From Caldithrix sp. (GTDB lineage: Bacteria > Calditrichota > Calditrichia > Calditrichales > Calditrichaceae), in assembly GCA_014730185.1 (NCBI GenBank), contig WJIP01000100.1:1-39203 (forward strand): 39,203 bases of DNA, in the 5' to 3' direction. Made by a program: the position numbers and the translations under genes. Positions 1 through 39,203 of this stretch are shown piece after piece (the first letter of the stretch is position 1; each line of letters begins with the position of its first letter). The notes under the pieces are model-generated. The model ran no database searches. It had not been told where the DNA came from and saw nothing but the letters and a program-made list of their open reading frames with translations.

Positions 1-1503
1 AGGCGGTTCGCCGCGGATTTTCCGCAAATACCTTATCAGCTTTTAGGCTGTACGGAGTGGTCGGTAAGTGCTGCCGGCTTCGGGACTTATCGGATTCATC
101 CGGATGTGGATCAACACCGGCAGGCCCTTGCTTATGCCTTGCAAAATGGTATCAATCTGATTGATACCAGCTCCAATTATGCAGATGGTAAAGCGGAGGA
201 ATTGACCGGACAAGTCCTACAAAAATTAGCCGAGCAAGGCACAGTCGACCGTTCTTCGGTGATTGTGGTTACCAAGGGAGGCTATATACAGGGGCAAAAT
301 TTAACGATTACCAAGGATCGTGCAGTGGCCGGTAATTCTTTCCCGGAGGTGGTTGAATTAAGGGAGAACCTGCAGCATTGTATTCATCCGGATTTTCTTG
401 ATGATCAGATCGAACGTTCTATGCAGCGGCTGAATTTACAAACCATCGATGTTTACCTGTTGCATAATCCCGAATATTATCTGAAATATGCCAAGGAAGT
501 GGATATACCCCAAAGGGAGGCCATTGAAGAATACTACCGACGTATTGAAAAAGCTTTCTCATTTTTGGAAAGTGAAGTGGACAGAGGGCGGATTCAGTAT
601 TACGGGGTGAGTTCCAACGCTTTTCCCAGGTCCGATACTGAGTTTGAACATACTTCATTGTGGCGTCTATTGGAAATTGCGAATAGTATCAAACGAAAAA
701 ACCATTTCGCCGTCATACAAATGCCTTTAAATTTAATGGAAACACAGGCCGTAACCGAAGTTAATCAAAATAACGGACGTACAACTTTGCAGATAGCTGA
801 CGAAAACCGCATTGGTACCTTGATCAACCGGCCTCTGAACGCCGTGCGGCAGGGCAAATTAATACGCCTGACCGACATAACCGGTTCGATTTCAGCTAAC
901 CAGGAAGAGACTGAAAGCTATTTAAACGTACTTATCCGGCAGGAAAACCATTTTGAAAAGAATCTTTTACCCACCTTTAATCTCGATTCCGAGAATGAGC
1001 AGCTTATCAAAGAACTCCTTTCAACAGGAAGTTATTTGGCCATGCACTGGCAAAAATTGGGACCCTATGAACAGTGGCTAACCTCCCAATCAAAAATTCT
1101 GGTGGAGCGTATCGACCGGGCTATGCAAATTCTAACCAAACACCCCATGCTGAACAATGAACAAAAACAATGGATTCAGTATTACACCGAAACTTTTAAC
1201 AACGCTCTGGACGGATTAACAGCCTTGTATAAACGGATGGCCGTCCGGCAAAACAATCAATTGAAGAAGATGATTCAGAGTATTGAAAAAGATTGGGACA
1301 ATGCCCGAGGACTTACTCATAAGGCTTTGAGAGCCATTCGATCTACATCGGGCATACATTGCACGCTTGTCGGTATGCGCCATGAAGATTATGTAAAGGA
1401 TATTCTGCAAGAACTTAAGCAAACGGTCCCATACACGGATCGTCTGCAATCCTGGAGTAAGCTTAAAAATGTACTTAAAAATTATGCCGATGATCGTCTT
1501 TAA
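1..1503 (+). CDS. Aldo/keto reductase family protein (5' end outside the window)
   Basis: The frame is open from base 1, so the gene begins upstream of the window. A GTG at 106 is internal, because the residues before it (LLGCTEWSVSAAGFGTYRI) are the normal first strand of an aldo/keto reductase. The family reduces carbonyls with NAD(P)H in a TIM barrel. Visible signatures are LIDTSSNYADG (catalytic Asp and Tyr region), a conserved Lys in VVTKGGY, and DVYLLHNPEYYL with the active-site His. After about residue 330 the protein continues with a long charged helical stretch, and the strand GIHCTLVGMRHEDYVKDIL closes the barrel. That insert is longer than in typical 280-340 residue members. The substrate cannot be told from the sequence. 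No terminator is evident after it. Confidence 0.85.
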   Translation, partial: RRFAADFPQIPYQLLGCTEWSVSAAGFGTYRIHPDVDQHRQALAYALQNGINLIDTSSNYADGKAEELTGQVLQKLAEQGTVDRSSVIVVTKGGYIQGQNLTITKDRAVAGNSFPEVVELRENLQHCIHPDFLDDQIERSMQRLNLQTIDVYLLHNPEYYLKYAKEVDIPQREAIEEYYRRIEKAFSFLESEVDRGRIQYYGVSSNAFPRSDTEFEHTSLWRLLEIANSIKRKNHFAVIQMPLNLMETQAVTEVNQNNGRTTLQIADENRIGTLINRPLNAVRQGKLIRLTDITGSISANQEETESYLNVLIRQENHFEKNLLPTFNLDSENEQLIKELLSTGSYLAMHWQKLGPYEQWLTSQSKILVERIDRAMQILTKHPMLNNEQKQWIQYYTETFNNALDGLTALYKRMAVRQNNQLKKMIQSIEKDWDNARGLTHKALRAIRSTSGIHCTLVGMRHEDYVKDILQELKQTVPYTDRLQSWSKLKNVLKNYADDRL

Positions 1504-1750
1504 AATGCTGAATGTTCTAAAAAAAAGGATCATATTTAAACCCAAAACAAGTTCTGAACATTTATGAACTGAAAATCTGTTCTTCAATTTCTGATTATTA
1601 TACATAATCCTTAGCCTCTCCTGTGAAATAAAGTTATGTGTCTTACTCCAATGAAGTTTCTTAACCACTTTAGTGGGATAATGTAGAGTTTGTAGTGAGT
1701 ATTTGCTGAATAGTCAAATCCACAAATCCGCACTATTAATCTGTTGTCGT

Positions 1751-1767
1751 CTATACAAGTGGTATAG
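1751..1767. promoter_or_regulatory. Inverted repeat CTATAC-N5-GTATAG upstream of trpR
   Basis: Perfect 6-bp arms (CTATAC at 1751-1756, GTATAG at 1762-1767) around AAGTG. The string CTATACA recurs in the palindrome at 1835-1854, about 85 bp downstream between centres. It could be a second binding site for the same regulator. This is inference from shared sequence only. Confidence 0.35.
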
Positions 1768-1802
1768 ATTAAATTTATTAACATTCCATTTAACTATTTT
1801 TT

Positions 1803-1830
1803 TTGACATAAAGCACATATTTATTAAATT
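1803..1830 (+). promoter_or_regulatory. Probable promoter of trpR-trpB2
   Basis: A consensus -35 TTGACA at 1803-1808 is followed after 16 bases by TAAATT (1825-1830), a 4 of 6 match to the -10. Transcription would start near 1837, inside the palindrome at 1835-1854. A repressor bound there would block initiation. Confidence 0.5.
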
Positions 1831-1834
1831 TAAT

Positions 1835-1854
1835 CGTTACTATACATAGAAACG
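1835..1854. promoter_or_regulatory. Operator-like palindrome immediately before trpR
   Basis: The 20 bases CGTTACTATACATAGAAACG have dyad symmetry: arms CGTT/AACG and CTAT/ATAG pair perfectly, and only one pair in between and the central pair break symmetry. It ends three bases before the trpR ATG and covers the predicted transcription start. The E. coli trp operator is also a 20-bp dyad with a CGT...ACG edge and ACTA in the half site. The match is partial, so TrpR binding here is inferred from position and symmetry. Confidence 0.5.
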
Positions 1855-1857
1855 CTT

Positions 1858-2142
1858 ATGGACAATTTTACTGAATTGACTAAAATATTAGCGCAGGTAA
1901 ATGACGCTAAACTGATGAAGAAATTTATGGAGGCTATTCTTACGGAAGCAGAACTAACCTCCATACTTGCCCGGTGGGAATTGGTAAAACGCCTGGATCG
2001 GGGAGAAAGCCAAAGACAGATTGCCACTGATTTACAAATGAGTTTGTGTAAAATTACCAGAGGATCCAAAGAATTAAAGAAACGGAATTCCGCCTTTAAA
2101 AAACTGTTAAACATTCAAAAAACTATTCGTAAGAACCCATAA
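1858..2142 (+). CDS. trpR: Trp repressor family DNA-binding protein
   Basis: A 94-residue, all-helical protein of the usual TrpR length (about 95-105). The helix-turn-helix [19 protein letters not shown] followed by SKELK closely parallels the E. coli TrpR reader region SQREL...ATITRGSNSLK. The preceding [13 protein letters not shown] corresponds to the core helix that lines the tryptophan pocket. The Arg of ITRGS, which in E. coli (Arg84) holds the ligand carboxylate, is kept. Position 54 by ungapped alignment is Glu rather than Arg, so ligand contacts may differ. The ATG is chosen because it directly follows the operator-like palindrome; its ribosome binding site is weak. It lies 16 bases upstream of trpB2 in the same direction. 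It probably represses itself and trpB2 when tryptophan is abundant, as TrpR does in the chlamydial trpRBA operon. Confidence 0.8.
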
Positions 2143-2158
2143 ACATCAGGAGGATGTG

Positions 2159-3547
2159 ATGCAACAAAAAGTAACTCTGAGCGAGAAGGAAATGCCCCGA
2201 CAGTGGTATAACCTGGCCGCCGATTTACCTTCACCCATTCAACCGCCTCTCGGCCCGGATGGCCAACCGATTAAACCCGAGATGCTGGAAGCGGTATTTC
2301 CCGGAAATCTGATTGAACAGGAAATGTCTCCCCAACGCTGGATTGATATCCCTGAGGGTATCCTGGAAATATTGTACCGCTGGCGTCCAACGCCATTACA
2401 ACGGGCTTACACCCTTGAAAAAATTCTCGATACGCCGGCCCGCATCTACTATAAAAATGAGAGTGTTTCGCCTCCGGGCAGTCACAAGCCTAACACAGCG
2501 GTAGCTCAGGCCTGGTATAATAAAGAGTTTGGTATTAAAAAATTAACCACTGAAACGGGAGCCGGTCAATGGGGCAGTGCCTTGTCATTTGCTTGTTCGC
2601 TTTTAGGCCTGGAGGCCAAAATCTACATGGTCCGTATCAGTTTTGACCAGAAGCCCTACCGCAAAACAATGATGCAAACATGGGGCGGCAAATGTGTGCC
2701 CAGTCCCAGCGAAGAGACCCAAACCGGCAGAGATATATTAGCCAAACATCCCGATACGCCGGGTAGTCTGGGTATTGCTATCAGCGAGGCTATTGAAGAG
2801 GCCGTCAGCGACAAAAGCGGCCAAACCCGATATTCATTGGGTAGTGTACTGAACCACGTAATGTTACACCAGACCATCATCGGTTTAGAGACTAAAAAAC
2901 AATTGGAAAAAATCGGAGTGAAAAAAGTAGACTCTGTAATTGGATGTGTAGGTGGCGGCAGCAATTTTGCCGGTATCGCCTTTCCTTTCATTTATGATAA
3001 AATAAATGGTTCGGATATTGATATTATACCCGTTGAACCGCAATCCTGTCCCACCATGACGCGGGCACCTTACGTATATGATCATGGGGATACCGCAAAA
3101 ATGACACCCCTGATGGCCATGCATTCGCTGGGTCACGGCTTCATCCCGCCTCCCATCCACGCCGGTGGTTTAAGGTATCATGGCGTTGCACCGCTGATTA
3201 GTCAAAGTATTAATGACGGTTTGTTAACACCCGAAGCCATTCATCAATTAGAGTGTTACGAAGCAGCCATGACATTTGCCAGAACCGAAGGGATTATTGT
3301 AGCACCGGAGACGAGCCATGCCGTGGCTTCGGCAATCCGCCAGGCTAAACGAGCCAAAGAAGAGGGCAAAGAAAAAGTTATTTTATTCAATCTTAGCGGA
3401 CATGGATTGATGGACCTTTTGGGATATCAGAAATACTTCGCCGGTGAATTGGAAGACTATGCCTTGCCGGAAGAAGATTTAAAAGAGTCGCTCAGATCTA
3501 TCGAGAACCTGCCCAAACCGCAAAAAATGAGTGTTAGCGAGGTTTAG
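2159..3547 (+). CDS. trpB: Tryptophan synthase beta chain, TrpB2 type
   Basis: A PLP enzyme that condenses indole with serine to give tryptophan. It is the TrpB2 subclass: 462 residues rather than about 400, with an N-terminal extension rich in Pro and the sequence [14 protein letters not shown] where the Lys (about residue 110) binds [11 protein letters not shown] and the phosphate-binding loop [11 protein letters not shown] are also present. TrpB2 proteins usually lack a TrpA partner and are thought to salvage free indole; no trpA is in the window. AGGAGG at 2148-2153 lies five bases before the ATG at 2159 and only two before a GTG at 2156, so the ATG is preferred. A strong terminator follows, making trpR-trpB2 a two-gene unit. 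No truncation or missing motif is seen. Confidence 0.93.
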
Positions 3548-3556
3548 CCATTAGTA

Positions 3557-3592
3557 GCAGGGTGGTGGTATACTTTTCCACCCTGCTTTCTT
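3557..3592 (+). terminator. Intrinsic terminator after trpB2
   Basis: GCAGGGTGG (3557-3565) pairs perfectly with CCACCCTGC (3578-3586) around a 12-base loop. It is followed by TTTCTT. It starts ten bases after the trpB2 stop and should end the trpR-trpB2 transcript. Confidence 0.85.
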
Positions 3593-3735
3593 ATACTGAT
3601 CGCATTCAAACATCCCGAACAGGCTTACGTAAAATCAGTAAAATCAATTACAAAAAACAATTTACTGTTTGTCTATTTTTATTCAATACATACTTTTTTT
3701 TAAACATAATCGACTCCGCATTGATTTGCAGCTTT

Positions 3736-3764
3736 TTGATCAATCACACAAAGTTTCATAAAAT
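3736..3764 (+). promoter_or_regulatory. Probable promoter of the 3843 lipoprotein gene
   Basis: TTGATC (3736-3741), a 17-base spacer and TAAAAT (3759-3764) match the housekeeping consensus 4/6 and 5/6. Start would be near 3771, giving a leader of about 70 bases that contains the palindrome at 3787-3799. Confidence 0.5.
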
Positions 3765-3786
3765 AATTTAAATGGAAATATTATAT

Positions 3787-3799
3787 ACCCTGCCAGGGT
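3787..3799. repeat. Palindrome ACCCTG-C-CAGGGT in the lipoprotein leader
   Basis: Perfect 6-bp arms around a single C. It lies just downstream of the predicted start of transcription, about 45 bases before the ATG. It may be an operator; as RNA the one-base loop would have to open, so a DNA site is more plausible. Role unknown. Confidence 0.35.
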
Positions 3800-3842
3800 T
3801 TATAAAAGTGTTTAACGATAAAATTTAAAAAAGGAGGTATTT

Positions 3843-4574
3843 ATGCATCGTACTCTTTATCTAACTATCCTATCACTTACTGCTGCTTTACTCATCAGTT
3901 CCTGCGGTGACAGCTCAACGGGCTCAGATGATAATAATAATAACAATCAGGCACCTGAACTCCAGGTTCAACAGGTTGAGGTACCTCAGGCCATGCAAAC
4001 ATCTTCTGATCCCAAGGCCCAGCAGACCGTAAGTTATGTGGGTATAGCCAATAGCTTTTCGCAGTACAGTGCCGCCTGGACTCCGCCTCAGGGCGCATCA
4101 AATCTGGCAAAAGCATCAGGAGTCAATGACTGGAGTTACGAATGGACAACAGGCCAATTAACCATTAAAATGACCGTTACCGAAACCGACGATACATTCC
4201 AATGGAGAATTGTATATGACGGCACACTCGGGGGACAGACCTTCGATAACTGGACCTACATGGAAGCCACACGTTCAAAAGATGGTAGTGACGGTCAAAT
4301 GTATATTTACGCTTACAACACGGAAAAAGTAGAACTTGAATGGCATTGGATGGTGGATGATAATGATGTGTATAATTTTGAAATGATTAGTGAAAGTTTA
4401 AGAATTCTAGTCAATGCCAATCCCAACAAATCCGGTCAGGTTGAAGTATTCAATATGAACAACGGAGCCTATTTGATCACTTTCAAATCCGTTTGGGATC
4501 AAAATGGTGCAGGACAATGGTGGGAGTATGATGGCGAAGGTGATGTATCCGATAATGGTGACTGGGACGTATAA
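3843..4574 (+). CDS. Lipoprotein of unknown function
   Basis: I do not recognise the family. The N-terminus is a clear lipoprotein signal: MHRT, a hydrophobic run, then the lipobox LISSC with Cys at about residue 21. A short polar linker of Ser, Asp and a run of five Asn follows. The rest (about 200 residues) is rich in Trp, Tyr, Asp and Thr in alternating patterns (TWTYMEATRS, ELEWHWMVDDNDVY, WEYDGEGDVSDNGDWDV), which suggests an all-beta exported domain. AAGGAGG lies about six bases before the ATG, a strong ribosome site. It stands alone between its own promoter and terminator, so it is monocistronic. The acidic linker suggests surface exposure, but that is inference. Confidence 0.85.
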   Translation: MHRTLYLTILSLTAALLISSCGDSSTGSDDNNNNNQAPELQVQQVEVPQAMQTSSDPKAQQTVSYVGIANSFSQYSAAWTPPQGASNLAKASGVNDWSYEWTTGQLTIKMTVTETDDTFQWRIVYDGTLGGQTFDNWTYMEATRSKDGSDGQMYIYAYNTEKVELEWHWMVDDNDVYNFEMISESLRILVNANPNKSGQVEVFNMNNGAYLITFKSVWDQNGAGQWWEYDGEGDVSDNGDWDV

Positions 4575-4595
4575 GTCTTTTTAGATAATCAATAG

Positions 4596-4626
4596 AGGTC
4601 GCTTCCAAACAGAAGTGACCTTTTTA
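4596..4626 (+). terminator. Intrinsic terminator after the lipoprotein gene
   Basis: AGGTCGCTTC (4596-4605) pairs with GAAGTGACCT (4612-4621) through one G-T wobble around a six-base loop. A T run follows. Confidence 0.8.
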
Positions 4627-4645
4627 ATTTAAAGAAAGATGCATC

Positions 4646-5050
4646 ATGGAAATCAATTATCTCTTTGTAATAATCGCCGGCATTGTATATTTTGCAGGAG
4701 GAGCGCTTTGGTACTCTCCTCTTTTGTTTGGTAAGTCATGGATGAAGGAGATTGGCTTGACCCAGGAAGATATCAAAGATCATAAATCAGGTGTATGGAA
4801 ATCTTACCTTATTGCTCTTATCGCTCAACTTTTTATTAGTTATGGATTAGCACGTCTCATGGTTTATGTTGATGTTACCACAATAGCCGATCTTTTACAT
4901 ATGGTATTCTGGAGCTGGTTAACATTTGTAGTAACCACCTCTGCTATAAACGGTACATTTGCCGGTAAATCGCTCAAATTATGGGCCATTGATAACGGTT
5001 ACCACCTCTATGGTTTTTTCGCTGCCGGTCTCATTCTCAGCTTAGGATAG
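4646..5050 (+). CDS. DUF1761 family membrane protein
   Basis: A 134-residue integral membrane protein. It resembles the DUF1761 family, judged from the opening hydrophobic helix, the motif ALWYSPLLFGKSWMKEIGL and the four-helix pattern (about residues 5-25, 50-72, 80-100 and 115-134). The family has no established function. The gene follows a terminator closely, so it probably has its own promoter or depends on read-through. GAAAGATG upstream of the ATG is only a weak ribosome site. The gene next to it is on the opposite strand, so there is no operon context. Confidence 0.7.
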   Translation: MEINYLFVIIAGIVYFAGGALWYSPLLFGKSWMKEIGLTQEDIKDHKSGVWKSYLIALIAQLFISYGLARLMVYVDVTTIADLLHMVFWSWLTFVVTTSAINGTFAGKSLKLWAIDNGYHLYGFFAAGLILSLG

Positions 5051-5133
5051 CTACTAAAACAGTTCAATTCCAAGACTGAACCGAATTTGATTGGAGTAAA
5101 AATATATTCATTTAAAAGTCCAAAGTATGCGAA

Positions 5134-5712
5134 TCAATGCCAGGTTTGATCCGGAGCCTGATGATCATCGTTATCCAGCAGAATGCCCTCATCATCCACA
5201 TTGACATACTTTACAACCGGTTGATGTGCCTGGAACATCAACGACACATTATACCGGTTATCGGCCTGAATCAATTGTTCAAAAAAGGGTTTCCCGAGGT
5301 AAACCGGATGCCCACGTTGTTCATGAAATTTGGGTATGATGATTTTATCAGGATGATTTATTGCAGTATCGTAAATTATTTGATACGTATCATTCCTGAC
5401 ATAGGGATATTCAGCAAATGCCAGGATAAAGCCAATGGTGTCATTCGGTAAAGCGTTTACAGCCATTTTAAGTGAAGATATGGTATTTGCCTGCGGATCC
5501 GGGTTTGCATAACACTGGAATGAATCAACATTTGTTTGCTGGCAGATCAGTTCGGATTCTTCACCCAATATCGTTATAATCGGATGACAGGAAATACTTT
5601 TAAATTTCTCAATGATAACATCGAGTGTCGAAAATACATCATAAGGCACCAAATGGGATTCATGCGCTTTTAGTGCCTGGAAATCGGTAGCTATTAAGAT
5701 ACCGGCGATCAT
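5134..5712 (-). CDS. MobA-like nucleotidyltransferase, degenerate active site
   Basis: The 192 residues follow the layout of the MobA/MocA NTP-transferase fold. There is a first strand at the extreme N-terminus, a middle Asn/Pro-rich segment, FILAFAEYPYV where the family has the metal-binding acidic motif, RGHPVYLGKPFFEQL (very typical of MocA-like proteins) and a C-terminal V-NVDDEGILLDNDD. The diagnostic nucleotide loop LAAGxSxRMGxxK is absent: the sequence there is ILIATDFQALKAHESHLV. The GDxP motif is also altered. It may therefore be a non-catalytic or strongly diverged paralogue. The ATG has AGGCGGG eight bases upstream. It lies 37 bases after the biotin carrier gene in the same direction, so it is probably the last gene of the carboxylase operon. 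Confidence 0.6.
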   Translation of the reverse strand: MIAGILIATDFQALKAHESHLVPYDVFSTLDVIIEKFKSISCHPIITILGEESELICQQTNVDSFQCYANPDPQANTISSLKMAVNALPNDTIGFILAFAEYPYVRNDTYQIIYDTAINHPDKIIIPKFHEQRGHPVYLGKPFFEQLIQADNRYNVSLMFQAHQPVVKYVNVDDEGILLDNDDHQAPDQTWH

Positions 5713-5749
5713 AATCCCGCCTTTTTAATCATATTGTTCTCAGTTCAAA

Positions 5750-6262
5750 CTATGTACTATCAAGCTGTGTAAGAGTAATCAGCTCCTGGTTTTGATGAAC
5801 CGATTGTTTTTCTTTGATGTGTATGCGTGAAACCCGGCATGGACAGGGTGCTTTGATGATATTTTCCATTTTCATAGCTTCAAGCACCATTAGTTTCTGG
5901 TCCTTTTCGACTAATTGATTTTCATCCACATCCACGTTTACCACTAATCCGGGAATGGGAGCTTTTATGGTCTGTTCTTTTTTATCCGACTCTGTCTCAC
6001 CAATTATGGCCTTTAAGCGATAATCCAGTTCATCGATGACCTCCACCTGAAACAAGCGGCCGTTTAACAGGACCTTGTACAAACCATCCTCTTTTTGCAA
6101 CTGCAAAAGGTACGATTGCCCGTTAACAATCAGTGAAATACGACCCGCTCCCATATCATGCATATCACAGTCGAACATCTTTTGTCCCGACTTTACGATA
6201 TTTTTAGTGCTGTCCATGATAAATTCATAATTAGATTGTCCGGTTTCTGCGTAAAATTTCAT
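5750..6262 (-). CDS. Biotin carboxyl carrier protein
   Basis: A 170-residue biotin carrier subunit. The C-terminal 75 residues form the biotinyl domain with APIPGLVV and the biotinylation motif EAMKMEN; Lys131 carries biotin. The N-terminal 90 residues form a small beta domain as in carriers of acyl-CoA or oxoacid carboxylases, not the Pro/Ala-rich linker of AccB. The ATG overlaps the stop of the upstream biotin carboxylase gene by four bases (ATGA), so the two are translationally coupled. No carboxyltransferase gene is in the window, so the substrate (acetyl-CoA, propionyl-CoA, pyruvate or other) is open. Confidence 0.88.
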   Translation of the reverse strand: MKFYAETGQSNYEFIMDSTKNIVKSGQKMFDCDMHDMGAGRISLIVNGQSYLLQLQKEDGLYKVLLNGRLFQVEVIDELDYRLKAIIGETESDKKEQTIKAPIPGLVVNVDVDENQLVEKDQKLMVLEAMKMENIIKAPCPCRVSRIHIKEKQSVHQNQELITLTQLDST

Positions 6263-7764
6263 CGGTTGCCCATGTTTTGTTTACGATGGATATGTTTCCA
6301 TTGATCACATTTATTCTGTTTGGAATTTTGTGATGCTTCTATAAATCGTTTATTCTGGTCCGATAAACTCAGTGTTGCCGCCAGACTGGCAATTTGAGCA
6401 AGAATGGGATCTTCTTTAAATAGCTGACGACTGTGTTGATCGATAAATTGCGTTGTAAAACGACCTTCTTTGAATTGTTTATGTTGCAATACACTTTTAA
6501 GAAACGGGATGGTTGTATAGATTCCGGAAATTTCATATTCCTGCAATGCTCTTAACATGCGATCAATGGCTTTGTCCCTGCTTTGGCCCCAGGCAATCAG
6601 CTTGGATATCATTGGATCATAGTATAAAGATATCTCATTATTTTGAACAACTCCGCTGTCCTCCCTTATACCCGGGCCATCAGCCGGTTTCAGGTTAATT
6701 ATTTTTCCCGGAGAAGGCGCAAAATTTTGTTCGGGATTTTCAGCATAAATCCGGCACTCTATGGCGTGGCCCCAAAAGTTGTTAAGGCTTTCTTCATTAT
6801 CGAGATGTTGCCCACTTGCAATTTCAATTTGTTTTTGTACCAGGTCCAATCCAGTGACCATCTCGGTTACCGGATGCTCAACCTGTAACCGGGTATTCAT
6901 TTCCAGAAAGTAGAATTGTTTATATTTATCCACTAAAAATTCGATGGTTCCGGCATTTTCATAACCGCAAGCCCGGGCGGCATTAATGGCTGCCTCACCC
7001 ATTTTTTTACGCAGGTCGGCATTCAGAACCACGGAAGGTGATTCTTCAATAATCTTTTGATGACGACGCTGAATGGAGCACTCTCGTTCCCCGAGATGAA
7101 TAATACTGCCTTTCTTATCAGCCAGGATCTGAAATTCGATATGCCGTGGTTCTTCCACAAATTTTTCGATGTATATCGATCCATCACCAAAAGCAGCTTT
7201 CGCCTCCCGCGCCGCACCTTCGATACCTTCATCAAATTCAGATTCATCCAGAATCAGCCTCATCCCTTTACCACCGCCGCCAGCGGCAGCTTTAATAAGT
7301 ATGGGATAACCTACCTCCTGAGCGACTAATCGCGCTTTTTTCTTATTCTTGATCGCTTCTTCTGTGCCGGGCACCGTTGGGACACCGTTGGCCTGCATAA
7401 GTTTGCGCGCTTCGGTTTTATTACCCATTTTTCGAATGGCTTCCGCCGAAGGGCCAATGAATACCAATCCCTTCGCCCGAACCAAATTAGCAAAATCCGC
7501 ATTTTCGGATAAAAATCCATATCCGGGATGAATGGCTTCCGCCGAGGATGTTTTTGCAATTTGCAGGATTTTTTTTTGATTCAGATAGGTGTCTTCGGAA
7601 GTATTGCCGTTCAGGGAATAGGCTTCATCGGCGTGATAAACAAACGGACTGGTACGATCAATATCCGAATAGACAGCCACGGAGGTTATGTGCATTTCTT
7701 TTAGTGTGCGGATAATTCTCAGGGCTATTTCTCCGCGGTTGGCCACTAAAACCTTTTTAAACAT
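6259..7764 (-). CDS. accC: Biotin carboxylase subunit
   Basis: Carboxylates carrier-bound biotin using ATP and bicarbonate. The 501 residues show the three family parts: the N-terminal domain starting KKVLVANRGEIALRIIRTL with AIHPGYGFLSENADF, the ATP-grasp domain with the glycine loop AAAGGGGKGMRLI and the active-site stretch EMNTRLQVEHPVTEM, and the C-terminal domain with EDSGVVQNNEISLYYDPMI. The last 50 residues are a Gln/Lys/Asn-rich tail longer than in standalone AccC (about 450), as in acyl-CoA carboxylase alpha chains that have been split before the carrier domain. It is the first gene of the operon behind the promoter and palindrome at 7802-7847. The symbol describes the enzyme class; whether it serves acetyl-CoA carboxylase is not shown. 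Confidence 0.93.
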   Translation of the reverse strand: MFKKVLVANRGEIALRIIRTLKEMHITSVAVYSDIDRTSPFVYHADEAYSLNGNTSEDTYLNQKKILQIAKTSSAEAIHPGYGFLSENADFANLVRAKGLVFIGPSAEAIRKMGNKTEARKLMQANGVPTVPGTEEAIKNKKKARLVAQEVGYPILIKAAAGGGGKGMRLILDESEFDEGIEGAAREAKAAFGDGSIYIEKFVEEPRHIEFQILADKKGSIIHLGERECSIQRRHQKIIEESPSVVLNADLRKKMGEAAINAARACGYENAGTIEFLVDKYKQFYFLEMNTRLQVEHPVTEMVTGLDLVQKQIEIASGQHLDNEESLNNFWGHAIECRIYAENPEQNFAPSPGKIINLKPADGPGIREDSGVVQNNEISLYYDPMISKLIAWGQSRDKAIDRMLRALQEYEISGIYTTIPFLKSVLQHKQFKEGRFTTQFIDQHSRQLFKEDPILAQIASLAATLSLSDQNKRFIEASQNSKQNKCDQWKHIHRKQNMGNR

Positions 7765-7801
7765 CTATCCCCCGAATTATTATACAGACACGCATATTGA
7801 T

Positions 7802-7830
7802 AATATAGGTGATCGATATGGCAAAATCAA
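7802..7830 (-). promoter_or_regulatory. Promoter of the biotin carboxylase operon
   Basis: Read on the - strand, TTGATT (7830-7825) is followed after 17 bases by TATATT (7807-7802), matches of 4/6 and 5/6. The leader to the ATG at 7764 is about 30 bases. The -35 lies inside one arm of the inverted repeat at 7825-7847. Confidence 0.55.
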
Positions 7831-7847
7831 TCGATGATGGATTGATT
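7825..7847. promoter_or_regulatory. Operator-like inverted repeat AATCAATC-N7-GATTGATT
   Basis: Perfect 8-bp arms at 7825-7832 and 7840-7847 with spacer GATGATG. One arm covers the -35 of the carboxylase promoter. There is no T run, so it is not a terminator. Arm length and 15-bp centre spacing fit a dimeric regulator. The protein is unknown. Confidence 0.5.
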
Positions 7848-7973
7848 GATATAGCTGGCATTAGCCCATGCTTACAGACTTAATCTGGACGTTCTAATAA
7901 TCTATAATGTTGTGGATAACAAATAATTTTTAATACATTACGGATTAATGCTTCGGTAGGAATCATAACAAAG

Positions 7974-8005
7974 CAAAAAAAGGCCCTCCATTGCTGAAGG
8001 ACCTT
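7974..8005 (-). terminator. Intrinsic terminator after dnaK
   Basis: On the - strand AAGGTCCT (8005-7998) pairs with AGGGCCTT (7987-7980) with one G-T wobble. It is followed by a run of seven T. It begins 23 bases past the dnaK stop. Confidence 0.8.
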
Positions 8006-8027
8006 GTTTTTTACTTTCTGGTATGAA

Positions 8028-9974
8028 TTAATTTTTCTTGTTTTTATCATCATCGTCTACGACTTCATAATCGGCGTCTTCAACACCTTCTTCATCACTA
8101 CCGCCCTCTGAAGTTTGCTGTTGCCCGCTATCGGCTGTACTACCGGTGTCGGCGCCTGCTTCCGGGCCCTGCTGACCGGTTTGAGCATACATCTTCTGAG
8201 CGATTTCGTTCCAGGTCGTATTGACACCTTCTATTGCCGACTTCATCTCTTCAATGTTACCATCTTTATGAGCTTCTTTCAAGCGGCCAAGAGCCGTTTC
8301 AATTTTACTCTTATCCTCGGCAGATATTTTATCTTTCATTTCATCCATTTGTTTTTCGGTCTGATATATAACATTATCGGCCTGGTTCTTGGTCTCGATT
8401 TCCTCTTTTTTCCGCTTATCCTCTGCGGCATGGGTTTGGGCTTCCTTCTTCATCTTTTCTACTTCTTCTTCGGTTAATCCACTGGATGCCTCAATCCGTA
8501 TACTTTGTTCCTTACCGGTCGCCTTATCTTTAGCCGTAACATGCAATATACCATTAGCATCCACATCAAAAGTAACTTCGATCTGAGGCACACCTCTGGG
8601 TGCGGGTGGAATACCATCCAGAATGAATTTACCCAACGTACGGTTATCTTTAGCCATTTCACGCTCACCCTGCAATACATTAATCTCGACCGATGTTTGA
8701 TTATCCGCCGCCGTGGAAAAAATCTCCGTTTTCTTTGATGGGATTGTCGTATTGGATTCAATTAACTTTGTACTTACGCCACCTAATGTTTCGATTCCCA
8801 GGGAAAGCGGAATGACATCAAGTAACAGCACATCTTTAACTTCACCGGTAAGCACGGCACCCTGAATGGCTGCACCAATGGCCACAACTTCATCCGGATT
8901 GACTCCTTTATGCGGCTCCTTGCCGAAAAAGTCTTTTACCATTTGCTGCACCTTGGGTATCCGGGTGGATCCACCAACCAGAATTACTTCATCAATATCC
9001 GACGCATTCAAACCGGCATCTTTCAATGCAGTTTTACAAGGTTCTATAGTCTTCTGCACCAGGTCATCAACCAACTGTTCAAATTTAGAACGGGAAACCG
9101 GAATATTCAGATGCTTTGGTCCCGCATCGGTTGCTGTGATAAACGGCAGATTGACCTCCGTTTCAACGGCAGACGATAACTCAATTTTGGCTTTTTCAGC
9201 GGCTTCTTTTAACCTTTGCAGTGCCATTGAATCCTTACGCAGATCGACCCCTTCCTGTTTTTTGAATTCATCAGCCAAATATTCGATCAATCGCTGATCT
9301 AGATCATCTCCACCCAAATGGGTATTACCATTGGTCGATTTTACCTCGAATACACCGTCTCCGATTTCCAAGATGGATATATCAAACGTCCCGCCACCGA
9401 GGTCGAATACTGCAATTTTTTCATCATTCTTTTTATCCAGACCATAAGCAAGGGAAGCGGCGGTGGGTTCATTAATAATCCGTTTCACTTCCATGCCGGC
9501 GATACGTCCCGCATCTTTAGTTGCCTGTCTCTGCGCGTCATTAAAATAAGCCGGTACGGTAATTACCGCCTCTGTTACTTTTTCGCCTAAATAGTCTTCG
9601 GCGGTTTGCTTCATTTTTTGCAAAATCATGGCCGACAGTTCCGGCGGAGAGTACTGTTTACCGCCAACATTTGCCATGACCACATCATTGTTCCCTTTTT
9701 CGATTTTAAAGGGAACCTCTTCGATTTCATTCTGCACTTCATTGAAAAATCGACCCATAAATCGTTTTATCGAAAAAACCGTATTGGTTGAATTGGTCAC
9801 AGCCTGCCGTTTGGCCGGGGCACCTACCAGCCGTTCACCTTTTTTTGTAAATGCTACCACTGAAGGTGTGGTACGTGCACCTTCCGAGTTGGGTATTACA
9901 ACCGGTTCTCCGCCTTCCATAACGGATACAACAGAGTTTGTAGTACCCAAGTCAATTCCAATTATTTTAGCCAT
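8028..9974 (-). CDS. dnaK: Chaperone protein DnaK (Hsp70)
   Basis: ATP-driven cytoplasmic chaperone, 648 residues, full family length. The ATPase domain shows [13 protein letters not shown] at the N-terminus, [30 protein letters not shown] and [13 protein letters not shown]. The substrate-binding domain follows from about residue 385 ([17 protein letters not shown]), then the helical lid, then a flexible Gln/Gly/Ser-rich stretch ending in an acidic tail with [24 protein letters not shown] just upstream is a strong ribosome site. grpE and dnaJ are not adjacent; instead it lies alone between two terminators, downstream of htrA. No CIRCE (TTAGCACTC-N9-GAGTGCTAA) is present upstream, so HrcA control is not supported. 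Confidence 0.98.
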
Positions 9975-10110
9975 TATATTACCTCCTTAACTATCGATTA
10001 TCATATTATTTTCCTTTTAACTCTGCAAGTGATGTGCCAAAAAGAACCTAATCGACATAAGTAATTGTATTTAAAAAACTAACGCATATAATCGACAATC
10101 TAAAGTAGCC

Positions 10111-10123
10111 TGACAATATGTCA
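10111..10123. promoter_or_regulatory. Palindrome TGACA-N3-TGTCA upstream of dnaK
   Basis: Perfect 5-bp arms around ATA, overlapping the candidate -35 TTGACA of dnaK on the - strand. The same half-sites recur at 12804-12827 upstream of yugP-htrA. A shared stress regulator is possible but inferred. Confidence 0.4.
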
Positions 10124-10276
10124 ATACGTCATAGAGTCAGCCTTTTTATTGTTTCTCATTGAACTAGTACGACTGGTGACAAAAACGGATGTTACATCAG
10201 AGGGATTATTAATTTCACCCGTAACTTTAGCTCCGGACATGGCCTGAAAACCATGAATACGACCATCCTTTGGCAT
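10121..10276 (-). CDS. Possible 51-residue small protein or gene remnant between htrA and dnaK
   Basis: An ATG-to-TGA frame of 52 codons just after the htrA terminator. The product starts MPKDGRIHGFQAMSGAKV and continues with INNPSDVTSVFVTS and a basic end (SMRNNKKADSM). The composition looks like protein, with alternating beta-strand pattern and few rare residues, unlike most shadow frames. There is no good ribosome binding site; GGATAC before the ATG is poor. The frame is open further upstream to a TTG at 10291 inside the terminator T run. It may be a small gene, the tail of a lost gene, or chance. Confidence 0.3.
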   Translation of the reverse strand: MPKDGRIHGFQAMSGAKVTGEINNPSDVTSVFVTSRTSSMRNNKKADSMTY

Positions 10277-10291
10277 GTATCCATCGGGCAA

Positions 10292-10324
10292 TAAAAAAAA
10301 CCGCCGCTTTGGGAGGCGGCGGTT
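10292..10324 (-). terminator. Intrinsic terminator after htrA
   Basis: On the - strand AACCGCCGC (10324-10316) pairs perfectly with GCGGCGGTT (10307-10299) around an eight-base loop. It is followed by eight T. It begins nine bases after the htrA stop and is very strong, so htrA and dnaK are separate transcripts. Confidence 0.92.
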
Positions 10325-10333
10325 TGAACTGAT

Positions 10334-11869
10334 TTATTTGTTTGGAATTTCCAAAAATATGAGACGATCGAATAATTCATTATTTTGTTTGCGGCGCAAG
10401 TTAAGACGGACAACGCTGCCGGGATCATATCCCTGAAGGATATCATAGAACCGGCTTACGGATTCAACCTTTTTGCCATCAACTTTTAGTATCACATCGC
10501 CGCGTGCCATATTGGCTTTAGCTGCAGCACTATAACGCTCAACCCCAAGAACCAATATACCGAAATCGGTGTCTAACTCTGACATCTCGCTACTCTGCAG
10601 ATTGCGAACATTGAGGCCAAGCTCAGGCATATCTTTTTCGCTTTCGGATTCACCTTGAGCCGATGCCGATGTTGGCTGGGAGTTGCCGCCAAGTTCGGCA
10701 TCCACGGTTAATTTTTCTCCGTTGCGCCATACTTCCAGAGTGACTTTCTGACCGGGGTCAAACGTACCGATAATAGCTTGTAATTCGTTAGGTTGATTGA
10801 CCATTTTGTCATTGACCTTTAGAATGACATCACCCTCTTTAATACCAGCCTGATCGGCTGCACTGCCATCGATAACACTGGTAATAAAAACACCTCTCGG
10901 TTTATCCAGTTTGACGCCTTTGGCCGTAATCGGTGTAACTTCTTCAATATAAACGCCTAAGTAGCCCCGTTTAACTTCACCATATTCAATCAAGTCATCG
11001 ATTACACTTTTGGCCAGGTTAATAGGTATAGCAAATCCATAGCCCATGTAATAGTTGGTGCGGGTGGCAATAGCGGTATTCACGCCAATAACCTGTCCTT
11101 TCAAATTCACTAAAGCGCCACCGCTGTTACCCGGATTGATCGCCGCATCGGTCTGTATAAAATTTTCAATACCCCTTCCATCTTCATCACGTATAATATT
11201 CACCATCCGACCTTTGGCGCTTATAATACCGGCCGTTACTGTCGAAGTTAGATCCAAAGGACTGCCAATAGCCATAACCCATTCACCGATACGGATATCT
11301 TCCGAATTTCCTAAAACTGCGGTTGGTAAATCTTCCGCATCTATCTTGATCAGTCCTACATCTGTAGTAGGATCCGTACCGACAATTTCAGCTTGATATT
11401 CGGTGCCGTCCAACAATTTTACATTAAGTTCATCCACGTCTTCAATAACATGATTGTTAGTAAGAATATATCCGTCTTTACTTATTATAATACCTGAGCC
11501 CAAACCGCTCTGCGGTATTTCTCTTTGCTGATGGAATTCATCGTCGGGCATGTTTTCGAATTCTCTGAAAAAACGGAAGAAGGGATTGTTAGGGACCTTG
11601 ACATTCTTTTTGGTATAAACCGATACAATGGTGGGGCGTACTTTTTCCACCATATCGGAAAACATAGAGTTGGGATTAAAATTGGCATTCGTGAGCGTTT
11701 GATCATCAGAGCTTTGTGAAGGCTCAGCTTCCGAGTAAATTTTTCCGCCGGGGGGATCGGCCATACTCTTGGCATCAAAGTCCATATTGGTTGTAAGTAC
11801 AATACCAATAACGACACCAATTGTGATTAAACCAACTACATATGCAATCGATTGTTTGGTTCTCGACAT
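10334..11869 (-). CDS. htrA: HtrA/DegP family periplasmic serine protease (Do)
   Basis: Degrades or holds misfolded envelope proteins. 511 residues: an N-terminal hydrophobic anchor (about residues 8-26), a trypsin-like domain with His140 in TNNHVIEDV, Asp170 in TTDVGLIKID and Ser249 in NPGNSGGALVN, then two PDZ domains (about 300-390 beginning RGYLGVYIEEV, and 425-505 with LGLNVRNL and RGDVILKVDGKKV). This is the DegP/DegQ layout of normal length. The first residues lack a clear cleavage site, so it may stay membrane-anchored. AAAGGAG precedes the ATG. It is 31 bases downstream of the YugP-like protease gene in the same direction and probably co-transcribed with it as a membrane quality-control pair. 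Confidence 0.95.
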   Translation of the reverse strand: MSRTKQSIAYVVGLITIGVVIGIVLTTNMDFDAKSMADPPGGKIYSEAEPSQSSDDQTLTNANFNPNSMFSDMVEKVRPTIVSVYTKKNVKVPNNPFFRFFREFENMPDDEFHQQREIPQSGLGSGIIISKDGYILTNNHVIEDVDELNVKLLDGTEYQAEIVGTDPTTDVGLIKIDAEDLPTAVLGNSEDIRIGEWVMAIGSPLDLTSTVTAGIISAKGRMVNIIRDEDGRGIENFIQTDAAINPGNSGGALVNLKGQVIGVNTAIATRTNYYMGYGFAIPINLAKSVIDDLIEYGEVKRGYLGVYIEEVTPITAKGVKLDKPRGVFITSVIDGSAADQAGIKEGDVILKVNDKMVNQPNELQAIIGTFDPGQKVTLEVWRNGEKLTVDAELGGNSQPTSASAQGESESEKDMPELGLNVRNLQSSEMSELDTDFGILVLGVERYSAAAKANMARGDVILKVDGKKVESVSRFYDILQGYDPGSVVRLNLRRKQNNELFDRLIFLEIPNK

Positions 11870-11900
11870 TATAAAACTCCTTTCCTAAGCGATTTAAGCA

Positions 11901-12584
11901 TTATTCGCTTTGACTTAACAAAATTAATCGTACAAGTTGCAGTAATGCCATTGTTGCCGAGGCAACGTATGTAAACGCCGCAGCATTCAGCACTTTCCGG
12001 GCACCTGAGAGTTCCTGATTCATTAGGACGCCCATGCCATTTAGCTGAGCAATAGCGCGTGAGCTGGCATTAAATTCGACCGGTAAAGTTACCAGATGAA
12101 ACGCTACCACAGCTGCAAAAAAGATAATACCAGCTTGTAGCAATCCGGGAATGCTGAATAAAAATCCAATAAAAAATAACGGAAATGCAGCCCATGATGC
12201 AAAAGATGTTACGGGCAAAATAGCATGCCGTAATTTTAAGGGGGTATACTCAGTATGATGCTGTATGGCATGTCCCACTTCGTGGGCAGCAACGGCAATA
12301 GCTGCTAAAGAATTTCCACGATAATTGGCCTCAGATAAATTAACGGTTCGTTTACGCGGATCATAATGGTCGCTTAATTCGCCTTTTACCGCATTAACTT
12401 CCACACTGGATAAGCCGTTTTGATTCAATATATGTTTGGCCACTTTGTAACCCGTTACATTACCTGAAGCTGAAATTTTCTGAAATTTCCTGTACGTTTT
12501 TTTGACTCGCATTTGAGCCCAAAAGGCCAAAATCAGCGCCGGTACTAATAGAATCATCGTCGGATCAAACAGAAAAAAGGGCAT
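11901..12584 (-). CDS. YugP-type membrane zinc metallopeptidase
   Basis: A 227-residue membrane protein of the neutral zinc metallopeptidase family (Zn_peptidase_2, YugP). The zinc site AAHEVGHAIQH is at about residues 99-109 (His101, Glu102, His105). Hydrophobic helices lie near residues 8-23, 125-150, 150-175 and 205-222. The start is set at the ATG at 12584, because GGAGG lies nine bases before it and the family begins with a short FFFDPT-like segment. A TTG at 12602 would put the ribosome site inside the gene. The function of the family is not well established; its position in front of htrA suggests membrane protein quality control. Confidence 0.85.
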   Translation of the reverse strand: MPFFLFDPTMILLVPALILAFWAQMRVKKTYRKFQKISASGNVTGYKVAKHILNQNGLSSVEVNAVKGELSDHYDPRKRTVNLSEANYRGNSLAAIAVAAHEVGHAIQHHTEYTPLKLRHAILPVTSFASWAAFPLFFIGFLFSIPGLLQAGIIFFAAVVAFHLVTLPVEFNASSRAIAQLNGMGVLMNQELSGARKVLNAAAFTYVASATMALLQLVRLILLSQSE

Positions 12585-12803
12585 CTTGAACTTCCTCCAC
12601 AATAATTTATTCTAAAAATTTCTACAATATACGCATTAATATTTTTTTGGTTCATTTAGAGTATTGCTATTGTTGCAAAAAATATACCATTAATTTACAT
12701 CTAAATCCAATCCAAATATAAGCTCACAATGCTCTTAAATCGGAGCTTCCCGGTAATTATTGCTCCCTTCGAGTCACAGAATCATGATTTAATTCCATTG
12801 CAC

Positions 12804-12827
12804 ATGACAATCCCTGTCATTATGACA
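12804..12827. promoter_or_regulatory. Triple half-site ATGACA-N5-TGTCAT-N1-ATGACA
   Basis: ATGACA (12804-12809), TGTCAT (12815-12820) and ATGACA (12822-12827) form two overlapping perfect inverted repeats with spacers of five and one base. It lies in the divergent region, 220 bases before yugP and about 200 before the NYN gene. It shares its core with the palindrome at 10111-10123. Confidence 0.45.
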
Positions 12828-12829
12828 GA

Positions 12830-12859
12830 TTTACCATACCATTAACTTTTTAGTATATT
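12830..12859 (+). promoter_or_regulatory. Candidate promoter toward the NYN gene
   Basis: TTTACC (12830-12835), an 18-base spacer and TATATT (12854-12859). It directly abuts the third half-site of the repeat at 12804-12827. It would give a leader of about 160 bases. Confidence 0.3.
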
Positions 12860-13027
12860 TTCTATTGATTTAAATTTCAGCTTTGAATTATTACATTGAC
12901 ACTTATCTAATAAAGATATTTTTTGTGATTTTATTTCTGGGCATTGAACTTGGATTGTATCCTGTAATTTTTTATTTTTGGCGTGAACGTCATTTTAAAT
13001 TTTCTATTATTCACAGGCGATCAAACT

Positions 13028-13537
13028 ATGGACCGGTTCAATAACTATATCATTGATGGATTTAATGTCGGATTCAAACTATCCAATGCCCAAAGGTTAT
13101 TGCAAAATGGCGATACTGACCGCGCCATACCAATCATCTTACAGCATATTGATTCTGCGATGCCGCAAGGCGTAAAAAGAATTATTGTTATATTTGATGG
13201 TCAGGGGACTTCCCATCAAAATCATTCCATACCCAAACGTATTCAGGTTAAATTTTCAAAAAAACCGCAAACAGCGGATGATATTATTCGAAAATTTATT
13301 CGGTCAGCAAAAACACCGAAAGAATGGACAGTTGTCAGTTCGGATAATGAAATACTCTTCACAGCCAGAGATCATGGTGCAGAGACGATCGGCTCCGATG
13401 ATTTTATCCGGCAAAACAACGACCCGGGCGCCACAAAAAGATCGTTTAATGAACATTTAGAAAAGTATGAACCGGGCAATGTAGATGTGGATTACTGGAT
13501 GAATTTATTCGGTTCGGCAGACACAGATGATGATTAA
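13028..13537 (+). CDS. YacP/Rae1-like NYN-domain ribonuclease
   Basis: A 169-residue PIN-like (NYN) nuclease. Recognisable parts are the first strand YIIDGFNVGFKLS with the metal-binding Asp, IIVIFDGQGTS (second acidic strand), KKPQTADDIIRKFIRSAK and TVVSSDNEILFTARDHGAE, which together match the YacP family, whose member Rae1 of Bacillus subtilis cleaves mRNA on the ribosome. The C-terminal 40 residues are specific to this protein. A GTG at 12983 would add 15 hydrophobic residues not found in the family, so the ATG at 13028 is preferred although its ribosome site (AGGCGA) is weak. RNA target unknown. Confidence 0.75.
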   Translation: MDRFNNYIIDGFNVGFKLSNAQRLLQNGDTDRAIPIILQHIDSAMPQGVKRIIVIFDGQGTSHQNHSIPKRIQVKFSKKPQTADDIIRKFIRSAKTPKEWTVVSSDNEILFTARDHGAETIGSDDFIRQNNDPGATKRSFNEHLEKYEPGNVDVDYWMNLFGSADTDDD

Positions 13538-13550
13538 CACAAACAATATT

Positions 13551-13634
13551 ATGCTGCAACTTCATCGGGCAATCATTCCTTATCAAACTCCTTCAGCACC
13601 AAATGCACTTTTAACACGGTTATCCGTCGTATGA
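13551..13634 (+). CDS. Possible 27-residue leader peptide overlapping the PHP gene start
   Basis: A 28-codon frame begins at ATG 13551 and stops at TGA 13632-13634, overlapping the ATG of the next gene as ATGA. That gene has no ribosome binding site, so coupling from this frame would explain how it is translated. The frame itself also lacks a clear ribosome site, and the peptide resembles nothing known. Treat as a hypothesis. Confidence 0.25.
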   Translation: MLQLHRAIIPYQTPSAPNALLTRLSVV

Positions 13635-15232
13635 TTCCACTTTTATTTACGCCCATTGCTTATGCCGAAATACATTACCGGATCAAGTTTCTATTTAACC
13701 TTTTAAAAAAATCAGAACCTGAAATTATTGCCGATATTCCTCACCGTATTACAAAAGGCCAAGACTTGCCTGTCCTGATGGTTATTAAAGATAGTCATTT
13801 ATATAATACTAATATCGAAAAACTGGAAATATATCTAAACGGGCAGTACAATTGTGAATTTGAAATTAGAAAATTCTATGATACACCTTATGCTGATCAA
13901 GTGTTCGATCTGCCCACCAACAAAATGTCTACCGGCATCAATAAATTCGATATTAAAATACATTATTCGCTCCGGGGCAAAAAACACATCTGCTATAATG
14001 ATAATTACCGGTTTCATTCCGGCAAACCTCTGCTTTGTTATGTTGCGCATCAGACATTGCCCGGTTTTCCACAATATTTTTTCGGTGACTTTCATGTCCA
14101 TACCAATTATACCAACGATCAAATTGAATTCGGCGCATCCATCAGTTCCACGGTAAAGATGGCCAAAGCGGTTGGTCTGCATAGTTTCGCGGTAACAGAT
14201 CACTCTTATGATTTGGATGATCACCCTAATGATTATACACAGTATGACGCCTCGTTAACCAAATGGAAGACGCAGCATAAAGAAATCGATCAAATAAATG
14301 CGGAGCAGAAAAAAAATTTTATTCTTCTTCTTCCAGGAGAAGAAGTAAGTGTTCGGAACGATGCCGGAAAAACCGTACACTTATTGATCTTAAACAACGA
14401 GCAATTTTATCACGGAAGCGGTGATAGCGGTGATCAATGGCGGCCTCATGCATCAGAGTTCAAAATAGAGGAAATATTACAACATCTTAAACCACACGTC
14501 ACCGCTTTTGCCGCTCATCCCCGACAAAAAGTTTCTAAAGTTCAGAAGCTAATGCTCAGGCGGGGCAACTGGCAAAAAGACGATCTCCGTCATGAGCGTT
14601 TAAGGGGTTTACAAATTATCAACGGAAATACCGTTGCAGGTTTAAATCAGGCCATTGCTTTCTGGACTGAGGCACTGTTGCAGGGACATAAACTTTCTAT
14701 TATTGCCGGTAACGATGCGCATGGCAATTTTTCACGAACACGGCAGATGGGCATCCCTTTTGTTACCATCGAGGAAACGGAAGAACACCGATTTGGGTTC
14801 TGGCGTACAGGCTTTTATCTGCATAATCCGTCACCAACAATAAATGATGTAGTGCAGGCTTTGCAGCAAGGAAATGTTTTTGTTACCAACGGCCCGGCGA
14901 TTTCCATATACCTGACACATAAAGGACATACGGTTCATATGGGGCAGACCGCCACCCAAGTTGAACGCCTCATATTAAATCTAAAAAGCTCAATGGAATT
15001 TGGTAGAATTAAACGGTGGAAAATTTTGTCGGGTGATCCCCACACAGCTAGGGAATTCGTACTTTTTGAGGGTGAACCGAACCAAAAAAAATTTGTTCTA
15101 AGACAATCATTTGAACTTGACCTGAATAATCGAATTAACTATGTTCGGGGCTTCCTAATTTCGGAAAACGAACGCGGTACATTTCGGGCCTATACCAACC
15201 CGATTTGGATCGATCATTTAATTAAAAAATAG
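13631..15232 (+). CDS. PHP-domain metallohydrolase (CehA/McbA-like)
   Basis: 533 residues. The PHP metal site is clear: GDFHVHTNYTND (HxH) at about residue 155, AVTDHSYDLDD, LLPGEEVS, FAAHPRQ and AGNDAHGNF. The family hydrolyses phosphoesters or related bonds with a trinuclear metal centre. The roughly 150 residues before the PHP domain look like a beta-sandwich (EKLEIYLNG, KFDIKIHYSL), and about 100 beta-rich residues follow it, as in CehA/McbA-type hydrolases. The N-terminus IPLLFTPIAYA is hydrophobic and could be part of an export signal. The frame stays open upstream to a stop at 13535 but has no start codon there, so ATG 13631 is used; there is no ribosome binding site before it. The outer-membrane gene follows after 15 bases. 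Confidence 0.8.
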   Translation: MIPLLFTPIAYAEIHYRIKFLFNLLKKSEPEIIADIPHRITKGQDLPVLMVIKDSHLYNTNIEKLEIYLNGQYNCEFEIRKFYDTPYADQVFDLPTNKMSTGINKFDIKIHYSLRGKKHICYNDNYRFHSGKPLLCYVAHQTLPGFPQYFFGDFHVHTNYTNDQIEFGASISSTVKMAKAVGLHSFAVTDHSYDLDDHPNDYTQYDASLTKWKTQHKEIDQINAEQKKNFILLLPGEEVSVRNDAGKTVHLLILNNEQFYHGSGDSGDQWRPHASEFKIEEILQHLKPHVTAFAAHPRQKVSKVQKLMLRRGNWQKDDLRHERLRGLQIINGNTVAGLNQAIAFWTEALLQGHKLSIIAGNDAHGNFSRTRQMGIPFVTIEETEEHRFGFWRTGFYLHNPSPTINDVVQALQQGNVFVTNGPAISIYLTHKGHTVHMGQTATQVERLILNLKSSMEFGRIKRWKILSGDPHTAREFVLFEGEPNQKKFVLRQSFELDLNNRINYVRGFLISENERGTFRAYTNPIWIDHLIKK

Positions 15233-15247
15233 TTACGGATTATATAA

Positions 15248-16600
15248 GTGAAAAAGCTATTATTTACGCTGCATTGCACTGGTCAATTATTTAAAAGAAA
15301 TACCGATAAGTGGATCCTTATCGCATTATTTTTAACTGCCCTTATGGGTATACCCCGTTTATGTCCGGCGCAAAATCAAAAAGCTGAAAATTCACTCAAA
15401 AAAATTGAGTCGATCTTCATCGTCGGAAATAAACATACCGACGATCATGTCATTCGCAGGGAGTTGCTTTTTGAAGAAGGCGATGTTATCAGTGATTCGA
15501 TATTGCAGGTTTCCAAAAAACGTATTGAAAACCTGATGCTGTTTAACCGGGTGGATATGAAAGTTACCAATAACGTGAGTGGCCACATGTTAATTATTTC
15601 GGTGACTGAGCGACTCTATTTGTTTCCTTACCCCGCCGTTGGCCTAGAAGACCGGGATTGGGATAAAATCACCTACGGCTTTGGACTAGCTCATGATAAC
15701 TTTCGTGGTAATAATGAAAAACTCTACTTACTGTTTCTGTTTGGATACCGACCGGGATACGAATTTGCTTATTCCAATCCCTGGGTTCATCGAAAGCTGC
15801 ATCTGACATTCGACATTAATTTATACAATTATACATCTCCCAACCGTATTTTTGATTTTAATGAAAAGCATTTTTTTACTGCCTTTACAATTGGCAAATA
15901 TTGGACCCGGAATTTTTTTACAAAAGTACGCTTCTTACGTGATCGCATACAAGTGGACGATGCATTTGCCCCTTTTCTGCAATCCGGGGAAACATCGGAA
16001 CAAAATTACGCCGTGTATATGATCAACCGTTATGATGGACGTGACTTATACGCTTATCCATCCAGGGGATGGTATACCATGATGGAATTGAGGAAAAACG
16101 GTTTCTTCCACAATGATCTGGACTACTGGAAAGCCTATTTGGATCTTCGTCATTATTTATCCATTCAATCGTTTATTGTAGCTGCAAGATTATATAGCGT
16201 GCAGTCTATGGGAGATTTACCGGTTTACGACGGCGTTTATTTTGGATTTGATGACCGTGTACGCGGCCATTTTAACCGGGTTTGGTCGGGTAATCACTCC
16301 TTACTGGGTTCGGTTGAACTACGTTTTCCCATCCTACCCGTCCGTTATTTTACGATACCCACTAAATTCATCCCTCAGTACCTAACCAAGGATTTAAAAT
16401 TTGGCATTAATGGTGGAATTTTTGGGGAAAGCGGACAGGTGTGGCAGGATCATGAGTCATTTAAGTCCGATAAATTCATACATGGATATGGCTTCGGACT
16501 GCACTTTCGTGTACCCTACATTGAGGTATTACGTCTGGATCTGGCCTTTGATGAAAATGGTAACAGCCAGTATGTTTTCGAAACGGGTCTAGCATTTTAA
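15248..16600 (+). CDS. Omp85 (BamA/TamA) family outer-membrane protein with one POTRA domain
   Basis: 450 residues. A signal peptide (hydrophobic stretch WILIALFLTALMGI, ending near PAQ) is followed by a single POTRA domain (about residues 50-120: IESIFIVGNKHTDDHVIRREL, EEGDVISDSIL, RIENLMLFNRVDM). The rest is beta-barrel strands with alternating aromatic residues, ending in YVFETGLAF. A terminal Phe is the usual Bam recognition signal. BamA has five POTRAs and about 800 residues, so this is a short Omp85 paralogue that may export or insert a specific partner. The GTG at 15248 is the only start upstream of the signal peptide that keeps its basic N-region; it has no strong ribosome site. The PHP hydrolase gene just upstream may be its operon partner. 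Confidence 0.82.
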   Translation: MKKLLFTLHCTGQLFKRNTDKWILIALFLTALMGIPRLCPAQNQKAENSLKKIESIFIVGNKHTDDHVIRRELLFEEGDVISDSILQVSKKRIENLMLFNRVDMKVTNNVSGHMLIISVTERLYLFPYPAVGLEDRDWDKITYGFGLAHDNFRGNNEKLYLLFLFGYRPGYEFAYSNPWVHRKLHLTFDINLYNYTSPNRIFDFNEKHFFTAFTIGKYWTRNFFTKVRFLRDRIQVDDAFAPFLQSGETSEQNYAVYMINRYDGRDLYAYPSRGWYTMMELRKNGFFHNDLDYWKAYLDLRHYLSIQSFIVAARLYSVQSMGDLPVYDGVYFGFDDRVRGHFNRVWSGNHSLLGSVELRFPILPVRYFTIPTKFIPQYLTKDLKFGINGGIFGESGQVWQDHESFKSDKFIHGYGFGLHFRVPYIEVLRLDLAFDENGNSQYVFETGLAF

Positions 16601-16675
16601 AGAGGATACACCGGCAATTATTGTTAATTTTTTTGAGGCCCCACTGAAAAACTCATTTAAAATCCCATTACTGCC

Positions 16676-18994
16676 TTATTTAACCAAAACAAGTTTTCTA
16701 ATATGGGACCATCCGCTACCGGTTTTTAACCGATAAAAATATACGCCACTGGATACCGAGCTGGCCTTCCAGTTTACATGATGTGTCCCTGCTTCCATTT
16801 CCCGGTTAATGAGAGTAGCCACTTTCTGACCCAAAATATTATAAATACTTAATCGGATCAGATCGGTGACCGGTATTGCAAAAGAAATAGTAGTTGAATT
16901 ATTGAAAGGATTGGGATAGTTCTGATGTAATTTAAAATGCTTAACCGGTCGCATCCGATGGTCGAGCAAGCCGGTTGTCTCCTGACCATGAATCCGCAGA
17001 TTATCCAGCATTATCTGTCCGGTGTAAACCTGATCGCGTTGTCCCTCATCCTGCACACAATGCATCATGAACCGCGTTAGCCTTACCGGATATTTATATG
17101 TATCACCAAATCCACTCAGTGGCACGGATACCGTTTGCCACCCTCTTGCGGATTGTAAATATGCAATATCCAGCAACACTTCCTCTCCTGCTTCATCGGT
17201 CAAATAAAACTTCAGATAATGTTCGTTACCATTATTGAACACATCCAGTAAAAGAGAATCCGGCTCACCGTACAAGGTATATTCACAATCAAAATAAACA
17301 CGGTGCGCCCGGGATGATTCATAAGTCATTTTATAGTTTACCGCCAGAGCATGATCGGCGGAAGTATAGTTGCTGTCTTCAATGGATAGCATAAGACTGT
17401 CAATACCAGCAGTAAACGTATTGAATCTGCCTTTGGAATTAAACGGCTCGATTTCCAGATATTCGTAAGCCGGTAAGATGGTAATCGTTTGCTGAAATGT
17501 TGCGCCCTCAAACAAACCGGTTAACGTACCCTCTCCCGCTTTCATTGCCTTAAAAGTGCCGGTTGAATCCACTTCCCCAATAGATCCGGAAATCTGCCAC
17601 TCAATACAGGAACCGTCATCAATGATGATCGGTCGACTTTCTTCCGTTTGGGCCATGAGATTTAAAGCCACCTGCTGACCAACAACCAGCGTATCTATTG
17701 TTTCCGTAAGAATCAACGATTCGATGGGCGGAAAGGCAGACACCGGCCGTACATACTGCGGTTGTTCTTCAAAATTTATCGTCATAGCACCATCCCTGTT
17801 GTACAGATATCGGTTAACCTGGCCCGTCATACCCCACACTTCCATACGGCCGGTAAATATGGCAACCTCGTCATTCACTACTCCTGAAGTACACCACAAT
17901 GCTTTGAGAGAATCCTGATCATTGGCGAATGTATAGACATAACGATCGTCCTTAGCCTCTGTACTTACAAGTGATTTATTCCCTGTTAAAGTAGCCTCTG
18001 TCCTGACCGCAAAGTAGGCTGGCTTAGGAAATAAGTTATAATTCATCAAACCAAAATTATGCTCATTGTTATCCGCTTCTGTACCATCATTTTTTAGATC
18101 GTAATACGTAACAGATTGCAGCGATTCGATGTTGCGTCCCAGCAAATACAGGCGACTCAGCCAGGCAGCCTGTTCTTGCAGGCTGACATAAGGCCAAACC
18201 GAAGATGTGGGATAGCCCACTTCCGTAATCCACACCGGTTTTTGCACACCAATTATGTTTTGTAAGACGTTGATATCATTTGCCAGCCAAGTTTCCGGAC
18301 CGGCGCCGAAGCGGTAAAAATGAACAGATACGCCATCCATGTAATCTCCGCCACCCGAATTGTAAACACCTTCAATGAAAGACAACCAGTCAATGGCCGG
18401 CAGCGGCTCACCTTCAGCCGGAGAAGTAGCGCAACCTAGTACTGTAACCGTGGAATCAACGGCTTTAATAGCCGGATAAACCGCCTGCAGCAAAGCGCCG
18501 TAGTTGCCGGCATGAGGTTCCGGTGACCAGAACATGGGTATATTCGGTTCGTTCCATATTTCATAATACTTTACGCCCAGCGGTGCATATCGTTTGACGG
18601 TCTCCACGCAATAGTTGACAAAAGCTTCACGATTGATTTCGTTTTCAATTCCGAAACTGGAGTGCGCAGCATAATGCGGATTATTATAGTTCAGAATGAG
18701 CAATATTTCGATTCCTCTTCGGCGGGCTTCTTCGATGTAGAAATCGATTTGCCAGGGAAATTCATACACCCCGGTATCCCGTTCCACATCAGTCCAGTAA
18801 CATTCATCGCGAATGAGCTGAATGCCGGCAGACTTTACCGAATCCAGCATGTTAATCACACTAGCCGAATCCATATCGGCCCGTTTGTATTGACCGAAGT
18901 GTGTTTGTACACCGTGGTAATAAGACGTATTTTCCTGGGCAACTAAGGGGATCATAAAAACATAGAATATCAGTAGAATTTTGATACACTTCAT
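16676..18994 (-). CDS. Secreted TIM-barrel glycoside hydrolase with type IX sorting domain
   Basis: 772 residues. After a signal peptide (ending near LVAQ at 20), a catalytic TIM barrel spans about residues 25-345. It resembles clan GH-A enzymes such as GH39 and GH5: the acid/base is Glu149 in YEIWNEPN and the nucleophile is Glu258 in VWITEVGYP. An Ig-like Big_2-type domain follows (about 430-510), then a jelly-roll domain (about 515-670, ending IMLDNLRIHG) typical of carbohydrate binding. The last 80 residues are the type IX (Por) sorting domain with LHQNYPNPFN, YNILGQKV and SGVYFYRLKTG. The substrate is likely a plant or microbial polysaccharide, but the exact family is not certain. AAAGG before the ATG serves as ribosome site. 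It is monocistronic and convergent with the Omp85 gene. Confidence 0.85.
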   Translation of the reverse strand: MKCIKILLIFYVFMIPLVAQENTSYYHGVQTHFGQYKRADMDSASVINMLDSVKSAGIQLIRDECYWTDVERDTGVYEFPWQIDFYIEEARRRGIEILLILNYNNPHYAAHSSFGIENEINREAFVNYCVETVKRYAPLGVKYYEIWNEPNIPMFWSPEPHAGNYGALLQAVYPAIKAVDSTVTVLGCATSPAEGEPLPAIDWLSFIEGVYNSGGGDYMDGVSVHFYRFGAGPETWLANDINVLQNIIGVQKPVWITEVGYPTSSVWPYVSLQEQAAWLSRLYLLGRNIESLQSVTYYDLKNDGTEADNNEHNFGLMNYNLFPKPAYFAVRTEATLTGNKSLVSTEAKDDRYVYTFANDQDSLKALWCTSGVVNDEVAIFTGRMEVWGMTGQVNRYLYNRDGAMTINFEEQPQYVRPVSAFPPIESLILTETIDTLVVGQQVALNLMAQTEESRPIIIDDGSCIEWQISGSIGEVDSTGTFKAMKAGEGTLTGLFEGATFQQTITILPAYEYLEIEPFNSKGRFNTFTAGIDSLMLSIEDSNYTSADHALAVNYKMTYESSRAHRVYFDCEYTLYGEPDSLLLDVFNNGNEHYLKFYLTDEAGEEVLLDIAYLQSARGWQTVSVPLSGFGDTYKYPVRLTRFMMHCVQDEGQRDQVYTGQIMLDNLRIHGQETTGLLDHRMRPVKHFKLHQNYPNPFNNSTTISFAIPVTDLIRLSIYNILGQKVATLINREMEAGTHHVNWKASSVSSGVYFYRLKTGSGWSHIRKLVLVK

Positions 18995-19142
18995 TTTGTA
19001 CCTTTATTTTTTAATTAATAAGGAGGAATTATAATTTAAAGTTCATTTAAAATCTAATAAACTTATGAAGTATTGTAAATTTTCATTAAACTTTTTCATC
19101 ATAGGAGGCTCTAACACTTTATTTGCTGTACTAATAACGGAT

Positions 19143-19307
19143 GGTTTGGAGTGTTGAAACCGTGTCTCTGTCGGTTTAACTGACGGAAAATATTTTGTCG
19201 CTTAATCTGTATAACAGTACTCTTCTTGTTAGCCTACTGTAAAATATGAGATTGCCAAATCTCTGTTATTTGCTTGACAAGACTTAGGACTTGTGAAGGG
19301 TAATAAC
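19143..19307. ncRNA. Candidate structured RNA or regulatory leader
   Basis: Consecutive short perfect stems: GGTTT 19143-19147 with AAACC 19157-19161; AAACCG 19157-19162 with CGGTTT 19172-19177, which competes with the first; ACAGT 19214-19218 with ACTGT 19236-19240; GAGATT 19248-19253 with AATCTC 19258-19263; GTTATT 19265-19270 with AATAAC 19302-19307, enclosing ACAAG 19277-19281 with CTTGT 19290-19294. The competing first two stems are the sort of pairing seen in switches. I recognise no known riboswitch, 6S, SRP or tmRNA motif. The strand is unknown; if +, it would lead into the gene at 19502. Confidence 0.3.
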
Positions 19308-19437
19308 AACTTTCCATGATACCGCAAGGGTCGGCGAGGTCATCTATTGTTATGGTTGAGGTATATACGTAATCATTTCTTTTTTTAAAAAAAATATTTT
19401 ACTTATGGTATTTCATGACTAACTTCAATGATATTCG

Positions 19438-19465
19438 TTGTGATCTTTGTTAACGTTATTATGCT
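19438..19465 (+). promoter_or_regulatory. Weak candidate promoter for the small Gly/Ala-rich gene
   Basis: TTGTGA (19438-19443) and TATGCT (19460-19465) with a 16-base spacer, 4/6 matches each. It would give a leader of about 30 bases that excludes the hairpin cluster. Confidence 0.25.
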
Positions 19466-19501
19466 AAAGTAATGTATGATAAACTTGAGGGAGAATTAAT
19501 T

Positions 19502-19807
19502 ATGTCTAACGGAGCGGTAGCTGGTGGGGCCGCCGGTGGCGGAGCGGCAGCTGCAGCGGCGGCCATGGCCAACGCTGTTAAGGCGTCCGGCGCCATCGTT
19601 AAAGTCCAACAAACCGATTTTATGACTATTGCCGCCAAAAGTAAACAACCTTTAATTGTTATGGCTGAAGGCGGTCTGTTTTCCAAAAACTATCAGTATC
19701 TGACGGCATACAAGGGATTGATTTTTTACACTAAAGTATCCCAACCGTTACAATTACCTTCGGATGCGGAACTGATCCATAGTAAAAAAATATGGATACC
19801 GGGCTAA
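19502..19807 (+). CDS. Small Gly/Ala-rich protein of unknown function
   Basis: 101 residues in two parts. Residues 1-30 are almost pure Ala and Gly with a few Ser, Asn and Val (for example GGAAGGGAAAAAAA). Residues 33-101 form a compact mixed domain: KASGAIVKVQQTDF, QPLIVMAEGGLFSKNYQYLT, YKGLIFYTK, LQLPSDAELIHSKKIWIPG. I know no function for it; similar proteins are annotated as hypothetical in Bacteroidota-like genomes, as far as I recall. The ATG at 19502 has AGGGAGA about seven bases upstream; a frame-mate ATG at 19472 has none. It stands alone before threonine aldolase. The Ala/Gly segment could be a small membrane-inserting or packing helix. Confidence 0.75.
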   Translation: MSNGAVAGGAAGGGAAAAAAAMANAVKASGAIVKVQQTDFMTIAAKSKQPLIVMAEGGLFSKNYQYLTAYKGLIFYTKVSQPLQLPSDAELIHSKKIWIPG

Positions 19808-19928
19808 TAATCTCAGACCATATTCTATTTCAACAACAGAGTGCATCCACATACGGTCAATTGGTTTGGGAGTAGTTCTATTTGCAAATATTGAGAAGGT
19901 AGATTAATTTTCTATCCAACCAAAAAAC

Positions 19929-20996
19929 ATGGGATACCTTTCTATGGATTTTATTGACTTACGGAGTGACACGATTACACAACCCGTTACGGAAATGCGC
20001 CGGCATATGGCCGAAGCCGATGTGGGAGACGATGTGTTTGGTGAAGATCCCACAGTTAATGCTTTACAGGACAAAATTTGCGAACTGACCGGCAAAGAAG
20101 CCGCTCTGTTTGTAACCAGTGGCACTCAGGCTAATCAGATAGCCATCAATGCCCATACACAGCCGGGTGATGAGGTGATTTGCGAATACCGCTCACATAT
20201 TTTTAATTACGAAGCGGGAGCGCCGGCCTTGCTTTCAGGTGTACAAGTGCATCCCATTCAGGGTGAACATGGTATTTTACAACCTGCTCAGATTGAAGAG
20301 GTAATACGCCCGCGAGACCATCACTTTCCGGTATCACGGCTAATCGGCCTGGAAAACACACATAATCGCTGGGGAGGTGTCATCTATCCTTTGGAGGCCA
20401 TCAAGGAAATGCGCACTTTCGCCGATAACCAGAATTTGCTCATGCATCTTGATGGTGCACGCTTATGGAATGCCTCTGCAGCCACAGGCATCCCCATAAA
20501 AACATACGCTTCTTATTTTGACTCCGTATCGCTTTGCTTTTCTAAAGGATTAGGCGCACCGGTGGGATCCGTTATTGCCGGTAATGAACGATTCATTGAG
20601 CGAGCTCATTATTATCGTAAAGTCTATGGAGGAGGCATGCGACAGGCCGGTATAATTGCTGCGGGTGCCTTATACGCCCTTGAACATCATACGGGTCGTT
20701 TAATGGAAGACCATATCCGGGCCCGTAAACTGGCCGAAGAGCTCAATATGTTGACCGGACTGGTTATCGATTTACAACGCGTGCAAACCAACATTGTCAT
20801 TATAGACACCAGTCTCAGCGGTATTCCAGCTAATGAATTTGAAGCCTTGCTTAGTCAGAATCATGTGCGGATGAAAGCCATTTCGCCATCCCGGTTAAGG
20901 GCTGTCACGCATCTGCAAATCTCTGATGACGATATCAAACATACCATTAATGCCTTTAAAAACATCTTAAAACATCAACATAGCCTGGTTGATTAA
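19929..20996 (+). CDS. ltaE: Low-specificity L-threonine aldolase
   Basis: A PLP enzyme that cleaves threonine or allo-threonine to glycine and acetaldehyde. 355 residues, the usual length. Signatures are [11 protein letters not shown] at the N-terminus, [47 protein letters not shown] with the PLP-binding Asp, and [14 protein letters not shown] in which Lys206 forms the Schiff base. [11 protein letters not shown] is also typical. The start could equally be the ATG at 19944 ([10 protein letters not shown]), which matches the family better; neither has a clear ribosome site. The gene is followed by trkA after 47 bases without a terminator, so some read-through is possible. Confidence 0.95.
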
Positions 20997-21043
20997 ATTA
21001 AAATTAATGTGTTAAACCTTTAAAGCAGGAGTTTTGTCAACAC

Positions 21044-22384
21044 TTGCACATCATAATCATTGGCGCCGGCGATGTCGGTTTTACTCTGGCAAAAATGCTT
21101 TCATACGAAAAACATGATATCGTCATCATTGAAAAGCAACACGATCGATTTAACAAGGTTGTGAATAATCTGGATGCTCAGGCCCTGGAAGGCAGTGGTA
21201 CCGATTTTACCCTTCTGGAAAAAGCCGGTATCCGTAAAGCGGATCTCCTGGTAGCTGTTACCGATGACGAAGCCGTCAATTTGTTGAGTGCGATTATGGC
21301 TAAAGAATTAGGCGTGCAGCGCACCGTAGCCCGGGTAATGAACCGTTATTTTCTGCGCACCGATTCGCCATTAAGCAAAGAATATTATAATATCGATATG
21401 ATCATTCATCCGGAATCGGTTGTGGCTAAAGGCGCCGTGCGTTTGCTTAAGCAAAGTGCGGCTACCGATATTCTGGAATTTGCCGGTGGAGAAATTGTAC
21501 TTATGGGTATTTTCTTGGACAATGACCTGCCCATTTTGCGCCGTTCCTTAAACGATTTAACCAATGAATATAAAAGTTTTCCTTTTCGCACAGTAGCGAT
21601 TCAGCGTAAAGATATCACCAAAATTCCGGGCGGGGACGATGTGTTAATGCCCAACGATCGAATTTTTGTTACTCTTCCTAAAGAACATCTCGATGAAGTA
21701 CTTAAAATTACCGGAAAGTCCAATGTTAATATTGAAGACGTTATGATTTTGGGCGGTGGACAAACCGGATACTTAATTGCCAAAGAGCTGGAAAAACAGT
21801 GTAATGTTAAAATTATTGAATCAGACATGGATCAGACTAATGTCCTTTCGGAAAGTTTACGTAAATCACTGGTCATTAAAGGTGACGGCCGCGATCTGAA
21901 CCTGCTTGCTCTGGAGGGCATTGTGGATATGGATGCCTTTATAGCCGTAACCGGCGATGACGAAACCAACATTGTATCCTGCCTGATTGCCAAACATTTG
22001 AAGGTTTCCAGAATCATGGCATTAATTAATAAATCCGATTATTCACCGATTATACCCACCATAGGTATCGACGCTTACTTGTCCAAACAAATGCTCACAG
22101 TGAGCAGCATTCTAAAATTTATCCGGCGGGGCTCCGTGGTCAGTGTCGCTTCTATTCCAGGCATATCGGCCGAAGCGATCGAGCTTATTGCGGATAAAGG
22201 TTCCAAAATTACAAAAAAGAATTTAAAGGCCATCAAGTTTCCGGATAATGCTATACTGGGTGCCGTTCAGCGGGGTAAGAAGGTTTTTATACCGGTGGGT
22301 GAAACCCAAATTGAGCCTAATGACAAAGTTGTTGTTTTTGCTATGCCCGGCGCCATCCAGGAAGTTGAAAAGCTGTTTGATTAA
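21044..22384 (+). CDS. trkA: Trk potassium uptake regulatory protein TrkA
   Basis: Cytoplasmic NAD(H)-binding subunit that gates TrkH. 446 residues with the double layout of classical TrkA: RCK-N domain 1 (HIIIIGAGDVGFTLAKML with the Rossmann GxGxxG; acidic Glu at the end of strand 2; VTDDEAVNLL), a first RCK-C, then RCK-N domain 2 (VMILGGGQTGYLIAKELE; VTGDDETNIVSCLIA) and a second RCK-C to the end. The start is TTG at 21044, the only codon that leaves the first strand intact; AGGAG lies 12 bases upstream, which is long. trkH follows 15 bases downstream and is surely co-transcribed. Confidence 0.95.
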   Translation: MHIIIIGAGDVGFTLAKMLSYEKHDIVIIEKQHDRFNKVVNNLDAQALEGSGTDFTLLEKAGIRKADLLVAVTDDEAVNLLSAIMAKELGVQRTVARVMNRYFLRTDSPLSKEYYNIDMIIHPESVVAKGAVRLLKQSAATDILEFAGGEIVLMGIFLDNDLPILRRSLNDLTNEYKSFPFRTVAIQRKDITKIPGGDDVLMPNDRIFVTLPKEHLDEVLKITGKSNVNIEDVMILGGGQTGYLIAKELEKQCNVKIIESDMDQTNVLSESLRKSLVIKGDGRDLNLLALEGIVDMDAFIAVTGDDETNIVSCLIAKHLKVSRIMALINKSDYSPIIPTIGIDAYLSKQMLTVSSILKFIRRGSVVSVASIPGISAEAIELIADKGSKITKKNLKAIKFPDNAILGAVQRGKKVFIPVGETQIEPNDKVVVFAMPGAIQEVEKLFD

Positions 22385-22399
22385 GCCCTGTAGCGATTT

Positions 22400-23845
22400 A
22401 TGATTAATATTAAAGCTATCTTAAACGTACTCAGCGCACTGCTGATTTTTTTAACTGCATCCCTATTAATACCTTCTACCATTGCCTTTTTTTATAATGA
22501 GGGGGATTTCCAGGCCTTTTTATACACCGATATTATCAGTTTAGCGCTGGGATTAATCGGTTTATTACTGACCCGAAATCGCGACGAACTACGCATTAAA
22601 GATGGTTTTATTATTGTTACCTTAGGCTGGATTATATTTGCATTGATCGGGGCATTACCTTTTAAACTTTCCGGATTTATCCCATCCTACACGGATGCCT
22701 TTTTTGAAACGATGTCCGGTTTCACCACAACCGGAGCTTCTATTCTCAATAATATCGAAGCCCTGCCCCATGGTTTACTTTTCTGGCGTTCCTTTACCCA
22801 CTGGCTGGGGGGTATGGGCATTATTCTGCTTTCACTGGCTATCCTGCCATTGCTGGGCGTCGGCGGTATGCAGCTGTTTAAGGCCGAAGTACCGGGACCC
22901 ACACCCGATAAACTAACGCCACGTATACGGCACACGGCAGAGTTATTGTGGGGGGTATATGTATTGATCAGTGTTGCTGAAATTATTGCTTTAAAATTTG
23001 CCGGCATGTCCTGGTTCGATTCGGCCTGTCATACCTTTGGAACCATGGCTACCGGTGGCTTTTCAACAAAAACCGCCAGCATTGGTCATTATAACAGTGC
23101 GCTGATCGATTATATTATCATCATTTTCATGATCCTGGCCGGCACCAACTTTGCCTTACATTTTCGTGCCTTGCGGGGCAAACCTTTTATTTACTGGAAA
23201 GACCGGGAAGCTGTGTTCTTTGCCGCTGTAATTGCCATTGCTGTCATCATTATCGGTGTTGATATTTATTTTTTCAAAGAAAAAAGTCTGTTCCAGGCGG
23301 CTCAGTATACTATTTTTCAAGTTGTATCCATATTGACAACCACTGGCTACGCAACTGCTGATTTTGAACAATGGTCCACCCTTTCCCAAATTATACTGTT
23401 TATGCTGATGTTTATGGGCGGATGCGCCGGTTCAACCGGCGGTGGAATGAAAATTATCCGATCCATGATCCTGCTAAAATTCGGTCTGAATGAACTTAAA
23501 CAATTACTTCATCCGCAGGCCGTGCTCAGCGTGCGCATCGGTGATCAGCCTATTCCCAAGGAAATCGTAACCAATATTGTCGGGTTTTTTCTTTTTCAGA
23601 TTATTCTGTTTATTATCGGTATTTTAGTGATGAGCGGTTTGGGTTTGGATATCGTGTCGGCGCTGGGCAGCGTGGCGGCCACCATTAATAACATCGGACC
23701 GGGACTTGGTTCGGTGGGTCCCACGGATAATTACAGTAATATTCCGGTTTTTGGGAAATGGTTTTTATCGTTTCTGATGTTGGCGGGACGTCTGGAAATA
23801 TTTACGGTTATAGTCCTGTTCAGCCCGGCCTTCTGGAAAAAATAA
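22400..23845 (+). CDS. trkH: Trk potassium transporter TrkH
   Basis: Membrane pore subunit for K+ uptake, 481 residues. It has the four pseudo-repeated M1-P-M2 units; the selectivity-filter-like loops are visible at METMSGFTTTGASI, HTFGTMATGGFSTKT, VSILTTTGYATADF and AATINNIGPGLGSVG. LTHWLGGMGIILL-like sequence (FTHWLGGMGIILLSLAI) and GGCAGSTGGGMKIIR are typical of TrkH. It follows trkA by 15 bases with no separate promoter; the start has no obvious ribosome site, so coupling to trkA is likely. No terminator is visible downstream. Confidence 0.95.
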   Translation: MINIKAILNVLSALLIFLTASLLIPSTIAFFYNEGDFQAFLYTDIISLALGLIGLLLTRNRDELRIKDGFIIVTLGWIIFALIGALPFKLSGFIPSYTDAFFETMSGFTTTGASILNNIEALPHGLLFWRSFTHWLGGMGIILLSLAILPLLGVGGMQLFKAEVPGPTPDKLTPRIRHTAELLWGVYVLISVAEIIALKFAGMSWFDSACHTFGTMATGGFSTKTASIGHYNSALIDYIIIIFMILAGTNFALHFRALRGKPFIYWKDREAVFFAAVIAIAVIIIGVDIYFFKEKSLFQAAQYTIFQVVSILTTTGYATADFEQWSTLSQIILFMLMFMGGCAGSTGGGMKIIRSMILLKFGLNELKQLLHPQAVLSVRIGDQPIPKEIVTNIVGFFLFQIILFIIGILVMSGLGLDIVSALGSVAATINNIGPGLGSVGPTDNYSNIPVFGKWFLSFLMLAGRLEIFTVIVLFSPAFWKK

Positions 23846-23943
23846 ATCTATTTTGATGAGTTTTTGATAAAAATTTATCCTGCAGAATCCTATAATAAAC
23901 AGGAATTAATAGTATACACTTATAATATGTGTCATTAAGTTAA

Positions 23944-25614
23944 TTAACGCATTAGCACACATTTTCCGGTTACAGCTTGTCTGCCATTGCTAACTTGGTA
24001 GAAATATACACCGGAGGGTAAATGTTGTGCATTCCAGGATATGCTATGATAACCGGCCTCCTGTCGCCCTGCTTGCAATACGTCTATTTGCTTGCCGGTG
24101 ATACTATAAAATGATAGAGTAACCATTGCATTGTGTTTTAAGTAATGGCTGATTTCAGTACGGGCATTGAATGGATTGGGAAAATTACCTGCCAGACGAA
24201 ACGATTCGGGTAATGAACCGCTTTGCCTTTTCACACCGCTAATAAACGTAACCCGGTTGACCAAATCAAAAACATCCCCTTCAGCGAAAAAATGCAGGAC
24301 GCCATTTGTGAGGCCGCAATAATTTGTATTACGGGTACCATTAATTCCGGCAAAACTTTCATCGGTACAGTGCAAGACGTACATCATTTTATCCGTTGAA
24401 AGTATACCGGCGGAGTTCTGAGTTAAATTGACCCCTTCATCGGCATACACTGTAGTGGCCTTGGGGTATTCGGTCAGTCCCCACATGCCTCCCACAAACC
24501 GGTTTTCATAATAATCATAATCTGAATATAATCTGGGAATAATAATCGTTTCCGGAATACGATTCAAGCCATCACTGATGCTGAGATGGCCATACCAGGC
24601 ATTTAACGCACCTGATGTTACATTGCCGATTTCCTTTTTCCCCAGTTGCCCGCTTGAAGTATGTCCGCCGGAGAATGTTGTATCCCTAAAAACCGGATAA
24701 TCGCCGGAAGTGCTGCTGCCCACCGCGGCCATATAAGGTCCCGGATCGATTAATTGACGCTGGTTCAAGTCATACACCGCACCATGTATCAGCTTGTCGA
24801 ATTGAATATGCTTATATCGCACCGGCTTATTACCCTGACATCGAATATTCGATTCCTCAGTAGGCGATAAAATTGTAACCGATCCTTCACCGTAAGCCGT
24901 TGCCTGATTTTGCCGATCAATACAAAGGGCCGTTTTATCGGCGACACCAATTCCGATCAGTTCTGTATCAGCATTATCCTGTATGCGGCAGGCCAACATG
25001 GGTACCAGGTGGCCCAGCCTGCCCCGGGAATGAAAATGGGAATCGGTTAACACATTGGGTAATATATTGAGAAAATCATCCGTAAAATGGATATGGTAAT
25101 CGTATGGATTATAGGCGGCTTCGTTGGCATATACGGTTCCGAATTTTGCATCAAAAACGACTTCGCCTAATACGGCCAGACCGGCGCTGGTGCCACCGAT
25201 GGCACCGCCTTGTTCAAACACATAATGTAGAGCATCTTCCACTAATGTATTTTTCCAGGTATCAATATAGTCCCATTGATCACCGCCTTCAATAAGGATG
25301 CCCTGGGCTGAAATCAATTGCTTGTAAGTCGCCGAATCCTCGGCGGCGCTAAGCGAACTTATTTGCATCATTTTACTCGAAGCATCTGCACCAAGGCGTG
25401 TAAAGTATGCCGGATAAAAATCTGCTGTGGGTGATGTATCGATATTTATGATTTTTCCGGAATCGGCCTGTTGCACAAACCAGCCATAGGGTTCATCGGA
25501 CCAGGAGTTATCGTCTTCACAGCCGCCGCCGACCAGTAGTAAAGATCCCTGGGCCAGCCCCAAAATGGGTAAAATGACTAAAAAGCAAAAATTGCGTATA
25601 CATCTTGCCATCAT
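23944..25614 (-). CDS. Secreted S51-family (cyanophycinase-like) peptidase with type IX sorting domain
   Basis: 556 residues. A signal peptide ends near residue 22 (GLAQ). The S51 domain follows: LLLVGGGCEDD, IINIDTSPTADFYPAYF, GILIEGGDQWDYI, and the nucleophile Ser in IGGTSAGLAVLG, then TDSHFHSRGRLGHLV, as in cyanophycinase and dipeptidase E relatives that cleave after aspartyl residues. A beta-rich segment of about 200 residues comes next. The end is a type IX sorting domain (NFPNPFNARTE, YSITGKQIDV, SGVYFYQVSNG). The protein is therefore probably exported to the surface to digest peptides. The start is the ATG at 25614 with GGGGAG upstream. It lies 32 bases after the end of the M14 pseudogene on the same strand, so the two were likely one operon. 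Confidence 0.85.
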   Translation of the reverse strand: MMARCIRNFCFLVILPILGLAQGSLLLVGGGCEDDNSWSDEPYGWFVQQADSGKIINIDTSPTADFYPAYFTRLGADASSKMMQISSLSAAEDSATYKQLISAQGILIEGGDQWDYIDTWKNTLVEDALHYVFEQGGAIGGTSAGLAVLGEVVFDAKFGTVYANEAAYNPYDYHIHFTDDFLNILPNVLTDSHFHSRGRLGHLVPMLACRIQDNADTELIGIGVADKTALCIDRQNQATAYGEGSVTILSPTEESNIRCQGNKPVRYKHIQFDKLIHGAVYDLNQRQLIDPGPYMAAVGSSTSGDYPVFRDTTFSGGHTSSGQLGKKEIGNVTSGALNAWYGHLSISDGLNRIPETIIIPRLYSDYDYYENRFVGGMWGLTEYPKATTVYADEGVNLTQNSAGILSTDKMMYVLHCTDESFAGINGTRNTNYCGLTNGVLHFFAEGDVFDLVNRVTFISGVKRQSGSLPESFRLAGNFPNPFNARTEISHYLKHNAMVTLSFYSITGKQIDVLQAGRQEAGYHSISWNAQHLPSGVYFYQVSNGRQAVTGKCVLMR

Positions 25615-25646
25615 TTCTTCTCCCCAAGGCCATCATCAACGAGGCG

Positions 25647-26932
25647 TCACACAGGAATCTTACCATTATCGACCGTTGCTTCATACTGCTTATATTGATA
25701 GAGGCCGTACATCATATAAGGTTCCAACAGTAAAACGGTGCGTATGGGGTATTAGCTGTGTGTTTTATGATCAGACTCCCTTTTTTGAATGTTCGTTTCA
25801 TCAGGGTATCTCTTTGCGTAATCTGTCTGCCGCTGTAACGATGATAAACGGGATCCCACTGGTTTTCTACCTTTATCAGCTCCACGCCTTCCACGAGATA
25901 ACTCTGATCTTCCCTAAGAGGTTCAAAAGATAAACCATTGCATTATAACAAAGTCTGGTAATTTTGTGCCCACCGGGACTCAATGATATACCCCAGGGGA
26001 CGAGATACGCTGTGTTTCACCACCAATTCTTTCATAAAATTGCTTGTATTAATGGTGGAATCCCGAACTGTTTTTTTATCGATAACATTTACTATACTGG
26101 TAAAGGTAGTGTCCGGCCATGTATTGGCCCAAAAATAATTTACCGGAATAAAATCGGGCAATGGCCGGTTACGGGCGGATTCGATTAATTGGCTATCCTG
26201 CAGGATCTGTTCATTATCATAAATAAAACGTTTAAGCAAGGCCAGATAAGCATCGATGCGTCTGCCCAGATCTGCGTCCGGGTCCGCGGCTTTGCGCCGG
26301 ATACCCGACTCAATGATGAAAGACAATCCACCGTAAGCAGCCAGACCGTTGCGGGCATCATCACCTTCTGGTGTACTGTAACGAAGTTCTTCCAATGGCG
26401 GCGTACCCCCTACATAATAAAGGGTATAGTTAAAGCCTTCCCGCTTCATATCACTGATAGCCCGCTCTCACCATCGTTTACCTGACTGATAAATACCAGG
26501 ATGGAGTAAGGGATTATTGGCACAATCCATCATAATTTCCGGCCATTCCAGCCAGCCTTTACGGCTGTATCCTTCGCTGTCTCTGCTAAATTCGTGACAA
26601 TCCACCGCCACATGAGGTTTGATTTTTTTATAAATCTGATGCAAAACCCAAGTTTCGGGCTGTTCCAGTAAAAGATGAGCCCGGTTCAGATCGGCATCCG
26701 CAGCGTTGCGCTGCTTATTCTGTACCGCCCCATCGGGATTGATCATAGGCATAATCCACAATTCGATATTGGGCGGCAGCAGACCGGGGTTTTTGCTCAA
26801 ATATTGCAGCATATACAGCAAAGCATCTTTACCCGCAGGTTCATTACCATGCTGCTGAGCAAAGAAAAATAATGTCCACCGGGGATTGTTTCCCGTATCT
26901 GAAACATGAAGCCAAATCCATTGCGCTACCAT
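25647..26932 (-). pseudogene. M14 zinc carboxypeptidase pseudogene
   Basis: One frame runs from 26932 to about 25750 and carries an M14 carboxypeptidase: FFAQQHGNEPAGKDA (zinc His and Glu), MPMINPDGAVQNKQRNA, DLNRAH, VAVDCHEFSRD (second zinc His), GGLSFIIESGI near the catalytic Glu region and LVEGVELIKVENQWDP. It is broken by an in-frame TGA (26468-26470) and an in-frame TAA (25943-25945). Next comes a one-base loss in a C run (GGGG on + at 25747-25750), after which the normal C-terminus TVLLLEPYMMYGLYQYKQY continues in another frame to a TGA at 25647-25649. The N-terminal 60 or more residues, including any signal peptide, are missing, with a TAA at 26954-26956. Four lesions make sequencing error an unlikely sole cause. 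Confidence 0.85.
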
Positions 26933-27059
26933 GGAGGCTCGGACGCTAACATTTTAAACAATCGCCGGATTACAGCGATCGATATGAGCATAGGGGCTAA
27001 AAATCCCCATTCCCATAATGAATATATCCGTATTGAAGATTTATTAAAAATTTCGCAAG

Positions 27060-27082
27060 TTATACGTAATTTAGTCGTATAA
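27060..27082. promoter_or_regulatory. Operator-like inverted repeat before the RpiR-type regulator
   Basis: TTATACG (27060-27066) and CGTATAA (27076-27082) are perfect 7-bp arms around nine bases; flanking AGT and ACT extend the symmetry with one extra base. It lies 16 bases before the regulator ATG, in the region shared with the divergent M14-S51 unit. Likely an autoregulatory RpiR site, by position. Confidence 0.55.
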
Positions 27083-27098
27083 AACTATCGGACACATC

Positions 27099-27952
27099 AT
27101 GCAAACCATCCAGCATTTGATAGTGGAAAAATTACCGGAGTATTCCAATAATCAAAAAAAGATTGCCAACTTCATCCTAGAAAATATGAAAACGGTACCT
27201 CTGCTATCCGTCAATCAAATTGCCGACAAAGTCGGGGTCAGTTCGGCCAGTGTGGTTCGTTTTTCCAGGTTATTGGGTTTTACAGGATATTTGGAGTTCC
27301 GGAATAAATTAATGGAAATTCTCAAAGAGCATCTTTCCCCCCTCGAACAATACAAAAAAACTCTGACGCAAAAGGATACATACAAAAACAGTCTGGAAAA
27401 AGTCGCCCAAAAAACCGTTGATAAAATCCATCATACCTTGGAACAAAATTCGCTGGACGTCTTTAAGCATATCATTCAGCATATCCGCAATGCCGATAAT
27501 ATATTCTGCCTGGGTATGGGCATATCCCAGTATCTGGCACAAATGATGGCCTACCTACTAAAATTGTACATAAAAAAGGCATTTGCTCTGAGCAGCGATT
27601 CTCCCTCCTTTCCGGAACAAATTGTTTTGATGGAAAAGAAGGACTTGTTGTTTGTTTTCAGTTTCCCCCCCCCCCCTACAGCCGACAAACCGTGGAAGCC
27701 GCAAAACAGGCCAAAAAATATGAATATTCCGGTAATCAGCTTCACAGATAAGAAAACGGCGCTCAGTGCGCAGTAATCCGAGCATATACTGACCGCCAGG
27801 ACGGACAATATTTTATTTACGAATTCCCTCGAGCCATAAGTATATTGATGAACGCTCTGGTTACCGAACTGGCCCTTACCGAAGAAAAAAAGGTTCTGGA
27901 AGGCTTACAGAAGATCGAAGATTATTTTAAAGATGAACGGTATTACTATTAA
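27099..27952 (+). pseudogene. MurR/RpiR family transcriptional regulator, multiply disrupted
   Basis: The first 190 residues are a normal RpiR regulator: an N-terminal HTH domain (IADKVGVSSASVVRFSRLLGF) and the start of the SIS sugar-phosphate domain (IFCLGMGISQYLAQMM, ALSSDSPSFPEQI). At a run of 12 C (27665-27676) the frame shifts; the expected YSRQTVEAAKQAKKY is in the next frame, and a further single base near 27721 returns to the first (NIPVISFTDKKTALSAQ). A TAA at 27774-27776 then stands where a Tyr codon is expected, before SEHILTARTDNILF. A last shift near 27835 leads to ISILMNALVTELALTEEKK and the natural stop at 27950-27952. Sugar sensing is therefore probably lost; the DNA-binding part could still be made. 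Confidence 0.85.
27665..27676 (+). repeat. Homopolymer of 12 C inside the RpiR gene
   Basis: Twelve consecutive C where the family has two Pro codons; seven would restore SFPPYSRQ. Such tracts slip readily in replication, so this could be a phase-variable switch, a decay lesion or a sequencing artefact. The additional lesions downstream favour decay. Confidence 0.7.
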
Positions 27953-28016
27953 TGCTTTGCTTAACCACACTAAAAACAAATGTAAACACCTATTCATATT
28001 ATCAGGAAACGACGCT

Positions 28017-28853
28017 ATGATTTTGAAATCGTTAAACATTATCGTGTATTTATTAGTTTCTATGTTATTTTTTTCCTGCAGCACCAATAAGCAATCTAGC
28101 CACTATCGCGGTCATTTGATTATTATTGGCGGCGGCAGCCGGCCGGAAGCGGTTATGCAAAAATTTATTCAGCTTGCCGGTGGTGAAGAGGCCCGAATTG
28201 CTATTATCCCTACGGCCAGCAGCCACTATCAGGAATCCGGCAAACGGTGTGTTGAAGAAATGCAAAACTACGGTGTTCAGGAAGCCAGAGCCTTCCATAT
28301 ACTTAGCCAGGAACAGGCGAATTCGGATTCGATGGTTAACGCATTGCAAAACTATTCCGGCATTTTTTTCGGTGGCGGCAATCAAAACCGGTTAACTGAG
28401 TTCATCAACGGCACCAGAACCTTGCAGGTACTGCATAAGATGTACCAAGAGGGTAAAACACTGGGTGGCACAAGCGCAGGTGCTGCCGTTATGAGTTCAA
28501 TTATGATAACGGGTGACGGTAACTGGTCTATCCTGCAAAAAGACAGCGTGATCAGCACGCCGGGATTTGGCATGTTAAAAGAAGCGATCATTGATCAGCA
28601 TTTCATTGCCCGGAAGCGTTTCAATCGCCTGCTTAATCTGGTAATCCAAAATAAAGTCGATGGTATCGGAATTGATGAACGTACGGCCTTGTGGGTTAAG
28701 CCTGATTTAAAGGTTGAAGTCATGGGTAAAAGCGTGGTCATCCATCTGGATGTAGATCGAACCTCCTGCCCCACTGAAACTGATTTATCAACATTGCGGG
28801 CTCAAAACATAATGCTTAACGTCTATGGTAAAGGAGATCAATTTCAACTCTGA
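28017..28853 (+). CDS. S51-family (cyanophycinase-like) lipoprotein
   Basis: 278 residues from the ATG at 28017, which has AGGAA eight bases upstream and opens a lipoprotein signal with lipobox LFFSC at about residue 20. An upstream ATG at 27933 lies inside the end of the RpiR gene and would bury the signal. The mature protein is a complete S51 domain: HLIIIGGGSRPEAVM, IAIIPTAS, GIFFGGGNQNRL, LGGTSAGAAVMSS with the nucleophile Ser, IIDQHFIARKRFNRLLN and DGIGIDERTAL. Cyanophycinases and related enzymes cleave aspartyl or isoaspartyl peptides; the substrate here is unknown. It follows the RpiR pseudogene by 64 bases and is a second S51 protein beside the secreted one at 23944-25614. Confidence 0.88.
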   Translation: MILKSLNIIVYLLVSMLFFSCSTNKQSSHYRGHLIIIGGGSRPEAVMQKFIQLAGGEEARIAIIPTASSHYQESGKRCVEEMQNYGVQEARAFHILSQEQANSDSMVNALQNYSGIFFGGGNQNRLTEFINGTRTLQVLHKMYQEGKTLGGTSAGAAVMSSIMITGDGNWSILQKDSVISTPGFGMLKEAIIDQHFIARKRFNRLLNLVIQNKVDGIGIDERTALWVKPDLKVEVMGKSVVIHLDVDRTSCPTETDLSTLRAQNIMLNVYGKGDQFQL

Positions 28854-28854
28854 A

Positions 28855-29523
28855 ATGCATATTCAACATCGCTGGGACTTGACGCCAAAAGAGGCCACCC
28901 AATTACAAAACAAGTTGGCCAGCCACATCAGTCTCGAGGATACCGGTCAACGGTTTACTACGGTTGCCGGGATCGATGTGAGTTACACCTTATCTGAAAA
29001 TAAGGCTCATGCCGCTATAGTCGTATGTGCCATGGATACATTGGATATCATCGAAGAACAAACAGCCGCAATGCCAATCACCTTTCCTTATATTCCGGGA
29101 TTACTCTCCTTCCGGGAAGTACCGGTTATTCTGAAAGCCTGCAACAAATTATCGATCTTTCCGCATCTTTTAGTATGCGACGGGCAGGGTATTGCACACC
29201 CACGGCGGTTAGGATTGGCCTGTCACTTAGGTTTGTATCTGGATAAACCGGCTATTGGGGTAGCCAAAAAACGGTTAACCGGTGCACATCGCCAATTGGG
29301 GATACATAAAGGAAACTGGACTTATTTGAAAGCCGGGGATGAAAAAATTGGTATTGTATTTCGTTCCCGCAAAAAGGTAAAGCCAATCTACATTTCCCCG
29401 GGGCATAAGATCAGCATGAACAGGGCACTCTCATTGATTCGCCGCATGCATACTGTTTACCGGCTGCCGCAACCCATCCGTTATGCGCATCGCCTGGCTA
29501 ACGAAAGTAAGGGCATTATTTAG
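28855..29523 (+). CDS. nfi: Endonuclease V (deoxyinosine 3' endonuclease)
   Basis: Nicks DNA one base 3' of deoxyinosine during repair of deaminated adenine. About 222 residues, the usual size. All family motifs are visible: VAGIDVSYT (catalytic Asp), PYIPGLLSFRE (wedge loop), LVCDGQGIAHPRRLG (second Asp and His), IGVAKKRLTG, and GHKISM near the C-terminus. Two starts are possible: ATG 28825, which overlaps the end of the S51 gene, and ATG 28855, which begins one base after its TGA and gives the family-like N-terminus. AAGGAGAT at about 28830 fits neither ideally. The gene is probably co-transcribed with the S51 lipoprotein. Its last eight bases overlap the end of the convergent LPP20 gene. 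Confidence 0.92.
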   Translation: MHIQHRWDLTPKEATQLQNKLASHISLEDTGQRFTTVAGIDVSYTLSENKAHAAIVVCAMDTLDIIEEQTAAMPITFPYIPGLLSFREVPVILKACNKLSIFPHLLVCDGQGIAHPRRLGLACHLGLYLDKPAIGVAKKRLTGAHRQLGIHKGNWTYLKAGDEKIGIVFRSRKKVKPIYISPGHKISMNRALSLIRRMHTVYRLPQPIRYAHRLANESKGII

Positions 29524-29965
29524 CGGTTTGCATCTCCAGCAGCACATAAACCTGCCAGAACTTATCGCTCTTATACTTTTCGATTTCTTTGACTTCATGA
29601 ATTGGTAATTGCACATTGAGTTCATTAGCGGATGCCCCTCCGCTTTCAGTATGTGCGGGATTTTGCAACGCGCTGTATTTCTCAGCTAATTGAATGCGGG
29701 CCTGCATGGTTGCTTTTCGCTGGGCGATTTCTCCCCTTATGGAACGGGCCGTACCGACTGCGTAAATAAAGCCATCTTTCTGCGGTACGTTTTCAAACCA
29801 GTTCGGTACCGGAACTTCCTGTTCTATATTTGTTCGCATACTATCCTTTTGATGGGTTAAACTGCTGTCGGCCGGCATTTGATTTTCTTGATCATCAGTG
29901 GAAGAACAGGCAACCAAGACAACAACAATAAGGCCGGTGGTCAAAAATCTGAAAATTTTATCCAT
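29516..29965 (-). CDS. LPP20-family lipoprotein
   Basis: 149 residues. Signal with lipobox LVVVLVAC (Cys at about 20), a Ser/Asp/Gln-rich linker, then an LPP20-type domain: PVPNWFENVP, GFIYAVGTARSIRGEIAQRKATMQARIQLAEKY. This is the family pattern of PxW..P, a G-A/V-G strand and a long Ala-rich helix. LPP20 relatives are outer-membrane lipoproteins, some of them flagellar (FlgP-like), but function is mostly unknown. It is the last gene of the - strand envelope cluster, 15 bases after the FecR gene. Its 3' end overlaps nfi by eight bases. Confidence 0.75.
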   Translation of the reverse strand: MDKIFRFLTTGLIVVVLVACSSTDDQENQMPADSSLTHQKDSMRTNIEQEVPVPNWFENVPQKDGFIYAVGTARSIRGEIAQRKATMQARIQLAEKYSALQNPAHTESGGASANELNVQLPIHEVKEIEKYKSDKFWQVYVLLEMQTAK

Positions 29966-29980
29966 TTAAAACCATTTTGT

Positions 29981-30784
29981 TTATTTGTTTTGCAGCAAAC
30001 GATCGCGTTCTTTGTTCCAGCGTACCCAGTCCGATTGATTGTCTTCCTGCATATCAAATGTAGAAGCTTTATAAGAGATATCCTGCATAGCCTTAAACGC
30101 TTTTAAATCGTTTTCCACCATCTGATTAAACTGCTGTTGGTCCTGCTGTTTAAAACGTTCGAAAGCATCCATATCATCTTCCCGGAAATTACGGAACGCT
30201 TCCTCTTGTTGTTTTTTATAGGTTTCAAAATCCATTACCAATATCAGCTCCTGACCGCCGGTCACTTTAAAAGTTGAATCGGCCAGCGCCGTCCGCCCTT
30301 TGTTGTAAGGCGTAACCGCCAGTTCGCCTTGATAACAACGGTAGGACGTTTGATTGGAATCGCTTTCCAAACGAAACACTGTGCCGCGCACTGCGCAAAT
30401 GGACGTGGGTGTTTTAACCCGAACAGAACTTTCTCCGCGTGGGAAAAACAGACTCAACCATCCTCTGCCTTTGCTCACCTCCACTTCATTTTCATTTTTT
30501 GCCGGTTGGGTAATTTCCACAACCGAATTTTCACCAATACGCATAACTTTCTTGGTGGACAAGGTTACCTCACATCGGGCTTCCTTATCGGTCTTTATTT
30601 TATCACGATTATGCACCGGTGCCTGAAATTCAGCCGTTTCCCAGGATAACCTACCAGCATCCTGGATAAAATACTTGCCAATGGAAAAAGTGACTTTACC
30701 AACAGAACTCTGCTTCGGTTGTTGGCCATAGCCCATGCAAAGCAGAGTCAGAAGTATCAAAATAATTATTCCTATATGCTTCAT
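29981..30784 (-). CDS. FecR-domain exported protein with C-terminal helical repeat
   Basis: 267 residues with a signal peptide (ending near GYGQ). A FecR domain covers about residues 28-165: VGKVTFSIGKYFIQ, VHNRDKIKTDKEARCEVTLS, MRIGENSVVEIT, KTPTSICAVRGTVFRLE and YQGELAV, which is the standard beta-helix pattern. There is no transmembrane anti-sigma anchor, so it is a stand-alone periplasmic FecR protein rather than a FecI partner. The last 80 residues are a charged helix with a recurring Phe-Asp pattern (EEAFRNFREDDMDAFERF, QQDQQQFNQMVENDLKAF) that also occurs in the next protein upstream. AGAGGATTC precedes the ATG. It is co-oriented and 44 bases from the transglutaminase gene. Confidence 0.82.
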   Translation of the reverse strand: MKHIGIIILILLTLLCMGYGQQPKQSSVGKVTFSIGKYFIQDAGRLSWETAEFQAPVHNRDKIKTDKEARCEVTLSTKKVMRIGENSVVEITQPAKNENEVEVSKGRGWLSLFFPRGESSVRVKTPTSICAVRGTVFRLESDSNQTSYRCYQGELAVTPYNKGRTALADSTFKVTGGQELILVMDFETYKKQQEEAFRNFREDDMDAFERFKQQDQQQFNQMVENDLKAFKAMQDISYKASTFDMQEDNQSDWVRWNKERDRLLQNK

Positions 30785-30828
30785 AAGAATCCTCTGATCT
30801 ATAATGATTCGAAATTAATTCACAAGAA

Positions 30829-32301
30829 TTATTTGTAACCTAATATTTTGGGAGTTACGTCCCGATATTCCGGCATCGCCATTCCCGCCCTTGCATTAAC
30901 ATAGGTAGGATCACACACCGTATACTGTTTTCCTTTATAGTTTACATGATCCCCGCTGACCGTTGTACCAAGATTAACAGCGGTACTGATATGGCCGGGG
31001 TAATCCAAAATAAGGATCTTCTTGCCCAGTAATTGTTCGACCAGAAAAGCAAACAAAATGGATCGATCTTCGCAGTCTGAATCGGGATAGTGGATAGTTT
31101 CTTCCGGCAACAAATATTTTTCCCGGCCGAATTGTATATCATCGGTTTTATACCCAAATGCGGTTTGCGCAAAGCGCAATAAAAAATTTACAGCCTGCAA
31201 TTCGGTCATCCCATCCACATGGGGCCGGAGAGCATCGAGCAATGAGAACTGAAAGGCTTCCGAAGGCGTTGCGGTAAAAAATAAGCTCAACTCAGTTTGT
31301 GGATAGTCATTAAAAAATTTTATCGCATCCGCATTATATTTAACACGGAGTGCGTAATGATTGTCCTCATAAGTAAACGTCAATTTTTTGGTGGCGTTCT
31401 TTCGTGAAATTACCGGCATCATAACGATATCTAAACCTACATCCTGTTCTGCAGCCTGATGACTTCCCCGGTAAGTATATACGGGTTGTCCCTTATTCAG
31501 AGCATGGCCGAATGGCGCAAAGTAAAACCGTTTACCATCAATCACGGTAAAAGGCGTTTCATACATCATTTGCCTTGTAGGGATCATTAACAGAATATGC
31601 TTACCCTGATAAGCAACTTTTGCCTGTAAGCCACTTTTGTTTAAAAAGAACCAATCCAGCAGCAGTTGCTGATTGATATTCGCTCCGGCCGTCTTTTGGC
31701 TAAAGGCATGAATCAGTAGTACATATCCCCAATCATTCAAACGCATTGTATTTTTTAAGGTTTGCAACTGCTGAACCGTTTCATTATAATCGCTCTTCGC
31801 CATTTTCGTCCACGCTGCTGCAATATCTTTTTTGTTCCCACTAAAACGGTTAAACAGGGGAGCTGGGGATTCATAATTGACCGTTAACGGTTTGTCAAAA
31901 AAATCAAATGTGGTCTGGGGCTTATCCGGTTCTGAAACCGGTTTTTGTATTTCCGGTTCGGTTATCGGTTTAGGTTTGGGTTTAGGCACCTTAATTTTTT
32001 TCGATGATTCTTTAATTTCGGGTTTTGGTATTTTCCGCTCGGGTGGTTTTTGCGGTTTTGGCGCTACGGGCATTTCAACCGGTTTTGGTTTTGGATCAGC
32101 CTCAACGCCCTGATCGGTCTGGAAGGCTTTCCAGTCTTGTTCCAGAAATTTTAAGAATGCCTTGTCCTGTTCGTCCAAATAATTCTGAAATTTTTGACGA
32201 TCTTTCTTCTTCCACTCTTCAAAATTTTCCTGAGTGAAGGCGTTTTGTAGTAAAAGGATACCAAGTATCAAGGTGGTATAAACATTTAATTGACGCAACA
32301 T
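30829..32301 (-). CDS. Exported transglutaminase-like protein with helical repeat and Pro/Lys linker
   Basis: 490 residues. A signal peptide ends near residue 23 (AFTQ). Residues 24-65 are a charged helix with the Phe-Asp repeat (FEEWKKKDRQKFQNYLDEQ, AFLKFLEQDWKAFQ). A linker of about 90 residues, rich in Pro, Lys and Glu in PKPKP-like units, probably spans the periplasm. The C-terminal 330 residues end in a transglutaminase-like cysteine protease fold: SDCEDRSILFAFLVEQL with the candidate Cys, DYPGHISTAVNLG with the His and YTVCDPTYVNARAGM with the Asp. Such domains cleave or cross-link peptides, here of unknown identity. The strong site GGAGGGGGG abuts the ATG. It lies between the FecR and DUF2135 genes in the same direction. 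Confidence 0.8.
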   Translation of the reverse strand: MLRQLNVYTTLILGILLLQNAFTQENFEEWKKKDRQKFQNYLDEQDKAFLKFLEQDWKAFQTDQGVEADPKPKPVEMPVAPKPQKPPERKIPKPEIKESSKKIKVPKPKPKPITEPEIQKPVSEPDKPQTTFDFFDKPLTVNYESPAPLFNRFSGNKKDIAAAWTKMAKSDYNETVQQLQTLKNTMRLNDWGYVLLIHAFSQKTAGANINQQLLLDWFFLNKSGLQAKVAYQGKHILLMIPTRQMMYETPFTVIDGKRFYFAPFGHALNKGQPVYTYRGSHQAAEQDVGLDIVMMPVISRKNATKKLTFTYEDNHYALRVKYNADAIKFFNDYPQTELSLFFTATPSEAFQFSLLDALRPHVDGMTELQAVNFLLRFAQTAFGYKTDDIQFGREKYLLPEETIHYPDSDCEDRSILFAFLVEQLLGKKILILDYPGHISTAVNLGTTVSGDHVNYKGKQYTVCDPTYVNARAGMAMPEYRDVTPKILGYK

Positions 32302-32330
32302 CCCCCCTCCCTTCTTTTATTTTGAAAATT

Positions 32331-33506
32331 TTATCGGATAACGCCTGAGCTGCTGCTTTCGTTAAACAACTCATTTAGTGTGATAATTTGATTATGTTCA
32401 TTAATCCGAAAAACCTTCCATGCGGTTCCCCTTTGATGTCGGGGAATATCAAAACTGGCTTTAAGTTTACCATCGGCATACACATCTACATGGGCCTGAC
32501 TCATGGATAAATCGATGCTATTGTCACGATTGCGGCCGCTGTAATTGTGCACAGCATATGTGTACTTGCCTCTTGCCGGACGATAAATAGTTATAGTTTC
32601 CGGGCCATAGGAATTTTGGTCATCAATATCAAGGAAATCCTTTCCACCGATCGTTGTACGATTGCGCCACCAGATATGAAAATGGTTGCCACCTGGTTCA
32701 GGACCGGCCAGATGGGCATCCAGATCGCGTGGAAAAGGTCCCCAAGTTAGCACTATGCGAAATTGATCAACTTTGGGGGTTAGAGCAAAATTCATCTGCA
32801 CCGGTAGCTCCGTCAAATCCATCTCGAACTCATGCTTGGACGCTAGAAATCCATCCTTACTAAATAAGACATCGTATTTTCCATAGGGAAATTTTTGCTG
32901 GAATAGGCCCTCTTCATCGGTTTTACCTTTGCCGACGGTTTCACCGGTTTGCCGGTTTTTCACCATCACATTAACACCCGCCAACGGTTCTCCGGTTGCT
33001 GCATTAACCATTGATACCTTATATATACGCTGGTGTTGATACATTTCCGTAAATTCAAAAAACTGGTTATCGATAATGGCGCCACCTCGAAAAACCAGAC
33101 CCGGTGTATTTTGCGGTACCGTTAACTGGTAGGTTTGTTGATTGACATTATCTTCAACCCAGATTTCCACCTTGGCGTTAGATAACATCATAAAATCATC
33201 CTCTGTGGCGAAAGATTCATCCATTAAATTGTTCACCACCCAAATATTTACCAGTCGGTCGCCGGCATCAATGATTATAAACTCTTGAGTGCCACCGTCA
33301 AATGTAGTACTGCTTTCAATGTTTCCATCGGAAGACGTTTCTTTTAGATTTCCGCGGATCGCTTCCACTTTGCCATCATGATAATATTGCAAAACGCCTT
33401 CAGCTTCGCCCATCATTGCCATTTCATCCCAACGAATAGTAACTTTAAAATCATAAGCTTGCAACGGTACAACTGTCAGAAGGATCCAAAGTAACCATTT
33501 CCACAT
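32331..33506 (-). CDS. Exported protein with carboxypeptidase-regulatory-like and DUF2135 (YfaP) domains
   Basis: 391 residues after a signal peptide that ends near QAYDF. The N-terminal 145 residues are an unrecognised beta-rich domain. About 160-240 is a carboxypeptidase-regulatory (peptidase associated) fold: YKVSMVNAATGEPLAGVNVM, KGKTDEEGLFQQKFPYGKY, FSKDGFLA. About 250-375 is DUF2135/YfaP-like: LTWGPFPRDLDAHLAGP, HFHIWWRN, FLDIDDQNSYGPETITI, GKYTYAVHNYSG and GTAWKVFRI. YfaP-type proteins are periplasmic and occur near alpha-2-macroglobulin-like genes, which are not in this window. AAAGGAG precedes the ATG. Gaps to both neighbours are under 40 bases, so it is in the same operon. Confidence 0.8.
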   Translation of the reverse strand: MWKWLLWILLTVVPLQAYDFKVTIRWDEMAMMGEAEGVLQYYHDGKVEAIRGNLKETSSDGNIESSTTFDGGTQEFIIIDAGDRLVNIWVVNNLMDESFATEDDFMMLSNAKVEIWVEDNVNQQTYQLTVPQNTPGLVFRGGAIIDNQFFEFTEMYQHQRIYKVSMVNAATGEPLAGVNVMVKNRQTGETVGKGKTDEEGLFQQKFPYGKYDVLFSKDGFLASKHEFEMDLTELPVQMNFALTPKVDQFRIVLTWGPFPRDLDAHLAGPEPGGNHFHIWWRNRTTIGGKDFLDIDDQNSYGPETITIYRPARGKYTYAVHNYSGRNRDNSIDLSMSQAHVDVYADGKLKASFDIPRHQRGTAWKVFRINEHNQIITLNELFNESSSSGVIR

Positions 33507-33543
33507 AATGGGCTCCTTTCCATGATTAATTAAAAAAATTGGA

Positions 33544-34332
33544 TTACTTTAGCATTGGTGAGTATAGATCCGATTTGCTAATTCGGGCAAGGGCGTAGTA
33601 AAGTTTGTTTTTTAAATCCGGGTAACGCTGGATGATATTTATATTTTGCATATTATAGTAGATCCGGATGAATGTAATTTCTTCCATGGATTCCAGCGAG
33701 AGAATATCCGTATTTTCTTCCGCAAGCAGATTGATCTTGTGTACTTCTACAGCTAAGTTATTCAATATGGAGAATACGGCCTGTTCCTCCGCTGTTTTCC
33801 AACCATCATTTTCCCGGCCCTGGGCAGTATACATGCCTACTCCATAGTAATATTGGTCGTCTTGATAAAAGGTTTTCGCAATCCATTCCGGTTTTTTTAT
33901 TGCCTTAACCTGTATACGGGGAGCCTTTTGCGTGGTAATCGTATCGAGTGTGAATGCGCCAATGTAATCGCCCGTTAAAATATTAATGTCGAATTTTTCT
34001 ACCAATTTTAATTGCTTCTCTATAGAAGAAACGGAATCATCGGAAAAATAATAGTAATAATTACTGTTTTTAAGTAAATCGTTTGAACCAGACACATCGA
34101 AGATTTCTAACCGGCCTTCGGCAATGCAATCTTTGTAAATACAATACATATATGCTGCATCTTCTTTGGCAGATAAACCACCATAACTGTATCCAATAAT
34201 TAATTCAGGATATTCCTGGGGATATATAAACCATTCGGGATAATTGTTTGCCGGAATGACATCGCGTGACAGAATCATTAAGAAAAAGAGCAGAGTAAGA
34301 GTCGTTTTCCAGTTCAGGGATCGTTCAGTCAT
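33544..34332 (-). CDS. Exported LPP20-like protein with two copies of the domain
   Basis: 262 residues. A signal peptide (LTLLFFLMILSRDVIPAN) precedes two segments of LPP20 character: YPEWFIYPQEYPELIIGYSYG with an Ala/Tyr helix (about 31-80), and KKPEWIAKTFYQDDQYYYGVGMYT followed by a helix EEQAVFSILNNLAVEVH (about 148-205). Both keep the PEW motif and a glycine strand. The match is weaker than in its neighbours, so it is a diverged member. There is no lipobox Cys, so the protein is likely soluble in the periplasm. The terminator at 34346-34370 separates it from the upstream gene, so this part of the cluster may have its own promoter, though I see none that is convincing. Confidence 0.65.
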   Translation of the reverse strand: MTERSLNWKTTLTLLFFLMILSRDVIPANNYPEWFIYPQEYPELIIGYSYGGLSAKEDAAYMYCIYKDCIAEGRLEIFDVSGSNDLLKNSNYYYYFSDDSVSSIEKQLKLVEKFDINILTGDYIGAFTLDTITTQKAPRIQVKAIKKPEWIAKTFYQDDQYYYGVGMYTAQGRENDGWKTAEEQAVFSILNNLAVEVHKINLLAEENTDILSLESMEEITFIRIYYNMQNINIIQRYPDLKNKLYYALARISKSDLYSPMLK

Positions 34333-34345
34333 TATTGAGTCCGAT

Positions 34346-34370
34346 AAAAAGGGGAGGGTTTTACCCCTCC
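34346..34370 (-). terminator. Terminator within the lipoprotein cluster
   Basis: On the - strand GGAGGG (34370-34365) pairs with CCCTCC (34358-34353) around a six-base loop, then CCTTTTT. It lies ten bases after the 34380 gene and splits the cluster into an upstream and a downstream part, possibly with partial read-through. Confidence 0.65.
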
Positions 34371-34379
34371 GCCCATCGA

Positions 34380-34985
34380 TTAATAATTACCTTGTTGTTG
34401 TTTTTCGTAATCTTGCATTTCATTCTTAAGCTCTTCATAGGCTTGTGAGGCACGGAAACGCTCATAGAGTTTTTTGTCTTTCTTTTGCAGTTCATCCAGT
34501 ATAGACATATTAACTTTATTGGGCTCAATTGCCACAAGGGCGGCAGCTGTAAATTGGCCTGTTTCCGGATCACGCATGTATTTAACCTTTTTAGTAATAG
34601 CACCTTTCAATACTTGGCTACTCAAGGTTTTGGTGACTGTGGTGAAAGCTTCATTGATTTCAGTGTCGTCGGCGCTACCAATTTCTTCCTGAAACGATTT
34701 ATTCATCCGTTGCACTTTGCTGTTGAATATTTCAGCCAATTGACCTTTAGCATCGGTTTCCGCTTTCTTTTTAGCCAAATCCTGGCGTTTGGAAGTACCC
34801 TGACCAACCGCTGCCACACCGCCACCATCAATGATCTGATTGGTTTGATTGGTCAAATCCTGAAACGGATCTTCAAATACTTCGGGACCACCGGATCCAG
34901 AGGACATTTTCTTTCCTCCCCCACAGGCCATTAATAAGGCCAATGTAAAAACAGCTAATAAACTGACAAATAATTGTCTCTTCAT
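34380..34985 (-). CDS. LPP20-family lipoprotein
   Basis: 201 residues from the ATG at 34985, which has AGGAGAT six bases upstream; an in-frame start at 35018 lacks one. The lipobox is ALLMAC (Cys at about 21), followed by a Gly/Ser/Lys linker. The LPP20-like domain shows GGVAAVGQGTSKRQDLAKKKA, AKGQLAEIFNSKVQRM and FTTVTKTLSSQVLKGAI, which form an Ala/Lys-rich helix then beta strands as in the family. A charged C-terminal coil (LQKKDKKLYERFRA, EELKNEMQDYEKQQQ) ends the protein. Upstream, 251 bases of AT-rich DNA separate it from the next gene and may contain its promoter. Confidence 0.75.
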   Translation of the reverse strand: MKRQLFVSLLAVFTLALLMACGGGKKMSSGSGGPEVFEDPFQDLTNQTNQIIDGGGVAAVGQGTSKRQDLAKKKAETDAKGQLAEIFNSKVQRMNKSFQEEIGSADDTEINEAFTTVTKTLSSQVLKGAITKKVKYMRDPETGQFTAAALVAIEPNKVNMSILDELQKKDKKLYERFRASQAYEELKNEMQDYEKQQQGNY

Positions 34986-35236
34986 GGTACATCTCCTTTG
35001 GTTGGTTAAGAGTAGCATAATTTAGTACGTCAATGCCTTACAAACAAAATTTTTAAATCTTTTAATCTCAACAATCTCAGCTCCACATTCCGTTTCTGTA
35101 TACAACACTATATAATTGCGCATTCATTTCTATTTTATTTTAACACATCATTTCCGCTCAACTTTAACTTTAAAGCTATTCTCGAAAAACCTTCTTTTTA
35201 CATCAATGATTTAAATCAAATCTTTCGAATTATTCA

Positions 35237-36271
35237 TTAAAGTTGTCGTAAATAATCAACAAATTGTTGGTGAAAGTTTTCAGTAAGGCGGCTGCGAATT
35301 ATGCTCAACATTTTGGCCGTGGCCTGATCATCCGAAATGCCCATGGTACGATTACTTAAATTAAATGTTTTGAGAGCATAGTTATTAAGGTTATCCTTCA
35401 CCTCGATAGCAAGTTGCCAATTATACCCTGTAATGTTCTGCCGGTTGAGGTTGGCTTTCGAGGTTTCCAAATGATAATCGAAAAGGAAATCAGCCTGTTG
35501 GTTGACTACCTTAAACCCGATTTTCCCGACAACTTCTTTAAGATAGTCTTCCATTTCTCTCTGGTGTGCACCTTTGCCCTTAATAATTACTGTGATATTG
35601 TTAAGTAATTCAAGCCGTTCTTTTTCCAGATCGGAGAGTAACACAGGGGCTTTTGGCATCGAACCCGATATGGTTATGATCTGATACTGGGCCTTTAATA
35701 ATTCATTAATCTTCATGATATTAATCGCGTTCTGCAGAAAAGCATAGCGGTTTAGTTTATTGGAACTCGCTTGATAATTATCGTAATATTTTTGAACGGT
35801 TTGATAATTATCGGCCATCTCTTTTTTATAAATTTCTTCAGTATCGCTGCGATCCAGATAAGCAAGAACATAATAAAGACCCTCGCTTTCATCAAAAAAG
35901 GATTCAGCAATCGTAATATTTTTTATGTTTTGCCGGCTGCCTACTTTAGTTTTATTCAGCATTTGGGAAGTAAAAGAAGCTTCATCTTTTGTTTCCAGAT
36001 AATTTTCGACTAACGTTTCATCGACCCGAACGTCTGCCTGAAAAATTTTTGAAATACTGCCAATGGCATTGTTTTCTGCGTCGGCACGTGTATCTCCGGT
36101 ACCTATTCCTACCAAATACATACTCTTGGGATATTTTTTATGAGGATGATGCACCCACTCCGGTTGTTGATCTCCAGTAGTTGGTTTTTGTTTTTGAGCA
36201 TAGGTACAGGATAATAAAAAAGTAAAGAAGAGCGTTAATACGCCAACAGCACGAATATGTTTTAATGTCAT
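35237..36271 (-). CDS. LPP20-like exported protein, larger form
   Basis: 344 residues. The ATG at 36271 is preferred because AAGGA lies eight bases before it; the TTG at 36286 would overlap that site. The N-terminus is hydrophobic (VGVLTLFFTFLLSC) with a possible lipobox Cys. The LPP20-like domain is clear: QQPEWVHHPHKKYPKSMYLVG, GTGDTRADAENNAIGSISKIF, VLAYLDRSDTEEIYKKEM. A second region of about 150 residues (PKAPVLLSDLEKERLELL, YLKEVVGKIGFKVVNQQADF) has an alternating pattern like the FlgT/CsgG-type C-terminal modules, but this is tentative. It starts 11 bases after the COG3014-like gene and is certainly in its operon. Confidence 0.7.
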   Translation of the reverse strand: MTLKHIRAVGVLTLFFTFLLSCTYAQKQKPTTGDQQPEWVHHPHKKYPKSMYLVGIGTGDTRADAENNAIGSISKIFQADVRVDETLVENYLETKDEASFTSQMLNKTKVGSRQNIKNITIAESFFDESEGLYYVLAYLDRSDTEEIYKKEMADNYQTVQKYYDNYQASSNKLNRYAFLQNAINIMKINELLKAQYQIITISGSMPKAPVLLSDLEKERLELLNNITVIIKGKGAHQREMEDYLKEVVGKIGFKVVNQQADFLFDYHLETSKANLNRQNITGYNWQLAIEVKDNLNNYALKTFNLSNRTMGISDDQATAKMLSIIRSRLTENFHQQFVDYLRQL

Positions 36272-36282
36272 CGTTTGATCCT

Positions 36283-37701
36283 TCAATTTAATGATACAGC
36301 ATCTATCAGGTTTAATCCCGCATCCACTTTAAAATTGGGTACTTCTTTTGTTTTAACGATCAGTCCGTTCCTATTAATAAATTTAATGGTTATATGATGG
36401 GTACCCGGTGGGACATCAAATTCACCCACATAACAATGTTGCGGCATGGTTTGCCAACAACGTAAATCCGCATTTTCGGTGGCATCCACACCCATATCCA
36501 CCGCTGCATCCATGATGGCACCCAGGAAAGCATTAGCACCGGTCTCTTTACGTAGTTTCTTTTTCGCCTCGGCCGCAGCTAATCCCTTAACAACCGTGCG
36601 GATAATGGTCTTAAAATATATTATATTCTTTTTAGTTTCGAAGGTATGCTTAGCCACTTTACCCATATCCTCGAGCAAATACAATTTTCCCAGCTTTTTG
36701 CTATTCATAAACACATCAATCTGGTTGATATTGGAGTGGCCTTCCTTAATCACTGGCATAGAAAATTTAAAATGATAACCTTTCTTCATGCCGGGGAAGG
36801 GAATATTAGGGGTTGCAATGGGCATCTCAAGGCTGCTTATACCAATTGCATCATCATAGGTCGTAATCTTACCACCCACTGCCTTTTTACTGGGGGCTTT
36901 ACCTGTAAATGCAATAATATTCATTTTAGTTTTCTCACCACGTCGGGTACTGGAGCCGGATGCGTCACCCAATTGAGCCCATTTTATATTTTTCCTGATA
37001 AAATCAGGCATCGCGTAATCATATATATTGCTGTATGTATTCCAGGCTTCATTAAGATTGGTAAGAGCAATACGGCTGTCATCATAGGCCCCTTCGGCCC
37101 GATATATAAGATGACTAATGTAATGAGCCAATACATCATCGGTAAATTTTATAGTGCCGGGATCGATTTTAATTTTTGCATCTTCGGCAGTGTTCATTTC
37201 CCGGGCCATGCGTTCATACTTATCCTGTAATTCACGCAGTTTGATATCAATGCGGCGTACTTCTACATAGGCATCATCGAAACGATTCAGATTTAAATAA
37301 TTTACAGCTTTGAAAATATTCACATAGATATTTTCATACACTTCACCGTAATAGGGTAATGCATTATCGTTGAGTAATAATGAAGCAGCAGCTTTGGAAA
37401 CACTTTTTGTAAACAATTCCTCCATGGCCAATTCCGCTTGCTCAAACAATTCATTACTCTTTGCATATTGTCCCTGATAGTGTAATATGGAACCTTTATT
37501 TAGGTAATACAGCACACGATCTTTTTTGGTATATGCTTTATTTTGTCTGGCCTTGTCAATTTGAGTAATGGCTTTTGCATAATTACCTGTTTTAAGGTGG
37601 TTACGAAGGGGCTGGACAAGACTTACATTAGTTCTAGTGGAAGCACAGGCGGTTAATAGGACAAGAACATAAACCAACAATGAATACTTACAAGTTTTCA
37701 T
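36283..37701 (-). CDS. COG3014-like TPR lipoprotein
   Basis: 472 residues. Lipobox LLTAC (Cys at about 19). The N-terminal 200 residues are TPR-like helices (LKTGNYAKAITQIDKARQ, LYYLNKGSILHYQGQYAKSN, YVNIFKAVNYLNLNRFDDAY) as in COG3014 proteins. The second half is beta-rich, with FPGMKKGYHFKFSMPVI, a long helix of Ala and Lys (VKGLAAAEAKKKLRKETG), and the segment DLRCWQTMPQHCYVGEFDVP, GTHHITIKFINRNG. The Cys-Trp-QTMPQ segment is the most recognisable feature of that family. COG3014 proteins are found next to LpoB and LPP20-like genes, as here. The ribosome site is weak. It follows lpoB after 437 bases and could have a separate promoter. Confidence 0.72.
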   Translation of the reverse strand: MKTCKYSLLVYVLVLLTACASTRTNVSLVQPLRNHLKTGNYAKAITQIDKARQNKAYTKKDRVLYYLNKGSILHYQGQYAKSNELFEQAELAMEELFTKSVSKAAASLLLNDNALPYYGEVYENIYVNIFKAVNYLNLNRFDDAYVEVRRIDIKLRELQDKYERMAREMNTAEDAKIKIDPGTIKFTDDVLAHYISHLIYRAEGAYDDSRIALTNLNEAWNTYSNIYDYAMPDFIRKNIKWAQLGDASGSSTRRGEKTKMNIIAFTGKAPSKKAVGGKITTYDDAIGISSLEMPIATPNIPFPGMKKGYHFKFSMPVIKEGHSNINQIDVFMNSKKLGKLYLLEDMGKVAKHTFETKKNIIYFKTIIRTVVKGLAAAEAKKKLRKETGANAFLGAIMDAAVDMGVDATENADLRCWQTMPQHCYVGEFDVPPGTHHITIKFINRNGLIVKTKEVPNFKVDAGLNLIDAVSLN

Positions 37702-38138
37702 AATTTTACCATTGATGAATTTTGCATGCTATCGAATTATTAATGGATCAACGAAATTTATTGTTACTGAATCCACTATATTGAAAATTACTATTAAATA
37801 AAGTTTTCAGCATTAATCTGACGTGCTTTCAGAAGTTTAATCCCCTTGAATTCAATAACCAAAAAATTGAGTGCGGAAATACTTAACCGTCAGCATTTAC
37901 CTTTTGCTGTATATTTTCAATTACAATTAAATTGCTGCCTTTTGAATGATGAAAAATCCTGACTTATATTTTTTGAAATTCAGACCCACTACAGAAACAA
38001 TCGGCTTATAATTTCATGGACTCTACCGACATTTCATTAGGTTTGATATTTAAACTTTGCTTAACTTCAATTTTGTCCCGGTTTACTTGTCAAGCTCTTG
38101 TATTCTCGAACCTTTACACAAAATACTTGAGGAAAGAT
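37702..38138. other. AT-rich intergenic region between lpoB and the COG3014-like gene
   Basis: 437 bases without a credible gene, terminator or strong promoter. Only weak -35/-10-like pairs are seen upstream of 37701 on the - strand, so I call none. A 69-codon + strand frame at 38016-38225 overlaps lpoB and is hydrophobic by chance. Confidence 0.5.
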
Positions 38139-38753
38139 TTACCATTTATACTTATCTTGTTCGATAAATTTCTTAATTTTTTTATCACCCATCCACACTT
38201 TGGTATTTTTTTCAAGGTCAATTAATTCCAAATTAACCTGATAATAGACCGTCTTTTTACCTTCGAATGAATCCACAATGGAATTAATCGTACCTTGAAG
38301 CATAAAATCCGCACCGGTTTCATTGGCTAATTGTTTTGCAGTTTCCATAGACGAATAGCTTTGCTGATCCAGTCGTTCTTCCCGGATTTCCTGGCGTTGT
38401 TTTTTTGATGCAACAAACGTTACTTGTCCCGAATTGATTAACTCTTTTTCTATATCTTTGATAAACACATCTACCGGAATATGTTCACTACTACGGTTAC
38501 GTATTGTTCCCACAATTACAACCGGACGCACTCCATAATTTTCCGTATAATCACTAAGCCAAGGTCGTGAAAGCACATCCCGGACCATTGCCTGGGCCGT
38601 CATGCGTGAGTCGGTATCATTCCATCTTCCGCTGATGTCTGTTGTTTCATCCGCTTCTATTCTTGAAACTTTCCGTGTAGAACCGGCGCAATGAATCAAT
38701 GCATATGATACCAAAAAAATCATCATGATGCGCATTAAGTGTGATACTGGCAT
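38139..38753 (-). CDS. lpoB: LpoB-family lipoprotein (penicillin-binding protein activator type)
   Basis: 204 residues from the ATG at 38753, which has GGAGG five bases upstream; a longer in-frame start at 38801 has no such site. The lipobox is ALIHC. The rest is the LpoB domain (Pfam PF13036): DISGRWNDTDSRMTAQAMVRD, PVVIVGTIRNRSSEHIPVDVF, KDIEKELINSGQVTFVASKK, REEI-type IREERLDQQ, ADFMLQGTINSIVDSF and YQVNLELIDLEKNTKVWMGD. In E. coli LpoB activates the peptidoglycan polymerase PBP1b from the outer membrane; the present protein belongs to the wider family found with COG3014 genes, where that role has not been shown. It heads the envelope cluster. Confidence 0.88.
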   Translation of the reverse strand: MPVSHLMRIMMIFLVSYALIHCAGSTRKVSRIEADETTDISGRWNDTDSRMTAQAMVRDVLSRPWLSDYTENYGVRPVVIVGTIRNRSSEHIPVDVFIKDIEKELINSGQVTFVASKKQRQEIREERLDQQSYSSMETAKQLANETGADFMLQGTINSIVDSFEGKKTVYYQVNLELIDLEKNTKVWMGDKKIKKFIEQDKYKW

Positions 38754-39080
38754 TTTGGCCTCCAAACCATAAGTTCTCAATTCCGTTAAGAATAATTTCA
38801 TATCTACGCTCTAAAGATAGTAAACTAATTTATAAAAAAAAAGATTTTTGAGGGAAATTATACACACTGATCGTCATAAAATTATATTAAACTCCTAAAT
38901 TATTTTCTGGCCTTTTCGATTAATCGGTTGAGCAGCTTTGCTTTAACAAAATAACGAATCTTTCTTACTGGTCTCACTTTATGCATACCATGTTTAATCC
39001 GAAGATTGATGCATAAATTTGTTTTAAAGTATTTATCAAGTTATGGTAGTATTCTACTGGTGCATGTTTTATGAAAGAAC
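38754..39080. other. Intergenic region upstream of lpoB
   Basis: 327 bases, AT-rich. It holds the lpoB ribosome site (GGAGG at about 38759-38763) and an optional small basic frame at 38900-38986. No promoter or terminator is convincing. Confidence 0.45.
38900..38986 (-). CDS. Possible 28-residue basic peptide
   Basis: An ATG-to-TAA frame that encodes MHKVRPVRKIRYFVKAKL then LNRLIEKARK. Eleven of 28 residues are Lys or Arg, and hydrophobic residues are spaced as in an amphipathic helix. There is no ribosome binding site and no relative that I know. It may be a chance frame or a remnant. Confidence 0.2.
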   Translation of the reverse strand: MHKVRPVRKIRYFVKAKLLNRLIEKARK

Positions 39081-39203
39081 CTATTGTACCAAAATCATTT
39101 TCTTTGCGTTTTGCCAGCTACCCGCTTGGATGCGGTAAAAATAAACTCCACTGGGCAAATTAGAGCCGTCAAATTTTACCTGATGATAGCCCCTATCCTG
39201 ATG
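39081..39203 (-). CDS. C-terminal end of a type IX-sorted secreted protein (partial)
   Basis: The last 40 codons of a gene that continues past the window end. The peptide GYHQVKFDGSNLPSGVYFYR followed by IQAGSWQNAKKMILVQ is the closing part of a type IX (Por) sorting domain, like the ends of the proteins at 16676 and 23944. The stop is TAG at 39081-39083. The catalytic or binding part lies outside, so no function can be given. It is on the same strand as lpoB but about 330 bases upstream. Confidence 0.85.
   Translation of the reverse strand, partial: HQDRGYHQVKFDGSNLPSGVYFYRIQAGSWQNAKKMILVQ

Follow-up and report, generated by a model that had tools for sequence, protein, structure and literature searches.

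Nine consecutive genes for exported or lipid-anchored proteins on a Caldithrix contig raise the question of whether they encode a single envelope machine, as a sequence-only reading of this DNA had proposed. The window, i.e. the whole stretch of 39,203 nucleotides that was analyzed, is the entire contig G000:C27, and all nine open reading frames (here genes A to I) were found on its minus strand where that reading had located them, confirming that the envelope locus is real. Judged by eye, the signal peptides of A, B, C, D, and I end with a cysteine and those of E, F, G, and H are ordinary; the former five are predicted to carry lipoprotein-type signals and the latter four to be periplasmic. 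The description as a locus of exported and lipid-anchored proteins held.

Conservation of the nine-gene locus

The locus was compared among 15 genomes from 11 genera of the Calditrichaceae, a family of deep-branching bacteria, and the order A-B-C-D-E-F-G-H-I was fixed in all uncut loci. The junctions A-B, B-C, C-D, D-E, E-F, and G-H were each retained in 13 or 14 genomes, F adjoined G directly in 10 genomes and was otherwise separated from it by gene X alone, and no junction was broken within contigs. Five genomes carry gene X, an optional tenth gene with LPP20 and DUF4384 domains, in the F-G interval; gene I had no detectable counterpart in 2 of the 15. The 437-bp gap between A and B contains no plausible gene, and a hidden tenth gene such as ycfL was rejected at this position. 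Flanking genes vary, endonuclease V being shared with just two other genomes, and the set is also present in the cultivated Caldithrix abyssi lineage. Because gene order is identical in each uncut locus of the family, the clustering exceeds chance; A-I is a true conserved cluster, and the objection that relatives of these genes might be scattered among related genomes therefore fails.

Such a cluster could persist through shared history with no complex behind it; D would then serve as a stress lipoprotein on its own, and the groups A-B, C-E, and F-I would each have a separate task. This explanation, which we consider quite improbable, is in line with the A-B pair occurring without the remaining genes in another family of the class (f6; genomes G037 and G039), with G occurring without B in family f5, and with the separate promoter and terminator of D (see below). 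However, the fixed order has outlasted changing flanks across the 11 genera, G again adjoins a D-like LPP20 gene and a CsgG-family gene in the f5 genome G032, and a repeat is common to G and H.

LpoB-like protein A and COG3014-type lipoprotein B

Gene A (38139..38801, minus strand; probable start at 38753 or 38726) encodes a predicted LpoB-family lipoprotein with a TolB-N/PelC-like fold. It scored 147 bits against the LpoB domain model PF13036 (cut-off 22.3) and 101.1 bits against TIGR02722, the NCBI LpoB equivalog model, which is under the cut-off of 110.55. The family profile of A matched Aeromonas LpoB with 95 bits and E. coli LpoB with just 12.5 bits, and a search for relatives of A on plasmids led to Aeromonas and Marinobacter. 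The top PDB sequence match, a weak one, was 5t11, a chain of PelC rather than LpoB, and A also matched FlgT_M weakly. PelC forms rings.

The sequence-only reading had pointed to E. coli LpoB as an activator of peptidoglycan synthesis. If A worked in the manner of E. coli LpoB, it would extend across the wall and switch on a class A PBP, with modulation by the products of the other genes. The scores of A against PF13036 and Aeromonas LpoB are consistent with such a role, as are the class A PBP genes found in 14 of the 15 Calditrichaceae genomes and the co-precipitation of wall hydrolases with HP0018 (PMC11394524). On the other hand, UB2H, the LpoB docking domain of PBP1B, had no match in 14 of the 15 genomes, including G000, and only a single weak match, under the cut-off, in G005, whereas the E. 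coli control was matched as expected; a divergent UB2H could escape this search. Since UB2H is undetectable in most of these genomes, A is unproven as a PBP1B activator and the E. coli mechanism is unsupported here. Given also the shortfall against TIGR02722, the low score of E. coli LpoB, and the non-LpoB match in PDB, control of a peptidoglycan synthase appears rather unlikely as the function of the locus.

Gene B (36283..37701, minus strand) encodes a putative TPR lipoprotein of the COG3014/HP0018 type, whose C-terminal portion has beta and helical parts. Its AF2 model (pLDDT 78) retrieved TPR proteins only in a fold search, PDB sequence searches with B, D, and H gave no useful match, and no relatives of B were found on plasmids. 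B had no match among the named COG3014 models of the searched libraries. The B family profile matched the Aeromonas COG3014-type TPR lipoprotein encoded beside ycfL-lpoB (41.7-43.2 bits); both the TPR part and a C-terminal D-R-W-LP motif were common to the aligned proteins, which indicates a full-length relation. Through this Aeromonas protein, the TPR lipoprotein nature, and the LpoB neighbor, we infer a link of B to HP0018 and Cj0089. The Aeromonas cluster includes a COG3014-type gene near lpoB, and in many species of Helicobacter the HP0018 gene has LpoB homologues as neighbors (PMC11394524); our literature search found no paper on COG3014 with LpoB. H. pylori cells lacking HP0018, a TPR lipoprotein, are less helical and hypervesiculate, and the co-precipitating partners of HP0018 are MltD and AmiA (PMC11394524).

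LPP20-type proteins and the flagellar question

Four further genes on the minus strand, C (35237..36286), D (34380..34985; alternative start 35018), E (33544..34332), and I (29516..29965), account for the four LPP20-type proteins of the original proposal. They encode an LPP20 lipoprotein with an additional C-terminal domain, a small LPP20-type lipoprotein, a periplasmic protein with an LPP20 domain at its C-terminus, and a short LPP20-type lipoprotein, respectively. The assignment stands outright for C, which matched PF02169 (LPP20) with 8.1e-07 and a score of 29.8 versus the curated cut-off of 25.9; all 14 of its orthologues matched LPP20 as well. D, E, and I of the window fell under the cut-off, but most of their orthologues matched: 11 of 12 for D (best 3e-07), 10 of 12 for E, and 8 of 11 for I (best 3.3e-06). 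Mean column identity in the D alignment was 69%. Profile cross-matches connected D with I (about 31-36 bits) and C with E, and the C family profile matched the LPP20 family protein 4kzs in PDB (E=0.0016). A and C resemble ring-forming families.

FlgP and FlgT form rings, and the LPP20/SHS2 and TolB-M folds are common to FlgP, Lpp20, and FlgT (PMC12222027). With the weak FlgT_M match of A and the flagellar genes of C. abyssi (PMC5317091), this might point to a flagellar outer-membrane ring of the H-ring or basal-disk type. Gene content largely refutes such a ring for A-I: the locus is kept in G000 (96% complete) and G014 (94%), both of which lack detectable flagellin and FlgI, and is missing from many flagellated relatives (families f2 and f4). 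The proposed non-flagellar role agrees with this distribution; a flagellar role of the locus is unlikely, and a ring of the above type is highly improbable.

Periplasmic proteins F, G, and H

Gene F (32331..33506, minus strand) encodes a periplasmic protein in which a carboxypeptidase-regulatory-like domain of the transthyretin fold is combined with a DUF2135 domain. It matched PF13620 (2e-09), and although a Pfam DUF2135 search gave no match, the F family profile matched E. coli YfaP, a DUF2135 protein, with 36.9 bits over YfaP residues 141-249, in support of the proposed DUF2135 domain. Gene H (29981..30784, minus strand) encodes a periplasmic FecR-domain protein, as had been recognized (PF04773, 8.9e-12, 45.7 bits). 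Its C-terminal 11-residue aromatic repeats are like those in the N-terminal segment of G, the similarity reaching 21.1 bits compared to 3.2 for shuffled tails.

Gene G (30829..32301, minus strand; 490 aa) encodes a predicted LapG-like cysteine enzyme of the transglutaminase fold. The triad C410/H437/D464 (codons 31074-31072, 30993-30991, and 30912-30910) was invariant in 17 of 17 orthologues. G of the window had no transglutaminase match in Pfam, and Transglut_core was matched weakly in 8 of the 17 orthologues. The best PDB fold for its AF2 model (pLDDT 84) was LapG, with a probability of 0.95 and a non-significant E-value of 0.056. The triad, conserved in order, is as expected of a transglutaminase-like cysteine proteinase. 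A PDB sequence search with G gave cyclodipeptide synthase matches at chance level only.

An enzyme of this kind could cut a surface or secreted protein, the LPP20/TolB-fold lipoproteins serving as an exit ring. The intact triad, the LapG fold match, and the resemblance of A and C to ring-forming families are compatible with such release or secretion. In G002, G003, G008, and G011, the gene immediately upstream of A codes for a type IX-secreted FG-GAP/ASPIC protein, and the end of a similar tail is found at the beginning of the window contig. However, the upstream gene is different or missing in G005, G006, G007, G009, and G014, and the LapG match is weak; we regard this explanation as unlikely.

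Predicted promoter and terminator around D

A Crp/Fnr-type palindrome, TTGATTTAAATCAT (35206..35219, minus strand; TTGAT-N4-ATCAA), precedes D and is followed after 22 nt, the spacing of a class II activator, by the -10-like hexamer GAGAAT (35178..35183, minus strand). The palindrome was found with 0-2 mismatches in 14 of 14 C-D gaps; the 247 kb covered by the loci contain seven perfect sites, of which six lie in this gap. At exactly 22 nt after it, a -10-like hexamer with at least 4 of 6 positions was present in 11 of 14 loci, the mean score at this offset being 4.14/6 (14 loci) versus a 99.9% shuffling limit of 3.57. Directly 3' of D, an intrinsic terminator, GGAGGGGTAAAACCCTCC followed by CCTTTTT, occupies 34353..34370 on the minus strand, and 9 of 12 loci have such a terminator (shuffling expectation 0.25). 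The site in front of D is a predicted Crp/Fnr class II promoter conserved across loci, and together with the terminator it indicates that D is probably regulated separately inside the cluster. Strict D-promoter sites numbered 0-3 per genome and formed no coherent regulon; nine sites away from D were examined, and all lacked a good -10 at class II spacing, so no regulon was found. The C. abyssi genome paper describes no Crp/Fnr regulon.

Proposed function

The idea of one machine is only partly right: A-I is a conserved cluster, but D has a conserved promoter and terminator of its own, so the nine do not make up a single simple unit. We see an even chance that A-I encodes a non-flagellar complex that sits on the inner side of the outer membrane and keeps this membrane connected to the cell wall. 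Besides the fixed gene order, the pairing of A and B seen independently in family f6 and in Aeromonas speaks for this reading. In this complex, A, B, C, D, and I would form a lipid-anchored scaffold of TolB-fold, SHS2-fold, and TPR proteins; G, as an added enzyme arm, may be held via H through the matching 11-residue helical repeat and would cut or join a target in the periplasm, for instance wall peptides, a lipoprotein, or a protein of the outer membrane. D would be a structural subunit, more abundant under an active Fnr-type regulator, and the terminator 3' of D may hold E-I at a lower level, because in the window these genes rely on read-through past it. Fnr-type control confined to D could also point to a function separate from that of its neighbors, which counts against this assembly. 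A bolder picture, of a new non-flagellar outer-membrane machine with stacked rings of SHS2/TolB-fold lipoproteins, a TPR scaffold, a LapG-like protease G docked on the FecR protein H via 11-residue helices, and a main ring subunit D switched on separately by an Fnr-type regulator, is speculative and rather improbable in its entirety.

LPP20, COG3014-type, and LpoB-like lipoproteins are widespread in Gram-negative bacteria, and their function is little known. The fixed nine-gene set joins them in one testable system, sets them apart both from flagella and from an activation of PBP1B that depends on UB2H, and points to G as a candidate enzyme and D as a candidate regulated subunit.

Comparison with known systems

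A TPR lipoprotein gene beside an LpoB homologue is also found in Campylobacter jejuni cj0089-cj0090-cj0091, which are cotranscribed lipoprotein genes, and in HP0018/HP1457 (PMC3100323, PMC11394524). In contrast to A-I, these sets are only two or three genes long, have another gene in the middle, and lack the DUF2135, transglutaminase-like, and FecR arm; the C. jejuni genes are regulated by CmeR. In Aeromonas, the comparable arrangement is hinT-COG3014-ycfL-lpoB-thiK, the B-like gene of Aeromonas caviae lying two genes before lpoB, whereas E. coli K-12 has hinT-ycfL-lpoB-thiK without a B-like gene. Judging by the Aeromonas arrangement, this suggests that the E. coli lpoB neighborhood formerly contained a B-type gene. 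The gammaproteobacterial cluster differs from A-I in its reversed order (B before A), the intervening ycfL, and the lack of LPP20 genes.

SHS2-type LPP20 domains relate the locus to the LPP20/FlgP/FlgT family and to H. pylori HP1454-HP1456, C resembling 4kzs; HP1454 and HP1456 belong to one operon and bind FlgP and FapH (PMC11756786). Unlike that family, A-I has no flagellar link and gathers four to five LPP20 paralogues in a single locus. G resembles the LapG cysteine proteinases in its periplasmic location, its D-C-E-D, H, and D triad motifs, and its best fold match, which is non-significant by E-value, but differs in its length, N-terminal aromatic-repeat segment, and extra domains. Within the literature searched, the claim that the combination had not been described holds for the full set, whereas its core has been described in Campylobacter as well as Helicobacter (PMC3100323, PMC11394524, PMC11756786) and was seen in Aeromonas. 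A-I is best read as an enlarged form of this set of LpoB, a COG3014-type TPR lipoprotein, and, in part, LPP20 proteins.

Conservation of the nine-gene envelope locus

The window, a complete contig (G000:C27) of a Calditrichaceae genome, is filled between positions 29516 and 38801 by nine minus-strand ORFs, designated A to I in transcription order: an LpoB-family protein (A), a TPR lipoprotein (B), three LPP20-type proteins (C, D, and E), a transthyretin-like and DUF2135 protein (F), a transglutaminase-like protein (G), a FecR protein (H), and another LPP20-type protein (I). Signal sequences inspected by eye suggest lipid anchoring for A, B, C, D, and I and a periplasmic location for E, F, G, and H.

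Our survey covered 40 genomes, all that were available for the class and most of them fragmented MAGs; the G001 assembly is a single contig of 4,978,541 bp. Contigs were scanned with the nine window proteins and with family profiles, and bit scores are quoted for HMMER, as its E-values here relate to very small databases. B was found in 16 and G in 17 of the 40 genomes, and in 14 and 15, respectively, of the 15 Calditrichaceae genomes; B relatives with an assigned name come from Calditrichaceae/Calditrichota MAGs. The order A-B-C-D-E-F-G-H-I on one strand is kept in every family genome where the contig is uncut, with the exception of an optional gene, X, between F and G in G002, G003, G004, G007, and G011 (L043:4743-6269, L048:6256-7788, L059:2893-4365, L056, L061, and L062). 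X combines an LPP20 N-terminus with a DUF4384 C-terminus; a stretch resembling CsgG/FlgT-middle was noticed by eye. In G004 and G012, the contig scan detected no I downstream of H. Protein identity to the window is mostly 40-70% (26-38% for I). The flanking genes vary between genomes, which together with the fixed order indicates that either selection or strictly vertical inheritance of a functional unit has preserved the cluster. The nine consecutive envelope genes described in the sequence-only reading are confirmed.

The gene directly ahead of A in G008, G002, and G003 encodes a type IX-secreted FG-GAP/ASPIC-UnbV protein (~620-650 aa); in G011, the C-terminal end of such a protein occupies this position at a contig cut, and relatives lie farther upstream, behind a transposase-like gene, in G001 (L045:9655-11523, L058:2316-4259, L060, L048, and L040:1631-3487). 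The contig of the window opens with the last part of a comparable secretion tail (39081-39203, minus strand), and type IX secretion tails also occur on a GH5-like glycoside hydrolase (16676-18994) and a peptidase S51-like protein (23944-25614).

Transcription signals around D

An intrinsic terminator directly follows D in 9 of 12 loci, compared to 0.25 expected from shuffles; other junctions have 0-2. The post-D terminator sequences are unrelated between loci. In the window, the terminator (34370-34353) lies ~15 nt ahead of the E start codon, so that, judged from sequence, transcripts of E-I can arise there only by read-through or from a promoter within D. Each of the 14 C-D intergenic gaps, upstream of D, carries the palindrome TTGAT-N4-ATCAA with at most two mismatches; 247 kb of loci contain seven perfect sites, six of them in these gaps. 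Exactly 22 nt past the palindrome lies a -10-like hexamer (mean 4.14 of 6 matches vs. a shuffle 99.9% limit of 3.57). Class II Crp/Fnr activator sites have this spacing, and D is therefore predicted to have its own regulated promoter of the Crp/Fnr type. The idea that all nine genes form one outer-membrane/periplasmic machine is supported by the conserved cluster but qualified by the predicted promoter and terminator of D. Separate control of every gene, which the sequence-only reading gave as grounds for refuting it, is indicated for D alone.

LPP20 proteins and flagella

The C profile matches 4kzs, a structurally characterized member of the LPP20 family that we take to be HP1454. LPP20-protein folds are common to flagellar H-ring and basal-disk proteins (PMC12222027), which raises the alternative that C, D, E, and I are parts of such structures. 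Neither flagellin nor FlgI was matched in G000 (96% complete) or G014 (94%), both of which keep the locus, and the flagellated families f2 and f4 are without it. The locus occurs independently of flagella, in line with the non-flagellar role suggested earlier, and an H-ring or basal-disk function is therefore unlikely.

Another conserved pair, ~3 kb apart, comprises an LPP20 protein (~280 aa) and an LpoB/CsgG-like protein (~310 aa) and is also present in the majority of the class's other families (G025:C16, G026:C20, G030:C10, G033:C522, G036:C186, G039:C1:1594255-1597657, and others).

A proposed G-H arm and scaffold

The Cys-His-Asp triad of G is invariant. Its predicted structure (pLDDT 84) is nearest to LapG (probability 0.95, E 0.056), a lead rather than proof that G may be a LapG-like enzyme. 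G at its N-terminus and H at its C-terminus carry a common 11-residue aromatic repeat (lag-11 correlation 0.73 and 0.50; profile scores up to 21 bits vs. 3.2 for shuffled tails), which suggests binding between the two proteins or to one shared partner. In the predicted structure of G (30829-32301), the helix-strand order of residues 157-261 in the first half repeats that of the catalytic half, and this segment may be a degenerate second copy of the transglutaminase domain. In G032 of family f5 (L052:6198-11215), G adjoins genes for a D-like LPP20 protein and a CsgG-family protein.

In our best reading, the lipoproteins would form an outer-membrane scaffold that serves envelope maintenance, to which Calditrichaceae would have added a periplasmic cysteine-enzyme arm of G with H. 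G would act by proteolysis or cross-linking, D would be a separately induced subunit, and the terminator would set dosage.

Comparison with known LpoB systems

E. coli LpoB acts on PBP1B through UB2H. A contains a full LpoB domain, yet scores under the cut-off of the NCBI LpoB model; its best PDB sequence match, albeit weak, is 5t11, presumably the PelC ring protein, with LpoB itself lower. A domain search detected no UB2H in 14 of the 15 family genomes, despite the presence of class A PBPs.

B has a TPR structure followed by a C-terminal beta and helical part. The B profile hits an Aeromonas protein whose gene lies in hinT-COG3014-ycfL-lpoB-thiK, whereas E. coli K-12 has hinT-ycfL-lpoB-thiK. 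The Aeromonas genes hinT-COG3014-ycfL-lpoB (L098:3582-6540) are from an Aeromonas caviae entry deposited as plasmid pKAM479_3; given its length of 4.9 Mb and its mere 18 annotated features, the entry looks like a chromosome. Genes ahead of the A-B pair in G039 of family f6 (L055:5540-9837) encode an outer-membrane barrel with a fused transglutaminase domain, a protein that by eye looks FecR-like, and an adhesin-like repeat protein; together they might substitute functionally for the F-H arm.

An LpoB homologue is also encoded next to the gene of a TPR lipoprotein in Campylobacter and Helicobacter; deletion of HP0018 results in less helical shape and hypervesiculation, and MltD and AmiA co-precipitate with HP0018 (PMC11394524, PMC3100323). 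The A-B arrangement of Calditrichaceae resembles this pairing.
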